Origin: Pseudooceanicola sp. HF7
GTDB taxonomy: Bacteria; Pseudomonadota; Alphaproteobacteria; Rhodobacterales; Rhodobacteraceae
Length of the DNA stretch: 64,000 nucleotides
Direction of reading: 5' to 3'
Assembly: GCF_011806405.1 (NCBI RefSeq)
Contig: NZ_JAATOW010000008.1
Span: 62,001-126,000 of the forward strand
The notes under the pieces are model-generated. The model was not told the origin of the DNA and did no database searches. It saw only the letters and a list, made by a program, of their open reading frames with translations. Below, piece after piece: positions 1-64,000 of this stretch (positions are counted from its first letter, which is position 1; every line of letters begins with the position of its first letter). The position numbers were made by a program, and so were the translations under genes.

Positions 1-1
1 C

Positions 2-757
2 GCGGCGCTCTACGCCGCAGAGGCGCGACACAGCGGCAAGCCGCATGTGCTCCTGAAAGAGAACTCCGCCCATGAATTTCTGCCCGCGATCCTGAGGCAG
101 GCGCGGGCGCCTCGGCTGCTGTGGATGGTTCGGGACCCGCGTGACATGGCGCTGTCCTGGATCAACGGACCGGTCATGCGCGGTGGGGCCATACGCGCTG
201 CGGAGCGCTGGCAAAGGGATCAGCAGGGCTATCTATCCGCCACGGCGGAACGGGCCGGGCGGGTGCCCGTGGCTTTCCTGCGCTATGAGGATCTGCTTGC
301 AAAACCCGAGGCGGAGTTGCGCCGTATTTGCCGTGCGCTCCGGCTCGATTTCTTTCCTGTGATGCTGCGGTTCTTTGAGGTAAGCGACTCCGCCAAGGCC
401 GATGCCGCGCGCAGCGCCATGTGGGCCAACCTGGGCGCGCCGCTCCTGTCCGATAACGCGGGCAAATTCCGGAACGGGTTGGATGACGATCAGATTGCCT
501 ATGTGGAGGCCTTGGCCGGCCCCTACATGCGGGCGCTTGGCTATGAAAGCGTGCGGGACGGTCGCCCACCTTTCGGCCGGTATCATGACCTGGCCAGCCT
601 GCGAGAGCGGCTGCAGGCGCAGGAACTGGATGAAAAGCCATCCTACCAGGCCCTGCCGAGGCAAGAGCGTGACAGGTTTGAAAACTGGTCGCGCGTGCAT
701 GCCAGGTTAACCGGTCAGGAAGAGGCCGCACCGCAGGCCTCCAAGAGGCGTGCATGA
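2..757 (+). CDS. Sulfotransferase family protein (5' end outside window)
   Basis: The reading frame is open to the left edge, so the gene begins outside the window; a GTG at 47 is internal. The visible 251 codons carry the 3'-phosphate-binding signature of PAPS-dependent sulfotransferases (LLWMVRDPRDMALSW) followed by the typical FLRYEDLLAKPEAEL helix; the 5'-phosphosulfate loop should lie in the missing part. The family transfers sulfate from PAPS to a carbohydrate or other hydroxyl acceptor; the acceptor cannot be told. The stop overlaps the start of the WbqC-like gene by four bases (ATGA), so the two are probably translated together and may act on the same surface glycan. Confidence 0.8.
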   Translation, partial: AALYAAEARHSGKPHVLLKENSAHEFLPAILRQARAPRLLWMVRDPRDMALSWINGPVMRGGAIRAAERWQRDQQGYLSATAERAGRVPVAFLRYEDLLAKPEAELRRICRALRLDFFPVMLRFFEVSDSAKADAARSAMWANLGAPLLSDNAGKFRNGLDDDQIAYVEALAGPYMRALGYESVRDGRPPFGRYHDLASLRERLQAQELDEKPSYQALPRQERDRFENWSRVHARLTGQEEAAPQASKRRA

Positions 758-1503
758 CCTCCCGGCGGATTGCCATCATGCAGCCCTACCTGTTTCCCTA
801 CCTCGGCTACTTCCAACTGGCCCAAGCGGTTGATGAGTTCTGGCTTCTCGACACCGTGCAATTCATCCGCAACGGCTGGATGAACCGAAATGCCTTGGGT
901 GTGGCCGGACAGCGCAGCCTATTCACCCTGCCGGTCCGTCGCGCGTCCCACGACACGTTGATCCGTGGCATGCGGTACGATCCACGTGTACGCCATGTGC
1001 TTGGAAAACTGGAGAAAACGCTTTTGCAGGCCTATGCTGGCAGGCCGGGGGTGACAAGGGCCCAGGCGCTGCTTCAGTCGCTCGGAGCGTATTTGGATCG
1101 GGCGGAAGAGGCTCCGGATTTCACGGCAGCTACGGAACATGCGTTGAGGGCGACCTTTCAGTCGCTCGGTATCGAAACGCCGGTGCGCCGCGCATCAAGC
1201 CTGAATGTGCCGGAAGACCTGCGCGGGCAAGCGCGGGTGATTGCCATCTGCAAAGAGGCTGGGGCCACGGACTATGTGAACATGGCCGGCGGGCGCGCGC
1301 TATATGATGCCGCAGAGTTCGAGGCAGCGGGGCTGACCCTCTGGCTGCTTTCGCCCAGCCTGCCGCCCTACGATCAGGGAGGGCCGCCTTTCCTGCCAGG
1401 GCTCAGCATATTGGACCCGATTGCGCATCTGCGGCAGGGCGCTTTGCGCCCGATGCTGCGACAGGGACAGACCGTTCGAGCCTTGGCTCAGGGCGTGAGC
1501 TGA
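754..1503 (+). CDS. WbqC-like family protein
   Basis: A 249-residue protein with the family's N-terminal signature IAIMQPYLFPYLGYFQL and the C-terminal region PPFLPGLSILDPIAHL. WbqC-like proteins occur in O-antigen, capsule and other glycan gene sets, but their reaction is not firmly established; a role in making or transferring a modified sugar is an inference from such contexts. The ATG lies inside the stop of the upstream sulfotransferase gene (4-bp overlap), indicating translational coupling. The length is normal and no disruption is seen. Confidence 0.82.
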   Translation: MTSRRIAIMQPYLFPYLGYFQLAQAVDEFWLLDTVQFIRNGWMNRNALGVAGQRSLFTLPVRRASHDTLIRGMRYDPRVRHVLGKLEKTLLQAYAGRPGVTRAQALLQSLGAYLDRAEEAPDFTAATEHALRATFQSLGIETPVRRASSLNVPEDLRGQARVIAICKEAGATDYVNMAGGRALYDAAEFEAAGLTLWLLSPSLPPYDQGGPPFLPGLSILDPIAHLRQGALRPMLRQGQTVRALAQGVS

Positions 1504-1612
1504 GGTCCCACGTCGGCCTCGCCCACCATCTGCGGAACTTTCCCAAGCGAAGTGCCGTGCTACCATGCAAGTGTGGTCGCACAGCCGATACAGCTTGAAA
1601 GGGATTCTCATC

Positions 1613-2692
1613 ATGGACAGCCTCGCCACACGCAGCACCTCGGGTCGCGGCAAGCTTTATGACAGCGTCGTCGATACCATCGGGAATACGCCGGTCATCC
1701 GGCTCAATCACTTGGCACCCGACGGCGTCGAGATCTACGTCAAGGCGGAGTTCTTCAACCCCGCGGCCTCGGTCAAGGATCGCCTGGCGCTGAACATCAT
1801 CGAACATGCGGAAAAGACCGGGGCCTTGAAGCCGGGTCAGACCGTGGTCGAGGCGACCTCTGGCAACACCGGCATCGGCCTGGCCATGGTCTGTGCGCAG
1901 AAGGGCTATCCGCTGGTCATCACCATGGCTGAAAGTTTTTCGATCGAGCGGCGCCGACTGATGCGTATGCTCGGGGCGAAGGTCGTTCTGACGCCGCGTG
2001 CGGCCAAGGGGTTCGGCATGTACCAGAAGGCCAAGGAACTGGCCGAAAAGAACGGTTGGTTTCTTGCGCGCCAGTTCGAGACGGAGGCAAATGCCGCCAT
2101 CCACGAAACCACCACCGGGCGTGAGATCATCGCCGATTTCGCCGGCAAGAAGCTGGATTACTTTGTGACGGGTTATGGCACCGGGGGCACCGTGACCGGC
2201 GTGTCCCGTGTCCTGCGGCGCGAAAGCCCTGACACGAAAATCATCCTGACAGAGCCCGCCAATGCCCAACTCGTCGCGTCCGGAACGCCCCAGGAGCGCG
2301 AGGCCGACGGTAGTCCGGCCGGCAGTCACCCCGCCTTTGAGCCGCACCCGATTCAGGGCTGGACCCCCGATTTCATTCCCGACGTCCTGCAAGAAGGGCT
2401 GGATGCCGGGGCCTATGACGAATTGCTTCCCGTTGCCGGCGCGGACGGCATGGAATGGGCCCGGAAACTGGCGGCCAAGGAAGGGATCCTGACGGGGGTC
2501 TCCGGCGGCTCCACCCTGGCCGTGGCGATGGCGGTTGCGCAAAAGGCGGCGCCCGGCTCTGTCATTCTGGCCATGCTGCCGGACACCGGCGAACGCTATA
2601 TGACCACGCCGCTTTTCGAGGCCATCGCAGAGGATATGAACGAGGAAGAGCTGGCGATCTCTACCTCAACGCCCGGCTTCCAGATGAGCTGA
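1613..2692 (+). CDS. cysK: Cysteine synthase (O-acetylserine sulfhydrylase), PLP-dependent
   Basis: Makes L-cysteine from O-acetylserine and sulfide in the cytoplasm. The 359-residue protein shows the fold-type II PLP pattern: the PLP lysine in FNPAASVKDRLA, the substrate loop TSGNTG and the glycine-rich phosphate loop GYGTGGTVTG. It is longer than the usual 310-320 residues because of an insertion rich in G, S and P after the central domain (around residues 215-240) and a C-terminal tail. Start chosen at 1613, where AAAGGGA lies eight bases upstream; an in-frame ATG at 1565 has no such site. It is not closely coupled to the WbqC-like gene (109 bp gap) and converges with the TetR gene. Confidence 0.93.
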   Translation: MDSLATRSTSGRGKLYDSVVDTIGNTPVIRLNHLAPDGVEIYVKAEFFNPAASVKDRLALNIIEHAEKTGALKPGQTVVEATSGNTGIGLAMVCAQKGYPLVITMAESFSIERRRLMRMLGAKVVLTPRAAKGFGMYQKAKELAEKNGWFLARQFETEANAAIHETTTGREIIADFAGKKLDYFVTGYGTGGTVTGVSRVLRRESPDTKIILTEPANAQLVASGTPQEREADGSPAGSHPAFEPHPIQGWTPDFIPDVLQEGLDAGAYDELLPVAGADGMEWARKLAAKEGILTGVSGGSTLAVAMAVAQKAAPGSVILAMLPDTGERYMTTPLFEAIAEDMNEEELAISTSTPGFQMS

Positions 2693-2745
2693 GGCGGGCT
2701 GGCAAAGCCGCCCGATCTGTCGCGGCTTGGAACGTAGCGGCTGGC

Positions 2746-3420
2746 CTAACCGGGGTGGGCTTCGGAAAGCACGCGCATCGGCGGAAGGTCGGGGCGCGGC
2801 CTTGTAACCAGGTCCCGCGCCTCTTCTGGTGTCAGTCCGGCAAGGCACAACAGGCGGATGGCCGCTTCGGGCAAGGATTCCGCGCTGGTTTCGCCGCGAT
2901 AGACGGCCAGGCAGATGCCGACGATCGCATGGGTGGTCAGGGTCCAGCACAGCGAGGGATCACCCTTCGCGAAACGGCCGGCGGAGGCGCCGTTTGCCAG
3001 CAGGTCCTTGGCCAGGGGGCCAATCCGTCGATACATCGCATCGGCCACGATCCCCGAGCGGCCCAACAACTGTTTCCAGCGGGGATCTGTCGCGGCGGTA
3101 TCCAGGACGGTCAGCAAGGTAAGCGCGTAGATATGAGCCGGATCCCGGAAGGACCGGGCAGCCGTTTCGACGCGAAGGGCAAGATCCTGCATGATCTCTT
3201 CCAGCACGGCGACGGCCAGGTCCTCTTTGGAGCGGAAGTAGTTGTAGACTGTTCCGGCCCCCATGTCGGCCCGCTCGGCAATCTCCAGCATGGTCGCGGC
3301 ATCGATCCCCTTCAGAGACATCACGTCGCTGGCCGCGCGAATCAATGCCGCACGGTTGCGCCGCTGGCGGCGCGCCACGCGTCCCTCTTTCGGCGATACC
3401 GCCTTTTCGTCGTTCATCAA
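2746..3420 (-). CDS. TetR/AcrR family transcriptional regulator
   Basis: A 224-residue one-component repressor. The N-terminal helix-turn-helix is clear (residues about 22-70: MLEIAERADMGAGTVYNYF then RSKEDL); the all-helical ligand-binding domain follows and is divergent, so the inducer cannot be read. It is transcribed away from the polyamine-type ABC operon across a 419-bp gap. The same 13-bp word GTGAACGATATTC sits just before its own start and before the ABC operon, so it probably represses both itself and the transporter, with the transported compound or a product as inducer (inference). Confidence 0.9.
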   Translation of the reverse strand: MMNDEKAVSPKEGRVARRQRRNRAALIRAASDVMSLKGIDAATMLEIAERADMGAGTVYNYFRSKEDLAVAVLEEIMQDLALRVETAARSFRDPAHIYALTLLTVLDTAATDPRWKQLLGRSGIVADAMYRRIGPLAKDLLANGASAGRFAKGDPSLCWTLTTHAIVGICLAVYRGETSAESLPEAAIRLLCLAGLTPEEARDLVTRPRPDLPPMRVLSEAHPG

Positions 3421-3436
3421 AACAGCCCTCTTGAAA

Positions 3437-3450
3437 GTGAACGATATTCA
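3437..3450. promoter_or_regulatory. Putative TetR operator, copy 1
   Basis: GTGAACGATATTC starts 17 bases upstream of the TetR gene start and contains the inverted half-sites TGAA-N5-TTCA. An incomplete further copy, AAGTGAATGA, lies at 3468-3477. The position fits autorepression. The binding assignment is an inference from the repeated word and the divergent layout. Confidence 0.5.
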
Positions 3451-3639
3451 AGGTTGACTGTACTCGCAAGTGAATGACGCCTGGTAGTAATGTCTGGCGG
3501 CTGTTTTCCTTCTGCCAGCGTGACGGTGATCAAATGCCAAGCAAAGCGGCACCCAGCGAAAAAATATTAATTTTAGGCTGGAAATTGCCGAAAACCGGGT
3601 CATTGTTGATGTGGAACGGAGTCAGATCTGATTAATACT

Positions 3640-3658
3640 TCAACGTGAACGATATTCG
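3640..3658. promoter_or_regulatory. Putative TetR operator, copy 2
   Basis: An exact second copy of GTGAACGATATTC (3645-3657), preceded by an overlapping TTCA-ACG-TGAA inverted repeat (3640-3650). The surrounding sequence is AT-rich (AATATTAATTTTA at about 3563-3575, ATTAATAC at 3631), as expected for the promoter region of the ABC operon beginning at 3840. Confidence 0.5.
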
Positions 3659-3839
3659 GACCTGAGAATAAGGGTCCCGGTCCACCAAGCCGGTTGGTCT
3701 CTAGAAGAGACAGGTTAGTGTAGACTAGGCAACGATCGTTGAAGTCGACGAAGCGCTTTGGTGGGGAAGGGGCCGCCACTTAGCCTAGGTTAGGCTGGAA
3801 CAGGCGGTCTGCGAAGAAAAATAAAACGGGGAGCCGCAA
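3659..3839 (+). other. Untranslated leader of the polyamine-type ABC operon
   Basis: About 180 bases between the second operator copy and the TTG start. No gene is seen. It holds two perfect small inverted repeats, GTCTCT-AGA-AGAGAC (3697-3711) and AGCCTA-GGT-TAGGCT (3782-3796), and the palindrome AACGATCGTT near 3731. It does not match a riboswitch class that I recognise. Confidence 0.35.
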
Positions 3840-4943
3840 TTGGCATTAGATGCGAACAGCGAAGCATTCGTCGCATTCGAACGTGTGCAAAAGAGCTATG
3901 ACGGCGAGACGCTCGTCGTGAAGGATCTCAACCTCAGCATGCCGAAGGGGGAGTTCCTGACCATGCTGGGTCCGTCGGGGTCGGGCAAGACCACCTGCCT
4001 GATGATGCTGGCGGGGTTTGAAACCGCCACCCACGGCGAGATCATGTTGGACGGTACGCCGATCAACAACATTCCGCCCCACAAGCGCGGTATCGGAATG
4101 GTTTTCCAGAACTACGCGCTTTTCCCGCACATGACCGTAGCAGAGAACCTGAGCTTCCCGCTCGAGGTCCGCAAGATCGGCAAGTCGGACCGTGAAGCCA
4201 AGGTCAAGCGCGCCCTGGACATGGTGCAGATGGGGGAGTTCGGCGGTCGCCGCCCCGCGCAACTGTCGGGTGGCCAGCAGCAGCGGATCGCCCTCGCCCG
4301 CGCACTGGTGTTCGAGCCCGAACTGGTTCTGATGGATGAGCCGCTCGGTGCGCTCGACAAGCAGTTGCGGGAGCACATGCAGTTCGAGATCACGCGCCTG
4401 GCACATGATCTTGGGATCACGACCGTCTACGTCACCCACGACCAGACAGAAGCGCTGACCATGTCGGACCGTGTTGCCGTCTTCAATGATGGCCGTATCC
4501 AGCAGCTTGCGCCGCCGGACCAGCTGTATGAAGAGCCGGAAAACAGCTTCGTCGCCCAGTTCATCGGTGAAAACAACACGATGGAGGGCACCATCAAGGA
4601 AATCACTGGCGAACGGACCTGCCTGGTCGAGCTGGACGGTGGCGCCACCATCGCCGCCCGCCCGGTGAACGTTTCCCAGCCCGGCGAACGCACCCGCGTC
4701 TCCATCCGGCCCGAGCGGGTCGAAATGGACCGGAGCCGCCTTCAGGATGGCGTCCATCTGCTCAAGGCCGAGGTGCTGGAGTTCGTCTACATGGGCGATA
4801 TCTTCCGTACCCGCCTGCGCGTGGCGGGTAACAGCGATTTCGTCGTCAAAACCCGGAATGCCCCGGACCAACGCCGCCTGAAAAAGGGCGAGGTGGTGGA
4901 AATCGGCTGGCTTCCGGAAGATTGCCGGGCGCTTGACGCCTGA
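3840..4943 (+). CDS. ABC transporter ATP-binding protein, PotA-like
   Basis: The 367-residue ATPase energises the importer encoded by the next three genes. Visible motifs: Walker A GPSGSGKTT (about residues 45-53), Q-loop FQNYALFPH, signature LSGGQQQR, Walker B LVLMDEP with D-loop LGALD and switch histidine VTHDQTEAL, followed by a C-terminal TOBE region. The order ATPase, binding protein, permease, permease, and the Pot/AfuC-like sequence point to polyamine or related amine uptake; the exact substrate is not readable. The start codon is TTG, preceded by GGGGAG at a suitable distance; a frame with ATG in the right place is lacking. Confidence 0.9.
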   Translation: MALDANSEAFVAFERVQKSYDGETLVVKDLNLSMPKGEFLTMLGPSGSGKTTCLMMLAGFETATHGEIMLDGTPINNIPPHKRGIGMVFQNYALFPHMTVAENLSFPLEVRKIGKSDREAKVKRALDMVQMGEFGGRRPAQLSGGQQQRIALARALVFEPELVLMDEPLGALDKQLREHMQFEITRLAHDLGITTVYVTHDQTEALTMSDRVAVFNDGRIQQLAPPDQLYEEPENSFVAQFIGENNTMEGTIKEITGERTCLVELDGGATIAARPVNVSQPGERTRVSIRPERVEMDRSRLQDGVHLLKAEVLEFVYMGDIFRTRLRVAGNSDFVVKTRNAPDQRRLKKGEVVEIGWLPEDCRALDA

Positions 4944-5064
4944 GCGACCCAATTGAGTAACCGTCTCCGCCCTGTGTGGAGACGGCCAATCGCGATCCTG
5001 TTCGTTCCGCCCGTAACGCGGGATCCGTTCAACCCATAAAACGAGGCAACTTGGGAGTTAACCA

Positions 5065-6159
5065 ATGAAACTCACGAAAACCCTTCTGGCCGGTACGGCC
5101 CTGGCCCTTGTGGCTGGTGGAGCCTCCGCTCAGGAAATGGCGGACGAAATGACCATCGTCTCCTGGGGCGGCGCCTATCAGAATTCGCAGCTGAAGGCCT
5201 ATGTCGAACCCTACATGGAAATGCATCCCGAAGTGAGCGTCACCTGGGATGAAAGCTCGGCCGAGGCCGTGGCCAAGCTGCGCGCCATGAACGAAGCCGG
5301 AAACATCACCTGGGACCTGGTCGACGTCGTCGCAGCGGACTCCATCCGCTTGTGCGATGAAGGCTTGGCGATGGAATACGATCCGGAAGACCTGCTTGCC
5401 GAAGGCGACGACGGCACCTCTGCAGAAGATGACTTCGGCGACCTGCTGGTCGACGATTGCTTCATTCCGCAGATCGTCTACTCCACCACCTTCGGTTATC
5501 GCACGGACCTGGTCCCCGAAGGTGCGGATGCCCCTTCCGAGATCTGCGATATCTTCGATTTGGAAACCTACCCGGGCAAGCGTGCGCTTGAGAAGCGTCC
5601 GATCAACAACATGGAATGGGCCCTTCTTTGCGACGGCGTCGACAAGGAAGAAGTCTATGACGTGCTGGCAACCCCGGAAGGCCAGGAGCAAGCGCTCGCC
5701 AAGCTGGGCACCATCAAGGATGACGTGATCTGGTGGTCTGCCGGCGCCGATACGCCGCAGCTTCTGGCAGATGGCGAAGTCTTCATGGGCTCCACCTACA
5801 ACGGCCGCCTCTACTCCGTGATTGAAGAGCAGGACCAGCCCGTTGGCATGATGTGGGACGCGCAGGTCTTCGACCTGGACGGCTGGATCATCCCGGAAGG
5901 CCTGGACGAAGCACACCTTGCACGCGTCAAGCACTTCGTGAAGTTCGCCACGGACACGCAGCGTCTGGCTGACCAGGCTCAGTACATCTCTTACGGCCCG
6001 GCACGGGTGTCTTCTGCGCCGCTGGTTCCGGAAGAGATGAAGCAGCACATGCCGACCGACCCTGCGAACTCCGGCAACACCTTCCTCTACAACTACGAGT
6101 TCTGGGCTGACTATCGCGACGACATCGACGCGAAATTCCAAGCCTGGCTGGCTCAATAA
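5065..6159 (+). CDS. Periplasmic substrate-binding protein of polyamine-type ABC importer (PotD/PotF-like)
   Basis: A 364-residue extracellular solute-binding protein with a Sec signal peptide (residues 1-22, cleavage after GGASA). The mature N-terminus (EMTIVSWGGAYQNSQ) and the patterns WDLVDV, IPQIVYSTTFGYRTD and GEVFMGSTYNGR are typical of PotD-type proteins. Its many acidic residues would suit a cationic ligand such as a polyamine, but this is suggestive only. A good ribosome site (TTGGGAG) precedes the ATG. It lies 121 bp after the ATPase and before the permeases, with a stable hairpin behind it. Confidence 0.9.
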   Translation: MKLTKTLLAGTALALVAGGASAQEMADEMTIVSWGGAYQNSQLKAYVEPYMEMHPEVSVTWDESSAEAVAKLRAMNEAGNITWDLVDVVAADSIRLCDEGLAMEYDPEDLLAEGDDGTSAEDDFGDLLVDDCFIPQIVYSTTFGYRTDLVPEGADAPSEICDIFDLETYPGKRALEKRPINNMEWALLCDGVDKEEVYDVLATPEGQEQALAKLGTIKDDVIWWSAGADTPQLLADGEVFMGSTYNGRLYSVIEEQDQPVGMMWDAQVFDLDGWIIPEGLDEAHLARVKHFVKFATDTQRLADQAQYISYGPARVSSAPLVPEEMKQHMPTDPANSGNTFLYNYEFWADYRDDIDAKFQAWLAQ

Positions 6160-6183
6160 GACGCTAAGCGTCTGACATAGCAG

Positions 6184-6203
6184 GCGGGCCCTTCGGGGCC
6201 CGC
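6184..6203 (+). terminator. Intra-operon GC hairpin after the binding-protein gene
   Basis: Perfect 8-bp stem GCGGGCCC-TTCG-GGGCCCGC with a stable tetraloop, 24 bases after the binding-protein stop and not followed by a T-run. In transport operons such hairpins commonly protect the upstream mRNA or partially stop transcription, giving more binding protein than permease. That role is inferred here. Confidence 0.55.
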
Positions 6204-6255
6204 TGCACCCATAAAGGATCCGGAAAAGGATCCGTAACAGAACGACAGGGATGAC

Positions 6256-7956
6256 ATGAGCGATACCACGCAGACAGGCCCGATACCGGACAAGCCCGCG
6301 ACGGGCGATGAAACCGGAAAGCACGGTGAGATGCTGTCGGCAGACGGCCGTTCGCTGAAGAGCAGCCTGAACCGGGCCCTGCGACGGCAGAAGTTGCGCG
6401 CCTTGATGCTGATCGCGCCGCTGCTGATCTTTGTCCTCGTGACCTTCATTGCGCCGATCGCGGACATGTTGTTCCGCTCGGTCGAAAACGACATCGTCAC
6501 CAACACGCTTCCCGGCACGGTCGAGGCGCTTGATGATTGGGACCACTCCGTCGGTGAAGCCCCCGGCGAAGGCGTTTACGATGCGCTCTACTTCGATCTT
6601 TTCCTGGCGGCTGAAGCCAAGGAACACACCAAGCTTGGCACCCGGCTGAACTATGAGCAGACCGGGCTGTCCTCTCTTTTCCGGTCCTCGGGGCGCGGCC
6701 TTGATGATGTCGGGGATGATTACCTCGACGCGCTGGAAGAGGTGGATGAACGCTGGGGCGAAGGCGATTTCGTCTACAGGCTGATGACCGGCACCGGCCC
6801 GTCCGAAACGGGCTTCGTCGCGGATCGCGTCCGGGTGCTTGAGAAGATGACATCCGAGACCCTGCCAGGTGACGTGGGCTTCGCGCCCTCAGAGGAGATC
6901 CGTCAGCTTCTGCCGGCGACCACGCTGGCCTATACCGATTTCGCCACCTTCACCGCGCTGGTAGAGGAAGATGTCGTTGCGGAAGAAGACCCCTGGGAGG
7001 CCGTTTATGTCGGCCTGATCGAGGATCTACAGACTGCCGATGTGGCCAGCTACTCCGGTCCCGAAGCCGAGGCGCTGCAAGCTGCCAAGGCCGCCGATAT
7101 TCCCCTGGTTCCGCTCAAGCAGTTCTTCGCGGATGAAGATGGCGACTGGCTGGACCCGAATGTCTGGGCCACGATCCAGACCTATTCGCCGAAATACACC
7201 TCGGGTTATTTCCTGAACGCGGTGGACATGCAGCTGACTCCGGATGGCATTTCGATGCGTCCCGAGAACCAGCAGATCTACCTCAAGCTCTTCAAGCGCA
7301 CGATGTTCATGTCGCTGGTCATCACCGGGTCCTGCATCCTGTTGGGCTACCCGGTGGCCTGGCTGCTGGCCAACCTGCCCGCCAGCCGCGCTAACCTGCT
7401 GATGATCCTGGTACTTCTGCCTTTCTGGACATCTCTGCTAGTGCGGACCTCTGCCTGGAAGGTGATGTTGCAGCAACAAGGGGTGATCAACGATGTGCTG
7501 GTCTGGCTTGGACTGGTAGATGACATGAACCGGCTGGTGATGATCAACAACCAGTTCGGCACGATCGTCGCCATGACCCACATCCTGCTGCCCTTCATGA
7601 TCCTGCCGCTCTACTCTGTGATGCAGGGCATTCCGCCGACCTACCTGCGGGCGGCCAAGAGCCTTGGGGCAACGAACTGGACGGCCTTCTGGCGGGTCTA
7701 CTTCCCGCAGTCGGTGCCGGGTATCGGCGCGGGCTCGATCCTCGTCTTCATCCTGTCCATCGGCTATTACATCACGCCGGAAATCGTGGGCGGTACCACC
7801 GGTACGTTCATCTCGAACCGGATCGCCTATCATATCTCGTCCTCGCTGAACTGGGGCCTTGCGGCCGCACTCGGGTCGATCCTGCTGGCCGTGGTGCTCT
7901 TGCTCTACTGGGCCTACGACCGGATCGTCGGCATCGACAATGTGAAGCTGGGGTAA
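6256..7956 (+). CDS. ABC transporter permease, PotB-like, with large periplasmic insert
   Basis: Inner-membrane permease of the polyamine-type importer, 566 residues against about 280-320 for standard PotB. TM1 is at about residues 48-70; the permease core resumes at about residue 347 (KRTMFMSLVITGSCILLGYP) with five further helices and the EAA-type coupling motif in YLRAAKSLGATNWTAFWRV. Between them lies a hydrophilic, acidic, roughly 275-residue segment with no domain that I recognise, expected to face the periplasm. The cytoplasmic N-terminal tail (about 45 residues) is also long. It is followed after only 3 bp by the second permease gene. Confidence 0.88.
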   Translation: MSDTTQTGPIPDKPATGDETGKHGEMLSADGRSLKSSLNRALRRQKLRALMLIAPLLIFVLVTFIAPIADMLFRSVENDIVTNTLPGTVEALDDWDHSVGEAPGEGVYDALYFDLFLAAEAKEHTKLGTRLNYEQTGLSSLFRSSGRGLDDVGDDYLDALEEVDERWGEGDFVYRLMTGTGPSETGFVADRVRVLEKMTSETLPGDVGFAPSEEIRQLLPATTLAYTDFATFTALVEEDVVAEEDPWEAVYVGLIEDLQTADVASYSGPEAEALQAAKAADIPLVPLKQFFADEDGDWLDPNVWATIQTYSPKYTSGYFLNAVDMQLTPDGISMRPENQQIYLKLFKRTMFMSLVITGSCILLGYPVAWLLANLPASRANLLMILVLLPFWTSLLVRTSAWKVMLQQQGVINDVLVWLGLVDDMNRLVMINNQFGTIVAMTHILLPFMILPLYSVMQGIPPTYLRAAKSLGATNWTAFWRVYFPQSVPGIGAGSILVFILSIGYYITPEIVGGTTGTFISNRIAYHISSSLNWGLAAALGSILLAVVLLLYWAYDRIVGIDNVKLG

Positions 7957-7959
7957 GCA

Positions 7960-9138
7960 ATGTCTCTTGTAATCGTACAACCGAAACCCGCTTCGTTTGC
8001 TGCCGGTGTGGTAGCAGCCTTCGGGGCCTTCTTCGGCCTCTTCTTCGGGACATCCCAAGGGTCCGGCATCCTGGGGATCATCGCTGGCGCGGTGGTCTGC
8101 GGGGCGCTGGCCTGGGCCGCGGTCACCTTCCTGCGTGAGAAGGAGACGGTCGGGCGCTGGCTCTTCATCCTGATCTTTGCCATCTCCGGCCTTGTCACAT
8201 CGGGCCTGTCTGGCATGGTCTTCGGCGGACTGCTGGGCTGGCTCTTCGGCGTGATCACCTTCTTCGTGGCCTCGGGGCGTTACCGGACGGCCATGCCGCC
8301 CTATTCCACTCCGGGGCAGGTGCTGTGGTACTACGCCTTCCGCACCATCGCTGGCGCGATCCTGGTCTTTCTGATCACACCGATCCTCGTGGTCATGCCG
8401 CTGTCCTTCAACGCGGAAGATTTCTTCACCTTCACGCCGGAAATGCTGAAATTCGATCCAGCGGGATATTCGCTGAAGCATTACCGCGACTTCTTCACCA
8501 ACTCGGACTGGCAACAGGCGCTGTGGAACTCCCTGCGCATTGCTCCGATGGCGACGATCCTGTCGGTGGGCTTCGGCACGCTGGCGGCCATCGGCCTGTC
8601 CCAACCCCATGTGCCTTTCCGCCGGGCGATCATGGCGATCCTGATCTCTCCAATGATTGTGCCGCTGATCATCTCGGCCGCGGGCATGTACTTCTTCTAC
8701 TCGCGGATCGGTCTTCAGGGGACGTACCTGGGTGTCGTGCTGGCGCATGCGGCGCTTGGCATTCCCTTCGTCATCATCACCGTGACGGCGACATTGGTGG
8801 GCTTTGACAACTCTCTGACGCGCGCGGCGGCCAACATGGGGGCCAACCCGATCACCACCTTCTTCCGGGTGCAGATGCCGCTGATCCTTCCGGGCGTGAT
8901 CTCTGGCGGGCTCTTCGCCTTCATCACCTCTTTCGATGAGGTGGTCGTGGTGCTGTTCGTCGGCTCTGCCGGTCAGAAGACGCTGCCTTGGCAGATGTTC
9001 ATCGGTCTGCGCGAACAGATATCTCCGACGATCCTTGCGGTTGCGACGATCCTAGTCTGTATCTCCATCGCGCTGCTGGCAACGCTGGAGCTTCTGCGCC
9101 GCCGCAGCGAGCGGCTGCGGGGCATGTCGCCCAGCTGA
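7960..9138 (+). CDS. ABC transporter permease, PotC-like, with extra N-terminal membrane domain
   Basis: Second permease of the importer, 392 residues. The standard PotC-like part begins near residue 120 (VLWYYAFRTIAGAILVFLI) and includes the EAA loop (LTRAAANMGANPITTFFRV). In front of it are about 115 residues with about four hydrophobic segments (from SFAAGVVAAFGAFFGLFFG to GGLLGWLFGVITFFVA) that ordinary PotC proteins lack. The start follows the previous stop by 3 bp with GGGGTAA as ribosome site. It is the last gene of the operon, followed by a strong terminator. Confidence 0.88.
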   Translation: MSLVIVQPKPASFAAGVVAAFGAFFGLFFGTSQGSGILGIIAGAVVCGALAWAAVTFLREKETVGRWLFILIFAISGLVTSGLSGMVFGGLLGWLFGVITFFVASGRYRTAMPPYSTPGQVLWYYAFRTIAGAILVFLITPILVVMPLSFNAEDFFTFTPEMLKFDPAGYSLKHYRDFFTNSDWQQALWNSLRIAPMATILSVGFGTLAAIGLSQPHVPFRRAIMAILISPMIVPLIISAAGMYFFYSRIGLQGTYLGVVLAHAALGIPFVIITVTATLVGFDNSLTRAAANMGANPITTFFRVQMPLILPGVISGGLFAFITSFDEVVVVLFVGSAGQKTLPWQMFIGLREQISPTILAVATILVCISIALLATLELLRRRSERLRGMSPS

Positions 9139-9160
9139 CAGCAACCAGATGCGGAAACGG

Positions 9161-9185
9161 AAAAAGGGGGCTTCGGCCCCCTTTT
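9161..9185. terminator. Bidirectional rho-independent terminator
   Basis: AAAAA, then stem GGGGGC-TTCG-GCCCCC (9166-9181), then TTTT. It ends the ABC operon on the plus strand and, read backwards, the pxpA gene on the minus strand. Confidence 0.85.
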
Positions 9186-9215
9186 GCATTCAGCTTTGCG
9201 AGCTGCGAAACCCGC

Positions 9216-9977
9216 TCAGGTAAAGGCTTGGAAGTCCACGCCAGCCGCAGCAAGGCGGGCGCGGATATCCCGCGCCATGGCCACCGCAGAGGCGCTGTCG
9301 CCATGGATGCAGATCGAAGCAGCCTCGAGCGGGATGGGGTCGCCCCCGACGACCTCCATCAGGCCGCTGTCCAGAAAACGCAGCAGTCGGTCGGTGGCGG
9401 CTTGCGGGTCATGGATCATGGCGCCGGGCTGGCTGCGCGGCACAAGCTGACCCTCAGGCGTATAACCGCGATCCGCAAAGATCTCTGAATAGGTTGGCAG
9501 CCCCGCCGCGCGCCCGGCCTTGTCCAGTTCAGTGCCAGAGACCGCCAGCAGCGCAAGGTCACCCGGCATGGATTTCACGGCCTGTGCGATGGCATCGGCA
9601 TAGGGTCGGTTGGCAGAGGCATGGTTGTTGAGTGCGCCGTGGGGCTTCACATAGGTGACCTGTGTTCCGGCAAGGGCTGCCATGCCTTGCAGCGCGCCGA
9701 TCTGGGCTGCGGTGATGCGCCCGACCTCTTCCGGGGTCATCGGGATCACCCGGCGGCCAAAGCCCTCTCGATCCGGGTAGCCTGGATGGGCACCGACTTT
9801 GACGCCCTTTTCCGCGCAGAGTCGCAGCGAGCGGTACATGGTTTCAGGGTCAGAGGCATGGCCACCGCAGGCGATATTGGCCGAATTGACCAGGTCCAGC
9901 ATGGCGTCGTCATCGCCCATGGGCCAGGGGCCGTAGGCTTCGCCAAGGTCGGAATTCAGATCGATGGTACGGGGCAT
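9216..9977 (-). CDS. pxpA: LamB/YcsF family protein, 5-oxoprolinase subunit A
   Basis: A 253-residue member of the LamB/YcsF family. Conserved features are DLNSDLGEAYG at the N-terminus, ANIACGGHASDP, GAHPGYPDREGFGRR and YVKPHGALNNH. In bacteria PxpA works with PxpB and PxpC to open 5-oxoproline to glutamate using ATP. No pxpB or pxpC is in this window, so the partners must be elsewhere or this copy acts differently. It lies 15 bp downstream of the winged-helix membrane protein gene on the same strand, so they may be co-transcribed. Confidence 0.9.
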   Translation of the reverse strand: MPRTIDLNSDLGEAYGPWPMGDDDAMLDLVNSANIACGGHASDPETMYRSLRLCAEKGVKVGAHPGYPDREGFGRRVIPMTPEEVGRITAAQIGALQGMAALAGTQVTYVKPHGALNNHASANRPYADAIAQAVKSMPGDLALLAVSGTELDKAGRAAGLPTYSEIFADRGYTPEGQLVPRSQPGAMIHDPQAATDRLLRFLDSGLMEVVGGDPIPLEAASICIHGDSASAVAMARDIRARLAAAGVDFQAFT

Positions 9978-9992
9978 GCGGGGTCTCCTGTC

Positions 9993-10694
9993 CTAGATCA
10001 CCCGGATAACATCCTTGCCCACGGAAAGAACATAGCCGCGGCGCGCGATATTGCGGATCAGAAGTTCGGACACGATCTGGTTGCCCAGCGTGTCGCGCAG
10101 GCGCTTGATCCGTGTCGCGCCGGCGGCTTCTTCGCAATCTTCCTCTGCCCGGCCCGACAGCAGGGCCTCGATCTGGGCGCCCGTCAGTACGTCATCGTCC
10201 ATCCGGGCCTCTGCCAGCACCGAAAGCGTCTCAAGCGCGGCATCGGTCAGCTTGAAGCCGAGGTTGTTCAGGTAGACCATCTTTTCCTCGCGCGAGATCA
10301 TGAGGGAGTTGACCTCGATTCCCGCGCGTTCGATCCGCGCCAGCCGGCGGCTGAGCGACAAGAGCAGGACAAGCGCACCGACCGCGGCCAAAAGCAGTGC
10401 CGTGGCAAAGACCAACAGGACGAAGATCACCATTCGGTAGCTGACCAGCGTTTCCGAAAAGGCGGTGCCCGAAAGCGCCAGGATGTTGAGCAGCTTGACC
10501 TCTGCCTGGCTGGTCAGGTCATTTTCGACAAAGATCCGTTCGACCCGCGCATTGAAGGCGTTCGCATCCGGCAGGCTGAGGAACAGGAAGACCGCCGCCA
10601 CGGCCAGGATGATCACCACGGCACCAAGGCCGAAGGCGGTGATCCACAGCGTCCTGCGGCGCAGGTCAGAAGCGTAGATAGTTGGCTCCGGCAT
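9993..10694 (-). CDS. Two-TM membrane protein with C-terminal OmpR/PhoB-type winged helix
   Basis: A 233-residue protein of unknown function. Two hydrophobic helices (about residues 16-38 and 86-112 from this start) flank a roughly 45-residue periplasmic segment. The C-terminal 90 residues resemble an OmpR/PhoB DNA-binding domain: a LTDAALETLSVLAE helix, the recognition helix ATRIKRLRDTLGN and the wing NIARRGYVL. CadC/ToxR proteins have the opposite order (winged helix first, TM last). Start chosen at 10694, where AGAGGAAGG precedes the ATG; an ATG at 10718 has no good site. It overlaps the end of the upstream small secreted-protein gene, suggesting coupling. A regulatory role is inferred. 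Confidence 0.75.
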   Translation of the reverse strand: MPEPTIYASDLRRRTLWITAFGLGAVVIILAVAAVFLFLSLPDANAFNARVERIFVENDLTSQAEVKLLNILALSGTAFSETLVSYRMVIFVLLVFATALLLAAVGALVLLLSLSRRLARIERAGIEVNSLMISREEKMVYLNNLGFKLTDAALETLSVLAEARMDDDVLTGAQIEALLSGRAEEDCEEAAGATRIKRLRDTLGNQIVSELLIRNIARRGYVLSVGKDVIRVI

Positions 10695-10956
10695 TTGCCT
10701 TCCTCTGCTCAAGTCCATCGGCCTTGAAGATGGATACCAGGTTGAGCAGCGTCCAGCCTGCTTGCGCCAGCCGTGTGCGCAGCTCCGCTTCGGCGGTCTG
10801 GGCGTTGCAGCTGCCCAGCTTCATGACGCCGTAGTGCAGCTCATAGGGATTGTCCCGGCGGGCCTTGTAATCGGCATAGCACGGGGTCTGCGCAAGGGCA
10901 GGGCCGGCCAGCAGCAGCGCTGCGAGTGCGGCAGGAAGGAAGCGGGTGCGTTTCAT
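10666..10956 (-). CDS. Small secreted protein, unknown function
   Basis: A 96-residue protein with a signal peptide (MKRTRFLPAALAALLLAGPALA, cleavage near residue 22). The short mature part holds two cysteines that could pair and ends NAGANYLRF. I do not recognise the family. The start at 10956 is the only one giving a signal peptide. The gene end overlaps the start of the winged-helix membrane protein by 29 bp, so the two are probably co-expressed and may be functionally linked. Confidence 0.65.
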   Translation of the reverse strand: MKRTRFLPAALAALLLAGPALAQTPCYADYKARRDNPYELHYGVMKLGSCNAQTAEAELRTRLAQAGWTLLNLVSIFKADGLEQRKANAGANYLRF

Positions 10957-11152
10957 GGGCTGACTGTCGGCGCAACGGCCATGACATTCAATAACCAACG
11001 CGCCCCAGCCGGCCGCATAGCGCGTGCTATCGGATAGCCATCTGTGGTTATTGCGCGATTTCGGGGTGCGGATTGAGGTTGGGCCATGGCGTTCGGATCC
11101 ACCGGACGCGTCAGCCTCAGGTCCGCCGGGCCACCTCATGAAAGGAAAGACC

Positions 11153-11530
11153 ATGCGTCGTATCGCAATTGCTCTTCTTGCTGCCGGAGCCATCGTCTTT
11201 ACCCCTCTGGCTGCCGGTCAGGCCAGGGCCGCGGATCGGGAGGCCGTAACCGGGCTTATCATCGGCACCGCCGCGTTGATTGCCCTTGGCAAGGCGCTGG
11301 ACAACGCCGGGTACAAGTCCGCGCCGCCAGTCGCTCAATTCCGACCCAGACCGCAGCCGAAGCCCGTTTACCGCACGCCGCGCCCTCAGGGGCGCTACAT
11401 TTGGGTTCCCCGGCACCGGTTGCATGAATTCGCCCCGGTTCGCCCGCGGTACAAGCACGGGGACCAGCGGCCTGGACATCGCCGTGACGAAGATCGCAAG
11501 CGGGGTGGCGATCACCGGCGCTGGAACTGA
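11153..11530 (+). CDS. Small basic exported protein, unknown function
   Basis: 125 residues: a signal peptide (MRRIAIALLAAGAIVFTPLA, cleavage after GQARA), a short hydrophobic stretch (AVTGLIIGTAALIALGKAL), then a proline- and arginine-rich basic tail (RPRPQPKPVYRTPRPQGRY). Start at 11153 is set by AAAGGAAAG and the signal peptide. The basic tail would bind anionic cell-surface polymers or nucleic acid; this is a composition-based guess. No relation to the neighbours is obvious. Confidence 0.6.
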   Translation: MRRIAIALLAAGAIVFTPLAAGQARAADREAVTGLIIGTAALIALGKALDNAGYKSAPPVAQFRPRPQPKPVYRTPRPQGRYIWVPRHRLHEFAPVRPRYKHGDQRPGHRRDEDRKRGGDHRRWN

Positions 11531-11599
11531 CAGGCCTTTCCCTCTTGGCCTATCCTGCCGGGCCTTGCACGGTGCGGAGCGCTCTGTGAGAACCGGAGC

Positions 11600-12235
11600 A
11601 TGAAAAAGCCCAAGACAGCCCCCGATTTCACCCATGAACGCGCCCTTCTGACCGAGGGCGCGCTTCGCGTGGCCGGGGTGGACGAGGTGGGGCGCGGCCC
11701 GCTGGCCGGTCCCGTGACTGCGGCGGCGGTGATCCTGGATCCCGCCTGCATCCCTGAAGGGATCAACGATTCCAAGCAGCTGGGCAAACGCCTGCGGCTG
11801 GCCGTGAACGAGATGCTGGAAGGCAGCGCCATCGTCTCCGTCGCGCACGCCACGGTAGAGGAGATCGACGAGCTCAACATTTTGCAAGCCAGCCATCTGG
11901 CGATGTGCCGCGCGATCCAGGGCCTGAGCGAGCGCCCCGATCACGTCCTGGTCGATGGAAATCTGGTCCCCAAGGCGTTGAATCTGCCGGCGACGCCGCT
12001 CGTCAAAGGGGATGCGCGATCCCTGTCGATCGCGGCGGCCTCTATCGCCGCAAAAATCGCACGTGATCAGATCATGTGGGATTTGGCGCAACACTACCCC
12101 GGCTATGGCTGGGAAACGAATGCCGGTTACCCAACGATTGGTCACCGCGCCGCTCTACAGGATCTTGGTGTGACCCCACATCATAGACGCAGCTTTGCGC
12201 CGGTTCGCAATATCTTGTGTCGAGAGCAAAACTAA
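11600..12235 (+). CDS. rnhB: Ribonuclease HII
   Basis: Removes RNA from RNA:DNA hybrids and starts repair at misincorporated ribonucleotides. The 211-residue protein has the family signature [15 protein letters not shown] containing the first two catalytic acids, INDSKQL, the LVDGN aspartate and [21 protein letters not shown]. Length is standard. The ccrM gene follows on the same strand after a gap that contains its own promoter. Confidence 0.95.
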
Positions 12236-12241
12236 CGGCCT

Positions 12242-13434
<1,193 letters not shown>

Positions 13435-13490
13435 CTTCAAGAAAATTCCAGAATGCCTGTACCGTCGCGCCTTGGCGCGGCGGCCACTCT

Positions 13491-13517
13491 CCCTGCCGCT
13501 CTGCGGCAGGGCTTTTT
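13491..13517 (+). terminator. Rho-independent terminator of ccrM
   Basis: Perfect stem CCCTGCCGC-TCT-GCGGCAGGG (13491-13511) followed by CTTTTTG. Confidence 0.88.
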
Positions 13518-13568
13518 GTTTGCTCCGCGCTTGCTCAGCTGCCTTGGGGCTTGGGCGTGCCGGAAATG

Positions 13569-13593
13569 AAAAAGGCCCGGAGAACTCCGGACC
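13569..13593 (-). terminator. Rho-independent terminator of the minus-strand sulfotransferase
   Basis: Read on the minus strand: GGTCCGGAG-TT-CTCCGGGCC (one G-T mismatch) followed by TTTTT. It lies 40 bp after the stop of the sulfotransferase gene. Confidence 0.8.
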
Positions 13594-13632
13594 TTCCTGT
13601 TGATCTCAAGTATAACCAGCGGTCCGGCAGGA

Positions 13633-14451
13633 TTATTCGCCCAGCTTTGCGTGAACCTCGTCCAGGTCGATCTCTCCTACCGGCATCTTGTTGGCGGGGT
13701 TCTCGAAATCGTATTTGAACAGGTGGAAGTCGCGCTTGTAGATCTCGTAGACCAGATGCATCGACAGGTCGTCGAAGTAGTCCTCTACGGGATGCGCGCG
13801 CTTCGGGCCGTGCCCTTCGCTCTCGTTGAAACGGGGGATGCTGGCCAGATCGACCTGATGGGGTGTCTTGATGTGCTCAAGGACGTCCTGCATTCCCTCG
13901 TTGAAACGCTCAGTCCAGAAGATCTTGTCGTAGAGACCCCCGTTTACGATGTAGGTCGACACGTGGCCGGACATGGCGGACCAGTGAATGTCTGGGTCCA
14001 TCGGCTTCTTGAAGCGGATCGTGTCGCGCGCGAACAGCAGGAAGCGCCGGAAGCTCTTGATCTGGTCGAATTCCTGCTTTCCGTCGTCGCCGCCAACGTC
14101 GATCCCGTATTTCTGCATCACCATCGGCACCAGGTTGCCCCGGTAGCGATTCCCGTTGCGCTGGATCCCGCAGATCTTGTCGAAGAAGGACGACAGGATG
14201 CGCGTGTAGGGATTGCGCACGCAGGTGAACGCATAGGATTTGTGCGCCTGCGCATTCGCCTCGATCAGCGGCTGGCTGGCCTCTTGGGACCACTTGTGCA
14301 GCCCTTCGGTTGAATCGTGGATGTCACCGTCGAAGAAACGACCGTGGTCCGAGTAAAACATGATCTGGCCGATTGTGGAGCACGCGCATTTCGGGACCAC
14401 CCGATACACCACGCTCTCGCTCTCCGTCATCCAGGTTCCGGGAAACCCCAT
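13633..14451 (-). CDS. Sulfotransferase family 2 (carbohydrate sulfotransferase-like)
   Basis: A 272-residue PAPS-dependent sulfotransferase. The 5'-phosphosulfate loop is PKCACSTIGQIM (about residues 21-32) and the 3'-phosphate-binding element is CVRNPYTRILSSFFDK. This pattern resembles the Sulfotransfer_2 group, whose animal members sulfate glycosaminoglycans. Start chosen at 14451, nine bases after GGAGG; a GTG at 14487 extends the frame by a basic segment. It is divergent from a GT14-type glycosyltransferase across a 140-bp AT-rich promoter region, suggesting that the two build and decorate the same glycan (inference). Confidence 0.87.
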   Translation of the reverse strand: MGFPGTWMTESESVVYRVVPKCACSTIGQIMFYSDHGRFFDGDIHDSTEGLHKWSQEASQPLIEANAQAHKSYAFTCVRNPYTRILSSFFDKICGIQRNGNRYRGNLVPMVMQKYGIDVGGDDGKQEFDQIKSFRRFLLFARDTIRFKKPMDPDIHWSAMSGHVSTYIVNGGLYDKIFWTERFNEGMQDVLEHIKTPHQVDLASIPRFNESEGHGPKRAHPVEDYFDDLSMHLVYEIYKRDFHLFKYDFENPANKMPVGEIDLDEVHAKLGE

Positions 14452-14591
14452 ATTGTGCTGCCTCCGCCGAGGGCGCTTGTTGCCCACGCCCTATCCCGCA
14501 CAAAAAAGCAAAGAAAGTCTATATTATCAATCTGTCATGACGCATAAGTCTTCTCAGGGGACCTGTAGCAGAAAGGCACTATGTTTCGCCA

Positions 14592-16169
14592 ATGGCGACG
14601 ATCGCGTTCATATTGCTCTGCCACAAGGACCCGGAAGGCATCATCGAACAGGCCCAGCGGCTGACCGCCGTGGGGGACTACATGTCGATCCATTTCGACG
14701 CCCGTGCCAAGCCCGCCCATTACCAGAAGATCCGCGAAGCACTGAAGGACAACCCGAACGTGACCTTTTCCCACAAGCGCGCGAAATGCGGCTGGGGGGA
14801 ATGGTCCCTTGTGCAGGCCACGCTCTACGCGGTTCAGACGGCGATCCGGGATTTCCCCAAGGCCACACATTTCTACATGCTTTCAGGGGATTGCATGTCG
14901 ATCAAGACGGCGGAATACGCTCATGCTTTCCTAGATCGGGAAGAGGTGGATTACATCGAGAGCTTCGATTTCTTCGACTCCGGCTGGATCAAGACGGGGA
15001 TCAAGGAAGAGCGGCTGATCTACCGTCACTACCTGAATGAGCGGAAGCACAAGTTCTGGTTCTACAAGTTTCTGGACTGGCAGCGCCGCCTTGGGCTGAC
15101 CCGCGAGATCCCCGAAGACATCCAGGTTCAAATCGGATCGCAATGGTGGTGCCTGCGGCGGCGCACCATCGAAGCAGTGTTGGAATTCTGCGACACCCGC
15201 GACGATGTGATGCGCTTTTTCCGCACCACCTGGATCCCGGATGAGACCTTTTTCCAGACCGTGGTGCGCCACCTTGTAGCGGAAAAGGAGCTGCGGACGC
15301 GCACGCTGACCTTCCTGATGTTCACCGATTACGGAATGCCGGTGACATTCTACAACGATCACTACGATTTGCTGCTGGGGCAGGACTTCCTGTTTGCACG
15401 TAAGATTTCCCCGGAGGCGCATGAGGTTAAGCGCCGGCTGGGCCAGCTTTACGCCGCGAAGGGCGTCGATTTCCAGATTTCCAATGAAGGGCGCTCGCTG
15501 TTCCGGTTCCTGTCTGGTCGCGGGCGGGTTGGCCGCCGATTCGCTACACGGTTCTGGGAGACGGAAAGCTCTCTGGGGCGCGAACGCGAGCTGATGATCG
15601 TGGTTTGCAAGAAATGGCACGTGGCCAAGCGGTTGGCGCAGCAGATTCGCGAGAAGACCGACATCGTCACCCTGGAATATCTTTTCCATGAGGAGGACTC
15701 CGCGCTTCCGGACCTGGGCGGCATCCAGTCGACGCTGGAAAAGCGCACCCGTCATCGCCGCGCACTGATGCGGATGCTCTTTGATTACTACCAGACGGAC
15801 CGTATGGTGATCTGCCTGGACCCGTCCGGGCTGGACCTGCTGAACGATTTCTGCGGTGACCGCGCCCAGACCCGCCTGCTGGAGGTCGAGTGCACTTTCA
15901 CCGATGACTACCTGATCGGACATGCCAAGCGTGTCGAACTTGCGGGCGAACAGACCTCTCAGGATACGCTGGACCGGCTGCTGCCGACGATTCGCCACGA
16001 CATAACCTTTGAAAGCGACCAGATCCGCGATAGCGAATTCGAGAACCATTTCAGGATTCGGGAATCCCGGGATGCGGCGGAAAACGCCCCGGCGCTGGCC
16101 CGCTTCCTGTCCATACCAGAAGACACGGCGAAAGAGATCGTCGCGCTCGACCACCTGTTCACCGATTGA
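14592..16169 (+). CDS. GT14-type (core-2/I-branching, xylosyltransferase-like) glycosyltransferase with DUF5928 C-terminus
   Basis: 525 residues. The N-terminal ~280 residues look like the branching GlcNAc-transferase/peptide xylosyltransferase family GT14: FILLCHKDPEGI, IHFDARAK, CGWGEWSLVQATL, YMLSGDCMSIK and GSQWWCLRRRTIE. The remaining ~230 residues fit the DUF5928 region seen in Rhodobacterales proteins of this type; its job is unknown. No signal peptide or TM is seen, so it would act in the cytoplasm. It is divergent from a sulfotransferase gene, pointing to a sulfated glycan or glycoconjugate. The HIT gene follows after 8 bp. Confidence 0.85.
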   Translation: MATIAFILLCHKDPEGIIEQAQRLTAVGDYMSIHFDARAKPAHYQKIREALKDNPNVTFSHKRAKCGWGEWSLVQATLYAVQTAIRDFPKATHFYMLSGDCMSIKTAEYAHAFLDREEVDYIESFDFFDSGWIKTGIKEERLIYRHYLNERKHKFWFYKFLDWQRRLGLTREIPEDIQVQIGSQWWCLRRRTIEAVLEFCDTRDDVMRFFRTTWIPDETFFQTVVRHLVAEKELRTRTLTFLMFTDYGMPVTFYNDHYDLLLGQDFLFARKISPEAHEVKRRLGQLYAAKGVDFQISNEGRSLFRFLSGRGRVGRRFATRFWETESSLGRERELMIVVCKKWHVAKRLAQQIREKTDIVTLEYLFHEEDSALPDLGGIQSTLEKRTRHRRALMRMLFDYYQTDRMVICLDPSGLDLLNDFCGDRAQTRLLEVECTFTDDYLIGHAKRVELAGEQTSQDTLDRLLPTIRHDITFESDQIRDSEFENHFRIRESRDAAENAPALARFLSIPEDTAKEIVALDHLFTD

Positions 16170-16177
16170 GGCCCCTC

Positions 16178-16555
16178 ATGTCCTATGTCTATGACACTGA
16201 AAACATTTTCGCGAAGATCCTGCGCGGAGAGATCCCCAACAACACCGTGCTGGAGACCGACCACACCCTGGCGTTTGAGGATATCCGCCCCCATGCGCCG
16301 GTCCATATCCTGGTGATCCCCAAGGGGGCTTACGTCACCTACGATCACTTCGCGGCAGAGGCCTCGGACGAGGAGATCCTGGATTTCACCCGGGCCGTGG
16401 CAAAGATCTGCAAGACCGCGGGCATCACGGCCGATGAGGCAGCAGGTTGCCGGTTCATTTCCAACGCGGGCGAACACGGGATGCAGGAAGTGCCACATAT
16501 GCACGTTCACATCCTGGGCGGCCGACCGCTGGGGCGCCTGGTGGATCCCGCCTAA
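16178..16555 (+). CDS. HIT family protein (Hint-like nucleotide hydrolase)
   Basis: A 125-residue histidine-triad protein. The signature HMHVHILGG near the C-terminus holds the catalytic histidine triad; FAKILRGEIPNNTVLE and FEDIRPHAPVHILVIPK are typical of Hint-type purine nucleoside phosphoramidases. The physiological substrate is uncertain in bacteria. The ATG at 16178 follows the stop of the glycosyltransferase gene by 8 bp; a TTG four codons earlier is less likely. Confidence 0.93.
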   Translation: MSYVYDTENIFAKILRGEIPNNTVLETDHTLAFEDIRPHAPVHILVIPKGAYVTYDHFAAEASDEEILDFTRAVAKICKTAGITADEAAGCRFISNAGEHGMQEVPHMHVHILGGRPLGRLVDPA

Positions 16556-16711
16556 GCTTCTCTCCCTCGGGCAAGCTCACGCCCGGATCAAAACATGGCC
16601 CGTCCCGCGAAAGGGACGAGCCCCCAGGCCACCTTGCCTCCGGGACGGATTCTGGTCTATCCCGGCTCAGCGCGCAAAGGACGGCGCCACAGCCTCAAGA
16701 GGACCAGCCAC

Positions 16712-16900
16712 ATGCCGATCGAAGCTCCGGAAACCAAGATCGTGGACAGCCGCAAGGTCGCCTGTGACGGCGGAGAGGGCGCACTTGGCCATCCCCGCGT
16801 CTGGCTGACCATTCCGGAAGACACTGGCTACGTGGAATGCGGCTACTGCGACGCGAAATACGTGCTGCGCGGGCACCAGGACAAGGCCCCCAAGGCCTGA
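16712..16900 (+). CDS. Zinc-finger domain-containing protein (NDUFS6-like)
   Basis: A 62-residue protein with a zinc ribbon pattern: C in VACDGG, H in ALGHPRVW, and CGYC followed by DAKYVL. It matches the small zf-CHCC proteins related to the NDUFS6 subunit of respiratory complex I, which in alphaproteobacteria are encoded as free-standing genes. The start at 16712 excludes an upstream low-complexity extension of the frame from 16595. The 156-bp gap before it shows no gene. Confidence 0.85.
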
Positions 16901-16912
16901 ACCCCTTCCCGC

Positions 16913-16947
16913 AAAAGGAAAACGCGCCAGCCCAGTAGGCCGGCGCG
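16913..16947 (-). terminator. Probable terminator of the SDR gene
   Basis: On the minus strand, a CGCGCC/GGCGCG hairpin (16923-16947, with further pairing inside) is followed by TTTTCCTTTT. It lies about 40 bp after the stop of the SDR gene, between it and the convergent zinc-finger gene. Confidence 0.6.
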
Positions 16948-16985
16948 ATCCATCTGCTTTCATCATTTCAGGGGGTAGGGGCGGC

Positions 16986-17756
16986 TTAGGTCGCTGTCAT
17001 GCCGCCGTCGACGGTGTAGAAGCCGCCATTGCAGTAGCCCGCATCGTCGGAGCCCAGGAAAGCCACAAGTCCGGCCACTTCCACGGGGGTGCCGTAGCGC
17101 GCCATGGGGACCGCGCTGGCGGTCGCATCGTGCATCTTTTCCTTGTCGCCCTGGCCGGTGTTGATCGAATCCATCATCCGGCTGTCGATAGGTCCCGGGT
17201 TCACGCAGTTCACGCGCACCCCTTTTGGCGCACCTTCAAGCGCGGCAGTACGGGTTACCCCCAGCACCGCGTGCTTGGAAGAAATGTAGGGAGTCATCCC
17301 CGGCGAGCCGCCCAGCCCGGCCACGGAGGAGGTGTTCACCACGGCGCCCTTGCCTGCAGCGTACATCTCTTTCAGGACGTACTTCAGGCCCAGGACCACG
17401 CCCACCACGTTGACGTCGAAGACCTTGCGCAGATCGTCGATTTTCAGGTCCGGCAATTCGGCCACAGGTCCTTCGACCCCGGCGTTGTTGAAGAAGACAT
17501 CGATCTTTCCGAAGCGCGCCTTGGCCGCTTCCACGTAGCCCTTCACGTCCTTTTCGAGGGTCACATCTGCCTCTCCGGTGGCGACCCGGTCTTCGTGGCC
17601 CACGGCGTTGCGGAAGGCGCTCCAATCCGTGCCGGGAATGTCCACGGCAAAGACCTCTGCCCCGCGCTCGGCCAGCAGTTTCGCGGTGGCCGTGCCGATC
17701 GCGCCGTTGGCGCCGGTGATCAGGACGGTTTTCCCTTCGTAGCTTGTGCCAGACAT
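16986..17756 (-). CDS. Short-chain dehydrogenase/reductase (SDR family)
   Basis: A 256-residue NAD(P)-dependent oxidoreductase of the classical SDR type. Visible: cofactor loop TGANGAIG (residues about 16-23), NNAGVEGP, active-site serine in NTSSVAG, the catalytic YISSK and the PG motif in CVNPGPIDSRM. An acidic residue in FAVDIPG after the second strand favours NAD. The substrate is not readable. Start at 17756 is set by GAAAGGA eight bases upstream. It is divergent from polA. Confidence 0.9.
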   Translation of the reverse strand: MSGTSYEGKTVLITGANGAIGTATAKLLAERGAEVFAVDIPGTDWSAFRNAVGHEDRVATGEADVTLEKDVKGYVEAAKARFGKIDVFFNNAGVEGPVAELPDLKIDDLRKVFDVNVVGVVLGLKYVLKEMYAAGKGAVVNTSSVAGLGGSPGMTPYISSKHAVLGVTRTAALEGAPKGVRVNCVNPGPIDSRMMDSINTGQGDKEKMHDATASAVPMARYGTPVEVAGLVAFLGSDDAGYCNGGFYTVDGGMTAT

Positions 17757-17968
17757 GTCGGGTTCCTTTCGTATCTCCCGAGGCTTGCGTGCCTCACCCA
17801 TCGACTTGGGGCGTGATGGATCTTTGAAAAGGGCCGTTTTGCGGAGGGCGTTGTTCAGCACCGCACACCGGCTGGAAGCTGCGCGGCGCGGCAGGGCCAA
17901 GCGGCTGGCGCCCGGGCGGGAAAACTGGGATAACGCCGCAAAGACGCATCACCACAGGAGAGGCCGCT

Positions 17969-20776
17969 ATGGCATTCGGCAAGGGTTGTCACCTGCACCT
18001 GATCGACGGATCGGCCTATATCTTTCGGGCCTACCACGCCCTTCCCCCGCTGACGCGCAAGTCCGACGGGCTGCCAATCGGTGCCGTCTCCGGCTTCTGC
18101 AACATGCTGCACCGCTATGTCGAGGGCAACACCGGGCCGGATGCGCCAACTCACGTGGCCGTGATCTTCGACAAGGGCTCCCACACCTTCCGCAACGATC
18201 TTTACGACCTCTACAAGGCCAACCGAGAGGCCATGCCGGAAGACCTGCGGCCCCAGATGCCCCTGACCCGCCGGGCCACCGAAGCCTTCAACATCGCCTG
18301 CAAGGAGCTTGAGGGGTACGAAGCCGATGACATCATGGCCACGCTGGCTCGCCAAGCCGACGCGGCCGGGGGGCGCGTGACAATCCTGTCCTCTGACAAG
18401 GACCTGATGCAGCTGGTCGGCGGCGGGATCGAGATGCTCGACCCGATGAAGAACCTGCGCATCGACAGCGAAGGGGTGGAGGCCAAGTTTGGCGTCACGC
18501 CTGACAAGGTGATCGACGTTCAGGCGCTGGCCGGCGATTCCGTCGACAACGTTCCCGGCGCGCCCGGCATCGGGATCAAGACCGCCGCCCTGCTGATCAA
18601 TGAGTGGGGCGACCTTGAGACGCTTCTGGACAACGCAGAGAAGATCAAGCAGCCCAAGCGCCGCCAGACCCTGATCGAGAAGCGCGAGCAGATCGAACTT
18701 TCCAAGCGCCTGGTCACGCTGGATTGTTCCACGCCGCTCGATTTCACGCTGGACGACCTGGAAGTGCGCGACCCCGAGCCCGACGTCCTGCTGCCCTTCC
18801 TGGCAGAGATGGAATTCCGCACCTTGACAAAGCGTATTGCCGAACAGATGGGTGAAAAGGCCCCGGAGATCGACGATACCCCCGCCGCACCCGATGCCGC
18901 TGTGGAAGAGGATGCGCCAGCGGCCCCGCCGCTCGATGCCTCTAAATACGAGACAGTTACGGATGCAGAGACCCTCCTGAAATGGATCGCCCGCGCCAAT
19001 GAGCGTGGCGCCATCGCCGTGGACACCGAAACCACCGGCCTGGACGAGATGCAGGCAGAGCTTGTCGGCATCTGTCTTTGCGTCGATGCGGGCCATGCCT
19101 GCTATGTTCCGCTGACCCACAAGGCGGAAGGGGCGGACGACGGGTTGTTTGCCTCGGATGCCTTGGCAGAAGGCCAGATGCCGCTGAATGATGCGCTCGA
19201 CCTGCTCAAGCCGCTTTTCGAGGACCCAGCGGTCCTGAAAATCGGTCAGAACATGAAGTACGATGCCAAGATCCTGAAAAGATACGGGATTTCCATCGCA
19301 CCTTACGATGACACCATGCTGATCAGCTATGCGCTCAACGCCGGGCTGCATAACCACGGCATGGACGCGCTGTCTGAACGCTACCTTGGGCACACGCCGA
19401 TCCCGATCAAGGAACTGCTGGGATCCGGCAAGAGCCAGATCACCTTTGACCTGGTGCCGATCGAAAAGGCTGCCACCTATGCGGCAGAGGACGCGGATGT
19501 AACCCTGCGCCTCTGGCAGCTGCTCAAGCCGCGCCTGCACCGGGAAAAGGTGACCACGGTCTACGAGACCCTTGAACGCCCGCTGTCCCCGGTTCTGGCG
19601 AAGATGGAGATGCAGGGCATCCAGGTCGACCGCGATACGCTGTCGCGCATGTCCAATGCCTTTGCCCAGAAGATGGCCGGGCTGGAAGCCGAGATCCACG
19701 AGCTGGCCGGGGAAACCTTCAACGTCGGCTCTCCCAAGCAGCTGGGCGAGATCCTCTTTGACAAGATGAGCTTGCCGGGCGGCAAGAAGGGCAAGACCGG
19801 CGCCTATGCCACGGGCGCCGACGTGCTGGAAGATCTGGCGACGGAACACGACCTGCCCGGGCGCGTGCTGGACTGGCGGGCGCTGTCGAAGTTGAAATCG
19901 ACCTATACGGATGCGCTGCAACGCTTCATCAACCCGGAAACGGGGCGGGTCCATACCTCCTACCTGCAGACCGGGGCGAACACCGGGCGGCTGGCGTCCT
20001 CGGACCCCAACCTGCAGAACATCCCGATCCGGTCCGAGGAGGGCCGCCGCATTCGCGAGGCTTTCGTTGCGCCGGATGGCAAGGCGTTGGTGTCGCTTGA
20101 CTATTCTCAGATCGAGCTGCGCATCCTGGCCCATGTGGCGGATATCGGATCGCTCAAGCAGGCCTTCCACGAAGGCCAGGACATCCACGCCGCCACCGCC
20201 TCCGAGATGTTCGGCGTGCCCTTGGATGAGATGACACCAGAGGTCCGCCGCCAGGCCAAGGCGATCAACTTTGGCGTGATCTACGGCATCTCTGGTTTCG
20301 GTCTGGCCCGCAACCTGCGCATCCCGCGCGCCGAGGCGCAGGGTTTCATCGACCGCTACTTCGAGCGCTTCCCGGGCATCAAGGAATACATGGATCAAAC
20401 CGTGGCCTATGCGAAGGAAAACCTTTTCGTTTCAACGCTCTTCGGTCGCAAGATCCATACGCCCGAGATTGCCGCGAAAGGCCCCCATGCCGGGTTCGCA
20501 AAGCGCGCGGCCATCAACGCGCCGATCCAAGGCACGGCGGCAGACATCATCCGCCGCGCCATGATCCGGATGCCCGATGCGATCGAGGGCCTGCCGGCCA
20601 AGATGCTGTTGCAGGTGCACGATGAACTGGTCTTCGAGGTGGATGCCTCTGCCGTCGATGATCTGATCGCAGCGGCGAAGAAGGTCATGGAAGCGGCCAC
20701 TGAACCGGCGCTCAAACTGGACGTGCCGCTGATCGTCGATGCCGGGCAAGGGAAGAACTGGGCCGAGGCGCACTGA
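17969..20776 (+). CDS. polA: DNA polymerase I
   Basis: 935 residues with all three domains. The 5'-3' exonuclease occupies about residues 1-290 (IDGSAYIFRAYHALPP, YEADDIMATLA, SSDKDLMQL). The 3'-5' proofreading domain is intact (about 330-520: VDTETTG, NMKYDAKIL, YAAEDADVT give the DEDDy residues). The polymerase has SLDYSQIELRILAHV (motif A), RRQAKAINFGVIYGISG (motif B) and LQVHDELVFEV (motif C). It fills gaps in repair and lagging-strand synthesis. AGGAGAGG lies six bases before the ATG. It appears to be monocistronic. Confidence 0.97.
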   Translation: MAFGKGCHLHLIDGSAYIFRAYHALPPLTRKSDGLPIGAVSGFCNMLHRYVEGNTGPDAPTHVAVIFDKGSHTFRNDLYDLYKANREAMPEDLRPQMPLTRRATEAFNIACKELEGYEADDIMATLARQADAAGGRVTILSSDKDLMQLVGGGIEMLDPMKNLRIDSEGVEAKFGVTPDKVIDVQALAGDSVDNVPGAPGIGIKTAALLINEWGDLETLLDNAEKIKQPKRRQTLIEKREQIELSKRLVTLDCSTPLDFTLDDLEVRDPEPDVLLPFLAEMEFRTLTKRIAEQMGEKAPEIDDTPAAPDAAVEEDAPAAPPLDASKYETVTDAETLLKWIARANERGAIAVDTETTGLDEMQAELVGICLCVDAGHACYVPLTHKAEGADDGLFASDALAEGQMPLNDALDLLKPLFEDPAVLKIGQNMKYDAKILKRYGISIAPYDDTMLISYALNAGLHNHGMDALSERYLGHTPIPIKELLGSGKSQITFDLVPIEKAATYAAEDADVTLRLWQLLKPRLHREKVTTVYETLERPLSPVLAKMEMQGIQVDRDTLSRMSNAFAQKMAGLEAEIHELAGETFNVGSPKQLGEILFDKMSLPGGKKGKTGAYATGADVLEDLATEHDLPGRVLDWRALSKLKSTYTDALQRFINPETGRVHTSYLQTGANTGRLASSDPNLQNIPIRSEEGRRIREAFVAPDGKALVSLDYSQIELRILAHVADIGSLKQAFHEGQDIHAATASEMFGVPLDEMTPEVRRQAKAINFGVIYGISGFGLARNLRIPRAEAQGFIDRYFERFPGIKEYMDQTVAYAKENLFVSTLFGRKIHTPEIAAKGPHAGFAKRAAINAPIQGTAADIIRRAMIRMPDAIEGLPAKMLLQVHDELVFEVDASAVDDLIAAAKKVMEAATEPALKLDVPLIVDAGQGKNWAEAH

Positions 20777-20872
20777 GCGCCCTGGCCGTACTTCACCGCC
20801 CCTAGCGCGGATGCCGGTATCTGCGCGGGTCATGGATTCGCGCATGCGACGGGCGCAGCCCGCTAACACGAT

Positions 20873-21283
20873 TTAGTGCTCGCCGTGGCATTGATCATGA
20901 TCGCCCAAGGCCTGGATCAGGCCACAGGGCGCGCCGGGCGCGTGGTCACACGCCTCCGAAAGGCGCAGGAGTTCGGCTTCAAGGCGGCGCAGGCGGGCGA
21001 TCCGTTTTCGGACGTCGCGCAGATGGTCCTGGGCTATCTCATGGGCGTCGGTGCAGTCGCGCCCCTTGTCCGAGAGCTCCAGCAAGCGGCGTATTGCGTC
21101 CAGCGGCAGGCCGAGTGCCCGGCTGTGCGCGATGAAATGGAGTCGATCCCGCGCCGACGCCGTGTAGCGCCGCTGGTTCCCCGCAGTGCGCTCTGTCTGG
21201 GGCATCAGCCCTGCTTCTTCGTAATAGCGGATCGTATTGACCTTCACGCCCGTCGCGCGGGACAGGTTTCCTATGGAAAACAT
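20873..21283 (-). CDS. MerR family metal-responsive regulator
   Basis: A 136-residue MerR protein: winged helix at the N-terminus (MFSIGNLSRATGVKVNTIRY), a dimerisation helix and a C-terminal metal loop. Cys77 (DCTDAH) matches the position that in ZntR/MerR/PbrR favours divalent metals, and Cys112 and Cys120 form a CX7C loop, with Cys132 and nearby histidines as further ligands. This fits sensing Zn, Cd, Co or Pb rather than Cu(I). It is divergent from a CDF efflux gene, which it should activate through the operator at 21299-21317. Start at 21283 chosen by the conserved N-terminus. Confidence 0.92.
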   Translation of the reverse strand: MFSIGNLSRATGVKVNTIRYYEEAGLMPQTERTAGNQRRYTASARDRLHFIAHSRALGLPLDAIRRLLELSDKGRDCTDAHEIAQDHLRDVRKRIARLRRLEAELLRLSEACDHAPGAPCGLIQALGDHDQCHGEH

Positions 21284-21294
21284 GGATTTTCTCC

Positions 21295-21325
21295 TTGAAC
21301 CTCCAGTCACTGGAGGTCTTAGGTT
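21295..21325 (+). promoter_or_regulatory. MerR-type promoter/operator of the CDF exporter gene
   Basis: A perfect inverted repeat ACCTCCAGT-C-ACTGGAGGT (21299-21317) lies between TTGAAC (-35, 21295-21300) and TAGGTT (-10, 21320-21325). The spacer is 19 bp, the lengthened spacing that MerR-family activators correct by twisting the DNA. This ties the regulator to the gene starting at 21391. Confidence 0.88.
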
Positions 21326-21390
21326 GGGCCGCGAAGAAGGTAAAGGGCCGTACAGGCTCGCTACCGGAGACGTGAAAAGGATATTCCGCG

Positions 21391-22383
21391 ATGTCACAGG
21401 ATGCAGCAGGGCCAGAGGTCAAGGCCGGCGCCCACGAACACGACCACGATCACCATGCGGGCTCTACGGGGGCCGCGCATGGGCACCACCACCACCATCA
21501 TCACGCCGCGGATCTGGGGGACAGGCGCGTCGCTTGGGCGGTCGTGGTGAACGTGGCGCTGACAGTGGTGCAGATCGTCGCCGGGGTTTTGTCAGGCTCT
21601 CTCGCCCTCATCGCTGATGCAGTTCACAACCTGTCCGATGCGCTGTCCTTGGTGATTGCCTTCTGGGCCCGCAAGATCGCTCGCCGGCCGGCGGATGAGG
21701 CCATGACCTTCGGATATGGCCGGGCCGAGGTCGTGGCCGCATTGGTCAATTACACCACGCTGATCGTCATCGCGATCATGCTCGCTTACCAGGGCGTTGA
21801 GCGCCTGTTTTCCCCGCAGGATGTCGAGGGCTGGATCGTCGTCGTGGTCGCTGTCGTCGCCCTGGTCATCGATACGATCACCGCTCTGATGATCCTGGGG
21901 CTGTCGAAGGACAGTGTGAACATGCGCGCGGCGTTCCTGCATAATATCGCGGACGCCCTGGGCTCTGTCGCGGTGATCGTCGCGGGCACGCTGATCCTTC
22001 TCTATGACTGGCGGCTCATTGATCCGATCGTCACGCTGGGGATCTCTGCCTATATCCTCTGGCACGCTGGCCGAGAGGTCGGTCCGGTGATCCGCCTTTT
22101 GATGCTGGGCAGCCCGGACAGCCCGACAGTGAGCGAGGTCGCGGAAGAGATCCGGGGTGTTGCGGGGGTGGACTCCCTTCACCATCTTCACCTCTGGCGG
22201 ATGCAGGAAAAGGAAGCGGCGCTTGAGGCCCACGTGGTCCTGGCCGCCGATGGCAGCGATCCGCTGGCGGTGCGGGCAGAGATCAAGGCGCGGCTGTCCA
22301 GTGTCTTTGCGCTGACCCATGTCACCATCGAGGTCGAAAGCCCCGAGGAGGCCTGCCAGGGCGCGCCATTGATCGGGCATTGA
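21391..22383 (+). CDS. Cation diffusion facilitator (CDF) family metal exporter
   Basis: A 330-residue inner-membrane metal/proton antiporter, CzcD/ZitB-like. After a histidine-rich N-terminus (seven consecutive histidines around residues 32-38) come six TM helices with the metal-site motifs HNLSD in TM2 and HNIAD in TM5; an HxxxD/HxxxD pair is typical of Zn/Cd transporters. The C-terminal cytoplasmic domain (about residues 225-315, HHLHLWRMQEKEAALEAHV) is the ferredoxin-like dimerisation fold. The divergent MerR gene and its operator indicate induction by divalent metal. Confidence 0.93.
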   Translation: MSQDAAGPEVKAGAHEHDHDHHAGSTGAAHGHHHHHHHAADLGDRRVAWAVVVNVALTVVQIVAGVLSGSLALIADAVHNLSDALSLVIAFWARKIARRPADEAMTFGYGRAEVVAALVNYTTLIVIAIMLAYQGVERLFSPQDVEGWIVVVVAVVALVIDTITALMILGLSKDSVNMRAAFLHNIADALGSVAVIVAGTLILLYDWRLIDPIVTLGISAYILWHAGREVGPVIRLLMLGSPDSPTVSEVAEEIRGVAGVDSLHHLHLWRMQEKEAALEAHVVLAADGSDPLAVRAEIKARLSSVFALTHVTIEVESPEEACQGAPLIGH

Positions 22384-22405
22384 CCGGGGTGCGTCACCAG
22401 TGGCC

Positions 22406-23125
22406 TTAGGTCCGGATCGGGTTGGCGCCTGTGTCGCTGCTAGCGTGGCTCGCACGCTGCATCACCTTGAACCGGGCTAGTGACTTGTCTCTGTCCGCGG
22501 GAAAGCGGTCTTCCTCGGTCATCTCCGTGATCCGGTCCAGGCGGAAGGTGCGGAAGTCGTCGCGCAGCTCGCACCATGCGACGAGGGTCCAGACGCGCCC
22601 CCAGAAGAACAGCCCCAGAGGCCGGACGCAGCGGCCGGTCACCACGCCAGCCTCATCCGCATAGGACAGGGACAGGCGCAGGCGGGCATGGATCGCCTCT
22701 TCCACCCGGTCAAGGCGGGCGCGTTCGGCATCCGTCATGGAGCGTTGGGCAAAGGCGTGGATCTGAACCTCTGACGCGCGGGTGCGCAGGGCAGGGGGCA
22801 GAACGGTTTCGATCTTTGCCAGGGCCTCTTCGGCATTGGCGGCCATGGTCAGCCCGCCCCATGCGCGGATCAGCCTGGCACCTGCCACCAGCGCGACGAT
22901 TTCGTCTCGGGTGAACATCAGTGGCGGCAGATCGTAGCCGTCCCGCATGATGTAGCCCACACCGGCTTCCCCTTCGATGGGCACGCCGGAGCCGATCAGG
23001 TCTGCGACATCGCGGTAGATCGTGCGGAGCGACACTTCCAGGCGCTCCGCAAGTTGGGCCGCCGTCACCAGGCGTCCGCCCCGCAGGTACTGGACGATCT
23101 GGAAAAGGCGGTCGGCCCGTCTCAT
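22406..23125 (-). CDS. YafY-type transcriptional regulator with HTH and WYL domains
   Basis: A 239-residue regulator: N-terminal HTH_11-type winged helix (RADRLFQIVQYLRGGRLVTA, then LEVSLRTIYRDVADL) and a WYL domain in the C-terminal half (RCVRPLGLFFWGRVWTLVAW, FRTFRLDRI). WYL domains sense ligands, often nucleic acids or small molecules. Start at 23125 is placed at MRRADRL; a longer frame begins at 23158 and overlaps the VOC gene. It is the second gene after the VOC protein (13 bp gap), an arrangement common for such regulators, and probably controls that operon. Confidence 0.88.
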   Translation of the reverse strand: MRRADRLFQIVQYLRGGRLVTAAQLAERLEVSLRTIYRDVADLIGSGVPIEGEAGVGYIMRDGYDLPPLMFTRDEIVALVAGARLIRAWGGLTMAANAEEALAKIETVLPPALRTRASEVQIHAFAQRSMTDAERARLDRVEEAIHARLRLSLSYADEAGVVTGRCVRPLGLFFWGRVWTLVAWCELRDDFRTFRLDRITEMTEEDRFPADRDKSLARFKVMQRASHASSDTGANPIRT

Positions 23126-23138
23126 TTGATGCTCCGGT

Positions 23139-23507
23139 TCATGCGGCCTTCGGCTCAAACAGGCCGATGCGGTTGCCGTCGGGGTCCTGGATGTTGGTGT
23201 AACGGCCTGCGGGGATCTGCACCGGGCCCTCCATCACCTTGGCGCCGGCGGTTTTTGCGCGGTCCGTGGCGGCGGCAAGGTCCGGCACGGCGATATGGAC
23301 GACGGGTCCCGTACCGCCGGCGGCAGGCCCCTCGACCAGGTTGCCGGAGACGGTCTGGGCAGAACCCTGGCCGCCGAAGACGGCGACTTCTTCGGGACCC
23401 ATCATGCTGGGCACCATCTGCCAGTCGAAGACGGCGTTGTAGAAGGCGATGGCTTTCTTCAGGTCGGTCACGGGGATCTCTGTCCAGACGACGATGGGAG
23501 GTGTCAT
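23139..23507 (-). CDS. VOC family protein (glyoxalase/bleomycin-resistance fold)
   Basis: A 122-residue protein with one vicinal-oxygen-chelate module pair: VVWTEIPVTDLKKAIAFYNA at the start and [17 protein letters not shown] at the end, with the acidic metal ligand in the latter. The family includes glyoxalases, dioxygenases and binding proteins, so the activity is not predictable. Start at 23507 follows AGGAAG. A strong palindrome lies about 45-75 bp upstream. Confidence 0.88.
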   Translation of the reverse strand: MTPPIVVWTEIPVTDLKKAIAFYNAVFDWQMVPSMMGPEEVAVFGGQGSAQTVSGNLVEGPAAGGTGPVVHIAVPDLAAATDRAKTAGAKVMEGPVQIPAGRYTNIQDPDGNRIGLFEPKAA

Positions 23508-23552
23508 GGAAAACTTCCTTACTCGGGTTGCGGTAAGGATGTCATGACACAG

Positions 23553-23580
23553 GGCTGCTGACAGCATAGTGTCAGCAGCC
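23553..23580. promoter_or_regulatory. Perfect 11-bp inverted repeat upstream of the VOC-WYL genes
   Basis: GGCTGCTGACA-gcatag-TGTCAGCAGCC. There is no T-run on either side, so a terminator is less likely than an operator for the VOC/WYL pair. It could also act as a weak terminator for the hydroxypyruvate isomerase gene upstream on the same strand. Confidence 0.45.
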
Positions 23581-23649
23581 TGTCAGGAAAATCGGGAAAC
23601 CTGCTGCCTAGGGGCGGTGGTGAAACATGCGAGGCGCGCGCGGACGCGG

Positions 23650-24438
23650 TCAGGCCTGTTTCTTGAAGGAACCGGTACCTTCCTGCGCGGCGGCCAGCCA
23701 GCCGAGCCCCTTGGTGGTCTGTCCGCGCGGCCGGTAATCCGCCCCGATCCAGCCAGCGTAGCCATCATGCCGGAGTTGGTCGAAGAAGGCGGCAAAGTCG
23801 ATGCCCCCGCGGTCGGGTTCGCCCTGGTCGGGGGCTGCGGCGATCTGCACGTGGCGGGCCAGGTGCCCGAAACGTTGCCAGCTGCCGGGCACATCGCCGG
23901 TGATCTTATGGATGTGGTAGGCGTCGAATTGCAGTCCCAGGGTCTTGCGCCCCGCTGCTTCGATCACCTCCGCGGCCCGTTCCGGACTGTCCAGAAAGTA
24001 GCCGGGCAGGTCGGCGGTATTCATCGGCTCTATCACCAGGCTCTGGCGGGGGGCAAAATCGCAGGCCCAGGTCAGGTTCTCGACCAGCGTCTCAAAGGCC
24101 TCCTGACCGTGGGCGGCGCCGGACAGGACATGGATATGGTGGGCTTTCAGCGCCTGAGCATAGCGCAGGGCGCGGCGGAAATCGTGCTGGAACCGGGTTT
24201 GGCCACCGGGCAAGGCGGCATAGCCCGCCGTGCCACCGGTGTAATTCGGCGGCGGTGCTGCGATCATGGTGACCGGCAGGCCGGTGAAGCCCAGTGCGTT
24301 GCGCAGGTCCATGGCCGGTGCGTCATAGGGAAAGGGGATTTCTACCGCGTCGAACCCTGCATCCGCTGCCGCCAGCACGCGGTCTTGCACCGGCAGTTCA
24401 CAGAACAGCCCCGATAGATTTGCCGCGAACTTCAGCAT
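23650..24438 (-). CDS. hyi: Hydroxypyruvate isomerase family protein (TIM barrel)
   Basis: A 262-residue AP-endonuclease-2-type TIM barrel close to hydroxypyruvate isomerase and OtnI. Typical parts are FAANLSGLFCELP, GFDAVEIPFPYD, HHIHVLSGAAHG, LVIEPMNTADLPGYFL (the metal-binding glutamate), LQFDAYHIHKITGD and the terminal WIGADYRPRGQTTKGLGW. It would interconvert hydroxypyruvate and tartronate semialdehyde in glyoxylate metabolism; related 2-oxo-tetronate isomerase activity is possible. No glyoxylate gene lies beside it. Confidence 0.88.
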   Translation of the reverse strand: MLKFAANLSGLFCELPVQDRVLAAADAGFDAVEIPFPYDAPAMDLRNALGFTGLPVTMIAAPPPNYTGGTAGYAALPGGQTRFQHDFRRALRYAQALKAHHIHVLSGAAHGQEAFETLVENLTWACDFAPRQSLVIEPMNTADLPGYFLDSPERAAEVIEAAGRKTLGLQFDAYHIHKITGDVPGSWQRFGHLARHVQIAAAPDQGEPDRGGIDFAAFFDQLRHDGYAGWIGADYRPRGQTTKGLGWLAAAQEGTGSFKKQA

Positions 24439-24502
24439 CCGTGTCCCCCAGCAGTGGCTACCTACAAGGCTGTGCCTACCGTCGGCGGAGGATGCGAAGT
24501 GG

Positions 24503-25096
24503 TTAATCCGTGGTCAACTCTTTCGCGAGGATTATCGGGAAAAATACGCCGCCGGAGCATATCCCGAACCAGCCTTCGCCGTATTGTTCACGCGTCTCGC
24601 CCAGATCGACCAGCCGATAGAAGCTCTTTCGGTCGATCAGCGCCTCAAGCCGGTCGCGGACAAGCACATAGGGTGCGGGTTCGCCGGTTTCGGGATCCCG
24701 CTCTACCCGGATCGGATGATCGAGGCCTGCCTCGGCGCGGTCGGCCACGTTAGTCAGGAAGGTCAGAACCTGATCGGGACCGGGGTCCGAGACCTCGAAA
24801 TCCACGGCAAGGAAAGGGGCGTCATCGACTCTGATGCCCACCTTTTCGACCGGCGTGACCAGAAAGTAATCGTCCCCGTCCCGGCGCAGGATGGTGGAAA
24901 AAAGTCGCACCAGTTCTGGCCGCCCGATCGGCGTCCCGAGGTAAAACCATGTGCCATCGCGCGCAATGCGCATGTCCAGGTCGCCACAGAAGGGCGGGTT
25001 CCAGTCGTGCACCGGCGGCAATCCGCGCCCCTTCGCCGCGCGTGCGGAGGCGAGTATGCTGTCTGCGGTGACTTTCACGGGATTTTGTGACGTCAT
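24503..25096 (-). CDS. DUF1285 domain-containing protein
   Basis: A cytoplasmic protein of about 197 residues with the family core LPPVHDWNPPFCGDLDMRIARDGTWFYLGTPIGRP (quoted here in parts: WNPPFCGDLDMRI, GTWFYLGTPIGR) and the C-terminal RKSFYRLVDLGE. Its biochemical role is unknown. In-frame ATGs at 25135 and 25114 are alternatives; none has a strong ribosome site. It is divergent from the MoxR operon with about 70 bp between, so the control regions overlap; a TTAACCAT word lies at 25107-25114. Confidence 0.85.
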   Translation of the reverse strand: MTSQNPVKVTADSILASARAAKGRGLPPVHDWNPPFCGDLDMRIARDGTWFYLGTPIGRPELVRLFSTILRRDGDDYFLVTPVEKVGIRVDDAPFLAVDFEVSDPGPDQVLTFLTNVADRAEAGLDHPIRVERDPETGEPAPYVLVRDRLEALIDRKSFYRLVDLGETREQYGEGWFGICSGGVFFPIILAKELTTD

Positions 25097-25165
25097 GAAT
25101 TGGCCGTTAACCATATGAGCGGTAGGGTTCGTCATTAAGATATAGTTTCACGCAGGAGTATTGCC

Positions 25166-26173
25166 ATGGCAGAAGCCGAGGATCTCGTCGCCGCGATCGA
25201 AGCGGTGGAGGAAAAGCTGGCGCAGGCCAAGAGCTCCATCACCAAGCGTTTCGTGGGGCAGGAGCAGGTCGTCGACCTGACGCTCTCCGCGCTGCTGTGT
25301 TCCGGGCACGCGCTTTTGATCGGCCTGCCGGGCCTGGGCAAGACCCGGCTGGTAGAGACGCTCTCGACCGTGATGGGCCTGCATGGCAACCGAATCCAGT
25401 TCACTCCGGACCTGATGCCGGCGGATATTCTTGGCTCCGAAGTGTTGGAAACTTCAGAGGACGGCACACGTGCCTTCCGCTTCCTGCCCGGTCCGGTTTT
25501 CTGCCAGCTCCTGATGGCGGATGAGATCAACCGTGCCTCGCCCCGGACCCAATCCGCCCTGCTGCAGGCGATGCAGGAAAAGGTCGTGACCGTCGCCGGA
25601 GAGAATCGCTCGCTTGGGAAGCCGTTCTCTGTGCTGGCGACCCAGAACCCGATCGAACAGGAGGGCACCTATCCGCTGCCCGAAGCGCAGCTGGACCGTT
25701 TCCTGGTGAAAATCGACGTGACCTATCCGGACCGCGACACGGAGCGGGAAATCCTGCTGTCCACCACCGGCGCTATCGAGGAAGAGGCCCATGCCGTCTT
25801 TACCGCGGAGGAGCTGTTGCAAGCCCAAGTCCTGCTGCGCCGGATGCCGGTGGGTGACAGCGTTGTCGAAACGATCCTGGACCTTGTGCGCGCCTGCCGT
25901 CCCGATGATGTCACCGCGCCACAAAGCGTGAAAGACAGCGTGTCCTGGGGGCCCGGCCCCCGTGCAGCACAGGCGCTGATGCTGACGGTTCGCGCGCGCG
26001 CCATGTTACAGGGCCGCCTGGCGCCGTCTTCTGAAGATGTGATCGCCTGCGCCCAGCCTGTCCTGTCGCATCGCATGGGGCTGAACTTCGCCGCCCGCGC
26101 GCGTGGTGACAGCCTGGATGGGCTGATCGCTGATGTGGCTGCCTCTGTCTCAGGGGTCGAGGCCGCCGCGTGA
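25166..26173 (+). CDS. MoxR family AAA+ ATPase
   Basis: A 335-residue AAA+ protein: Walker A GLPGLGKTRLVE (residues about 52-60), Walker B LLMADEINRASPRTQSALL, sensor region VLATQNPIEQEGTYPLPEAQ and sensor 2 in the C-terminal helical domain. MoxR ATPases act as chaperones that help mature or activate protein complexes, usually together with VWA-domain proteins encoded next to them. Here it heads a four-gene operon with 1-4 bp overlaps (DUF58, DUF4159 and a further VWA-like membrane protein). Confidence 0.95.
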   Translation: MAEAEDLVAAIEAVEEKLAQAKSSITKRFVGQEQVVDLTLSALLCSGHALLIGLPGLGKTRLVETLSTVMGLHGNRIQFTPDLMPADILGSEVLETSEDGTRAFRFLPGPVFCQLLMADEINRASPRTQSALLQAMQEKVVTVAGENRSLGKPFSVLATQNPIEQEGTYPLPEAQLDRFLVKIDVTYPDRDTEREILLSTTGAIEEEAHAVFTAEELLQAQVLLRRMPVGDSVVETILDLVRACRPDDVTAPQSVKDSVSWGPGPRAAQALMLTVRARAMLQGRLAPSSEDVIACAQPVLSHRMGLNFAARARGDSLDGLIADVAASVSGVEAAA

Positions 26174-27045
26174 GGACACCCGCCCAACTTCGCCACCGGG
26201 CCGAGGAAGAGGCCGCCAAGCTCCCGCCGCTTCTGGCACGGGCAGAGCAACTGGCGGGGACCGTCCTGCTGGGCGATCACGGCCGACGTCGTGCTGGCCT
26301 GGGCGATGACTTCTGGCAATATCGCCCGGTACAGCCGGGCGATCCGCGCCGCTGGATCGACTGGCGCCGGTCTGCGCGCTCTGACGACCGGTTCGTGCGG
26401 GAACGGGAATGGCAGATTGCTCAAAGCGTCATGCTCTGGGTCGATCAATCGGCTTCAATGCAGTTCGCCAGCACAAAGAAGCTGCCGATGAAGGGCGACC
26501 GGGCGCGCAACCTCGCACTGGCCACGGCCATCTTGCTGATCCGTGGCGGAGAGCGCGTTGGCCTAACTGGCACCCTCTTGCCGCCCCGGCGCGGCCAGAA
26601 CCAGATCCTGCGGCTGGCAGAGTTCTTTTCGGAACCGGATCCGGCGGATTTCGGCGTGCCCGAACATCGGTCGATGATCCCCAACGCGCGGGCGCTTTTC
26701 GTCTCGGATTTCCTGGGGCCGGTGGACCAGTTGAAACTGGCCCTGACCAAGGCAGCGGACCGTGGCGTGCGGGGCGTTTTGCTTCAGGTGCTCGACCCGG
26801 TGGAAGAGGCATTTCCCTTCTCCGGCAGGACGATCTTTGAAAGCGTCGGCGGCAGCGTCGCCCATGAGACCCTGAAGGCCAATGACCTTCGGGACCGCTA
26901 CTTGGACCGGCTGGCAGAGCGCAAGGACGAGCTGCAATCGCTGTGCCGCGTGACCGGCTGGCAGTTCAATACCCATCACACCCAGGCCTCTGCGCAGTCC
27001 GCCTTGCTGTGGATCTGGCAGGCGCTTGACAGGGGGACAACATGA
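26170..27045 (+). CDS. DUF58 domain-containing protein
   Basis: A 291-residue protein with the DUF58 signature YRPVQPGDPRRWIDWRRSAR and a VWA-like fold whose MIDAS loop is WVDQSASMQF (DxSxS intact). No TM helix. DUF58 proteins are regular partners of MoxR ATPases and may be adaptors or clients. The ATPase stop and this start overlap by four bases (GTGA). Confidence 0.92.
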   Translation: MRTPAQLRHRAEEEAAKLPPLLARAEQLAGTVLLGDHGRRRAGLGDDFWQYRPVQPGDPRRWIDWRRSARSDDRFVREREWQIAQSVMLWVDQSASMQFASTKKLPMKGDRARNLALATAILLIRGGERVGLTGTLLPPRRGQNQILRLAEFFSEPDPADFGVPEHRSMIPNARALFVSDFLGPVDQLKLALTKAADRGVRGVLLQVLDPVEEAFPFSGRTIFESVGGSVAHETLKANDLRDRYLDRLAERKDELQSLCRVTGWQFNTHHTQASAQSALLWIWQALDRGTT

Positions 27046-29819
27046 TACTTGGCGGCATAGGTTTCACCGCGCCATGGCTGGTGCTGGCCCTTTTCGCCCT
27101 GCCGTTGCTGTGGATCCTGCTGCGAGCCGTGCCACCCGCGCCGGTGCGCCGCCGCTTTCCCGGCGTGGCGCTGCTGCTGGGCCTGAAGGATGAGGAAAGC
27201 GTTTCCGACCGCACGCCATGGTGGCTGCTGCTGCTGAGGATGCTGGCCGTGGCCGCCGTGATCATCGGTCTGGCCGGTCCGGTGCTGAACCCCGATCCCG
27301 AACGCCAAACCACTTCTGACCCCCTGCTGATCTTGCTGGATGGTTCCTGGGCCTCTGCGCCCGAATGGCCGCGCAAGGCAGAGGCGGTAGAGACATTGCT
27401 GGCCGAAGCCGGGCGCCAGGGGCGCTCTGCCGCTGTGGTCCGCCTGACCACCCCCGAAGCGCCCGTGTTCCAGACGCCGGAGACCTGGGCGACCCGCTTG
27501 CCGGGCCTGGCGCCGGAACCATGGCAGCCCGCCCCCGCAGATGATGCAGCCATGGCGCGCTTCCTTGCTGCCGTGGGTGACCTGACCGACGGCTTCGAAA
27601 CCGTATGGATTTCCGACGGGCTGGACCGGCCAGGGCGGGCGGAGGTGCTTGCCGCCGTTGCCGCCAAGGGCCAGGTAAGGGTGCTTGAGACCGGTCAGGA
27701 TGTCGTTGCCCTGCGCCCCGCCGTCTTTGACGGCGGCGCGGTACAGCTGACCGCCGTGCGCGCAAGCCATGCGCTGGATGCCGCCAGGGTGATCTCTGTA
27801 CAGGCCCATGGGCGCGACCCGTCAGGCGCGATGCGTGTGCTTGAGACCGTCGATCTGACCTTCTCTGGCGGAGAGGCCGTGGCAAGCGAACCGCTGATCT
27901 TGCCTGCCGAACTGCGTGCGCGGCTGACCCATTTCGCTGTGACCGGGGAGCGCTCTGCCGGGGCCATTGCCCTGACCGATGACGGCTTGCGACGGCGAGA
28001 AGTGGCGCTGATCGCGGGCCGTGAGGATCGTGAAGGGCTCGAGCTGCTTTCGCCGCTGCACTACTTGCAACGCGCGCTGGAAACCAACGCGGATCTGCTG
28101 CATGGCGCGCTGACAGACGTGCTGCCGGCCAACCCCGACGTGGTGGTTCTGGCCGATGTGGCGACCCTGTCGGCGGGCGAAACCCAGATGCTTGAGGATT
28201 GGGTTGATGGCGGCGGGATGCTGCTGCGCTTTGCCGGGCCGCGGCTGGCGGCAAGCGATCTGGGCCGGGACGAGATAGATACGCTCATGCCCGTGCGCCT
28301 ACGCGCTGGCGGGCGCAACGTGGGCGGGGCGATGAGCTGGGGCGAACCCAAGACTTTGGCCCCCTTCGATGCCGACAGCCCCTTCTACGGGCTGGAGATC
28401 CCCGCTGATGTCACCGTGTCTTCCCAGGTCATGGCCCAGCCGGATCCCACGCTGGCCGAACGCGCCATTGCCCGGCTGTCGGACGGCACCCCGCTGGTTA
28501 CCCGTAAGCATCTGGGCGACGGGCAGGTGGTCCTGTTCCACGTCACTGCCAACGCGGAATGGTCGAACCTGCCGCTCTCAGGGCTGTTCGTGCAGATGCT
28601 GGAGCGGCTCTCCGTCAGTTCTGTCACCGCCGACCCCGATCCGGTTGAGCTTGAAGGCACCACCTGGCAGCCGCAGCGCGTGATCGATGCCTTCGGCACG
28701 ATCTCCAACGCCGGAACTTTGCCCAGCGTTGACGGCGCAGAGATGCTTTCGGCTGCTCTGGGGCCGGATATGCTGCCGGGGCTCTATCAAAGCGAGGATC
28801 GCGCGATTGCGCGCAACGTCATGAACAGCGACAGCGCCCTGCTGCCTACGACCTGGCCCGGCGACGTGATCGTCGAAGGTCTCACCGACCCCGAGGAGAT
28901 GCCCTTGGGGGGGCTCCTTCTGGGGCTGGCTCTGGTATTGCTGCTGGCGGATATCCTGGCCTCTCTGGCTTTGTCGGGTCGGCTGCACGGGGCACGGGCC
29001 GCCCCTGCCGCGCTGGTGCTGCTGGCGCTGGCGCTGCCGGGAGAGGGCCGCGCACAGGATAGCGATGCCTTCGCCGTCCGGGCCACGGAAGAGGTGGTGC
29101 TGGCTCATGTGGTTACCGGAAACGACCAGCTGGATGGTCTGGCGCAAGCAGGTCTTCAGGGTCTTTCGAACGTGCTGACCTTCCGCACCTCGGTCGAGCC
29201 GGCCGCGCCAATGGCCGTGGACCTTGAGACCGATGAACTCTCGCTCTTTCCCTTCCTCTACTGGCCGATCTCGGCGGATCAGCCGATCCCTTCGGACGCG
29301 GCCTATGCCAAGCTGAACCGATATCTGCGTACCGGCGGCATGATCCTTTTTGATACCCGGGATGCCGATATCGCGGGCTACGGCGCCTCCAGCCCGGAAG
29401 GGCGGCGCCTGCAACGCATCGCCCAGCCGCTGGACATCCCGCCACTTGAGCCGATCCCCGAAGACCACGTGATCACCCGCACCTTCTACCTGCTGCAGGA
29501 TTTCCCGGGCCGTTTTGACCGCGGCGACATCTGGGTCGAGGCCGCGCCGCCTGATGCCGAGCTGATCGAGGGGATGCCTTTCCGCAATCTCAACGATGGC
29601 GTGACGCCGGTGGTGATCGGCGGCAACGACTGGGCCTCTGCCTGGGCCGTGGACGGCAGTGGCGCGGCGCTTGTGCCGGTGGGGTCAGGGCTGGCGGGCG
29701 AACGCCAGAGAGAGGTCGCCTTCCGCTTTGGCGTCAACCTCGTGATGCATGTCCTGACGGGCAACTACAAATCCGACCAGGTGCATGTGCCTGCACTGCT
29801 TGACCGATTGGGCCAGTAA
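27042..29819 (+). CDS. DUF4159 membrane protein with BatA-type N-terminus
   Basis: 925 residues. The N-terminus has the two TM helices of BatA/aerotolerance proteins (LVLALFALPLLWILL, WWLLLLRMLAVAAVIIGLAG), then a VWA-like region with a partly degenerate MIDAS (LLDGSWAS), a glutamine-amidotransferase-like region (VVVLADVATLSAGETQMLEDW), two more TM helices near residues 625-665 and a C-terminal DUF4159 domain (FPFLYWPISADQPIPS, RTGGMILFDTRDAD). The large loops would lie in the periplasm. It overlaps the DUF58 gene by 4 bp and the next gene by 1 bp. Function unknown; envelope-stress or complex-assembly roles are proposed for such operons. Confidence 0.88.
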   Translation: MILGGIGFTAPWLVLALFALPLLWILLRAVPPAPVRRRFPGVALLLGLKDEESVSDRTPWWLLLLRMLAVAAVIIGLAGPVLNPDPERQTTSDPLLILLDGSWASAPEWPRKAEAVETLLAEAGRQGRSAAVVRLTTPEAPVFQTPETWATRLPGLAPEPWQPAPADDAAMARFLAAVGDLTDGFETVWISDGLDRPGRAEVLAAVAAKGQVRVLETGQDVVALRPAVFDGGAVQLTAVRASHALDAARVISVQAHGRDPSGAMRVLETVDLTFSGGEAVASEPLILPAELRARLTHFAVTGERSAGAIALTDDGLRRREVALIAGREDREGLELLSPLHYLQRALETNADLLHGALTDVLPANPDVVVLADVATLSAGETQMLEDWVDGGGMLLRFAGPRLAASDLGRDEIDTLMPVRLRAGGRNVGGAMSWGEPKTLAPFDADSPFYGLEIPADVTVSSQVMAQPDPTLAERAIARLSDGTPLVTRKHLGDGQVVLFHVTANAEWSNLPLSGLFVQMLERLSVSSVTADPDPVELEGTTWQPQRVIDAFGTISNAGTLPSVDGAEMLSAALGPDMLPGLYQSEDRAIARNVMNSDSALLPTTWPGDVIVEGLTDPEEMPLGGLLLGLALVLLLADILASLALSGRLHGARAAPAALVLLALALPGEGRAQDSDAFAVRATEEVVLAHVVTGNDQLDGLAQAGLQGLSNVLTFRTSVEPAAPMAVDLETDELSLFPFLYWPISADQPIPSDAAYAKLNRYLRTGGMILFDTRDADIAGYGASSPEGRRLQRIAQPLDIPPLEPIPEDHVITRTFYLLQDFPGRFDRGDIWVEAAPPDAELIEGMPFRNLNDGVTPVVIGGNDWASAWAVDGSGAALVPVGSGLAGERQREVAFRFGVNLVMHVLTGNYKSDQVHVPALLDRLGQ

Positions 29820-31870
29820 TGACCGGACAGATCATCTTTGACCCCCTTCTGCCCTGGGCAGTGCTAGGCCTGCTGGCCGTGCTGACGGCTGCAGGGGTTG
29901 TGCTGGCGCTTTGGCTGGGGCTGGCCGGGTGGTTGTGGCGCGGATTGGCGGGCGTGGTGATCCTGGCTGCGCTGACCGGTCCCTCGCTGCGCCAGGAAGA
30001 TCGCGCGCCATTGACCGATATCGTGCTGATGGTCGAGGACCGCTCGGCCTCGCAACGGCTGGGTGCGCGGGCAGAGCAGACCGAACGTGCGGCGCAAGCC
30101 CTGGCCAGCCGCATCGAGAGCCGCCCCAATACTGAGTTGCGACGCGTCGAACTGGGAGACGGTGCCGAAGACAGCGGCACTCTGCTGATGACGGCGCTCT
30201 CGGAGGCCCTGGCAGAGGAACCGCGGGGGCGGATCTCTGGCGTGATCCTGCTGTCGGACGGGCGTCTGCATGACCTGGACCAACTGCCATCGGTCCCCGC
30301 GCCGATGCACCTTCTGCTGACCGGCACGCCCCAGGATTGGGACCGCCGGCTGATCGTGCGAAATGCACCGGCTTTCGGCATCATCGACGAAGAAGTTACC
30401 CTGACCCTGGAAGTCGAAGACAGCGGAGCGGTGCCCGAAGACGCCCGCGACCTTGCAGATCTGACCATGTCGCTGGATGGTGGCGATCCGGTGACCGTGC
30501 AGGTGCGTCCCGGCGAACAGATCGCGGTACCGGTGACCCTGACCCACGGCGGGCGCAACGTGATCCAGTTCTCTACCCCCGAGCAGGAGGGCGAGCTGAC
30601 AGAGCGCAACAATTCTGCAATCGTCCAGATGAACGGGGTGCGGGACCGTCTGCGGGTGCTGCTGGTGTCAGGCGAGCCGCATCCGGGCGGGCGCACCTGG
30701 CGCAACCTTCTGAAATCCGACAGCTCCGTCGATCTGGTGCATTTCACCATCCTGAGGCCCCCGGCCAAACAGGACGGCGTGCCGGTGTCCGAACTATCCC
30801 TGATCGCCTTCCCCACGCGTGAGCTTTTCCTTGAGAAGATTGAAGACTTCGACCTGATCATCTTTGATCGCTACAAGCGGCGCGGCATCCTGCCCACGCT
30901 CTACATCGACAATGTGCGCCAGTATGTAGAGAACGGCGGGGCGGTGCTGATTGCAGCCGGCCCCGACTTCGCCTCGGCCGATTCCATCTATCGCTCGCCC
31001 CTGGCAGAGGTTCTGCCGGCCCGCCCGACCGCGCGAGTCTTTGAACAGGGCTATGTGCCCTTGGTGACGGACCTGGGCCACCGCCACCCGGTGACCGCCG
31101 GGCTTGAGGATGAGTGGGGCGCCGACTGGGGCCGCTGGATGCGCCAGATCGAGGTGACGCCGGAACGCGGCCAGGTGGTCATGTCCGGGGTGGATGAGAG
31201 CCCGCTTCTGGTTCTCGACCGGGTCGGAGAGGGGCGCGTCGCACTTCTGGCCTCGGATCACGCCTGGCTCTGGACGCGGGGATACGAGGGCGGCGGCCCG
31301 CAGCTGGAACTGCTGCGGCGGCTGGCCCATTGGATGATGAAGGAACCCGAGCTGGAAGAAGAGGCCCTGACAGCAGAGGCCCAAGGCCAGGACATGGTTA
31401 TCACACGGCGCACTCTCGCTGAAGGGGTGGGCTCTGTCACAGTGACAGCGCCTGACGGAACCGAGACAGAGCTGCCGCTGGAAGAGGTTTCTCCCGGGCG
31501 TTTCGAAGCACGTTTCACGGGGCCGGAGATCGGCCTCTACCGGCTGACGGCAGGGGAGCTTTCGAGTGTCATTGGCCTGGGGCCTGCCGCGCCGCGCGAG
31601 TTCGAGGAAACGATCGCAGATGGCACGGCTCTGGAACCGGCGGTGGACGCGACACGTGGCGGGATCATGGCACTGTCGGATGGTCTGCCGGGACTCCGCG
31701 ACGTGCGGCCGGGTCGCCCGGCAGCGGGGCGCGGTTGGATCGGTTTCTCGCCGAGGGAAGCCTACGAAACCCGCAATGTCAACCAGATTCCGCTGCTACC
31801 TGCCTGGCTGGTGCTCTTGGTTGCGGCGCTTCTGATCTTGGCCGGGTGGATCCGTGAGGGCCGCAGGTAG
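29819..31870 (+). CDS. Membrane protein with VWA-like and glutamine-amidotransferase-like regions
   Basis: 683 residues: two N-terminal TM helices (LLAVLTAAGVVLALWLGL and the next), a VWA-like region with an intact DxSxS (LMVEDRSASQRLG), a Ig/CARDB-like stretch (GEQIAVPVTLTHGGRNVIQF), a class-I amidotransferase-like region without an evident catalytic cysteine (GGAVLIAAGPDFASA, RVALLASDHAWLW) and one C-terminal TM helix before a basic tail. It resembles the DUF4159 neighbour in plan, so the two may form a heteromeric membrane complex served by the MoxR ATPase. Last gene of the operon, ending at a strong terminator. Confidence 0.85.
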   Translation: MTGQIIFDPLLPWAVLGLLAVLTAAGVVLALWLGLAGWLWRGLAGVVILAALTGPSLRQEDRAPLTDIVLMVEDRSASQRLGARAEQTERAAQALASRIESRPNTELRRVELGDGAEDSGTLLMTALSEALAEEPRGRISGVILLSDGRLHDLDQLPSVPAPMHLLLTGTPQDWDRRLIVRNAPAFGIIDEEVTLTLEVEDSGAVPEDARDLADLTMSLDGGDPVTVQVRPGEQIAVPVTLTHGGRNVIQFSTPEQEGELTERNNSAIVQMNGVRDRLRVLLVSGEPHPGGRTWRNLLKSDSSVDLVHFTILRPPAKQDGVPVSELSLIAFPTRELFLEKIEDFDLIIFDRYKRRGILPTLYIDNVRQYVENGGAVLIAAGPDFASADSIYRSPLAEVLPARPTARVFEQGYVPLVTDLGHRHPVTAGLEDEWGADWGRWMRQIEVTPERGQVVMSGVDESPLLVLDRVGEGRVALLASDHAWLWTRGYEGGGPQLELLRRLAHWMMKEPELEEEALTAEAQGQDMVITRRTLAEGVGSVTVTAPDGTETELPLEEVSPGRFEARFTGPEIGLYRLTAGELSSVIGLGPAAPREFEETIADGTALEPAVDATRGGIMALSDGLPGLRDVRPGRPAAGRGWIGFSPREAYETRNVNQIPLLPAWLVLLVAALLILAGWIREGRR

Positions 31871-31928
31871 GGGGGCTTTGCCCCCAACGAAACAGAGGGG
31901 CTCGATGCCCCTCTGTTTCGTTCCCCCC
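31870..31928. terminator. Compound bidirectional terminator
   Basis: Two elements between convergent operons: a hairpin GGGGGC-TTT-GCCCCC (about 31870-31885) and a perfect 15-bp stem, AACGAAACAGAGGGG against CCCCTCTGTTTCGTT (31886-31900, 31908-31922, 7-base loop). The first G-run can also pair with CCCCCC at 31923-31928, giving an alternative nested fold. Confidence 0.8.
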
Positions 31929-31957
31929 AGAGTTTCGTGGCAAGAAGAAGACGCGGC

Positions 31958-33004
31958 CTAGCGCAGGGCGAGCCCATCTGCGTCGAAGAAGCTGAGCCAG
32001 TCGCTGTCGAAGCCCAGGCCGCAACTGTCGCCGGGCTGCAGGGCGGTGTCGCCTATCACCCGCACCGTCAGCCTTCCGAGCGTGCCGCAGTCCACCAGCA
32101 GGAAGGTATCTGCACCTAGGTATTCGACCACGTCCACGGTGCCGTCGCAGGCGCCCTGTCCGGCAGGAAGCAGGGTGATATGTTCGGGGCGGATGCCGAG
32201 GTGTTGCGCGCCTTCCGGGGCGCCGGGCGCCCCACGGCCGCCTTCCAACTGCCAGGTGCCGCCGGAGCTGGTGCAGGGAAGTACGTTCATCTTGGGCGAG
32301 CCAATGAACTGCGCCACGAAAAGGTTCGCCGGGCGCTCGTAAAGCTCACGCGGGGTGCCAACCTGGGCGATCTTACCCGCGTCCAGCACCACAATGCGAT
32401 CGGCGAGGGTCATCGCCTCCACCTGGTCATGGGTGACGTAGATCATCGCCTTTTTCAGCCTCTGGTGCAGCTTGGCGATTTCATAGCGCATTTCCACGCG
32501 CAGGGCCGCGTCCAGGTTCGAAAGTGGCTCATCAAAGAGGAAGGCGGTGGGGTCGCGCACGATGCTTCGCCCGATGGCCACGCGTTGGCGCTGACCGCCT
32601 GAAAGGTCCTTTGGCCGCCTGTCGAGCAGGGCTTCGAGTTTCAGGACCTCTGCGGCTTCGTTGACCTTGGCGTCGATTTCCTTTTTCGGCGCGCCGGCGG
32701 TCTTGAGCGAGAAGCCCATGTTCTCGGCCACGGACATGTGCGGGTAAAGCGCGTAACTTTGAAAGACCATGGTGAGGCCGCGCTGGCTGGGCGCTTCGGA
32801 GGTGGCTTTGCGCCCGTCGATCAGCAGGTCCCCGCGCGAGATTTCCTCAAGCCCGCCGATCATCCGCAGCAGGGTGGATTTCCCACAGCCCGATGGGCCA
32901 ACGAAGACGACGAATTCGCCTTCCTGCACCTCAAGGTCGATGCCCTTGATAACCTGCACGGCACCGTACCATTTTTCGACCGCCTGGAGTGTAATTGCGG
33001 ACAT
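31958..33004 (-). CDS. Carbohydrate ABC transporter ATP-binding protein (MalK/UgpC-like)
   Basis: 348 residues with Walker [13 protein letters not shown]-loop FQSYALYPH, signature [14 protein letters not shown], Walker [14 protein letters not shown] and the switch histidine in VTHDQVEAM, then a C-terminal OB-type regulatory domain (about 235-348). The CUT1-family ATPase drives uptake of sugars or glycerol-3-phosphate-like compounds. It is the last of four genes on the minus strand and follows the second permease gene by 6 bp. Confidence 0.93.
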
Positions 33005-33010
33005 CTGTAA

Positions 33011-34210
33011 TTATCCTTTCACGGAACCCGCGGTCAGCCCGCGTGTCATGAAGCGTTCCAGACCAAGGAAGAGCGCCATGATCGGCACCGTCGCGATCAC
33101 CGCGCCTGCCATCAGGTGCTGGCGCGGGATTTCCGAGGAGTTGAGGCTGGCGATGCCCCTGGTCAGGGTGAATTTCGACGGGTCGTCCAGCAGCATGAAG
33201 GCCAGCAGGAACTCGTTCCAGGCGATCATGAAGACGTAGAGCGACACGGAGGCGAGGGCCGGCAGCGACAGCGGCAGGGTGATCTTCCAGATCACGGCCA
33301 GGCGCGAGAGACCGTCCATGAGCCCGGCTTCCTCGACCTCTCCGGGGAGACCGCGGAAGTAGCCCTGCAGCATGTAGAGGGCGACCGGGATGGTGGTGAC
33401 GGGGTAGATCAGCACAAGCCCGAAGATCGTGTTGCGCAGCCCCAGCATCGAGAAGCCGATGTAGATGGGCAGCGCCAAGACGATCATCGGCACCATGTAG
33501 ATCAGCAGGATCGAGCGGGAAAACAGCGCGCTCCCCCGGAACCGCAGCCGCGCCACGGCGTAGGCGCCGGGGATGGAGAAGGCCAGGGTGATCAGCACCG
33601 TCAGGACGGAGACATAAAAGCTGGTCCAGAGGTAGCGTGCAAAGCCGTAATCCGTCAGCAGCTCACGGTAGCTGCGGAACAGGTCCCAGCCCCGCGACAG
33701 GTCCAGCGAAAAGTCGAGAGGGTTCTGCAACAGCGCCTGCTGGCTTTTCAGCGAAGTCATGACCATCACATAGAAAGGGATGACCACGATGGCGGTGAAG
33801 AAGACATAGCCGAAGCCGGTGAGGAAGCGGATGATCGCGCCCTCGAACTCATGGCGGGTCAGCGCGCCGGTGGGGAGCTGCTGCATGATCTTGGCCATGC
33901 CAAGACCAAGCGCCGCGCCAAAGAGCGCCACGGTAATGAGTGCCGAGACAAGCATGGTCTCTGCCACCACGGGCGGCAGGGCGATCAGCGTCAGCAGGCC
34001 TGTCAGCAGTACGCCGAGCGCCAGCGTTGGCCAGCGGCCAAGGCGCGGGGCGGCTGCTCCGCAGAGCGCGCCTGCCAGCAAGATGCCCAGCAGACCGGGG
34101 CGGAAGCCGTCGCCGGTGGCGAAGCTCATCGCCACGGCCACGGTGACCGCCATGGTAAAGGACCAAAGCACCCCCAGCACGGCGCCGGTGAGATATCCGT
34201 TCTTGATCAT
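33011..34210 (-). CDS. Carbohydrate ABC transporter permease (MalG-like) with extra N-terminal membrane domain
   Basis: 399 residues. The MalG-type core starts near residue 127 (IIRFLTGFGYVFFTAIVVIPF) and holds the EAA loop (EEAGLMDGLSRLAVIWKITLPL); it ends in the usual TRGLTAGSVKG. Before it are about 125 residues with four hydrophobic segments (about 6-28, 36-54, 60-79, 84-105), absent from ordinary MalG proteins, which are around 280 residues. Its start overlaps the stop of the first permease gene (ATGA). Confidence 0.9.
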   Translation of the reverse strand: MIKNGYLTGAVLGVLWSFTMAVTVAVAMSFATGDGFRPGLLGILLAGALCGAAAPRLGRWPTLALGVLLTGLLTLIALPPVVAETMLVSALITVALFGAALGLGMAKIMQQLPTGALTRHEFEGAIIRFLTGFGYVFFTAIVVIPFYVMVMTSLKSQQALLQNPLDFSLDLSRGWDLFRSYRELLTDYGFARYLWTSFYVSVLTVLITLAFSIPGAYAVARLRFRGSALFSRSILLIYMVPMIVLALPIYIGFSMLGLRNTIFGLVLIYPVTTIPVALYMLQGYFRGLPGEVEEAGLMDGLSRLAVIWKITLPLSLPALASVSLYVFMIAWNEFLLAFMLLDDPSKFTLTRGIASLNSSEIPRQHLMAGAVIATVPIMALFLGLERFMTRGLTAGSVKG

Positions 34211-35451
34211 AGGCCTTCCTCTCGGCTCATGACGCGGAAGAAGAAGACGGAGAACAGCACCAGGCAGGCGAAGATCACCACCGCCACGGCCGCGCCCGCG
34301 CCGATGTTGGAGACCGCGAAGGCCTGTTCATAGACGTTGACCGTCAGCACGCGCGTCCCGGCGTTGCCGCCTGTCAGCAGGAAGATGTCGTCGAACTTGT
34401 TGAAGGTCCAGATGAAGCGCAGCAGGAACAGGACAGAGAGGATCCCCAGCAGCTGCGGCATCGACAGGTAGCGGAACTTCTGGAAGGGCGAGGCGCCGTC
34501 CATGTCTGCCGCTTCGTACATGTCCGTGTCGATGCTCTGCATCCGCGCCAGGATGAATAGGAAGGACAGCGGGAAATAGCGCCAGACTTCGAACAATGTG
34601 ACCATGATCAACGCAAGCGGGCGTTCCCCGAAGAAGTTGATGGCCGAACTGCTGACCCCCATCTGGATCAGCAGAGCGTTTGCAGAGCCGGAGAAAGGAT
34701 CGAAAAGGGTAACCCAGGTGAAGGCAACGGCGATAACTGGTGCCACGTATGGGAACAGGTAGAGCCCGCGCAGGATGCCTTGGCCCTTGAAACTGCGGTC
34801 CAGCAGCATGGCGGCAAACAGCCCTACGATCAGCGCGCCGGCGGTGCCGAAGAAGGTATAGAACAGCGTGACGCCCAGCACGCCCCAGAATTCATCGCCA
34901 TCGAAGATCCGGGCGAAGTTTTCCAAGGTGAAGGTAAAGTTAGTCAGCACGTTGGGGGCGGACCCGGTGACCCTTGGGGCGGAGCCTTCGGCGGCGTCCT
35001 CGGCGGTTTCGGCATCGCCCGTGACGGGAATGGCGACGGTGGCGCGATCGCCGCCCTCAAGATCGCCGAAATCGCAGGTGATGTCCTGTCCGTCGACAAG
35101 GCAGGGGGCTTCGGGTTCCCCGGCCAGGGTCAGGCCATCGGGCAGGGTGTCGGTCAGCACGACTCCCGTGACCGCCGTATCCCGAGAGGAGTTGCGCAGA
35201 CGGTATTCCACGCGCATCTCATCGCCTTCCCCACGCAGGCTTTCTCGCACGATGGGGGCGGGCGGACGCAGATCCGCCAGGGTCACCGGTTTGACGGAGA
35301 TCCAGAAGATCGCCAGCAGCGGCAGGATGACGACAAGCGACACAGCGGTCAGCGTTGGCAGCAGGAGTTGCCATGCCAACCGCGCTTCGCGCCGGGCGAG
35401 GGGACCCCGGCCCTTTGGTGGGACGGGATCATGCGAGGAGGCGGTGCTCAT
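34207..35451 (-). CDS. Carbohydrate ABC transporter permease (MalF-like) with DUF11-like periplasmic insertion
   Basis: 414 residues. TM1 is at about 28-50; the permease core resumes near residue 170 (NFTFTLENFARIFDGDEFWG) with five more helices and the EAA loop (YEAADMDGASPFQKFRYLSM). Residues about 66-167 form an insertion whose centre (MRVEYRLRNSSRD, then GVVLTDTLPDGLTLAGEP and VAIPVTGDA) has the pattern of DUF11 beta-sandwich repeats found in surface proteins, with a cysteine pair (PCLVDGQDITC). It would face the periplasm and could touch the binding protein. Start at 35451 is set by GGAGG seven bases upstream. Confidence 0.9.
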   Translation of the reverse strand: MSTASSHDPVPPKGRGPLARREARLAWQLLLPTLTAVSLVVILPLLAIFWISVKPVTLADLRPPAPIVRESLRGEGDEMRVEYRLRNSSRDTAVTGVVLTDTLPDGLTLAGEPEAPCLVDGQDITCDFGDLEGGDRATVAIPVTGDAETAEDAAEGSAPRVTGSAPNVLTNFTFTLENFARIFDGDEFWGVLGVTLFYTFFGTAGALIVGLFAAMLLDRSFKGQGILRGLYLFPYVAPVIAVAFTWVTLFDPFSGSANALLIQMGVSSSAINFFGERPLALIMVTLFEVWRYFPLSFLFILARMQSIDTDMYEAADMDGASPFQKFRYLSMPQLLGILSVLFLLRFIWTFNKFDDIFLLTGGNAGTRVLTVNVYEQAFAVSNIGAGAAVAVVIFACLVLFSVFFFRVMSREEGL

Positions 35452-35479
35452 GCCACGCCTCCGGTCTTGCGACGTTCCA

Positions 35480-36841
35480 TTACTCGACCTTGGCCAGCTC
35501 TTCATTCATCGCGGCGATGGCGTCGTCGGCGCTGATCTCACCGTCGATGTACTCGCGCACGTAGCGATTGATGGTCTGGGTGTTGACCATCTTGGACGCC
35601 AGCCCAAGCTGGCCATCCGCCACGCCCCAGCGTTGCGCTACGTCCAGGCCGCCGACGATCTCTGAGATCATGTCCTCCGAATAGAGCTCCCCGAGCGGAG
35701 CCTTGCGATCCACGCCGACGGGCAGCGCAGCCCAGGCATCGGAGTATTCGGTGGGGTTGTCGGCGGTGCCGCGACGGATCGGGAACTTGCCCTCGGGCGC
35801 GATGGCCAGGGTGTTCATGTAGCCATCCGTCATGGAGTATTTCACGAACTCGATGGCGTTATCGATATCCGCGTCCACGGTGATCCCGAACAGGTTCATC
35901 TCGGACCAGGCGGCGCCATCGGGGTTCGATGGACCGGCGAAATTGGTCACGATCCCGGTCTTGGAGGCAAGCTCGGGCGAGGTGGGATCGTCGTTCAGGG
36001 TGGGCGGCGCGCTGTCACGCAGGCCGGCCAGCTCATCCAGAATGAAAGGCGACCAGATGATCATCGCCGCGTCCCCTGCAAAGTAGACTTCGCGGGACTG
36101 CTTCCAGAACAGGTCTCCGGGCGGAGAGGCTTCGGCGATGGTCTTGTAGAATTCCAGCACTTCCTTGGTCTTGGCCGGGTCCAGCGGCTGGAAGCCATCT
36201 GCGCCCACGGGGCTGACGCCATTGGCCAGGAAGACATGCTCCAGCACCTGGGACATGAAGTTGTCATCGACCTTGGTGGCCGCGACGAAGCCGTACATTT
36301 CCGGCGGGTTGTGCAGCGCTTCGACCGCGGCGGTCACGGCGGCGTAGGTGGTGGGGGGCTCAAGCCCGGCTTCTTCGAACAGGTCCTTGCGGTAGACGAT
36401 CATCTGCGTCCAGCCATCGACGGGAACCGAGGCGATGCCACCATCGAAGGCGGCCATTTCCAGCGCGCCGGGAGCAAAGGTATCCATGCCCAGCTCTTCC
36501 ACGACCTCTGTCGCGGCATCGCCGTCCAGCAGCCCGGCTTCGGCCCAGGGCAGGGCGTATTGCAGGGTGTGATAGATCACGTCCGGCAGGTCGCCAGCGG
36601 CGTAGGCGGCGGTGGCGCGGGTGCCAAGTTCGCTTTCCGTGACCGGGATGACCTCGACCGAGAGGCCGGTTGCCTCTTCGAAATCGGCGGCCATCTGTTC
36701 CTGGCGGGCCAGCCGCTCGGGTTGTTCTTCAGTGGTCCAGAAGCGCAGGTCTTTCGCCATGGCCTGGCTGGTCAGGCAAAGTGCCAGAGCGGTGCCAAGA
36801 AACGCGGACGCGCGCGCGCCGCGGGGTTTAAATGCAATCAT
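35480..36841 (-). CDS. Extracellular solute-binding protein (family 1, carbohydrate-type)
   Basis: A 453-residue periplasmic binding protein with a Sec signal peptide (residues 1-29, cleavage after SQAMA). The mature start KDLRFWTTEEQPERLARQE and later patterns (GDLPDVIYHTLQYALPWAE, NPPEMYGFVAATKVDDNF, GDAAMIIWSPFI) belong to the MalE/UgpB-type group. GGGAGG lies before the ATG. It is the first gene of the transporter operon; the substrate is not readable, and no sugar-metabolism gene or regulator accompanies it. Confidence 0.9.
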   Translation of the reverse strand: MIAFKPRGARASAFLGTALALCLTSQAMAKDLRFWTTEEQPERLARQEQMAADFEEATGLSVEVIPVTESELGTRATAAYAAGDLPDVIYHTLQYALPWAEAGLLDGDAATEVVEELGMDTFAPGALEMAAFDGGIASVPVDGWTQMIVYRKDLFEEAGLEPPTTYAAVTAAVEALHNPPEMYGFVAATKVDDNFMSQVLEHVFLANGVSPVGADGFQPLDPAKTKEVLEFYKTIAEASPPGDLFWKQSREVYFAGDAAMIIWSPFILDELAGLRDSAPPTLNDDPTSPELASKTGIVTNFAGPSNPDGAAWSEMNLFGITVDADIDNAIEFVKYSMTDGYMNTLAIAPEGKFPIRRGTADNPTEYSDAWAALPVGVDRKAPLGELYSEDMISEIVGGLDVAQRWGVADGQLGLASKMVNTQTINRYVREYIDGEISADDAIAAMNEELAKVE

Positions 36842-37472
36842 GTGATCCTCCCGATTGTCTTCAATTCAATGGCGCGACGGCCATGAAACGGCGTTTCCTG
36901 CCGCGCAGAGGCGGTAGGGCAAGGCCTGGCGCATCGCGCATAAAAACCTCCCGGGGCGGGCAGTTTGCTGCTTCTTATCCCGATGCCGGCATTTGGTGGC
37001 ACAGCCGACCTGACGAATGATGCCGCGCGAAGGGCGCGAGTCAACCTTTAGAAACGCAATGGCGCCAGAACGGAGGGCTGAAGGCCTTCTGGGTGGCTTT
37101 TTTCTGCTTTGCCAACATGTTGTGGCCGTTAAGCACAAGGTGCAGCGCGCCTGTGCCTTGAAATTGTGCGCCTTGCGCGAAATGCCAATCGTGTCGAAGG
37201 CTTGCCGGGTGCAGCCCGTCGATAGGGGAGGTGATAGCGACCTTCCCGAGCGCCGGGGTGTATCTCCAGGAAATCGGTCGGGCTATTTCATCTGCGTTGT
37301 CATTGTCGGATCGGCGGTGCAGGTGATTTCTGCGGCGGTGTTTTATTGAAAGTCGGGACGCGCTTTCGGATCTTCGGCGGATGAAGCCACGGAAATGGCA
37401 TCGGCCCGCCCTCTTGCGGGGGCGGGCCGATGTGTACCTTGGAAGCGGTAGCTTGATCTGGCCGAGGTGGCC
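36842..37472. other. Gene-poor interval of 630 bp
   Basis: No convincing gene or tRNA. The part next to 36841 must carry the promoter of the ABC operon; the palindrome ATGCCGGCAT (about 36980) and a GAAGGCCTTC palindrome followed by a T-run (about 37080-37110) are the only structured elements before the hairpin at 37399. An open frame at 37017-37349 ends in a hydrophobic segment but has no homology that I recognise and no ribosome site. Confidence 0.5.
37399..37432 (-). terminator. Hairpin downstream of the SCO gene
   Basis: A perfect 13-bp inverted repeat, CATCGGCCCGCCC against GGGCGGGCCGATG with an 8-base loop, 40 bp after the SCO stop. The following T-tract on the minus strand is weak (CCATTTCC), so it is a stable 3' end rather than a textbook terminator. 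Confidence 0.6.
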
Positions 37473-38075
37473 TCAGCTGGCTTGCAATTTGCGGAGACGT
37501 TCCATCACGCGATCATAGTCTTCTTGGTATCCGACGACGCCGAAGTACTGCCCCTTGTCGTCGAACAGCAGTACAGAGGCCGAGTGGTTCATGGTGTAAT
37601 CGCCATCCTCCAGAGGGACCTTGGAGGCAAAGATGCGGAAGGCCTTGATGGCCTTCTGAACCTCGTCCGGATCCCCGCTGAAGCCAGTGACACTAGGCGC
37701 CCAGGAGACATAGTCCTCCAACAGTTCCGGGGTGTCGCGTTCCGGGTCGACGGTGACGAAGAAGGTGCGGATCGGCTCCGCTCCCTCCTCGGCCAGGGTC
37801 TCTTGCCAGGTGGCGATATCACCCATCGTGGTCGGGCAGACATCCGGGCAATGGGTGAAGCCGAAGAAGACCGCGGTGGGCTCGCCCACTAAAGTGTCTT
37901 CGGTAAACGTGGTACCATCCGCTGCGACCAGCGTGTAATCGCCCTGACCCAGTTGTTCAGACACGTCGCGGGTGATCCGGGGTTCGATCACCCGGACCCA
38001 GATCAGACCCAGAAGTGCCAGCAGCGCCAGCACCCAGAGGCCCAGGATGGAAACGGTCTTGGTGTTCAGCTGCAT
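37473..38075 (-). CDS. SCO1/SenC family copper chaperone
   Basis: A 200-residue thioredoxin-fold protein anchored by one N-terminal TM helix (about 9-30), facing the periplasm. The copper site is complete: CPDVCP (CxxxC) and the distal histidine in MNHSASVLL. SCO proteins deliver copper to, or reduce, the CuA site of cytochrome c oxidase. It follows the PCuAC gene by 10 bp, and the two commonly act together in oxidase assembly. Confidence 0.95.
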   Translation of the reverse strand: MQLNTKTVSILGLWVLALLALLGLIWVRVIEPRITRDVSEQLGQGDYTLVAADGTTFTEDTLVGEPTAVFFGFTHCPDVCPTTMGDIATWQETLAEEGAEPIRTFFVTVDPERDTPELLEDYVSWAPSVTGFSGDPDEVQKAIKAFRIFASKVPLEDGDYTMNHSASVLLFDDKGQYFGVVGYQEDYDRVMERLRKLQAS

Positions 38076-38085
38076 GATTGCGATC

Positions 38086-38628
38086 TCAGTCCATTTTCAT
38101 GTGGGAGTGGCCGCCTGCGCCTGCGTTGACGGCGCGAATGTCGAAGGGCAGGTCCACCGTGCCGGCCGTCTCGAAGGTCAGCGTGACGGTGACGGTTTCA
38201 CCTTCGCTCAGGGGCTCTTTCAGATCCATGAACATCAGGTGGTAGCCACCGGGCTTGAGAACGATCGTCTCGCCGGCGGGAATTTCCAGCCCGTCGGGCA
38301 GGGCGGACATCATCATCACATCGCCCTTCATGACCATCTCGTGGATTTCTCCGCGTCCGGCGACAGAGGTTTCCACCGCGGTCAGCCGATCGGGCGTGTC
38401 GCCGGTGTTGGTGATCGTCAGGAAGCCGCCGCCAACCGGCGCATTGGGCAGGGTTGCGCGGGCATAGGGCGCCTCAAGCGCCAGGTCGCCCAGGGTGGTC
38501 GTCATGGCCATCGGCTGTTCGGCCATGGTTTCGTGGTCCATGCCGTGGTTGCTGCCGTGGTCCATATCAGAGGCTTGGGCTGTCGTGCCGAGGGCTACGA
38601 GGGCGAGGGCGGTAAGGAAGCGTTTCAT
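38086..38628 (-). CDS. Copper chaperone PCu(A)C
   Basis: A 180-residue periplasmic protein: signal peptide (MKRFLTALALVALGTTAQA), a Met/His-rich N-terminal stretch (SDMDHGSNHGMDHETMAEQP) and the PCuAC domain with copper ligands HEMVMKGDVMMM and GGYHLMFMDL. A second Met/His tail ends the protein (GGHSHMKMD). The family inserts Cu(I) into the CuA centre of cytochrome oxidase. It lies between the DUF2946-like and SCO genes on one strand. Confidence 0.95.
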   Translation of the reverse strand: MKRFLTALALVALGTTAQASDMDHGSNHGMDHETMAEQPMAMTTTLGDLALEAPYARATLPNAPVGGGFLTITNTGDTPDRLTAVETSVAGRGEIHEMVMKGDVMMMSALPDGLEIPAGETIVLKPGGYHLMFMDLKEPLSEGETVTVTLTFETAGTVDLPFDIRAVNAGAGGHSHMKMD

Positions 38629-38714
38629 TTCTATCTCCGGTCTGGCGGGGCTGAGCCCATGCGCCGATGCAGCCTGTTCCGGGCCGCGGGTCTGATCTGT
38701 CTTGGTCGAAAGGA

Positions 38715-39068
38715 TCAGGTCGTGACCGGAGGGGCGCGGGCCAGCCGATGGCCCAGCCCCTGTTGGGCGCCGGCCGTGAGGTCGCGCAGAAGCTGATCGT
38801 CCAGCGCGAAGACCAGGCGAGCCTCTTGCGCGTCAAAGGTAGCGCGGGGGGCTTCGGGCAGCAGGTGACAGAAGGGGCAGCGGTGATCGTGCACGGCGTG
38901 CTCGTCACCGCAAAGCTCGGCCAGCGGGGCGCCAAGCGCCAGGGTCAGTTCCAGCTGAGCGACCTGGTCCGCGTCGGGTGCCATGTGCCGCGTCGAGGCA
39001 GGGCCGGCCAGGGCAATGAAGCAGGCCAGCACGGTCAGGATCAGACGATGGGTCAGGACGCGGTTCAT
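38715..39068 (-). CDS. DUF2946-like small membrane/secreted protein
   Basis: 117 residues with an N-terminal hydrophobic segment (LILTVLACFIALAGPA) and a histidine/cysteine cluster (ELCGDEHAVHDHRCPFCHL). The CPFC motif next to histidines fits DUF2946-type proteins, which occur in copper operons; direct metal binding is plausible but unproven. It is the first gene of the set running into PCuAC and SCO. The ATG at 39068 replaces a longer frame starting at 39137. Confidence 0.65.
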   Translation of the reverse strand: MNRVLTHRLILTVLACFIALAGPASTRHMAPDADQVAQLELTLALGAPLAELCGDEHAVHDHRCPFCHLLPEAPRATFDAQEARLVFALDDQLLRDLTAGAQQGLGHRLARAPPVTT

Positions 39069-39187
39069 GGTGCCCTTGTATCCCGAACGCCCATGACACG
39101 CCAAGAGGTCGCCCCGGCCCGTGCGAAATTGCCGCAAAGCCCAGGACGGCTTGCCTTGGGGGTGGGATTACTCTACCGCTCGCGCCG

Positions 39188-39363
39188 CTTCGGTCCGGGC
39201 CTTGCCCGGTGAATAGGGAATGCGGTCAGGGGGACCCCCAATGCCGCGACTGCCCCCGCAACTGTAGGCGGAGAGCGAAGCCGGACAATGTCACTGCCTC
39301 CGCAGCTTTGGGGTGGGAAGACCCGGCCAAGCGAGGACCCGCAAGTCAGGAGACCTGCCGAAG
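39188..39363 (+). promoter_or_regulatory. Cobalamin (AdoCbl) riboswitch
   Basis: The conserved elements appear in order: GGTGAATAGGGAATGCGGT, CCGCGACTGCCCCCGCAACTG, AAGCCGGACAATGTCACTG, GGGAAGACCCGGCC and the B12 box AGTCAGGAGACCTGCC (39344-39359). The closing P1 helix CTTCGG/CCGAAG (39188-39193 with 39358-39363) frames it. It should shut off the btuB-btuF-btuC-btuD operon when cobalamin is plentiful. Confidence 0.96.
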
Positions 39364-39470
39364 TCGATCACCCGTTCCGGGCGCGGGGTGCGCCAGGGGC
39401 AACGGACCTTCCGTAGAGGTGGCAAGGCAACCCTCCGGGCCGGAAACTGTCCGGGATCCCAGTGACTGCG

Positions 39471-39496
39471 CGCGCCGGCTCCGGGGCGCGGGAAGG
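39471..39496 (+). promoter_or_regulatory. Hairpin directly before the btuB ribosome binding site
   Basis: CGCGCC (39471-39476) can pair with GGCGCG (39485-39490), placing a stem against the ribosome site GGAAGG (39491-39496) of the ATG at 39503. It may be part of the expression platform of the upstream riboswitch, acting on translation. There is no T-run, so transcription termination is less likely. Confidence 0.45.
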
Positions 39497-39502
39497 ACTC
39501 GC

Positions 39503-41335
39503 ATGACCAAGAAACTTATCGCGGCTTTCGCCGCCTCTACCTGCCTGACGGCCTGCCTTCTGGCACCGGCTATGGCCCAGGAGATCACCACGCTGGATGA
39601 GATCAGCGTAACGGCCAACCGTGGAGAGACCGAGGCCGCCCGCGCCGGCGCCACGGTCGAGATCGTGACCCGGGAGGACCTGCAAGAGGCCGGTGATGCC
39701 CGCCTGGTCGATTACCTTGCCACGCTGCCGGGCCTAAGCGTCACCACGGCGGGTGGTATCGGGAATGCCACGACCCTGCGCATTCGCGGTGCGGGTGGTG
39801 CTTATTTCAGCGTGCTGATCGACGGGATCGACGTGAATGACCCCTCGGCCTCTCAGAACTCCTTCAACTTCGGGTCGCTGACCACCGCCGATATCGGCCG
39901 TGTGGAAGTGCTGAAAGGCGCGCAATCGGCGCTTTACGGGTCCGAGGCGATCGCGGGCGTGATCTCCATCTCGACCAATCAGGCGACGGAAATGGGCCTG
40001 TCGCGCAACTACGCGCTGGAATACGGCAGCTACAACACCAGACGTTTCAGCCTGAACCAAAGTTACATGGGAGCGCGGGGCACCTACGCTGTGACCCTGT
40101 CCCACGTGCGCACCGATGGCTGGTCCAGCGCGGATGAGAAAGACGGCAATACCGAGGCCGACGGACATGAGGGCACGCGGCTGTCCTTCACCGGCGTTTA
40201 CGATCTGACTGACAGCGTGACGGTGGGGGGCGCGGCCTTCTGGCAGAAGACCGAAACCGAGTACGACGAATATGGCTCCGGCCCGATGGACGGCAGCCCG
40301 GACGAGAGGAACAGGGCAACCTCTTACGGGGTGCGGGGCTTCGTGAAGGTCGAAGGCGATGTGTTGGCGCAGGAATTCTCTGCCCAGTTCTATCAGATCG
40401 ACAGGGAAAGCTGGGGCACGGATAATTGGGGATCTTCCTACTACCCGAACCTTGGCACCCGGAAGGCACTGGCCTATGGCGCAAGCATGGATCTGTCGCC
40501 CAATGTGATGCTGGCCTTCGGAGGGGACGCCACGCGGGAAGGCTACCGCGCGGATGACTTCTATGTCGAAAGCGACATCATTGGGGCCTACGCGGAAACC
40601 CGATGGGCGGCGCTGCGGAACTTCGACGTGGTGGCCTCTGTCCGGCGGGATGAGCATTCTGTTTTCGGCGGAGAGACCACCGGACGGCTGGCCATGGCCT
40701 GGCGCCCAAAAGAAGACATCACCGTTCGCGCCTCGGCCGGGACGGGGTTTCGAACGCCTTCGCTATATGAGCTGTACGACCTGACCTACGGAAACAGCAG
40801 CCTCACGCCTGAGACATCGCGCAGCTTCGATCTGGGCATCGAAAAGCGCTTCGACGCGGGCTTTGCGAAGGCGACGCTGTTTCGGATGGAAATCACGGAC
40901 CTGATCGACTGGATTGGTGGCGGCTACGTTCAGGTGCCCGGCACCAGCGATATGCAGGGGCTTGAGCTGTCCGGCGGTTGGGCTTTGAACGAAAGCCTGC
41001 GTCTACAAGGCAGTTATACATGGACAGAGGCCAGCGATGCCGCGGGCGATCGGCTGGATCGTGTGCCCCGCAACGACCTGGTGCTGCGTCTTTCAGCAGA
41101 TCTGAGCGATGAGTTGAATTCGAACCTGTCAGTGCGTCACGTAAGTGACCACCTGGACCGCGGAACGCCGCTGCCGGACTACACGCTTGTAGACCTGTCC
41201 GTTGCCTATGGTATCTCCGATAGAAGCGAGGTTTACCTTCGCGTCGTGAACCTTCTGGACGAACAGTACCAGACGGTGCGGGGCTATGGTCAAAGCGACA
41301 GGGCACTTTATGTCGGCATTCGCGGCAGTTTCTAG
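39503..41335 (+). CDS. btuB: TonB-dependent outer-membrane receptor, cobalamin type (BtuB-like)
   Basis: A 610-residue outer-membrane receptor: signal peptide (about 1-25, ending APAMAQ), TonB box TLDEISVTA, plug domain (VEIVTREDLQEAG, LRIRGAGGAYFSVLIDGID, VEVLKGAQSALYGSEAIAGVI) and a 22-strand barrel ending in an aromatic residue (IRGSF). The cobalamin riboswitch upstream and BtuFCD genes downstream make cobalamins or cobinamides the likely cargo. The frame is open back to 39209 through the riboswitch, but ATG 39503 with GGAAGG and the signal peptide is the start. Confidence 0.93.
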   Translation: MTKKLIAAFAASTCLTACLLAPAMAQEITTLDEISVTANRGETEAARAGATVEIVTREDLQEAGDARLVDYLATLPGLSVTTAGGIGNATTLRIRGAGGAYFSVLIDGIDVNDPSASQNSFNFGSLTTADIGRVEVLKGAQSALYGSEAIAGVISISTNQATEMGLSRNYALEYGSYNTRRFSLNQSYMGARGTYAVTLSHVRTDGWSSADEKDGNTEADGHEGTRLSFTGVYDLTDSVTVGGAAFWQKTETEYDEYGSGPMDGSPDERNRATSYGVRGFVKVEGDVLAQEFSAQFYQIDRESWGTDNWGSSYYPNLGTRKALAYGASMDLSPNVMLAFGGDATREGYRADDFYVESDIIGAYAETRWAALRNFDVVASVRRDEHSVFGGETTGRLAMAWRPKEDITVRASAGTGFRTPSLYELYDLTYGNSSLTPETSRSFDLGIEKRFDAGFAKATLFRMEITDLIDWIGGGYVQVPGTSDMQGLELSGGWALNESLRLQGSYTWTEASDAAGDRLDRVPRNDLVLRLSADLSDELNSNLSVRHVSDHLDRGTPLPDYTLVDLSVAYGISDRSEVYLRVVNLLDEQYQTVRGYGQSDRALYVGIRGSF

Positions 41336-42143
41336 GATTATCGGCGCGGCGCTCTTTCTGGGCGCCGCGCCGGGCCTGCTGGCGGCAGGCAATCCCCCCA
41401 AGCGGGTGGTATCCATCAACCTGTGCACCGATCAGTTGGCGATGTTGCTGGCCGCGCCGGGCCAACTGATATCTGTCTCCGACTTGGCGGTTGAACCGCG
41501 CAGCTCTGCGATGGTGGAAGAGGCCAGGGCCTACCCGATCAACCACGCTGGCGCGGAGGAGGTCTGGCTGATGCAGCCCGACCTCGTCCTGGCCGGCGGC
41601 TATACCTCCCGCGCAACGGTTTCCATGCTGCGGCGGCTGGGCCGCGAGGTGCTTGAGGTGCAACCGGCCTACAGCCTGGCCGACATTCGCGACCGTCTGG
41701 CCCGGATCGGCGCGGCGCTTGGCCGCGAGGTACGGGCGGAGGCGCTGATCGCTGATTTCGATGCCCGGCTGGAGGTCCTGCGGGCCGAGGTGGCGCGCAG
41801 CCCCTCTGCCGCGATCTATTACGCGAATGGTTATACCACCGGCGATCGCACCCTGGCCGGAGAGATCCTGATGGCCGCCGGGTTCTCCAATATCGCCGGG
41901 GACATGCGCGGCGGCCACCTGCCGCTGGAAAAGCTGGCGATGGCAGATCCGGAGGCCCTGATCACCGGTACGCCCTATCCCGGGGCTTCCCGATCCGAAG
42001 CGGTGCTTGCCCATCCGGTTGTACAGGCAATCCGGGATCGGCGCGCCTCTCACCCGGTCGCGGATCGCGACTGGCTGTGCGGCACGCCCTACGTGCTGCA
42101 GGCGGTAGAGGAGCTTGCCATCTTCCGGAAGGAGATCGAATGA
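41310..42143 (+). CDS. btuF: Cobalamin ABC transporter periplasmic binding protein (BtuF-like)
   Basis: A 277-residue helical-backbone (TroA/BtuF-type) binding protein. After a signal peptide (MSAFAAVSRIIGAALFLGAA) comes KRVVSINLCTDQLAMLLAAP, EEVWLMQPDLVLAGGYTSR and ALITGTPYPGASRSE. It hands corrinoids to the BtuCD permease. The start overlaps the end of btuB by 26 bp (an ATG at 41286 is also possible) and its stop overlaps the permease start (ATGA), so the operon is tightly coupled. Confidence 0.9.
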   Translation: MSAFAAVSRIIGAALFLGAAPGLLAAGNPPKRVVSINLCTDQLAMLLAAPGQLISVSDLAVEPRSSAMVEEARAYPINHAGAEEVWLMQPDLVLAGGYTSRATVSMLRRLGREVLEVQPAYSLADIRDRLARIGAALGREVRAEALIADFDARLEVLRAEVARSPSAAIYYANGYTTGDRTLAGEILMAAGFSNIAGDMRGGHLPLEKLAMADPEALITGTPYPGASRSEAVLAHPVVQAIRDRRASHPVADRDWLCGTPYVLQAVEELAIFRKEIE

Positions 42144-43123
42144 CCCCGGTACTGCGGATCCTGATCCCGCTGGTGATCTTGCTGGCGCTGGTGTCGCTTG
42201 CATTGGGACCGGCTGGGTTGGGCCTGGGCGAGAGCCTGCGCGCGCTGGTGCTGGGCGGCGATGGCCCGGCGGTCTTGGTCATGCGCGAGATCCGCCTGCC
42301 TAGGGTCCTGCTGGCGCTGATGATCGGGGCTTCGCTTGGCCTGTCCGGCGCGGCGATGCAGGGCTTTCTGCGCAATCCCTTGGCCGAGCCGGGGATCATA
42401 GGGGTCTCCGGCGCAGCGGCCTTTGGCGCTGTTCTGGCGTTGCAAACAGGCTTTGCCGCCCTCTTTGCGCTGGCCCTTCCGCTGGCAGCGCTGGCCGGCG
42501 CGCTGGTGGCGGTCTTGCTGCTCGTGGCGCTGGCGGGGCCGCGCGGCGGGTCGCTGACGCTGATCTTGGCGGGCATCGCGATTTCGGCCATGGCCGGGGC
42601 GCTGACATCGCTGGTTCTGAACCTGTCGCCCAACCCCTATGCCGCCGGAGAGATCGTCTTTTGGATGATGGGCTCGCTTGCGGATCGGTCAGTGACCCAT
42701 GTGATGCTGGCGCTGCCCTTCACACTGCTGGGGTGGCTCCTCTTGCTGCGCTCTGCGCGGGGGCTCGAGGCGCTGACACTGGGCGAGGACGCCGCCGAGG
42801 GGCTGGGTATCGATCTGACGCGCCTGCGCTGGCAGGTGGTATTGGGGACGGCAGCGGCGATCGGCGCGGCGACGGCGGTGGCCGGTGTCATCGGCTTCGT
42901 CGGCCTGGTCGTTCCACATCTGCTGCGCGCCCGCGTGGCCGGGCGGCCGGGGCGCCTTCTGGCGGTCTCTGCCGTGGGCGGGGCGGCGATGCTGCTGGCG
43001 GCGGATATTGCCGTGCGCCTGATCGCCCCGGACCGGGACCTGAAACTCGGCGTTCTGACGGCCCTGATCGGGGCACCCTTCTTCCTGCGCCTGCTCTGGC
43101 AAATGCGGAGGGCGCGCGCGTGA
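42140..43123 (+). CDS. btuC: Cobalamin ABC transporter permease (BtuC/FecCD family)
   Basis: A 327-residue permease with about ten TM helices. Family signatures: RLPRVLLALMIGASLGLSGA, MQGFLRNPLAEPGIIGVSGA and VAGVIGFVGLVVPHLLR. It forms the inner-membrane channel for corrinoid import. It overlaps btuF by four bases upstream and the ATPase gene by four bases downstream. Confidence 0.94.
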   Translation: MTPVLRILIPLVILLALVSLALGPAGLGLGESLRALVLGGDGPAVLVMREIRLPRVLLALMIGASLGLSGAAMQGFLRNPLAEPGIIGVSGAAAFGAVLALQTGFAALFALALPLAALAGALVAVLLLVALAGPRGGSLTLILAGIAISAMAGALTSLVLNLSPNPYAAGEIVFWMMGSLADRSVTHVMLALPFTLLGWLLLLRSARGLEALTLGEDAAEGLGIDLTRLRWQVVLGTAAAIGAATAVAGVIGFVGLVVPHLLRARVAGRPGRLLAVSAVGGAAMLLAADIAVRLIAPDRDLKLGVLTALIGAPFFLRLLWQMRRARA

Positions 43124-43869
43124 GCCTGCTTCTGATCCGTGATCTGAGCGTTGAACTGGCCGAGCGCCCGGTATTTTCCGGCGTTTCCTTCGAGCTGCGC
43201 GAAGGTGAGTTGGTAGGGCTGATCGGCCCGAACGGCGCGGGCAAGACCACCCTGATGCGCGCGGCCATGGGGCTCTTGCCCTTCAGCGGTGAGAGCTCTC
43301 TTGCGGAGCTTTCGCCGCAATATCGCGCCCGCCATGCCGCATGGTTGCCCCAACAGAGAGAGATCGCTTGGCCGGTTTCCGTTGAGGACCTCGTCGCGCT
43401 TGGCCGCCTGCCACATGGCACCGGTGGGGCAGAAGCGGATCGCCTGGCCGTGGATTCCGCCCTGGACCGGCTTCAGCTTGACCCGCTGCGCCACCGGGAT
43501 GCCACTCAGCTTTCTGGTGGGGAACAGGCCCGCGCGTTGATTGCCCGCGCCCTTGCCCAGGAAAGCCGCTTGCTGCTGGCAGATGAGCCAATCGCCGGTC
43601 TGGATCCTGCCCACCAGATCGCCGTGATGGAGGTCTTCGCGGATCTGGCGAAAGAAGGGCATGGGCTTCTGGTCTCTTTGCATGACCTGGGGCTTGCGGC
43701 GCGTCATTGTACCCGGCTGATCCTGGTGGCGGAGGGCGGCATCCTGGCCGACGGCCCGCCTGCAAAGGTGCTTGTGCCGGAGCTGCTTGCGCGGGCCTTC
43801 CAGATCACCGCTATCCACGAAGACACCCCGGATGGTCCGGTCTTCCAGCCGCTGCGCGTGCTGAAATAA
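43120..43869 (+). CDS. btuD: Cobalamin ABC transporter ATP-binding protein (BtuD-like)
   Basis: 249 residues: Walker A GPNGAGKTTLMRA, signature LSGGEQARALIARALAQ, Walker B LLLADEPIAGLDP and switch histidine VSLHDLGLA. It powers the corrinoid importer. The GTG start overlaps the permease stop (GTGA). The stop TAA overlaps the remains of cbiZ. Confidence 0.94.
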   Translation: MSLLLIRDLSVELAERPVFSGVSFELREGELVGLIGPNGAGKTTLMRAAMGLLPFSGESSLAELSPQYRARHAAWLPQQREIAWPVSVEDLVALGRLPHGTGGAEADRLAVDSALDRLQLDPLRHRDATQLSGGEQARALIARALAQESRLLLADEPIAGLDPAHQIAVMEVFADLAKEGHGLLVSLHDLGLAARHCTRLILVAEGGILADGPPAKVLVPELLARAFQITAIHEDTPDGPVFQPLRVLK

Positions 43870-44200
43870 GCGCGCGCTTCCGGGCGCCCTGGCTTGAATT
43901 CGACCTGGGGCAGGAGATGCAGGTTCTCATCTGGGCCACGCCGCCCCGGTTTCGTCGCCACCAGAAGGATCCTGTGGCGCGAAGTGCGCAATGCCGACCG
44001 GTCCTGCCACGGGCACCGGCACCGATTGCATCGCCGTCGCCGCACCCGCAGGTCAGGGGCGTCACGCCGGGCTGCAAACCGCCAGCGCAGAAGCGGCGGT
44101 CCAAGCGGTCCTGAGCGCCACGCGCGCCGGCGTCGCCAGGTGGATGCAGGAAGCGCGACCTGCGGCGCCCGCGCAGCGGCAAGGCGGGATTCATCCTTGA
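43866..44200 (+). pseudogene. cbiZ: Decayed adenosylcobinamide amidohydrolase (cbiZ) remnant
   Basis: Pieces of a CbiZ protein can be read in three successive frames. Frame A (from 43866): SARFRAPWLEFDLGQEMQVL then IWAT. Frame B (about 43935-43998): RRPGFVATRRILWREVRNAD. Frame C (43994-44200): PTGPATGTGTDCIAVAAPAG, then HAGLQTASAEAAVQAVL and ending at TGA 44198. CbiZ is normally about 220-240 residues; only about half remains, with the middle missing between NAD and PTGP. The expected ATGA overlap with btuD reads ATAA, so the start is also lost. CbiZ cleaves adenosylpseudocobinamides during corrinoid salvage. The three-frame match is from memory of the family; the disruption is seen directly. 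Confidence 0.78.
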
Positions 44201-44222
44201 GTTGCTTTGCGCGGCAAAAGAA

Positions 44223-44237
44223 TTAACAACTCATTAA
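44223..44237. promoter_or_regulatory. CtrA-type binding site upstream of the GGDEF-EAL gene
   Basis: TTAA-CAACTCA-TTAA is an exact match to the full CtrA recognition pattern TTAA-N7-TTAA, in an otherwise GC-rich region between the cbiZ remnant and the c-di-GMP gene. CtrA controls motility and c-di-GMP genes in Rhodobacterales; the assignment here is from pattern and context. Confidence 0.6.
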
Positions 44238-44515
44238 TCAATCACGCGGACACTCGTCGCGTAGGAAAGTCCCGCCGAACCGGTGAGATGCCCGTCGCGC
44301 AGCCAGGCTGCTGCATTGGCGGGCTCGTATGATTGTCCTGACCTATGGCCCCTGAAAGCGGCCCGCAGGGGCAGTCATCACCGAAAGGCGGGCCTGCGAC
44401 GGGACCGCAAGTTCAAGCGGGCCGGTGCCCCGTGCAGGAGTGGGAATGACAGATCTGTCCATGGCAAGGGCACAGCAGGGGCCGGGCTTGATTGCGGGGC
44501 TCCGGGGGGACCCGA
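44238..44515 (+). other. Long GC-rich leader of the GGDEF-EAL gene
   Basis: About 280 bases without a convincing gene. A nested hairpin is visible at 44290-44324: outer GCCCG/CGGGC and inner GCAGCC-A-GGCTGC. Several frames are open through the region but look like random GC-rich reading. It does not match a riboswitch class that I recognise, including c-di-GMP classes. Confidence 0.35.
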
Positions 44516-46723
44516 ATGGGACAATCCACGAAAGACGGGACGATTGAAGGGCGTGATGCTCAGCAGGACCGGGTGGCGCATCGCCAGCCTCGACGTTCGG
44601 ATGGGCAATGGTTTGATGCGGTGGACGGCGCCGGGGCAAGGGTGGCATCCGGGCCTGATGGCGACCCTCAACCGGAGTTCGATCCAGAGGCCGAATATGC
44701 GTCCGACCTGTCGCAGGAGCCGGGGGAAGATACCCCGCGCGACAGGCCTCGTGGACCGCGGGGTGCCCGCATGATCGGCGGAGATGGGTTCGTTCCGATG
44801 CAAACGCTCGACCTGGGGCTGGACGGCTTGACCCGGTCTCTTGATGCCGCGCTCGAACTGGCTCGCAGCACCACGGATGCGCGCTGTGCCGTGCTGCTTC
44901 TCAACCCGGCTCTGGTTGCCAGAACCGGGGTTCCCGTCATGCCTGTCCAGCCGGGCGTCGCCGAGGTCGCCAGCAGCTTTCCGGAGGCCGAGGAGAAAGA
45001 AAGCTTCAATCCGATGATATGCCATCTGGGCGAGGTAGAGGCAGACATCACGGCGCTGCGCGACCTGGCCTGGAACAGGCTTCTAGACCTGGCGGACGCC
45101 AATCTCGATCATGACGCGCGCGGCTTGGCCCTGCAGGCAGAGGCCACAGAAATGCATGAGTTGGGCGACCCGACTCCGGCGCGTGCGCTGACGCGTGTGC
45201 TGTACCTGCAGGACGGGCAATGTGCGGGCATGCTGGCCCTGGGCTACGCTCCGGGCAATGCCAGCGCTGACGTCTCCTCCGATCACCCGGACGATCCCCC
45301 TCTGGTCCCCTTCACGCCGCTGACGCTGGCAGATGTCGAACGGGTCGCTGACAACCTGGAGTTCCTGCTTTCGACTTGGTGGGCACGGCTGGATCTGCAG
45401 CGCGACTTGGCCGCAAGTCGCAGCCGCGCACTGCGCTTGCAACGGATCTCGGAGCAGGATCCGCTGACCGGCCTGGAGAATATCTCTACCTTCGAAGGCA
45501 AGGTGCGCGAGCGTCTGGAGTTGAAAGGTGAGCCGGGGGCCTTCATCCTGATCGACGTGGACCACTTCAAGACGGTCAACGACATGTACGGCCACCAGTT
45601 CGGGGACAATTACCTGAAGACCGTGGCGCAGGCATTGCTAGATACCTCGCGCGCAAATGCCATCGTGGGCCGGATTGGGGGGGATGAATTCGCCGTCTTC
45701 GCAGATCTGCCCAAGATGGGTGAGAGCTACCTGAAATCGCTGATGACGATGTGCCGGATGACGATCCTGCGGGCCTCTGCCTACCTGAACAAGCCGGATC
45801 TTGGGCGGGTCAGCATTGGCGCGGCGGTGACGCCCGAGCATGGCGATGATTACGACACGCTTTATCACCGCGCGGACCTGGCGCTTTATGCCTCCAAGGA
45901 ATCCGGGCGCAGCACGGCGACGGTCTACAGCGAGGACGTGGCAGAGCGTTTCGATCACGCGCAGCTTGCCAAGACTTTCCAGGCGGCGTGCCGGGCCGGG
46001 CAGGTGGTGCCCTACTTCCAGCCCATGGTGCAGCTGTCCACGGGTGAGACCCACGCCTACGAGGTCCTTTGCCGCTGGGAAAACCCGCGACACGGTCTGC
46101 TGTCCCCGGCGACGTTCTCATCCATCTTCACCGATCACGGCCTCGCCACGCTGCTGACGCGGCATATTATCCAGAGCTCACTGCAGCATTTCACCAGGGC
46201 CCGCCTGGCGCTGGACCGGCAAGTGAAGCTTTCGCTGAACCTGACCTATTTCGACCTCATGGACCGTGAGTTCGTCTTCGATTTCCAGGCCGCGCTGTCA
46301 GATTTCGGGGTAGATTGGTCCGCGATCATCATCGAGGTCCAGGAAACGGTGGTCATGGGGGAACCCTCCGGCCAGGTCTTCCGCACCCTGGAGGAACTGC
46401 GCCGACGCGGTGCGGAGATCGCGCTAGACGATTTCGGCATGGGCTACAGCGGTTTGCGCCATCTGAAGAGCTGGCCGGTGGATATCGTCAAGATCGACAA
46501 GTCCTTCATCCGCGATCTCTGCACCGATTACCGCGACCGGGCCATTGTCAGTTCGATCGTGCAGCTGGCCAAGGACCTTGGGTTCCGGGTCATCGCGGAA
46601 GGGATCGAGAACAGCGAACAGGCTAAGCGCCTGCAAGAGATGGGCTGCGACATGGGGCAGGGGTTCATCTACGGCCGTCCGCTGGGCCCCACTGGATTTG
46701 CCACCCGCCTGATAACCGACTAG
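44516..46723 (+). CDS. GGDEF-EAL protein (c-di-GMP cyclase/phosphodiesterase)
   Basis: 735 residues, cytoplasmic. An unassigned, possibly GAF-like N-terminal half (about 95-290) precedes a GGDEF domain (about 320-480, active site RIGGDEFAVF) and an EAL domain (about 490-735). In the EAL part the metal and catalytic residues are kept: YEVLCRW, LNLTYF, VQETVV, DDFGMGYSGL, VKIDKSFI, AEGIEN and QGFIYGRPL. The inhibitory RxxD site before GGDEF is missing (RANA). Either activity may dominate. Start at 44516 follows GGGGGGAC; it is convergent with the histidine kinase gene. Confidence 0.92.
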   Translation: MGQSTKDGTIEGRDAQQDRVAHRQPRRSDGQWFDAVDGAGARVASGPDGDPQPEFDPEAEYASDLSQEPGEDTPRDRPRGPRGARMIGGDGFVPMQTLDLGLDGLTRSLDAALELARSTTDARCAVLLLNPALVARTGVPVMPVQPGVAEVASSFPEAEEKESFNPMICHLGEVEADITALRDLAWNRLLDLADANLDHDARGLALQAEATEMHELGDPTPARALTRVLYLQDGQCAGMLALGYAPGNASADVSSDHPDDPPLVPFTPLTLADVERVADNLEFLLSTWWARLDLQRDLAASRSRALRLQRISEQDPLTGLENISTFEGKVRERLELKGEPGAFILIDVDHFKTVNDMYGHQFGDNYLKTVAQALLDTSRANAIVGRIGGDEFAVFADLPKMGESYLKSLMTMCRMTILRASAYLNKPDLGRVSIGAAVTPEHGDDYDTLYHRADLALYASKESGRSTATVYSEDVAERFDHAQLAKTFQAACRAGQVVPYFQPMVQLSTGETHAYEVLCRWENPRHGLLSPATFSSIFTDHGLATLLTRHIIQSSLQHFTRARLALDRQVKLSLNLTYFDLMDREFVFDFQAALSDFGVDWSAIIIEVQETVVMGEPSGQVFRTLEELRRRGAEIALDDFGMGYSGLRHLKSWPVDIVKIDKSFIRDLCTDYRDRAIVSSIVQLAKDLGFRVIAEGIENSEQAKRLQEMGCDMGQGFIYGRPLGPTGFATRLITD

Positions 46724-46735
46724 CGCCATAGCCGC

Positions 46736-49390
46736 TCAGGCAGGTGCGCGACAGAGGCGAGAGATGCTGTGGGCCAGGACCTGCATGCTCACGGGTTTGC
46801 GCAGATAGATACCCGGCGGCCGTTCCTGTGCGCTGTGGTAATCCGCACCATAGCCGCTGACGTAAATCACCGGCAGGTCCGGGCGCTGCTCCCTGGCCAG
46901 CGCGGCCAGGTCAAAGCCATTCAACCCGCCGGGCAGGACGATATCGGTGATCAGAAGGTCGAAGTCGCGCCGCGACCGCAGCAGTTCCGCAGCTGCAGAG
47001 GCCGTCGACGCCGCGACCAGTGACGCTCCCAGAAGGCGCAGGGAATCGCCCACTGTCTCACCGAAGAGCACATCATCCTCTGCCAGCAGAAGTTTCAGGC
47101 CCGTCAGATCAAGCGGTCCGATGGGACCGTTTTCTGAGGCAGGATGCGCTGGCAGACCAAAGGCGGCGTGATCTTCGACCTCCGGCAGGGCCGGGAAGGT
47201 GAGCCGGGCGGTGGTCCCGCGCCCTTCAGCGGAACTGAGGAAAAGGCGGCCTTCGCTGCGGCTGGCAAAGTTCTGCACCATCGCCAGTCCCAACCCGGTG
47301 CCGCCGCTGTGCTGGCGGGTGGTAAAGAAGGGCTCCGTGGCGCGGCTCAGGACATCGGGGGACATGCCGGGGCCGTCGTCTTCGACCGTCACGATGATCG
47401 CGTCGTCACTGCGGGTCACCGAAAGCAAGATGCGCCCTGTGCGCTGATCGGCTTCGATGATCGCGTTCTGGGCATTGAGCAGCAGGTTCAGAATGGCGTT
47501 TTCGAGGTCGCGCGGATCGCAGCCGGTGGGCAGGGGCTTGCGCGGCATCCGCACCTGAAGCGCGATGTTGCTGGGCATGGTGCGGCGGGCAAAGGTGGTC
47601 GCTTCGCGGATCACGCGGGCGGCTTCGAACGGACGGGCGCCATAGCCCTGACTCTGGGATATGGCCAGAATCCGTTCTGTCAGCTCCGTGCCGCGGTCGC
47701 AGGCTTCCTGGATGGCCGAGAAGTAGCGCCCATGGGAAATCGCGTCCTCCGTCAGTTGACCGGTATCGGCGGACAGCCTGATGACACCCAGGATATTGGC
47801 CATTTCATGGGCGATGCCGCCGGACATCTGGCCGATGGCATCCAGCCTTTCGGCCCGGTCAAGTTGACTCCGCATCCGCCAGCGGGCCGTTTCGTCGGTG
47901 ACGTTGAGGATCCACTGGCCTGGCGCTTCCGGCGTTCCGGTGCGGCGGGCGACAAAATGCAGTATGCGTTCATCCTGGGCCGGGTCCAGGTAGCCCAGGG
48001 TCATGTCGCCGGGGTGGCCGCTGCGGATCAGCCGTTGCAACGGACGTTCGCCATCTTCCAGGGGCGCACGTTGTTGGAGGTGGTGGAACCGCGCCTGGTC
48101 CAGCCAGGCAGAGGGCGAGGGCGCGCCGATGGTCAGCGCCTGGGCGGCTTCGTTGACATGCAGAAGCGCGCCAGAGGGATCAAAGGCGAAGACCGCGTTG
48201 TCGATCCCGTCCAGAATGTCGCTGAGCCGGCGCTCTTCGTTCTTCATGTGTTGGGCGGCTTCGGCCCGGTCAGAGGCGATGATCATGCTTATGGCCATGG
48301 CAGCCGCGCCCAGCAGGACCAGCATCAGCCCAAGCAGGAAGTCCGGATCGGGGTCAGCGCTGGGGTCGCTTCCAAAGGTCAGCAGCAAGCCCCCCCCGAA
48401 CCCTTCATGGCCGAGGCGCAGGGCGATCCCCAGAAGCAACGGTACGATCAGCGCCAGAGCCGCGAGGCGACGTGCGCTGCGCCCGGCGTCGCCCGGGCCC
48501 AGCAGCAGCCCTGCCCAGCCTTCGACGGGGCGTGCCAGCAGCAGGCCCAGGAACAGGCACATCAGGCAGAGACAGGTCAGCACCCCCATGGAGGAAACCA
48601 GCAGGACCTCTCCGAAGCCGTCACCGCCGATCACGTAGCCGCTGAACCCGATGAGGCTAAGCAAGAGACCCGCGGTTGCGGTCATGCGGGCGCGATGGCG
48701 CAACACGGGATCCACCCAGGTAGAGGCAGAGCTTCGCAGGGCGGAGCCGCCGGCAGCCAGCATGAGGCAAAGCACGGTTGCCAGGGACATGGCATCGCGG
48801 GGCCGGTCCAGGGCGGGCCTAGGTTGAGAGCTGGCCAAGGTCGAAAGATCGCCGCCGGACATCGACGCACCGGGCGAAAGCACTTGCGGGGGCGACGCGG
48901 GCTCGAGCAGGGGCAGGGCGGCTCCTGTCCCTCCGGTGCCCAGCCAGAGCCCTAGCCGAAGCGCTGCGTAGCATCCGGCTCCGGCGCTCAGCAGCAGGCC
49001 TGCACGGCGCAGGCGCCTGGATCGGTCCAGCGAAAGCACCGTGTCCGCGCGCAGGGTGACGAGTTGCGACAGGGCGATCAACAGCAGGGAAATGGCAGTG
49101 CCGGGCACCATGCGCGGGAAATCCGGGTGCAACCGGGCGGTCAGGTCCAAGCCCAGAAGCCAGCCGGGCACAAGCGCCATGAGCGTCAGGGCGACCACAA
49201 TGATGGCCAGTGCCGGTCGCAGCCAGTCAAGCACCGCGGCATTGCACAAGATAGGGCTGCGCCGGGCGGTGGTCTTGCCGATCGAAGTGCTCGTTGAAGT
49301 GTCTTTGTCAGTCAATCCGGTTGCGCCATCAGCGCCGGCGAGGGGCTGGGCGGTCCGGGTCTTCGCCTGTCCCATGTCGTCAGCCGGCAT
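46736..49390 (-). CDS. Hybrid sensor histidine kinase with C-terminal receiver
   Basis: 884 residues. About eight TM helices (residues 55-370) form a membrane sensor; a PAS-like segment follows (ILDGIDNAVFAFDPSGALLH). The kinase core has the phospho-accepting histidine in GGIAHEMANILGVIRLS and ATP-binding boxes NLLLNAQNAI, VEDDGPGMSPD and GGTGLGLAMV. The receiver at about 760-884 has LLLAEDDVLF and the phosphorylatable aspartate in LITDIVLPGGLNG. The single-domain receiver gene precedes it by 87 bp on the same strand, probably as its phosphorelay partner. No DNA-binding output is encoded here. Confidence 0.92.
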   Translation of the reverse strand: MPADDMGQAKTRTAQPLAGADGATGLTDKDTSTSTSIGKTTARRSPILCNAAVLDWLRPALAIIVVALTLMALVPGWLLGLDLTARLHPDFPRMVPGTAISLLLIALSQLVTLRADTVLSLDRSRRLRRAGLLLSAGAGCYAALRLGLWLGTGGTGAALPLLEPASPPQVLSPGASMSGGDLSTLASSQPRPALDRPRDAMSLATVLCLMLAAGGSALRSSASTWVDPVLRHRARMTATAGLLLSLIGFSGYVIGGDGFGEVLLVSSMGVLTCLCLMCLFLGLLLARPVEGWAGLLLGPGDAGRSARRLAALALIVPLLLGIALRLGHEGFGGGLLLTFGSDPSADPDPDFLLGLMLVLLGAAAMAISMIIASDRAEAAQHMKNEERRLSDILDGIDNAVFAFDPSGALLHVNEAAQALTIGAPSPSAWLDQARFHHLQQRAPLEDGERPLQRLIRSGHPGDMTLGYLDPAQDERILHFVARRTGTPEAPGQWILNVTDETARWRMRSQLDRAERLDAIGQMSGGIAHEMANILGVIRLSADTGQLTEDAISHGRYFSAIQEACDRGTELTERILAISQSQGYGARPFEAARVIREATTFARRTMPSNIALQVRMPRKPLPTGCDPRDLENAILNLLLNAQNAIIEADQRTGRILLSVTRSDDAIIVTVEDDGPGMSPDVLSRATEPFFTTRQHSGGTGLGLAMVQNFASRSEGRLFLSSAEGRGTTARLTFPALPEVEDHAAFGLPAHPASENGPIGPLDLTGLKLLLAEDDVLFGETVGDSLRLLGASLVAASTASAAAELLRSRRDFDLLITDIVLPGGLNGFDLAALAREQRPDLPVIYVSGYGADYHSAQERPPGIYLRKPVSMQVLAHSISRLCRAPA

Positions 49391-49477
49391 GTCGGTTTCC
49401 TTTGTGCCATTCCTTACCCGTTTCGCGCTGCCTGCCGGCCCTCTGTCTGGCCGGCTGTCCGGGGCTGGAAAGCCCGA

Positions 49478-49849
49478 TCAGCTACGGGATCCGGTGAGCC
49501 GATTGACCAGCTGCCCCAGCTCCGTCAGGCTGGCCGTCTTGCGCATCTTGGCCTGGGCCAGGCGCAAGCCGCTTTCGAACAAGGGGGACCCGACCATTTC
49601 GGTCTTGCCCGTGATGATCACGACCGGAATATCCGAATTGCGCTTGCGCACATCGTGCAGTAGCACCACGGCCCCGCCGCCCTTCATGAAGACGTCAAGG
49701 AACACGATGTCGAATTCGCCATTGTCAAAGGCCTGCAATGCCGCTTCGCCATTCAATTCACCATGCGTGGAATGACCAAGGGCCTGCATGCCGTCACAAA
49801 ACGCGGCGAGGTATCCGGGATCATCATCGGCGATCAAAATACGTGCCAC
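49478..49849 (-). CDS. Single-domain response regulator (receiver)
   Basis: A 123-residue CheY-like receiver: acidic pocket RILIADDDPGY, phosphorylation site IVFLDVFMKGGG, and VVIITGKTEM with the conserved switch residues; the final lysine region is AKMRKTASL. No output domain. It lies directly upstream of the hybrid kinase gene (same strand) and divergent from the CheB-CheR fusion, so it may relay phosphoryl groups between them (inference). Confidence 0.93.
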   Translation of the reverse strand: MARILIADDDPGYLAAFCDGMQALGHSTHGELNGEAALQAFDNGEFDIVFLDVFMKGGGAVVLLHDVRKRNSDIPVVIITGKTEMVGSPLFESGLRLAQAKMRKTASLTELGQLVNRLTGSRS

Positions 49850-49876
49850 GCTTACCTCTTAACACACTTGCAGCTT

Positions 49877-49893
49877 ATGGTTGCGTCAACCAT
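49877..49893. promoter_or_regulatory. Inverted repeat between receiver and CheB-CheR genes
   Basis: ATGGTTG-CGT-CAACCAT is a perfect 7-bp inverted repeat in the 90-bp divergent promoter region. A TATAAT hexamer lies at 49909-49914 upstream of the CheB-CheR gene. An operator role is plausible but unproven. Confidence 0.35.
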
Positions 49894-49939
49894 GAGTTAG
49901 CTTCAACATATAATTCCTGAATTCAAGGGAAAGCCCGGA

Positions 49940-52519
49940 ATGGACACGACCGAGACGAAACGCAGCGCGCGGGAAAAGCGGCTGACGCTTGTCGCCATCG
50001 GCGCATCTGCCGGTGGACTGGAACCTTTGGAGGAATTCTTCAAGGCGGCTCCTGATAGTGCCGGTTGGTGCTTTATCGTCATTCAGCATCTGTCGCCTGA
50101 TTACAGGTCCATGATGGACGAGCTTCTGGCCCGTCAGACCCGGATGGACATCTTGCATGTCGAAGACGGCATGAGCCTGCAGCCGAACACGGTCTATCTC
50201 AACCGTCCGAACACGCTGGTGGAGCTTGACGGCGATATCCTGCGCGTGCGCAGCAACGCGGATGATCGCCCCCTGCCGCAGCTTCCCATCGATGCACTGT
50301 TCCGGACGTTGCCAACACGCGGCGTTGAGAATTCCTTTGCCGTGATCCTGTCTGGCTCTGGCTCGGACGGGGCGCGCGGCGCGCGGGAATTCCATGCCTT
50401 GGGCGGCATGGTCCTGGTGCAATCCCCGCAAGAGGCCGGGTTCTCGTCCATGCCGAAAGCGGCGCTGACATTTGGTGCAGAAGATCGGGTACTGACGGTT
50501 TCGGAAATGCCCCAGGCGATCCGTTTGCAGCTTTCCGGAGGAGAGAGGGCGTCTGCCGAAGCATCGAACAAGGAGGCCGCGATCACGATCCTTGAGCTGC
50601 TGGAACGACAGCACCACGTGGACTTCTCGGCCTATAAGTCTGCCAACGTGCTACGCCGGATCGAGCGGCGCCAGAAGCTGCGCGGCATCAAATCCATCAC
50701 CAGCTACCTTGAGCTGCTGCAAAGCACCCCCTCAGCGCTGGATGAGCTTTATCAGGATTTGCTGATCGGCGTGACGGAGTTCTACCGCGATCCGGAAGCC
50801 ATGGTGGTTCTGCGTCAGAAGGCGCTGGACAAGATGGTCGCCAATTCCAACGCTGAAAGCTCCTTGCGGATCTGGGTTCCCGCATGCGCCAGTGGGGAAG
50901 AGGCCTATACGATTGCCATCGAGCTGAGCGAGGCACTGCTGGCCGCGGGGGTCGAACGCCGGTTCCGCATCATCGCCACGGACGTGCATCGGGGATCGCT
51001 GGACATGGCATCGTCCGGGATTTTCCCGGAATCGGCCCTGGCCTCGGTTCCGCAGGACATCCGGGATCGCTATTTCACCCGTCACCGGGGCCAATACGTG
51101 GTCGATCCCGAGCTGCGCCAGAAGATCGTGTTCTCCGTCCATGATGCGCTGAGCGATCCGCCCTTCATGCAGCTGGACCTGATTTCCTGTCGCAACCTGT
51201 TGATTTACCTGAACGAAGAAGCACAGCTCAGGGTGATCTCGATGTTCCTTTTCGGGCTGCGAAAGGATGGATTCCTGCTGCTCGGCCCGTCGGAAAGCCT
51301 AGGCCGCTACAGCGGTCAGTTCGAGGTGGTCAACAGCCGCTGGCGGCTGTTCAAGAACAGCTCGGATCGGCGGGTTCTGGACCGGTCTATGCTGACCGGC
51401 AACCTTAAAGTGCCCGACCGTACAGATCTGGTGCCAAGCACCTCATGGGCCAGTCAGCGCGCGGCGGAAAGCCGTCGTCAGGCCCCGGTGCCGATAACGC
51501 GGGACAAGGACACGCTGGTCAGCAGCTATGACGCCCTGCTCAAGCGCTATGCGCCGTCCTCCATCTTGCTGGGGGTCGATGGCACGGTGCTGGCCTGGTT
51601 CGGCTTGGCGGGCAACTACATCGACACGATGAACAACCTGGCCGAATGGACGGTGCAGGACATCGTTCACCCGGATCTGCATTTCACCATCAATGTCGGG
51701 ATGGAGCGCTTCCGACAGGGTCAGCGGGATGCCTACGAGCGCAAGGTCGTTGTGGAGCTGCCGGGCGGCGACAAGCATGAGGTCAAGGCCCGCATCGAGC
51801 CGCTGGACATGTCTGCGACGCCCCGCTTTCTGCTGATCGGGCTGACGCGGGACGACCCGGTTGAAGCGCCTGTCAGCCCCTCTTTCAGCGGTATCCCGAA
51901 AGAGGGCGACGACCGTATTTTCCTGAGCCGCCGCATCCAGGAGCTTGAACGCGATCTGCGCCTTACAGAGGAAACGCTGCAGAACGTCACCGAACGGCTG
52001 GAAGCCAGCGGCGAAGAGCTTCAGGCCTCCAACGAGGAGTTGCAGGCCTCCAACGAAGAGCTCCAGGCTTCAAACGAAGAGCTGCAGAGCTCCAACGAGG
52101 AACTGCACGCGGTGAACGAAGAGCTGGTTTCCGTCAGCTCGGAACATGAACGCCAGATTGAGATGCTGTCGGAACTGAACCGCGATACCGAGGTTGTTCT
52201 GGATCTGCTGCGGACCGGCGTGATCGTGCTGGATCACGATTTGCGAATCCGCCGATTCTCGCGGCTTATCGGCCAGGTCTTCGAACTTGAGGCCCATGAC
52301 GTGCAGCGTAGCCTGGACGTGGTCGGCCCGCGGCTTGATTTCGCGGATCTAGCCGCGCTGGCGCGGGAGGTGCTGAAGACTGGCAAAGAGCTCAGCCGAT
52401 CCGGCGAATACAACGGCAAGCCGCTGACGATCCGGGCAAATCCGGTCGAGCGGGTTGAGGCAGAAGGCACGCGGCGTGGCGTGGCGATGCTTTTCCTTGG
52501 CGATCAGGTCTTCTCCTGA
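49940..52519 (+). CDS. CheB-CheR-PAS fusion protein
   Basis: 859 residues. CheB-type methylesterase (about 14-195) with catalytic Ser in GASAGG, His in QHLSPDYRS and Asp in [10 protein letters not shown]; CheR N-terminal and methyltransferase domains (about 215-470: [49 protein letters not shown]); a PAS-like region (about 525-650); a coiled coil of EELQASN repeats (about 680-735); and a final PAS domain ([18 protein letters not shown]). Many family members end in a histidine kinase; this one stops after the PAS. It has no CheB receiver domain. Probably a signalling protein outside classical chemotaxis. Confidence 0.93.
52013..52138 (+). repeat. 21-bp coding repeats in CheB-CheR linker
   Basis: Six tandem 21-bp units encode the heptad EELQASN and variants ([21 protein letters not shown]). 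The first four units are near-identical; the last two diverge. They form the coiled-coil signalling helix of the protein. Confidence 0.9.
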
Positions 52520-53033
52520 AAGGGGGGGCAGCCTGATCGGTCCTGCCGTCTGGTCGGCGTTCCGAGTCGCATGGGGGCTGCCTGTAAGCGGATCGACCAG
52601 GCTGAAACGCCGGGGCTATGGGGAGACGGAAGAAACCAAGAGCCGCGGCTGTTGCCGGACTTTTCATCTCCCGAAAAGCAGGAGCGCGGATGCCGGTTAA
52701 TAGTCGCGCCCCACCAGGGAGGTTCCGATGGCCCGGTCCTGCCGCTGTTACCTCGGTCATGGATGACCCCATTAGCATCGAAGACGACACGCGATACCCC
52801 CCGTCAGGGCACTGGGCTTTCAGATGTGCCGGAACCGTTCGAACCGCACTGAAGGCACTTAAGAGTTCAGGGATGCGACCATTCCCGTTCCCAATCGAAA
52901 ATGCGGGCGGAGAATAGAAATATTCACGTGCAGTGGGTGCCGGACTCCGTACTTACCACGCCCATTCAAAAGAATGGGTTCGCAGCCTCAAGTTAAGGGC
53001 GGGCGGCGCTCTCGGGTGTTAATTTCCCCTTTC
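52520..53033. other. Gene-poor interval of 514 bp
   Basis: Between the CheB-CheR stop and the end of the convergent protease gene. No gene is recognised; an open frame ending at 52917 (SIEDDTRYPPSGHWAFRCAG) lacks known relatives in my memory. A small perfect hairpin CCCATTC-AAAA-GAATGGG lies at 52961-52978 and could mark transcript ends. Confidence 0.45.
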
Positions 53034-55841
53034 TCAGAAAATGAAATCATTGCTGTCCAAGTCTTCAATTGAAACGTTCAGGAGAGTAATAGAATTCCCT
53101 TCTCCATCCTTGATGGTCGTATGGCTGCCGGATTGTTCAAGATGGTTTTCCATCAAGTCGTTCAGTCCGGTTATCGCAGTGACGCCGCGCAGATCGATCC
53201 TTTCAAAAGGGTTCAGAGCCTCGAAATCTGTGATCGTATCGTTTCCGAAGTCAGCCTTGAAGACGAAGATGTCGGCGTTGAAATTCCCGCGCAGAACGTC
53301 ATCGCCTTCTCCGCCATCCAGACGATCGAAACCCGATCCTGCGTTGATCGTATCGTCGTCCTCTCCACCTTCAATCACATCGTTGCCGCTACCGGCAAAG
53401 ACGTTGTCCCCGCCTGCTCCACCGTAGATCTGGTCGTTGCCGTCTTCGCCGAACAGGCCATCCTGCTGGTCTTCGCCGTAGATCTCATCATCGCCGGAAC
53501 CAGCGAAAATCCTGTCGAACCCCATCCCGCCAAACGCCTGATCATCGCCCCAACCTCCCAGGAGCGTATCGGCCTGGTGCCCACCATAAAGCTTGTCGCT
53601 GCCCGCGCCCCCTACCAAGCGGTCGAACCCTGCGTCCCCGAAGAGCAAATCATCGCCGGTGCCGCCAAAAAGGCGATCCTCACCCGAGCCACCGCGCAGC
53701 ACATCCAACAGGTCGTCGCCCCAAAGCCTGTCATTGTCAGAGCCGCCAAACAAATGGTCACAGCCGCTGCCGCCGTAGAGCGCGTCACGGCGTTCACCGC
53801 CGTCCAGCGTGTCAACGCCGCCGCCTCCATAGAGGGTATCAAACCCGTATCCGCCGAGAAGCCCGTCGTCGTCGGCACCGCCATACAACTGGTCATGACC
53901 GTCGCCGCCATCGAGATGATCCTCGCCTTCGCCTCCATCGAGGTAGTCGTCATCATTGCCGGCATCCAAGACATCATCACCGCTGGCGCCGTAGAGCGTG
54001 TCCAAGCCATACCCGCCCTTCATCTGGTCGCTACCGTCATCGCCTTGCAGGTAATCATCGCCATGCCCGCCATCCAGCGTGTCGTTACCGGCCCCGCCGT
54101 GAAGCAGATCCCTGCCACGCGCTCCGATCAGTCTATTGTGCTGGAAGTTGCCGGATACTGTGTCATCCCCGTCGCCGCCGGCGAAATGCTCTACCACGCC
54201 GTCGATCGTCACCCAGTCGCGGCCGTCGACACCCATTTCCGAGTGGTCGGAGTGCAGATCGACTTTGATATCACCTTGCAGCGCTGCGGCATTGATCCAA
54301 TCCTGTCCTCCGTTTTCTTCGGTTATGGTGCGGCGATCGGACTCTTCGTCCAGCAGGGTCAGGTAGTCTTCGGTGAAGGTGTAGATATCGTCGGTGTCGA
54401 TCGTGCTGCCGTGGAACTCCAGCGTGATCCCGAAGATCATGCCCACGTCCGCGACGGCGGTATCAGCTACGCGCAGTATCCATGTGCCCTCTGCTGACAT
54501 ACCGCGCAGGGAGGTGACACCGAAGGTCCAGTCATCGCTATATGAGCCGAAACCTTCTTTGCGTAGCAGGGCGATTTCCATGCCTTCGGGCGAGACCAGA
54601 GTCATCTCGACGTCCGATATCCATGCATGGTTGAAATCGACGGTGACATAGAGGTGTTCGATTTCGATGTCGGCGCCATTCACCTCTATCTCGATCTCTG
54701 TGCGCGCATTGTCTTGAAGGCGAACCGGGCTGCTGAAGCGCGTGCTGACTTCATGCACCGAGGCATTTTCAGCGGTGTCCGGTGACAAGCTGGACCAGAC
54801 TTCTGCCATGCGGACGGCGCCGAAGACATCGATCTGCCCGTAGCCATAGCTTTCGCTGAAGGTCACGCCGCCGCCATTCCAGTTGGTTGCGTCATTGGCC
54901 AGCCAGGCAGAGACCTCGTATCCACTTTCTTCGTCGCCGTAGGCAGAGCCAGTCTGGCGCGCCGAAAGAGAGAGGATGTTCTGCACGTCCCGCCAATGAA
55001 GGCCCGAGTTGGCTTCCAGCATCAGCGCAACGACGCCGGATACGACCGGCGCTGCCGCAGAGGTGCCGCCGAAGTCCTCTACGAAATCGGAGGCCGTGAA
55101 CCCCAACTCGCCGGATATGTCCGTGGTGGCTGAAGCGGACGGCGCAGAGACCAGCAGGCTGTGCCCCCAGTTGGAATAATCCTCTACATGGCCCCTGCGG
55201 TCGGTGGCACCTGTCACGATCAACCCGTAGGTGGCGTTGAGCCCGTCCCCGTTGGCATTGCCCCAGATGCCGAAATGCTGCCAAGAGGTGTCATTGGCGT
55301 AATTCCCGGCGGATTTCACGAAGATCGAGCCAAGCCCGCCGCGGCCGGTATTCAGGGCGGTCTGAAGCGCGCCATGTTCAAGCGAAGCTTGGCTTCCTGA
55401 GTCTCCGATGTCGCTGTAATCCATGAAACGTGGGCTGGCGCCCCAGGAAAAATTAACAACGTCGAAACGGGCGGTGTCTTCCATCACGGAGAGGTATCCT
55501 GACAGGCCCAGGGAAAAGGCATCGGTCAGGTAGTTGACGCCGGTAACCCCGGACTCGTAGGCGATGCCGATGCCACCTATGTCATTGTCCGCCGCCGCAA
55601 TTATCCCCGCAACAGCTGTGCCGTGCCCATCATGAGGTGTATTGGGCTGGGATCCGACTTGATCCAGTCTGAGCCGGTTCAGATAGTTCGCCCTCAGGTC
55701 GGCATGGCTGGACTGCACACCGTCATCATAAATCCCAACCCGAACCCCTCGCCCTGTAAAATCCGACCAGATCGCGTCTAGGTCGCCGATCATGTCCAAG
55801 TGCCATTGGCGATCCTGAAGCGGATTTGTTCCCCTCGGCAT
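53034..55841 (-). CDS. Subtilisin-like serine protease with P domain and RTX calcium-binding repeats
   Basis: 935 residues. Peptidase S8 domain (about 15-345): Asp in VGIYDDGVQSSHADL, His in DGHGTAVAGIIAA, Asn in VKSAGNYANDT, Ser in FGGTSAAAPVVSGVVALM. A proprotein-convertase P domain follows (about 365-485, DFNHAWISDVEMTLVSPEG). Residues from about 550 to 865 are glycine/aspartate nonapeptide repeats of the RTX type that fold on calcium. There is no signal peptide, so type I secretion through a C-terminal signal is expected; no transporter genes adjoin. Start placed at 55841 (MPRGTNPL) after GGGGGACAG; in-frame ATGs at 55856 and 55916 are alternatives. Confidence 0.92.
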   Translation of the reverse strand: MPRGTNPLQDRQWHLDMIGDLDAIWSDFTGRGVRVGIYDDGVQSSHADLRANYLNRLRLDQVGSQPNTPHDGHGTAVAGIIAAADNDIGGIGIAYESGVTGVNYLTDAFSLGLSGYLSVMEDTARFDVVNFSWGASPRFMDYSDIGDSGSQASLEHGALQTALNTGRGGLGSIFVKSAGNYANDTSWQHFGIWGNANGDGLNATYGLIVTGATDRRGHVEDYSNWGHSLLVSAPSASATTDISGELGFTASDFVEDFGGTSAAAPVVSGVVALMLEANSGLHWRDVQNILSLSARQTGSAYGDEESGYEVSAWLANDATNWNGGGVTFSESYGYGQIDVFGAVRMAEVWSSLSPDTAENASVHEVSTRFSSPVRLQDNARTEIEIEVNGADIEIEHLYVTVDFNHAWISDVEMTLVSPEGMEIALLRKEGFGSYSDDWTFGVTSLRGMSAEGTWILRVADTAVADVGMIFGITLEFHGSTIDTDDIYTFTEDYLTLLDEESDRRTITEENGGQDWINAAALQGDIKVDLHSDHSEMGVDGRDWVTIDGVVEHFAGGDGDDTVSGNFQHNRLIGARGRDLLHGGAGNDTLDGGHGDDYLQGDDGSDQMKGGYGLDTLYGASGDDVLDAGNDDDYLDGGEGEDHLDGGDGHDQLYGGADDDGLLGGYGFDTLYGGGGVDTLDGGERRDALYGGSGCDHLFGGSDNDRLWGDDLLDVLRGGSGEDRLFGGTGDDLLFGDAGFDRLVGGAGSDKLYGGHQADTLLGGWGDDQAFGGMGFDRIFAGSGDDEIYGEDQQDGLFGEDGNDQIYGGAGGDNVFAGSGNDVIEGGEDDDTINAGSGFDRLDGGEGDDVLRGNFNADIFVFKADFGNDTITDFEALNPFERIDLRGVTAITGLNDLMENHLEQSGSHTTIKDGEGNSITLLNVSIEDLDSNDFIF
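53270..54185 (-). repeat. RTX (GGxGxDxUx) nonapeptide repeat array
   Basis: Roughly 30 tandem 27-bp coding units such as GGAGNDTLD, GGHGDDYLQ, GGEGEDHLD and GGADDDGLL, read on the minus strand. Their regularity also opens a long meaningless frame on the plus strand. Confidence 0.9.
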
Positions 55842-55943
55842 TTCTGTCCCCCACATGACAAAATGACGAGGGCGTTGATAGGTAACACAGGTAAACAGCC
55901 GCCCAACTTCCGTCATGCTCTGGTAAGGTTTGTGAGGAGACCT

Positions 55944-55958
55944 TTAAGCAATTTTGAA
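55944..55958. promoter_or_regulatory. Near-consensus CtrA-type site
   Basis: TTAA-GCAATTT-TGAA has one mismatch to TTAA-N7-TTAA and lies in the divergent gap between the protease and sulfotransferase genes. It is weak on its own; noted because of the perfect site at 44223. Confidence 0.25.
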
Positions 55959-56024
55959 TGGGTTTGGGGAGATTCAGATGGCCTTCTTCCGGTAATAAAT
56001 GATTGAGGATTTAGCCCTAAACCG

Positions 56025-56936
56025 ATGTCGGACAGAATGTCGGACATGGCGGGAAAAATGCTTCAGACAAATGCACATGCGGGTCTTTTCGGACATCTAT
56101 TCCTGAGCACGGGCGCGATGAAGGCCGGAACGACTTGGCTGTATTCCGTCCTCGCACAGCACCCGGAGCTGCATTTCACGCTGGAGAAGGAAATCCACTA
56201 CTTCTACCACGCCTACGTGAACAACCGGCAGCTTTCTGATGCCCGGCGCCTGACCATCGCCCAGGACCGGTACCTGCCGCGCTACAATCCGGAGCGGACC
56301 AATCCCGACCGGATCCGTGTCAACCTGCACTGGGTGGCCAACTACCTCTCACGGCCTGTGGACGATCTTTGGTATCGTAATCTTTTCACCCGCCCGCGCG
56401 GCGAGTTGTACAATTGCGACTTTTCCAATCTCTATGCCCATCTCCCGCCGGAGGCCTGGCAGCATATCCAAGGCAACTGTACCCGGCTCAAGGTGATCTA
56501 CACCATGCGCCATCCAGTGAAGCGGCTCTGGAGCCATGTAAAATTCCATCTGCAAGTCACCGACAAGCTGCATCTTCTCGACACCTGGTCACCGGGAAAG
56601 ATGCAGGATTTCATGAGAAAGCCCTTCATTTGGGAGAACGCGGAATACGGCATAATTCTGCGGCGTATGCGGGCAGCTCTGCCAGAAGACGGGTTTCGCC
56701 CCTTCTTTTATGAGGATATGCGTCGTGATCCGCGGGCCTTCCTGGCTGAGATCGAGGATTTCCTGGAGCTTCCGCATCACGACTATTCCGAAGAGATCAT
56801 CGAGCGGAAGGTCAACGAATCCGCCTCCATTCCGATGCCTGATTTCTTCCCTGAACTCGTTTCTGAGGACGTGGCCCGCATCACAGCCGAGGTCGAGGCA
56901 GAAGGAATCTTAGTTCCAGAGAGCTGGAGTAGCTGA
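56025..56936 (+). CDS. Sulfotransferase domain-containing protein
   Basis: A 303-residue PAPS-dependent sulfotransferase: 5'-phosphosulfate loop GAMKAGTTWLYSVLAQHPEL (about residues 30-49) and 3'-phosphate element TMRHPVKRLWSHVKF. The substrate-contact helix KEIHYFYHAY is typical of the heparan-sulfate-type bacterial homologues. Cytoplasmic, no signal peptide. Start at 56025 is the first of three close in-frame ATGs (56037 and 56046 possible). It is divergent from the RTX protease and near a glycosyltransferase cluster, fitting a surface-glycan role. Confidence 0.88.
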   Translation: MSDRMSDMAGKMLQTNAHAGLFGHLFLSTGAMKAGTTWLYSVLAQHPELHFTLEKEIHYFYHAYVNNRQLSDARRLTIAQDRYLPRYNPERTNPDRIRVNLHWVANYLSRPVDDLWYRNLFTRPRGELYNCDFSNLYAHLPPEAWQHIQGNCTRLKVIYTMRHPVKRLWSHVKFHLQVTDKLHLLDTWSPGKMQDFMRKPFIWENAEYGIILRRMRAALPEDGFRPFFYEDMRRDPRAFLAEIEDFLELPHHDYSEEIIERKVNESASIPMPDFFPELVSEDVARITAEVEAEGILVPESWSS

Positions 56937-57445
56937 GAGGCACTCGGTGCAAGGCGAGCGTGTGCTTAAATGCGTGTAAGTTTGCCTCTTCGTTTATAAC
57001 GTGAGTCGACCGTTCCTGCGGTCGGCCAATGCAACATCCGAGCCATAATCTGTAACTGAACTCTGCTTCGAACTTACGATTTCGATGAGAGCAGGGTCCG
57101 GTTCCACCTGGATTGTTTGTGCCCGAGCCAAGCGCGCTTTGCATGGGGGTCGAGCGCCGACAGAGCACTCCGCGCACCCGCGGCACGGTTGTTGTTCATC
57201 GTCTCTTCTTAAACAGGATACACCGGGTCTCAGGATGCCCGGAAGGCCTCGCAGTGGCCGCCCGCCTCTTCCGTACGGTGGAAGGTCGTCAATGGCACGT
57301 TTCCGTTGCTTCGGGTTTTCTCCGCGAGCTACGTGAGTTGTGCCAGGCGAGTGGAAGGGTTTCGGCAGGTCTCTCGGGGGAAGCGTAGCCGCGGAATTTC
57401 CAATTAGCACCTGCACCTTGTACGGGCGTCCAATTCCCTGCTGGC
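56937..57445. other. Gene-poor interval of 509 bp
   Basis: Between the sulfotransferase and the end of the minus-strand glycosyltransferase gene. The first 150 bases are less GC-rich than the surroundings. A plus-strand frame around 57220-57388 (LAVAARLFRTVEGRQWHVS) is open but matches nothing that I know, and it lacks a ribosome site. No tRNA or insertion-sequence end was seen. Confidence 0.45.
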
Positions 57446-58747
57446 TTAAGCTGTGCGCGCGGCCACTTGCTGCAGATTAGGAAGATCAGGACGTGATATC
57501 CTTACGGGTCCTGCCGAGCCGGGTACCCGCTTCGAAAACAGGGGACTCACGAGCTCAACGAACTCATCTGTCTGGGTGACGAAATCCGCAATGGGTATTG
57601 GCTGCGCATATCGGTCTGGGCGAGTCAGCGCATGTCGGATTTCGTTTCTCAGTGTTTCGGCATCTGCTCCGATCGGGATGGCACGGGCGCGATCCGGGCC
57701 GCCATGTTCCACTGTCCCTCCGCTGTCGGTCTGGATGACCCGAATGCCACGGGCAAGCGCCTCTCTGATCGTCAGGCCAAAGGTCTCTTTCCATTGTGAT
57801 GGGAACAACAGGACATCGACCTGTATCCAGAAGCCATCCATTTCCGCTTGGCTGTAGCGCGGATGTGTGCGCCATTTTCCGGGCAAAGTGGAGAAGTCCA
57901 CATCCGACCACCAGTTTCCCTCCATGCTGCCATCGGCGAGAAGAACCTCGAAATCACTGCGGTCCAGACTTTCGAATGCCTTTCGGATAAGGGGCCAGCC
58001 CTTGATGTCCGACGGGCCGCCGCAATAGCCAAAGACCAGTCGAGGGGATTTCCGGCGCCGTTCGGCCTGAGCAATGGCGAAGTCGGTGCCCGGCTGGGTG
58101 ACGCCATTCTGCCAAACCGCGTCCGACTTCGGTTGCAGGCCAGAACGCTGGCAGAGATCACGGGCATATTCGGAAGGGTAGGTCATCAGGTCTACCTCTT
58201 CCGAGGCTTGGCGCAGTTGCAACATACGCGTGCGGCTTTGGGCCAGGTCCAGCACGCAGCTTCGGCAACCTTCGATTTTGACAGGGTCCTGACCGCAATA
58301 GCGCCCATCCGCTCGGATCATGAACTGTCTTTCGCAGATCCACCAGTAGTCGTGGGCCGATACCACGACCGGAAGCCCTTCTTGCCGCGCCGCGCGAATG
58401 ACGCCGGTGCCCAATTCCTGGATGCAATGCAGATGCAGGAGGTCCGGGGAAAGGGCCTGAATCAGCCGGCTCGTCGCTTCTGTCACCTGGGGGTTGGAGT
58501 ACATCTGCGCAAAGGGGCGAGCCGGCGGCAAGTTGATGACGTAATTGGGAATCTCGCCGGACTGGATCTTTCGGATCGCATAGGGAGGCAGATCCATCCG
58601 GCTGACCGCGCTCAGGACTGAAATCTGCCAACCGTGGCGTTTTTGCAGGCCGCGGGCCACCTCTTCGGCGACGATCGTCGCCCCGCCATAGGTATAGGGG
58701 GCGAAAAAGATGTTCACGACCAGGATATGGGGCTCGGAATTCTTCAT
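57446..58747 (-). CDS. Glycosyltransferase family 4-type protein
   Basis: A 433-residue GT-B enzyme. N-terminal nucleotide-fold start HILVVNIFFAPYTYGGATIV, the acceptor-side VVVSAHDYWWICERQFM, and C-terminal donor-binding region FGYCGGPSDIKGWPLI and VLLFPSQWKETFGLTIREAL with the E(x7)E motif. A group of cysteines (RYCGQDPVKIEGCRSCVLD) resembles the zinc-binding insert of related GT4 proteins. Start at 58747 overlaps the upstream gene's stop by 4 bp (ATGA), so the two are co-translated. Donor and acceptor sugars are unknown. Confidence 0.87.
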   Translation of the reverse strand: MKNSEPHILVVNIFFAPYTYGGATIVAEEVARGLQKRHGWQISVLSAVSRMDLPPYAIRKIQSGEIPNYVINLPPARPFAQMYSNPQVTEATSRLIQALSPDLLHLHCIQELGTGVIRAARQEGLPVVVSAHDYWWICERQFMIRADGRYCGQDPVKIEGCRSCVLDLAQSRTRMLQLRQASEEVDLMTYPSEYARDLCQRSGLQPKSDAVWQNGVTQPGTDFAIAQAERRRKSPRLVFGYCGGPSDIKGWPLIRKAFESLDRSDFEVLLADGSMEGNWWSDVDFSTLPGKWRTHPRYSQAEMDGFWIQVDVLLFPSQWKETFGLTIREALARGIRVIQTDSGGTVEHGGPDRARAIPIGADAETLRNEIRHALTRPDRYAQPIPIADFVTQTDEFVELVSPLFSKRVPGSAGPVRISRPDLPNLQQVAARTA

Positions 58748-60060
58748 GCGGTTGCCCAGCGGATCATCTCGGGGTCGATGACCGGCGCGTTCTTGCGGGC
58801 TGACCAATTGGCTTCAAGATCGGCGCGGGCATTCCGGCCCATCTGACGGGCCAGGCCGGGATCGCGCACCAGATCCTCCAGGGCCTGAGCCCAATCTGCG
58901 CCAGCTCCCAGTACGCGTCCGCTGCGGCCGTCCTCTACCAGCGCCTGCATGTCAGAGACCCGTCCGACCAGACTGGGCACCCCGACAGACGCAGCGTCGA
59001 TGACCCGAACGCCGCTCTTGCAGCGGTTGAACAGGTCATCGGCCAGCGGCATCACGGCGGCATCGCAACTGGCAAGATGCGAAAGGTAACCGGCGTAATC
59101 TGTGAAACGATGCGTCTCTACCTGGCTGCGGATCTCCGTGGGGAGACGCTTTGTATCGAAATGGCCAAGGATCACGAGTTTGCGGTCCGCTCCACGAGAA
59201 AGAAAGCGCATCACGTCTGCCCCGATCTCGGCAAAGTCGATCTCATGACCATGAGAGCCGCTGGCGAAACAAAGCCGAAAATCCTTGGCCTCTTCAGCAG
59301 GGGGCAAGGGCCGTGCTTCCAACGTGGCGGCATCTGCGAAATTGCGGCGCAGGAAGACGGGTCGGGTGGTGAACTCCGCGGCGTGATCCCGCAGTGCTGG
59401 GGTGGAGACAGAGACTGCATCCGCCATGTTCATTATGTCCGCGTAATGCGGCGCTTCGTCGATGAAGTGCGCTTTCAGCTCCGGCGGCAGGGCGGCCATA
59501 TTTCCATAGGTTGCATAGGCGGGGACCGAGAAGAGCGGATCGTCGATATCGTAGAGAATGGGGAGTTTGAGGCGCCGGGCCTCGTAGAGATGGCGCGTGA
59601 CATGCGGGTGGCTGCGCAAGCGATAGAGCAGCAGATGAGTCGCGTCCTGCATGATATCCATGCAGCGGGGCAGGTCTTCATAGTGAGAAAAGACGTAATC
59701 TGCTTCGGCCACAGCGAAGATTTCCGCCAGCTGTTCCACACGGTACTTCCGACATTGGGGCAGGTTGAGGTCACCGATCATCGCGATCTTAGGCCTTTGG
59801 CGTAGGATCGGCGGGGTTGAGACGCAAAAGGCCGTCTTTTCAGCGGTCTCGGTCCAGAAGGAGCTGTCCTCTGAACGGAAAAAAGCACTTAGGCCACCAT
59901 GGCCCGCAGTGACCTCTGGCGCGATAGAGGGGCGCTGGCCGCTGCCCGCGTATCGCCACCAGATAAGCGCACGCCGGGTGGCCGTACGCAGACCTTCCTT
60001 CTTCGCATACTGGGTGAACCTTCTGGCAAGGCGAAAGGCGACCGCGGCTGATCTCATCAT
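58744..60060 (-). CDS. Glycosyltransferase (GT4/GT1-like)
   Basis: A 438-residue GT-B-like protein. The N-terminal domain begins IAMIGDLNLPQCRKYRVEQL; LPILYDIDDPLFSVP is typical of a clade of bacterial glycosyltransferases that act on surface polysaccharide; the donor side includes LCFASGSHGHEIDF and RCKSGVRVIDAASVGVPSLVG. It is the first gene of the minus-strand pair and is divergent from the GT2 gene at 60273 over about 210 bp, which holds no further gene. Confidence 0.82.
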   Translation of the reverse strand: MMRSAAVAFRLARRFTQYAKKEGLRTATRRALIWWRYAGSGQRPSIAPEVTAGHGGLSAFFRSEDSSFWTETAEKTAFCVSTPPILRQRPKIAMIGDLNLPQCRKYRVEQLAEIFAVAEADYVFSHYEDLPRCMDIMQDATHLLLYRLRSHPHVTRHLYEARRLKLPILYDIDDPLFSVPAYATYGNMAALPPELKAHFIDEAPHYADIMNMADAVSVSTPALRDHAAEFTTRPVFLRRNFADAATLEARPLPPAEEAKDFRLCFASGSHGHEIDFAEIGADVMRFLSRGADRKLVILGHFDTKRLPTEIRSQVETHRFTDYAGYLSHLASCDAAVMPLADDLFNRCKSGVRVIDAASVGVPSLVGRVSDMQALVEDGRSGRVLGAGADWAQALEDLVRDPGLARQMGRNARADLEANWSARKNAPVIDPEMIRWATA

Positions 60061-60272
60061 TCTGTTCCATTCTGAAACCGTTTCGCGTTGATAGACGTTG
60101 CCTGATGAATGAAGCGTTTACGGTCCAGAGTTTCCTGCGATGAGGTTGCGCGTGAGCGATTTGCCTTGGCCGGGTGCGCTGGCCTGTGCTTCCATGTTGG
60201 CGAGGGCCGCGGTTAGACGAATTTTAACAATCAATGCGCCATGCTGGTGCTATGACTGGAGTGGAGACCCCG

Positions 60273-61187
60273 ATGCTGATCCTCATGGGCGTGCGCAACG
60301 GCGAGGAACATCTTGATCCGCAGCTTGCCAGCCTTCTGGCCAGTGGCTGTGAAAGCTGGACCCTTTGGGCCAGCGATGACGGCTCCACGGATCGCAGCCT
60401 GCAGGTGATCGAACGGTTTTCTGAGGCGCTCGGGGATGGGCCTTGCAATGTCGTCGCACGAAAAGGCCCGCAAGCGGGGTTCGCCGCGAATTACTTGTCC
60501 ATGATCGCGGAATTGCCGGATGTGCCTGGCCATGTAGCCTTGGCTGATCAGGATGACATCTGGCTTCCAAAACGACTTAGCCGGGCGGTGACGATGCTGA
60601 ATCGGTTGCCGTCGACGGTGCCGGCTTTTGTCTTCGGTCGGCGGATCGACTGGACGCCGCATCGGTTGCGCCCTTCGCGCGTGCCGCGCTTGCGTCCAAG
60701 CTTCGCCAATGCGCTTGTCGAGAACGTCGCGTACGGCAATACCATCGTGATGAACGGCGCGGCAGCGCGGATCGCGCGGGATGCGGCACCGATGGCTCAC
60801 GGCATCTATTCTCATGACTGGTGGCTGTACCAATTGCTGACTGGCGCTGGCGCGATTTCCCTGATGGATCGGGAGCCGTCGGTGCTTTATCGGCAGCATG
60901 GCGGCAATGCGATCGGGGCAGGTGGGGGTGCCAGCGAATGGTTGCGCCGCAAGATTAAGGTGTCTCGTGGGCTCTATGCCAAGCGGATTCAGGCGCAGGT
61001 CGATGCGTTGGAGCGTTGCGCGGGCTATCTCATACCGGAGAACCGCGAAATCCTTGAGATTTTCATTGAAGGCCGGCACGCCCCCCTGCGTGAGCGCTTG
61101 CGTCAAATGCGTCGGGCCGGAATCTACCGTCAAAGCATTGATGGCAGTATCGGGTTCTGGGGGGCCGCGGTCCTTGGCAAGGTCTGA
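60273..61187 (+). CDS. Glycosyltransferase family 2 (rhamnosyltransferase-like)
   Basis: A 304-residue GT-A enzyme: the N-terminal MLILMGVRNGEEHL, nucleotide-binding WASDDGSTDRSLQVI, the DxD-like LADQDDIWLP and the acceptor-region HDWWLYQLLT. The closest look is to polysaccharide rhamnosyltransferases, though the sugar is uncertain. Start chosen at 60273, with TGGAGTGGAGA six bases before; ATGs at 60234 and 60252 lack sites. The next glycosyltransferase gene begins inside or just after its end. Confidence 0.87.
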   Translation: MLILMGVRNGEEHLDPQLASLLASGCESWTLWASDDGSTDRSLQVIERFSEALGDGPCNVVARKGPQAGFAANYLSMIAELPDVPGHVALADQDDIWLPKRLSRAVTMLNRLPSTVPAFVFGRRIDWTPHRLRPSRVPRLRPSFANALVENVAYGNTIVMNGAAARIARDAAPMAHGIYSHDWWLYQLLTGAGAISLMDREPSVLYRQHGGNAIGAGGGASEWLRRKIKVSRGLYAKRIQAQVDALERCAGYLIPENREILEIFIEGRHAPLRERLRQMRRAGIYRQSIDGSIGFWGAAVLGKV

Positions 61188-62475
61188 GGCGGGTTCTTTG
61201 CGCAAGCCGCGCATCCTGCTTATCGGCGGTGACGGTGGGCGCAGCGGGGTGCCCCGACATATTCGCCAGGTGGTTCGCGCCACGAGCCAGTTGGCAGAAC
61301 TGACCGTGGCCTCGGATAAGAACAAAGGAGGCTATGATTTTCTAGCAGAAAGTCCTGCGCGCCATGTCGTCGTGCCTGGTCTCAGGACTTCCGTTTGGCC
61401 GCCACGTTGGTTTCGGGCTGCGCGGGCGTTGCAGCGCGTGATTGTTCAGGAGCAGCCGCATTTGATTTGGGCCCATTCCCGCATGGGGGTTCTCTTGTTG
61501 CGGCTGCTGGCGGCGGGCGGTGTCCTGCCTGGTAATCCTGAACTGGCCGTGACCTTCCACGGGCTGCCGTTTGGCCCGGGTCACCGACGCTGGGCCTCTG
61601 CCTTGGCGATACGCGTGGAAAGGCTGCTGCTTAGGGTGGGGCCGCGCTTGGGGCTGGTGTTCCTTTCTACGGCTGCGGAAGAACTGTATCGCCAAGAGGT
61701 TGGCGCGGAGCAGTACGAACGGCACCGCGTATTCACACAGCCGAATTGCGCGGATTTGGGCGCGCTGTCATCGCCCGATCAGCGAACACCGGATCGAGAC
61801 ATCATCATGACCGGCCGCGATGCCTGGCAAAAGGATTTGGCGCGCGCGCTCAGGATTTTTGCCGCTTTGCCAGGCAGTTATCGCCTGACCCTTTGCGGAC
61901 CCGGCACGGATCATTCCGGGTTTCGCGTGCGTGCTCGTCGTATCCTCGGACCAGGTCCACTTTCACGTGTTCGGTTCATGGGCGAGGTTTCGGATATCCG
62001 ACCGCTGCTAGCAAATGCCGATGCCTATCTCCTGACATCTCGCTACGAGGGGATGCCGATTGGGGCACTCGAGGCCTTCGAAGCAGGCTTGCCGGTCGCG
62101 CTTAGTGCGATCCGAGGCACGGAAGAGATCCGGGAACTGCACCCATTCTGCACCGAGCTGAGCGGCGGGACAGGCCCGGACGATGCGCAGGAAGACGCCT
62201 TGCGCCTTGTTTCCTTGACGGAAGCCTACCGCGCCGACCCCATCGCCGCGCGTCGGGATATCCGCGGTGCTTTTCAAAAGCACTTCTCTTTCCCTGAATG
62301 GGCGCAGCAAATGCGTCTGATGACCGCGCGCCTGTGTTGGCCTGAAACGCGAGAGGGTTCTGACTTACCGGTCCCTGCACTGAAAGAGGGGCCGCCTTCG
62401 GGCCTAGAATGGACAGCCGCAAGGGACGGTAGATTTCGGGCCGAACAAGCGCCTCCACCACCCCCACGGATCTGA
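61141..62475 (+). CDS. Glycosyltransferase family 4
   Basis: About 444 residues from this ATG. The GT-B core starts at KPRILLIGGDGGRSGVPRHI; donor-side motifs are DIIMTGRDAWQKDLARALRI, LCGPGTDHSGF, and ANADAYLLTSRYEGMPIG with LEAFEAGLPVALS (EX7E). The start is uncertain: ATG 61141 overlaps the GT2 gene by 47 bp and has no ribosome site, whereas TTG 61198 has GAGGCGGG five bases before it and sits right at the conserved region. A proline-rich tail ends the protein. Likely in one operon with the GT2 gene. Confidence 0.85.
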   Translation: MAVSGSGGPRSLARSEAGSLRKPRILLIGGDGGRSGVPRHIRQVVRATSQLAELTVASDKNKGGYDFLAESPARHVVVPGLRTSVWPPRWFRAARALQRVIVQEQPHLIWAHSRMGVLLLRLLAAGGVLPGNPELAVTFHGLPFGPGHRRWASALAIRVERLLLRVGPRLGLVFLSTAAEELYRQEVGAEQYERHRVFTQPNCADLGALSSPDQRTPDRDIIMTGRDAWQKDLARALRIFAALPGSYRLTLCGPGTDHSGFRVRARRILGPGPLSRVRFMGEVSDIRPLLANADAYLLTSRYEGMPIGALEAFEAGLPVALSAIRGTEEIRELHPFCTELSGGTGPDDAQEDALRLVSLTEAYRADPIAARRDIRGAFQKHFSFPEWAQQMRLMTARLCWPETREGSDLPVPALKEGPPSGLEWTAARDGRFRAEQAPPPPPRI

Positions 62476-62598
62476 GCAGGGTGCTGGAACGCTGGCCGTT
62501 CACCGGGCCTGACGGCTCCGGGTTATTGACATGCCTGGCTGAGAGGCCAAAGTCTGCCCCTTAAGAGAGAAGCGTTCGCGCGGGAAAGGGATCAGGCC

Positions 62599-63393
62599 AT
62601 GTACAATTTCGAGTTCGTCAAACCCGCTACTCTGGAAGAGGCCATTACCGCCCTTGCTGATGAAGAGGCGCAGCCGCTTGCCGGTGGGCAGACGCTGATT
62701 CCAACCATGAAGCAGCGTCTCAACGCACCGGGAAAGCTTGTGAGCCTTTTGGGGATCGAAGCGCTGAACCACGTGCGGATGGAGGATGGTCAGTTGGTCA
62801 TCGGGGGCACCACCCCGCACGTGACCGTCGCAGAAAAGGCTGCTGCTGATTTTCCGGCATTGGCCGCACTTGCCGGCGGGATCGGTGATCCGGCGGTTCG
62901 CAATCGCGGAACAATCGGCGGCAGCCTGGCGAACAATGACCCGGCTGCCTGCTACCCCGCAGCCGCGCTGGCCTCCGGGGCGACAATCCTAACAGATCGG
63001 CGAGAGGTCGCGGCTGACGATTTCTTCCAGGGCATGTTCACCACCGACCTGGAGGAGGGGGAGATCGTGATCGGGGTCCGTTTCCCGGTTCCCGAAGCCG
63101 CCAGCTACCAGAAATTCGAACAGCCTGCGTCCCGTTTTCCCATGGCGGGCGTCTTCGTGGCGCGGTTCGCCGACGGAGTTCGGGTTGCCGTGACAGGCGC
63201 ATCGGAAGAAGGGGTGTTCCGCTGGAGCGAAGCGGAAGAGGCCCTCTCGGCAGATTTCGCGCCGGAGGCGCTGGAAGGACTGAGCTTGCCTGCCGACGGC
63301 ATGATCGGTGATCTGCACGGCAGCCCGGAATACCGCGCCCACCTGGTTGCGGTTATGACCCGCCGCGCTGTTTCTGCGGCTCTTGCTGGATGA
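62599..63393 (+). CDS. FAD-binding subunit of a molybdenum hydroxylase (CoxM-like)
   Basis: A 264-residue medium subunit of the xanthine dehydrogenase/CO dehydrogenase family. Both FAD motifs are present: LAGGQTLIPTM (about 28-38) and RNRGTIGGSLANNDPAACYP (about 102-121); the C-terminal CO_deh_flav domain follows. It passes electrons from the iron-sulfur subunit to an acceptor. The large (molybdopterin) and small (2Fe-2S) subunits are not adjacent: a glycosyltransferase lies upstream and a convergent YcaQ-like gene downstream. A TTGACA at 62526 may be its -35 element. Confidence 0.9.
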   Translation: MYNFEFVKPATLEEAITALADEEAQPLAGGQTLIPTMKQRLNAPGKLVSLLGIEALNHVRMEDGQLVIGGTTPHVTVAEKAAADFPALAALAGGIGDPAVRNRGTIGGSLANNDPAACYPAAALASGATILTDRREVAADDFFQGMFTTDLEEGEIVIGVRFPVPEAASYQKFEQPASRFPMAGVFVARFADGVRVAVTGASEEGVFRWSEAEEALSADFAPEALEGLSLPADGMIGDLHGSPEYRAHLVAVMTRRAVSAALAG

Positions 63394-63400
63394 CGATTGC

Positions 63401-64000
63401 CTAGGGCTGGCTGGCTGCCAGCCAGTCTGGGCCCCAGTGAAGTCTATCCAGCCCGGCAAAGCGCGCGACACGTATGAGTTCGGCTTCCAGCCGGGCAATC
63501 CGTCCTGCGCCGAAACGCACGCCTTCCTCTGGCCAGAGGCGGGCGATGTCGAGCGTGCCACTTTCCCTGTTTGCCTTCATGTCGATCCTGCCAACCAGCC
63601 GATCACCTTCCAGCAAGGGAAAGACGTAGTAACCATAGCTACGTTTCGGCGCCGGAACGAATATCTCGATCCGGTAGTGGAAGCCAAAGAGCCGTTCTGC
63701 CCGCTTTCTGTCACGCAAGGCAGGATCGAACGGGCTTAACACGCGGATCCGCTTCGGCGGGTCGGGCAGGGTGACGGTGCTTTCCAAGGTGCCTGGGCGC
63801 AAGTAGACGCGGCGGCGGCCCTTGTCACATTCAACCTCAGCCTCGATCAGGCGTCCCGCCTGGAGTTCCGCCTGGCACCAGGCCCGGCTTTCCTTCGGAG
63901 TGGCGATGTCCCAGAAGGCGGCGATTTCCCCCCTCGTGGCGAAGCCCAATCGTTCAAGCGCCGCGTTGTTCAGCCAGTCCAGGCTTTCCTCCAATGGAAC
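63401..64000 (-). CDS. YcaQ-type winged-helix DNA glycosylase family protein (5' end outside window)
   Basis: The frame is open to the right edge, so this is the C-terminal 199 residues or so of a longer protein. VRVLSPFDPALRDRKRAERL-like sequence (here RVLSPFDPALRDRKRAERL), FGFHYRIEIFVPAPKRSYGY and LPLLEGDRLVGRIDMKANRE-like sequence (FPLLEGDRLVGRIDMKA) are typical of the YcaQ/HTH_42 family, whose E. coli member unhooks interstrand DNA crosslinks. The catalytic N-terminal part is not visible. It converges with the CoxM-like gene, 7 bp apart. Confidence 0.85.
   Translation of the reverse strand, partial: VPLEESLDWLNNAALERLGFATRGEIAAFWDIATPKESRAWCQAELQAGRLIEAEVECDKGRRRVYLRPGTLESTVTLPDPPKRIRVLSPFDPALRDRKRAERLFGFHYRIEIFVPAPKRSYGYYVFPLLEGDRLVGRIDMKANRESGTLDIARLWPEEGVRFGAGRIARLEAELIRVARFAGLDRLHWGPDWLAASQP

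Follow-up and report, generated by a model that had tools for sequence, protein, structure and literature searches.

Organization of the locus

The window, i.e. the whole 64 000-nucleotide stretch of Pseudooceanicola sp. HF7 DNA that was analysed, contains a cobalamin riboswitch followed by four open frames for a transport system of the btu type and, directly behind the last of them, the remnant of a cbiZ gene (table 1). The riboswitch, which lies far above the gathering score of its family (31.5 bits), is the only Rfam match of the window at gathering scores. The btu names are based on Pfam families that are common to other metal-chelate transporters, with the riboswitch and the linkage to cbiZ taken into account. 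The arrangement is the one given in the initial annotation, which had been made from the DNA letters.

Table 1. Features of the riboswitch-headed operon and of the cbiZ remnant (window coordinates).
Feature	Position	Strand	Basis
Cobalamin riboswitch at operon head	39174..39376	+	RF00174, 124.6 bits
btuB-like TonB-dependent receptor, start codon inferred	39503..41335	+	PF00593 and PF07715; open frame from ATG
btuF-like substrate-binding protein, start uncertain	41286..42143	+	PF01497; open frame
btuC-like permease, start inside btuF stop (ATGA)	42140..43123	+	PF01032 FecCD, E 1.7e-80
btuD-like ATPase, start inside btuC stop (GTGA)	43120..43869	+	PF00005; 80% identity to G002; open frame
cbiZ pseudogene, whole	43866..44200	+	Homology to intact cbiZ of relatives, alignment, profile and shuffle control
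Piece 1, N-terminal frame, with ATA in place of the ATG/GTG of relatives	43866..43930	+	Alignment, profile
Frame-shift site, net 2 bases fewer than relatives	43930..43949	+	Alignment, gap counts
Piece 2, RRPGFVATRRILWREVRNAD	43939..43998	+	Profile of intact relatives
Large-deletion junction TGCCGACC, NAD in one frame, PT in next	43992..43999	+	Comparison with relatives
Piece 3, C-terminal frame, 69 codons, open to stop, ATG at junction	43991..44200	+	PF01955, 25.1 bits; lineage profile, 66.0 bits

The remnant consists of three CbiZ-like pieces that follow btuD (43120-43869) in successive reading frames and in the order of the family. A PF01955 search of the whole genome returned one match, at this site, which falls in the last, C-terminal quarter of the profile (23.2 bits at E 1.4e-4, covering positions 143-190 out of 191), and neither this score nor that of the 69-codon frame reaches the 27-bit cut-off of the family. 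With a lineage profile built from ten intact cbiZ products, nine from the genus and one (G026) from another genus, the genome gave matches at two places, both within the remnant, and piece 3 was placed at profile positions 154-214 (66.7 bits), piece 2 at 9-47 (32.8 bits) and piece 1 at 4-25 (20.9 bits). As a control, 1000 dinucleotide-preserving shuffles of 43870-44200 were translated in three frames: the best of the 3000 shuffled frames scored 7.5 bits, against 66.0, 32.5 and 20.3 bits for the real frames of pieces 3, 2 and 1.

No single open frame spans the PF01955 domain, profile positions from about 48 to 153 are missing, and the remnant measures approximately 335 nt compared with 215-227 codons in intact cbiZ genes. 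A usable start codon for cbiZ is absent, the expected site at 43866-43868 reading ATA, and no structured RNA was detected in the remnant or the spacer (Rfam, 43800-44700, E up to 1). These results bear out the initial annotation with respect to the three pieces and their order, their similarity to CbiZ in all three frames, the length of about half that of the family and the lack of a start codon; no other cbiZ was found in the genome by the PF01955 search. From the three-frame profile matches, the shuffle control and the uniqueness of the match, the region 43866-44200 is a genuine pseudogene, the history of which can still be read.

Intact cbiZ in relatives

PF01955 matches were found in 10 of the 22 genomes of the genus, that of HF7 among them, and an intact cbiZ starting in the btuD stop codon is present in nine of the 22, and also in G026. 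A close btuD (at least 66% identity, the present one included) occurs in 12 genus genomes. The cbiZ directly behind it is intact in nine of these and broken in the present one; for the remaining two (G001 and G021), a profile search of approximately 1.5 kb downstream of btuD gave no cbiZ match, even with E values of up to 10 allowed. Thus, as the initial annotation had led one to expect, the same position behind btuD carries an intact cbiZ in ten relatives. The start of cbiZ overlaps the btuD stop in all ten of them (ATG in seven, GTG in three); the remnant lies directly 3′ of btuD as in these relatives, yet its overlapping start codon has become ATA.

The survey was widened to 80 named loci with a related btuD, 45 of which have cbiZ behind it and 35 of which do not, one of the latter having less than 600 bases of sequence downstream of btuD. 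The joint between the two genes at the 45 cbiZ loci is ATGA in 30, GTGA in 10, TTGA in two, CTGA in two and GTAA in one.

Nine of the 35 cbiZ-less loci have, at the stop codon of btuD, a frame for a second binding protein, which is of the same type in all nine (L080:6756-7538, L100:6756-7541, L107:6744-7535, L079, L090, L096, L103, L111 and L116). It matches PF01497 (Peripla_BP_2) in the three tested and has, judged by eye, no obvious N-terminal signal peptide, so that the protein in the place of cbiZ is possibly a cytosolic corrinoid-binding protein. At four other cbiZ-less loci (L098, L099, L115 and L120), an ExbB/TolQ-like protein is found directly behind btuD (PF01618 in L099, the one tested), and is likely an energy partner of the TonB receptor.

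The three lesions and their age

The start site is best compared with that of G002, the nearest relative as judged by btuD (80% identity) rather than by a species tree. There the joint reads ctgcgcgtgctgaaaTGA (ctgaaATGA) and cbiZ begins at that ATG; the window has ctgcgcgtgctgaaaTAA (ctgaaATAA). The ancestral ATGA postulated in the initial annotation is therefore present in G002, and the loss of the start by one base change is further backed by the ten relatives that start cbiZ in the btuD stop. The predicted indel near 43940 was located to 43930-43949, where the window is 2 bases shorter than all eight relatives of a multiple alignment; pairwise alignments show the 2-nt gap in seven of the eight, the G007 pair being misaligned. 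Finally, the distance between the NAD and PTG codons, which amounts to 341 bases in nine of ten relatives and 359 bases in G002, is missing from the window at TGCCGACC, as had also been proposed. In every relative this distance equals 2 mod 3, in agreement with the switch of reading frame at the junction.

How the large deletion came about can be stated with less assurance. The word TGCCGACC occurs once at the junction, in keeping with the proposed slippage between two copies. It is found in exact form on the 5′ side in four of ten relatives (G002, G009, G017 and G007), on the 3′ side in one (G011) and on both sides in none, G017 being the nearest with 7 of 8 bases. Thus, the junction fits the proposal, but a pair of exact copies is not seen in any relative, and slippage or recombination between short repeats would be the likely route.

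With respect to the columns that are invariant in the ten intact genes, pieces 1 and 2 show no change (at 6 and 9 sites, respectively) and piece 3 differs at 4 of its 23 sites; when each intact gene is left out in turn, the corresponding numbers of differences are 0 to 1, 0 to 4 and 0 to 1. Of the four changes in piece 3, one is due to the codon that the junction created, and the remaining three replace H by Q, G by A and G by V. A further invariant residue, an S adjacent to the frame shift that was not among the columns counted, is I in the window. The dN value to G002 is 0.226 for the pieces and 0.163 for btuD, and dN between the pieces and the nine other relatives ranges from 0.250 to 0.431, with values of 0.142-0.323 for the 17 intact pairs listed: the rate is modestly raised, overlaps that of intact pairs and is too noisy for dating. 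Since few invariant sites have changed, the decay looks recent. Most of the divergence appears to have accumulated while the gene was still constrained, and relative to the divergence of the genus the loss looks recent.

Origin of the remnant

The region is almost certainly a cbiZ that was inactivated fairly recently and that stood last in a btuB-btuF-btuC-btuD-cbiZ operon under riboswitch control. The intact product would be an adenosylcobinamide or cobamide amidohydrolase. By analogy with the family, its role would be to open imported cobamides with an unsuitable lower ligand as a step towards rebuilding them. Inactivation comprised, in whichever order, the loss of the start codon, a net 2-base loss shifting the frame and the removal of 341-359 bases of the middle, the last probably arising between two short TGCCGACC copies. 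Uptake and all seven tested families of cobalamin synthesis are kept, while the reworking step, which is more dispensable to a producer, is lost.

The quality of the underlying data has to be considered, because the genome is a draft (4.27 Mb, 74 contigs, 97.09% complete) and the lesions are seen in one strain, in an assembly. If cbiZ were in truth intact, however, errors of assembly or sequencing would have to account for three different lesions within 335 bases (a base change, a 2-base loss and a 341-359-base loss) and for changes at three more sites that do not vary among the ten intact relatives, next to a btuD frame that is open; this explanation is accordingly very improbable. Chance similarity in a GC-rich spacer, which the shortness of pieces 1 and 2 might bring to mind, has a negligible probability in view of the shuffle control and of the synteny with intact cbiZ in relatives.

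A different possibility is that the 69-codon frame, with its ATG at the junction, is expressed as a small protein that serves some separate function. The frame is indeed open to its stop and retains 19 of the 23 invariant sites of piece 3. However, 30 of the 70 columns invariant among the ten relatives (one of the 70 being M1, entered as M for the three GTG starts) fall in the missing stretch, an invariant H and two invariant G residues are changed, and among 395 genomes of the family one other C-terminal-only match is known (G308), in an operon that has itself probably collapsed. A small protein is thus hardly credible, slightly less so than an error in the data, and decay of cbiZ is the reading adopted in what follows.

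Distribution of cbiZ in the family and relation to CobN

The ten-member profile finds matches in 72 of the 395 family genomes, of which 70 are near full length and two, that of HF7 and that of G308, are decayed. Four of the 70 (G140, G266, G299 and G309) were inspected, the other 66 being taken as they stand in the match table. Three of these four had been flagged for stops inside the gene and were considered as pseudogenes, a classification rejected on finding the domain open in one frame behind btuD (G140, G266 and G299). G309 was rejected as a decayed case since its two halves share a single frame of 435 codons; the 4.5 kb read there gave no btuD match. In G308 (L159:4036-4869), a TonB plug fragment of 148 codons is followed, after approximately 170 bases, by a frame of 74 codons that contains the tail of cbiZ (PF01955, 42.2 bits). 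With that fragment, the tail and no btuD match within the 8 kb read, the operon has probably collapsed.

The relation between cbiZ and cobalamin synthesis was examined in the 149 family genomes that are at least 97% complete, with the HF7 genome excluded. CobN is absent from 9 of 26 genomes with intact cbiZ and from 13 of 122 without it (Fisher p 0.0044, not corrected for relatedness), two of the nine, G176 and G183, having been inferred as the remaining CobN-negative genomes. Within the genus, the corresponding values are 3 of 9 and 0 of 12 (p 0.063, not significant and likewise not corrected for relatedness). On the other hand, 17 of the 26 carriers of intact cbiZ have CobN, so that the gene does not mark non-producers exclusively. 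In the genus, three genomes that are 98-100% complete (G010, G012 and G017) lack CobN and keep an intact cbiZ, CobH being also absent in G010 and G012; these three are probable salvagers.

Comparison with known systems

The closest known counterpart is CbiZ (PF01955) of Rhodobacter sphaeroides, which the present locus resembles in the sequence of the pieces and in the position beside a cobalamin transporter. In the available part of the report on that enzyme, it hydrolyses pseudocobalamin, and not cobalamin, in vitro and starts pseudocobalamin remodelling (PMC7733943), whereas here the gene is broken, with no start, a shifted frame and the middle missing. Co-location of cbiZ with transporter genes is described for many bacteria in the accessible sections of another study, which also covers cbiZ variation in a Chlorobium population; the likeness is that the gene is carried by part of a population, the difference that variation in coverage was seen there and a readable pseudogene is seen here (PMC8620254).

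G308, from another genus of the same family, shares with HF7 a cbiZ C-terminal tail at the end of a probable former btu operon, but the tail there follows a TonB plug fragment whereas the transporter frames are open here, and the two decayed independently. In the literature on cbiZ and on Pseudooceanicola with cobalamin, as far as its texts were accessible, no report of the present locus was found, which implies no claim for sources elsewhere.

Consequences for cobamide metabolism

Seven families were sampled from the cobalamin pathway, rather than the pathway as a whole, and all seven are present in the genome: CobH (PF02570), CobN, CbiB, CobU/P, CobS, the cob(I)yrinic acid adenosyltransferase and BluB. 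On this ground the strain probably makes its own cobalamin, and would probably be a producer that has kept the kinase route for cobinamide. The initial annotation, correct on nearly every other point, had concluded that the strain is limited to corrinoids needing no side-chain remodelling; this was overstated, given the seven families and the probable synthesis of its own. From what is known of the family, the capacity lost would be the remodelling of imported foreign cobamides, uptake being retained. In the available portion of one survey, CbiZ was annotated in 9.1% of bacterial species, producers and cobinamide auxotrophs alike (PMC6461909).

Six cobalamin riboswitches were found in the genome: one each at the btu operon of the window, at BluB, at a second binding protein with a FecCD permease, and ahead of CobW and CobN. 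The remaining two form a back-to-back pair at G000:C59 (L147:9141-9710), flanked by a Meth_synt_2 protein and an NrdAB-type ribonucleotide reductase.

It may be, though less probably than not, that producers in the family repeatedly shed cbiZ while non-producers keep it, so that cbiZ would mark dependence on foreign cobamides and the present locus would be caught half-way through the transition, with the transporter kept. The loss itself is of an ordinary kind and calls for no new mechanism. The locus is a clean example of the loss of the remodelling step, with its lesions still readable and with uptake and, probably, cobalamin synthesis kept, and the broken cbiZ here, set against the intact gene of G002, provides a natural comparison for the benefit of CbiZ to a marine producer.
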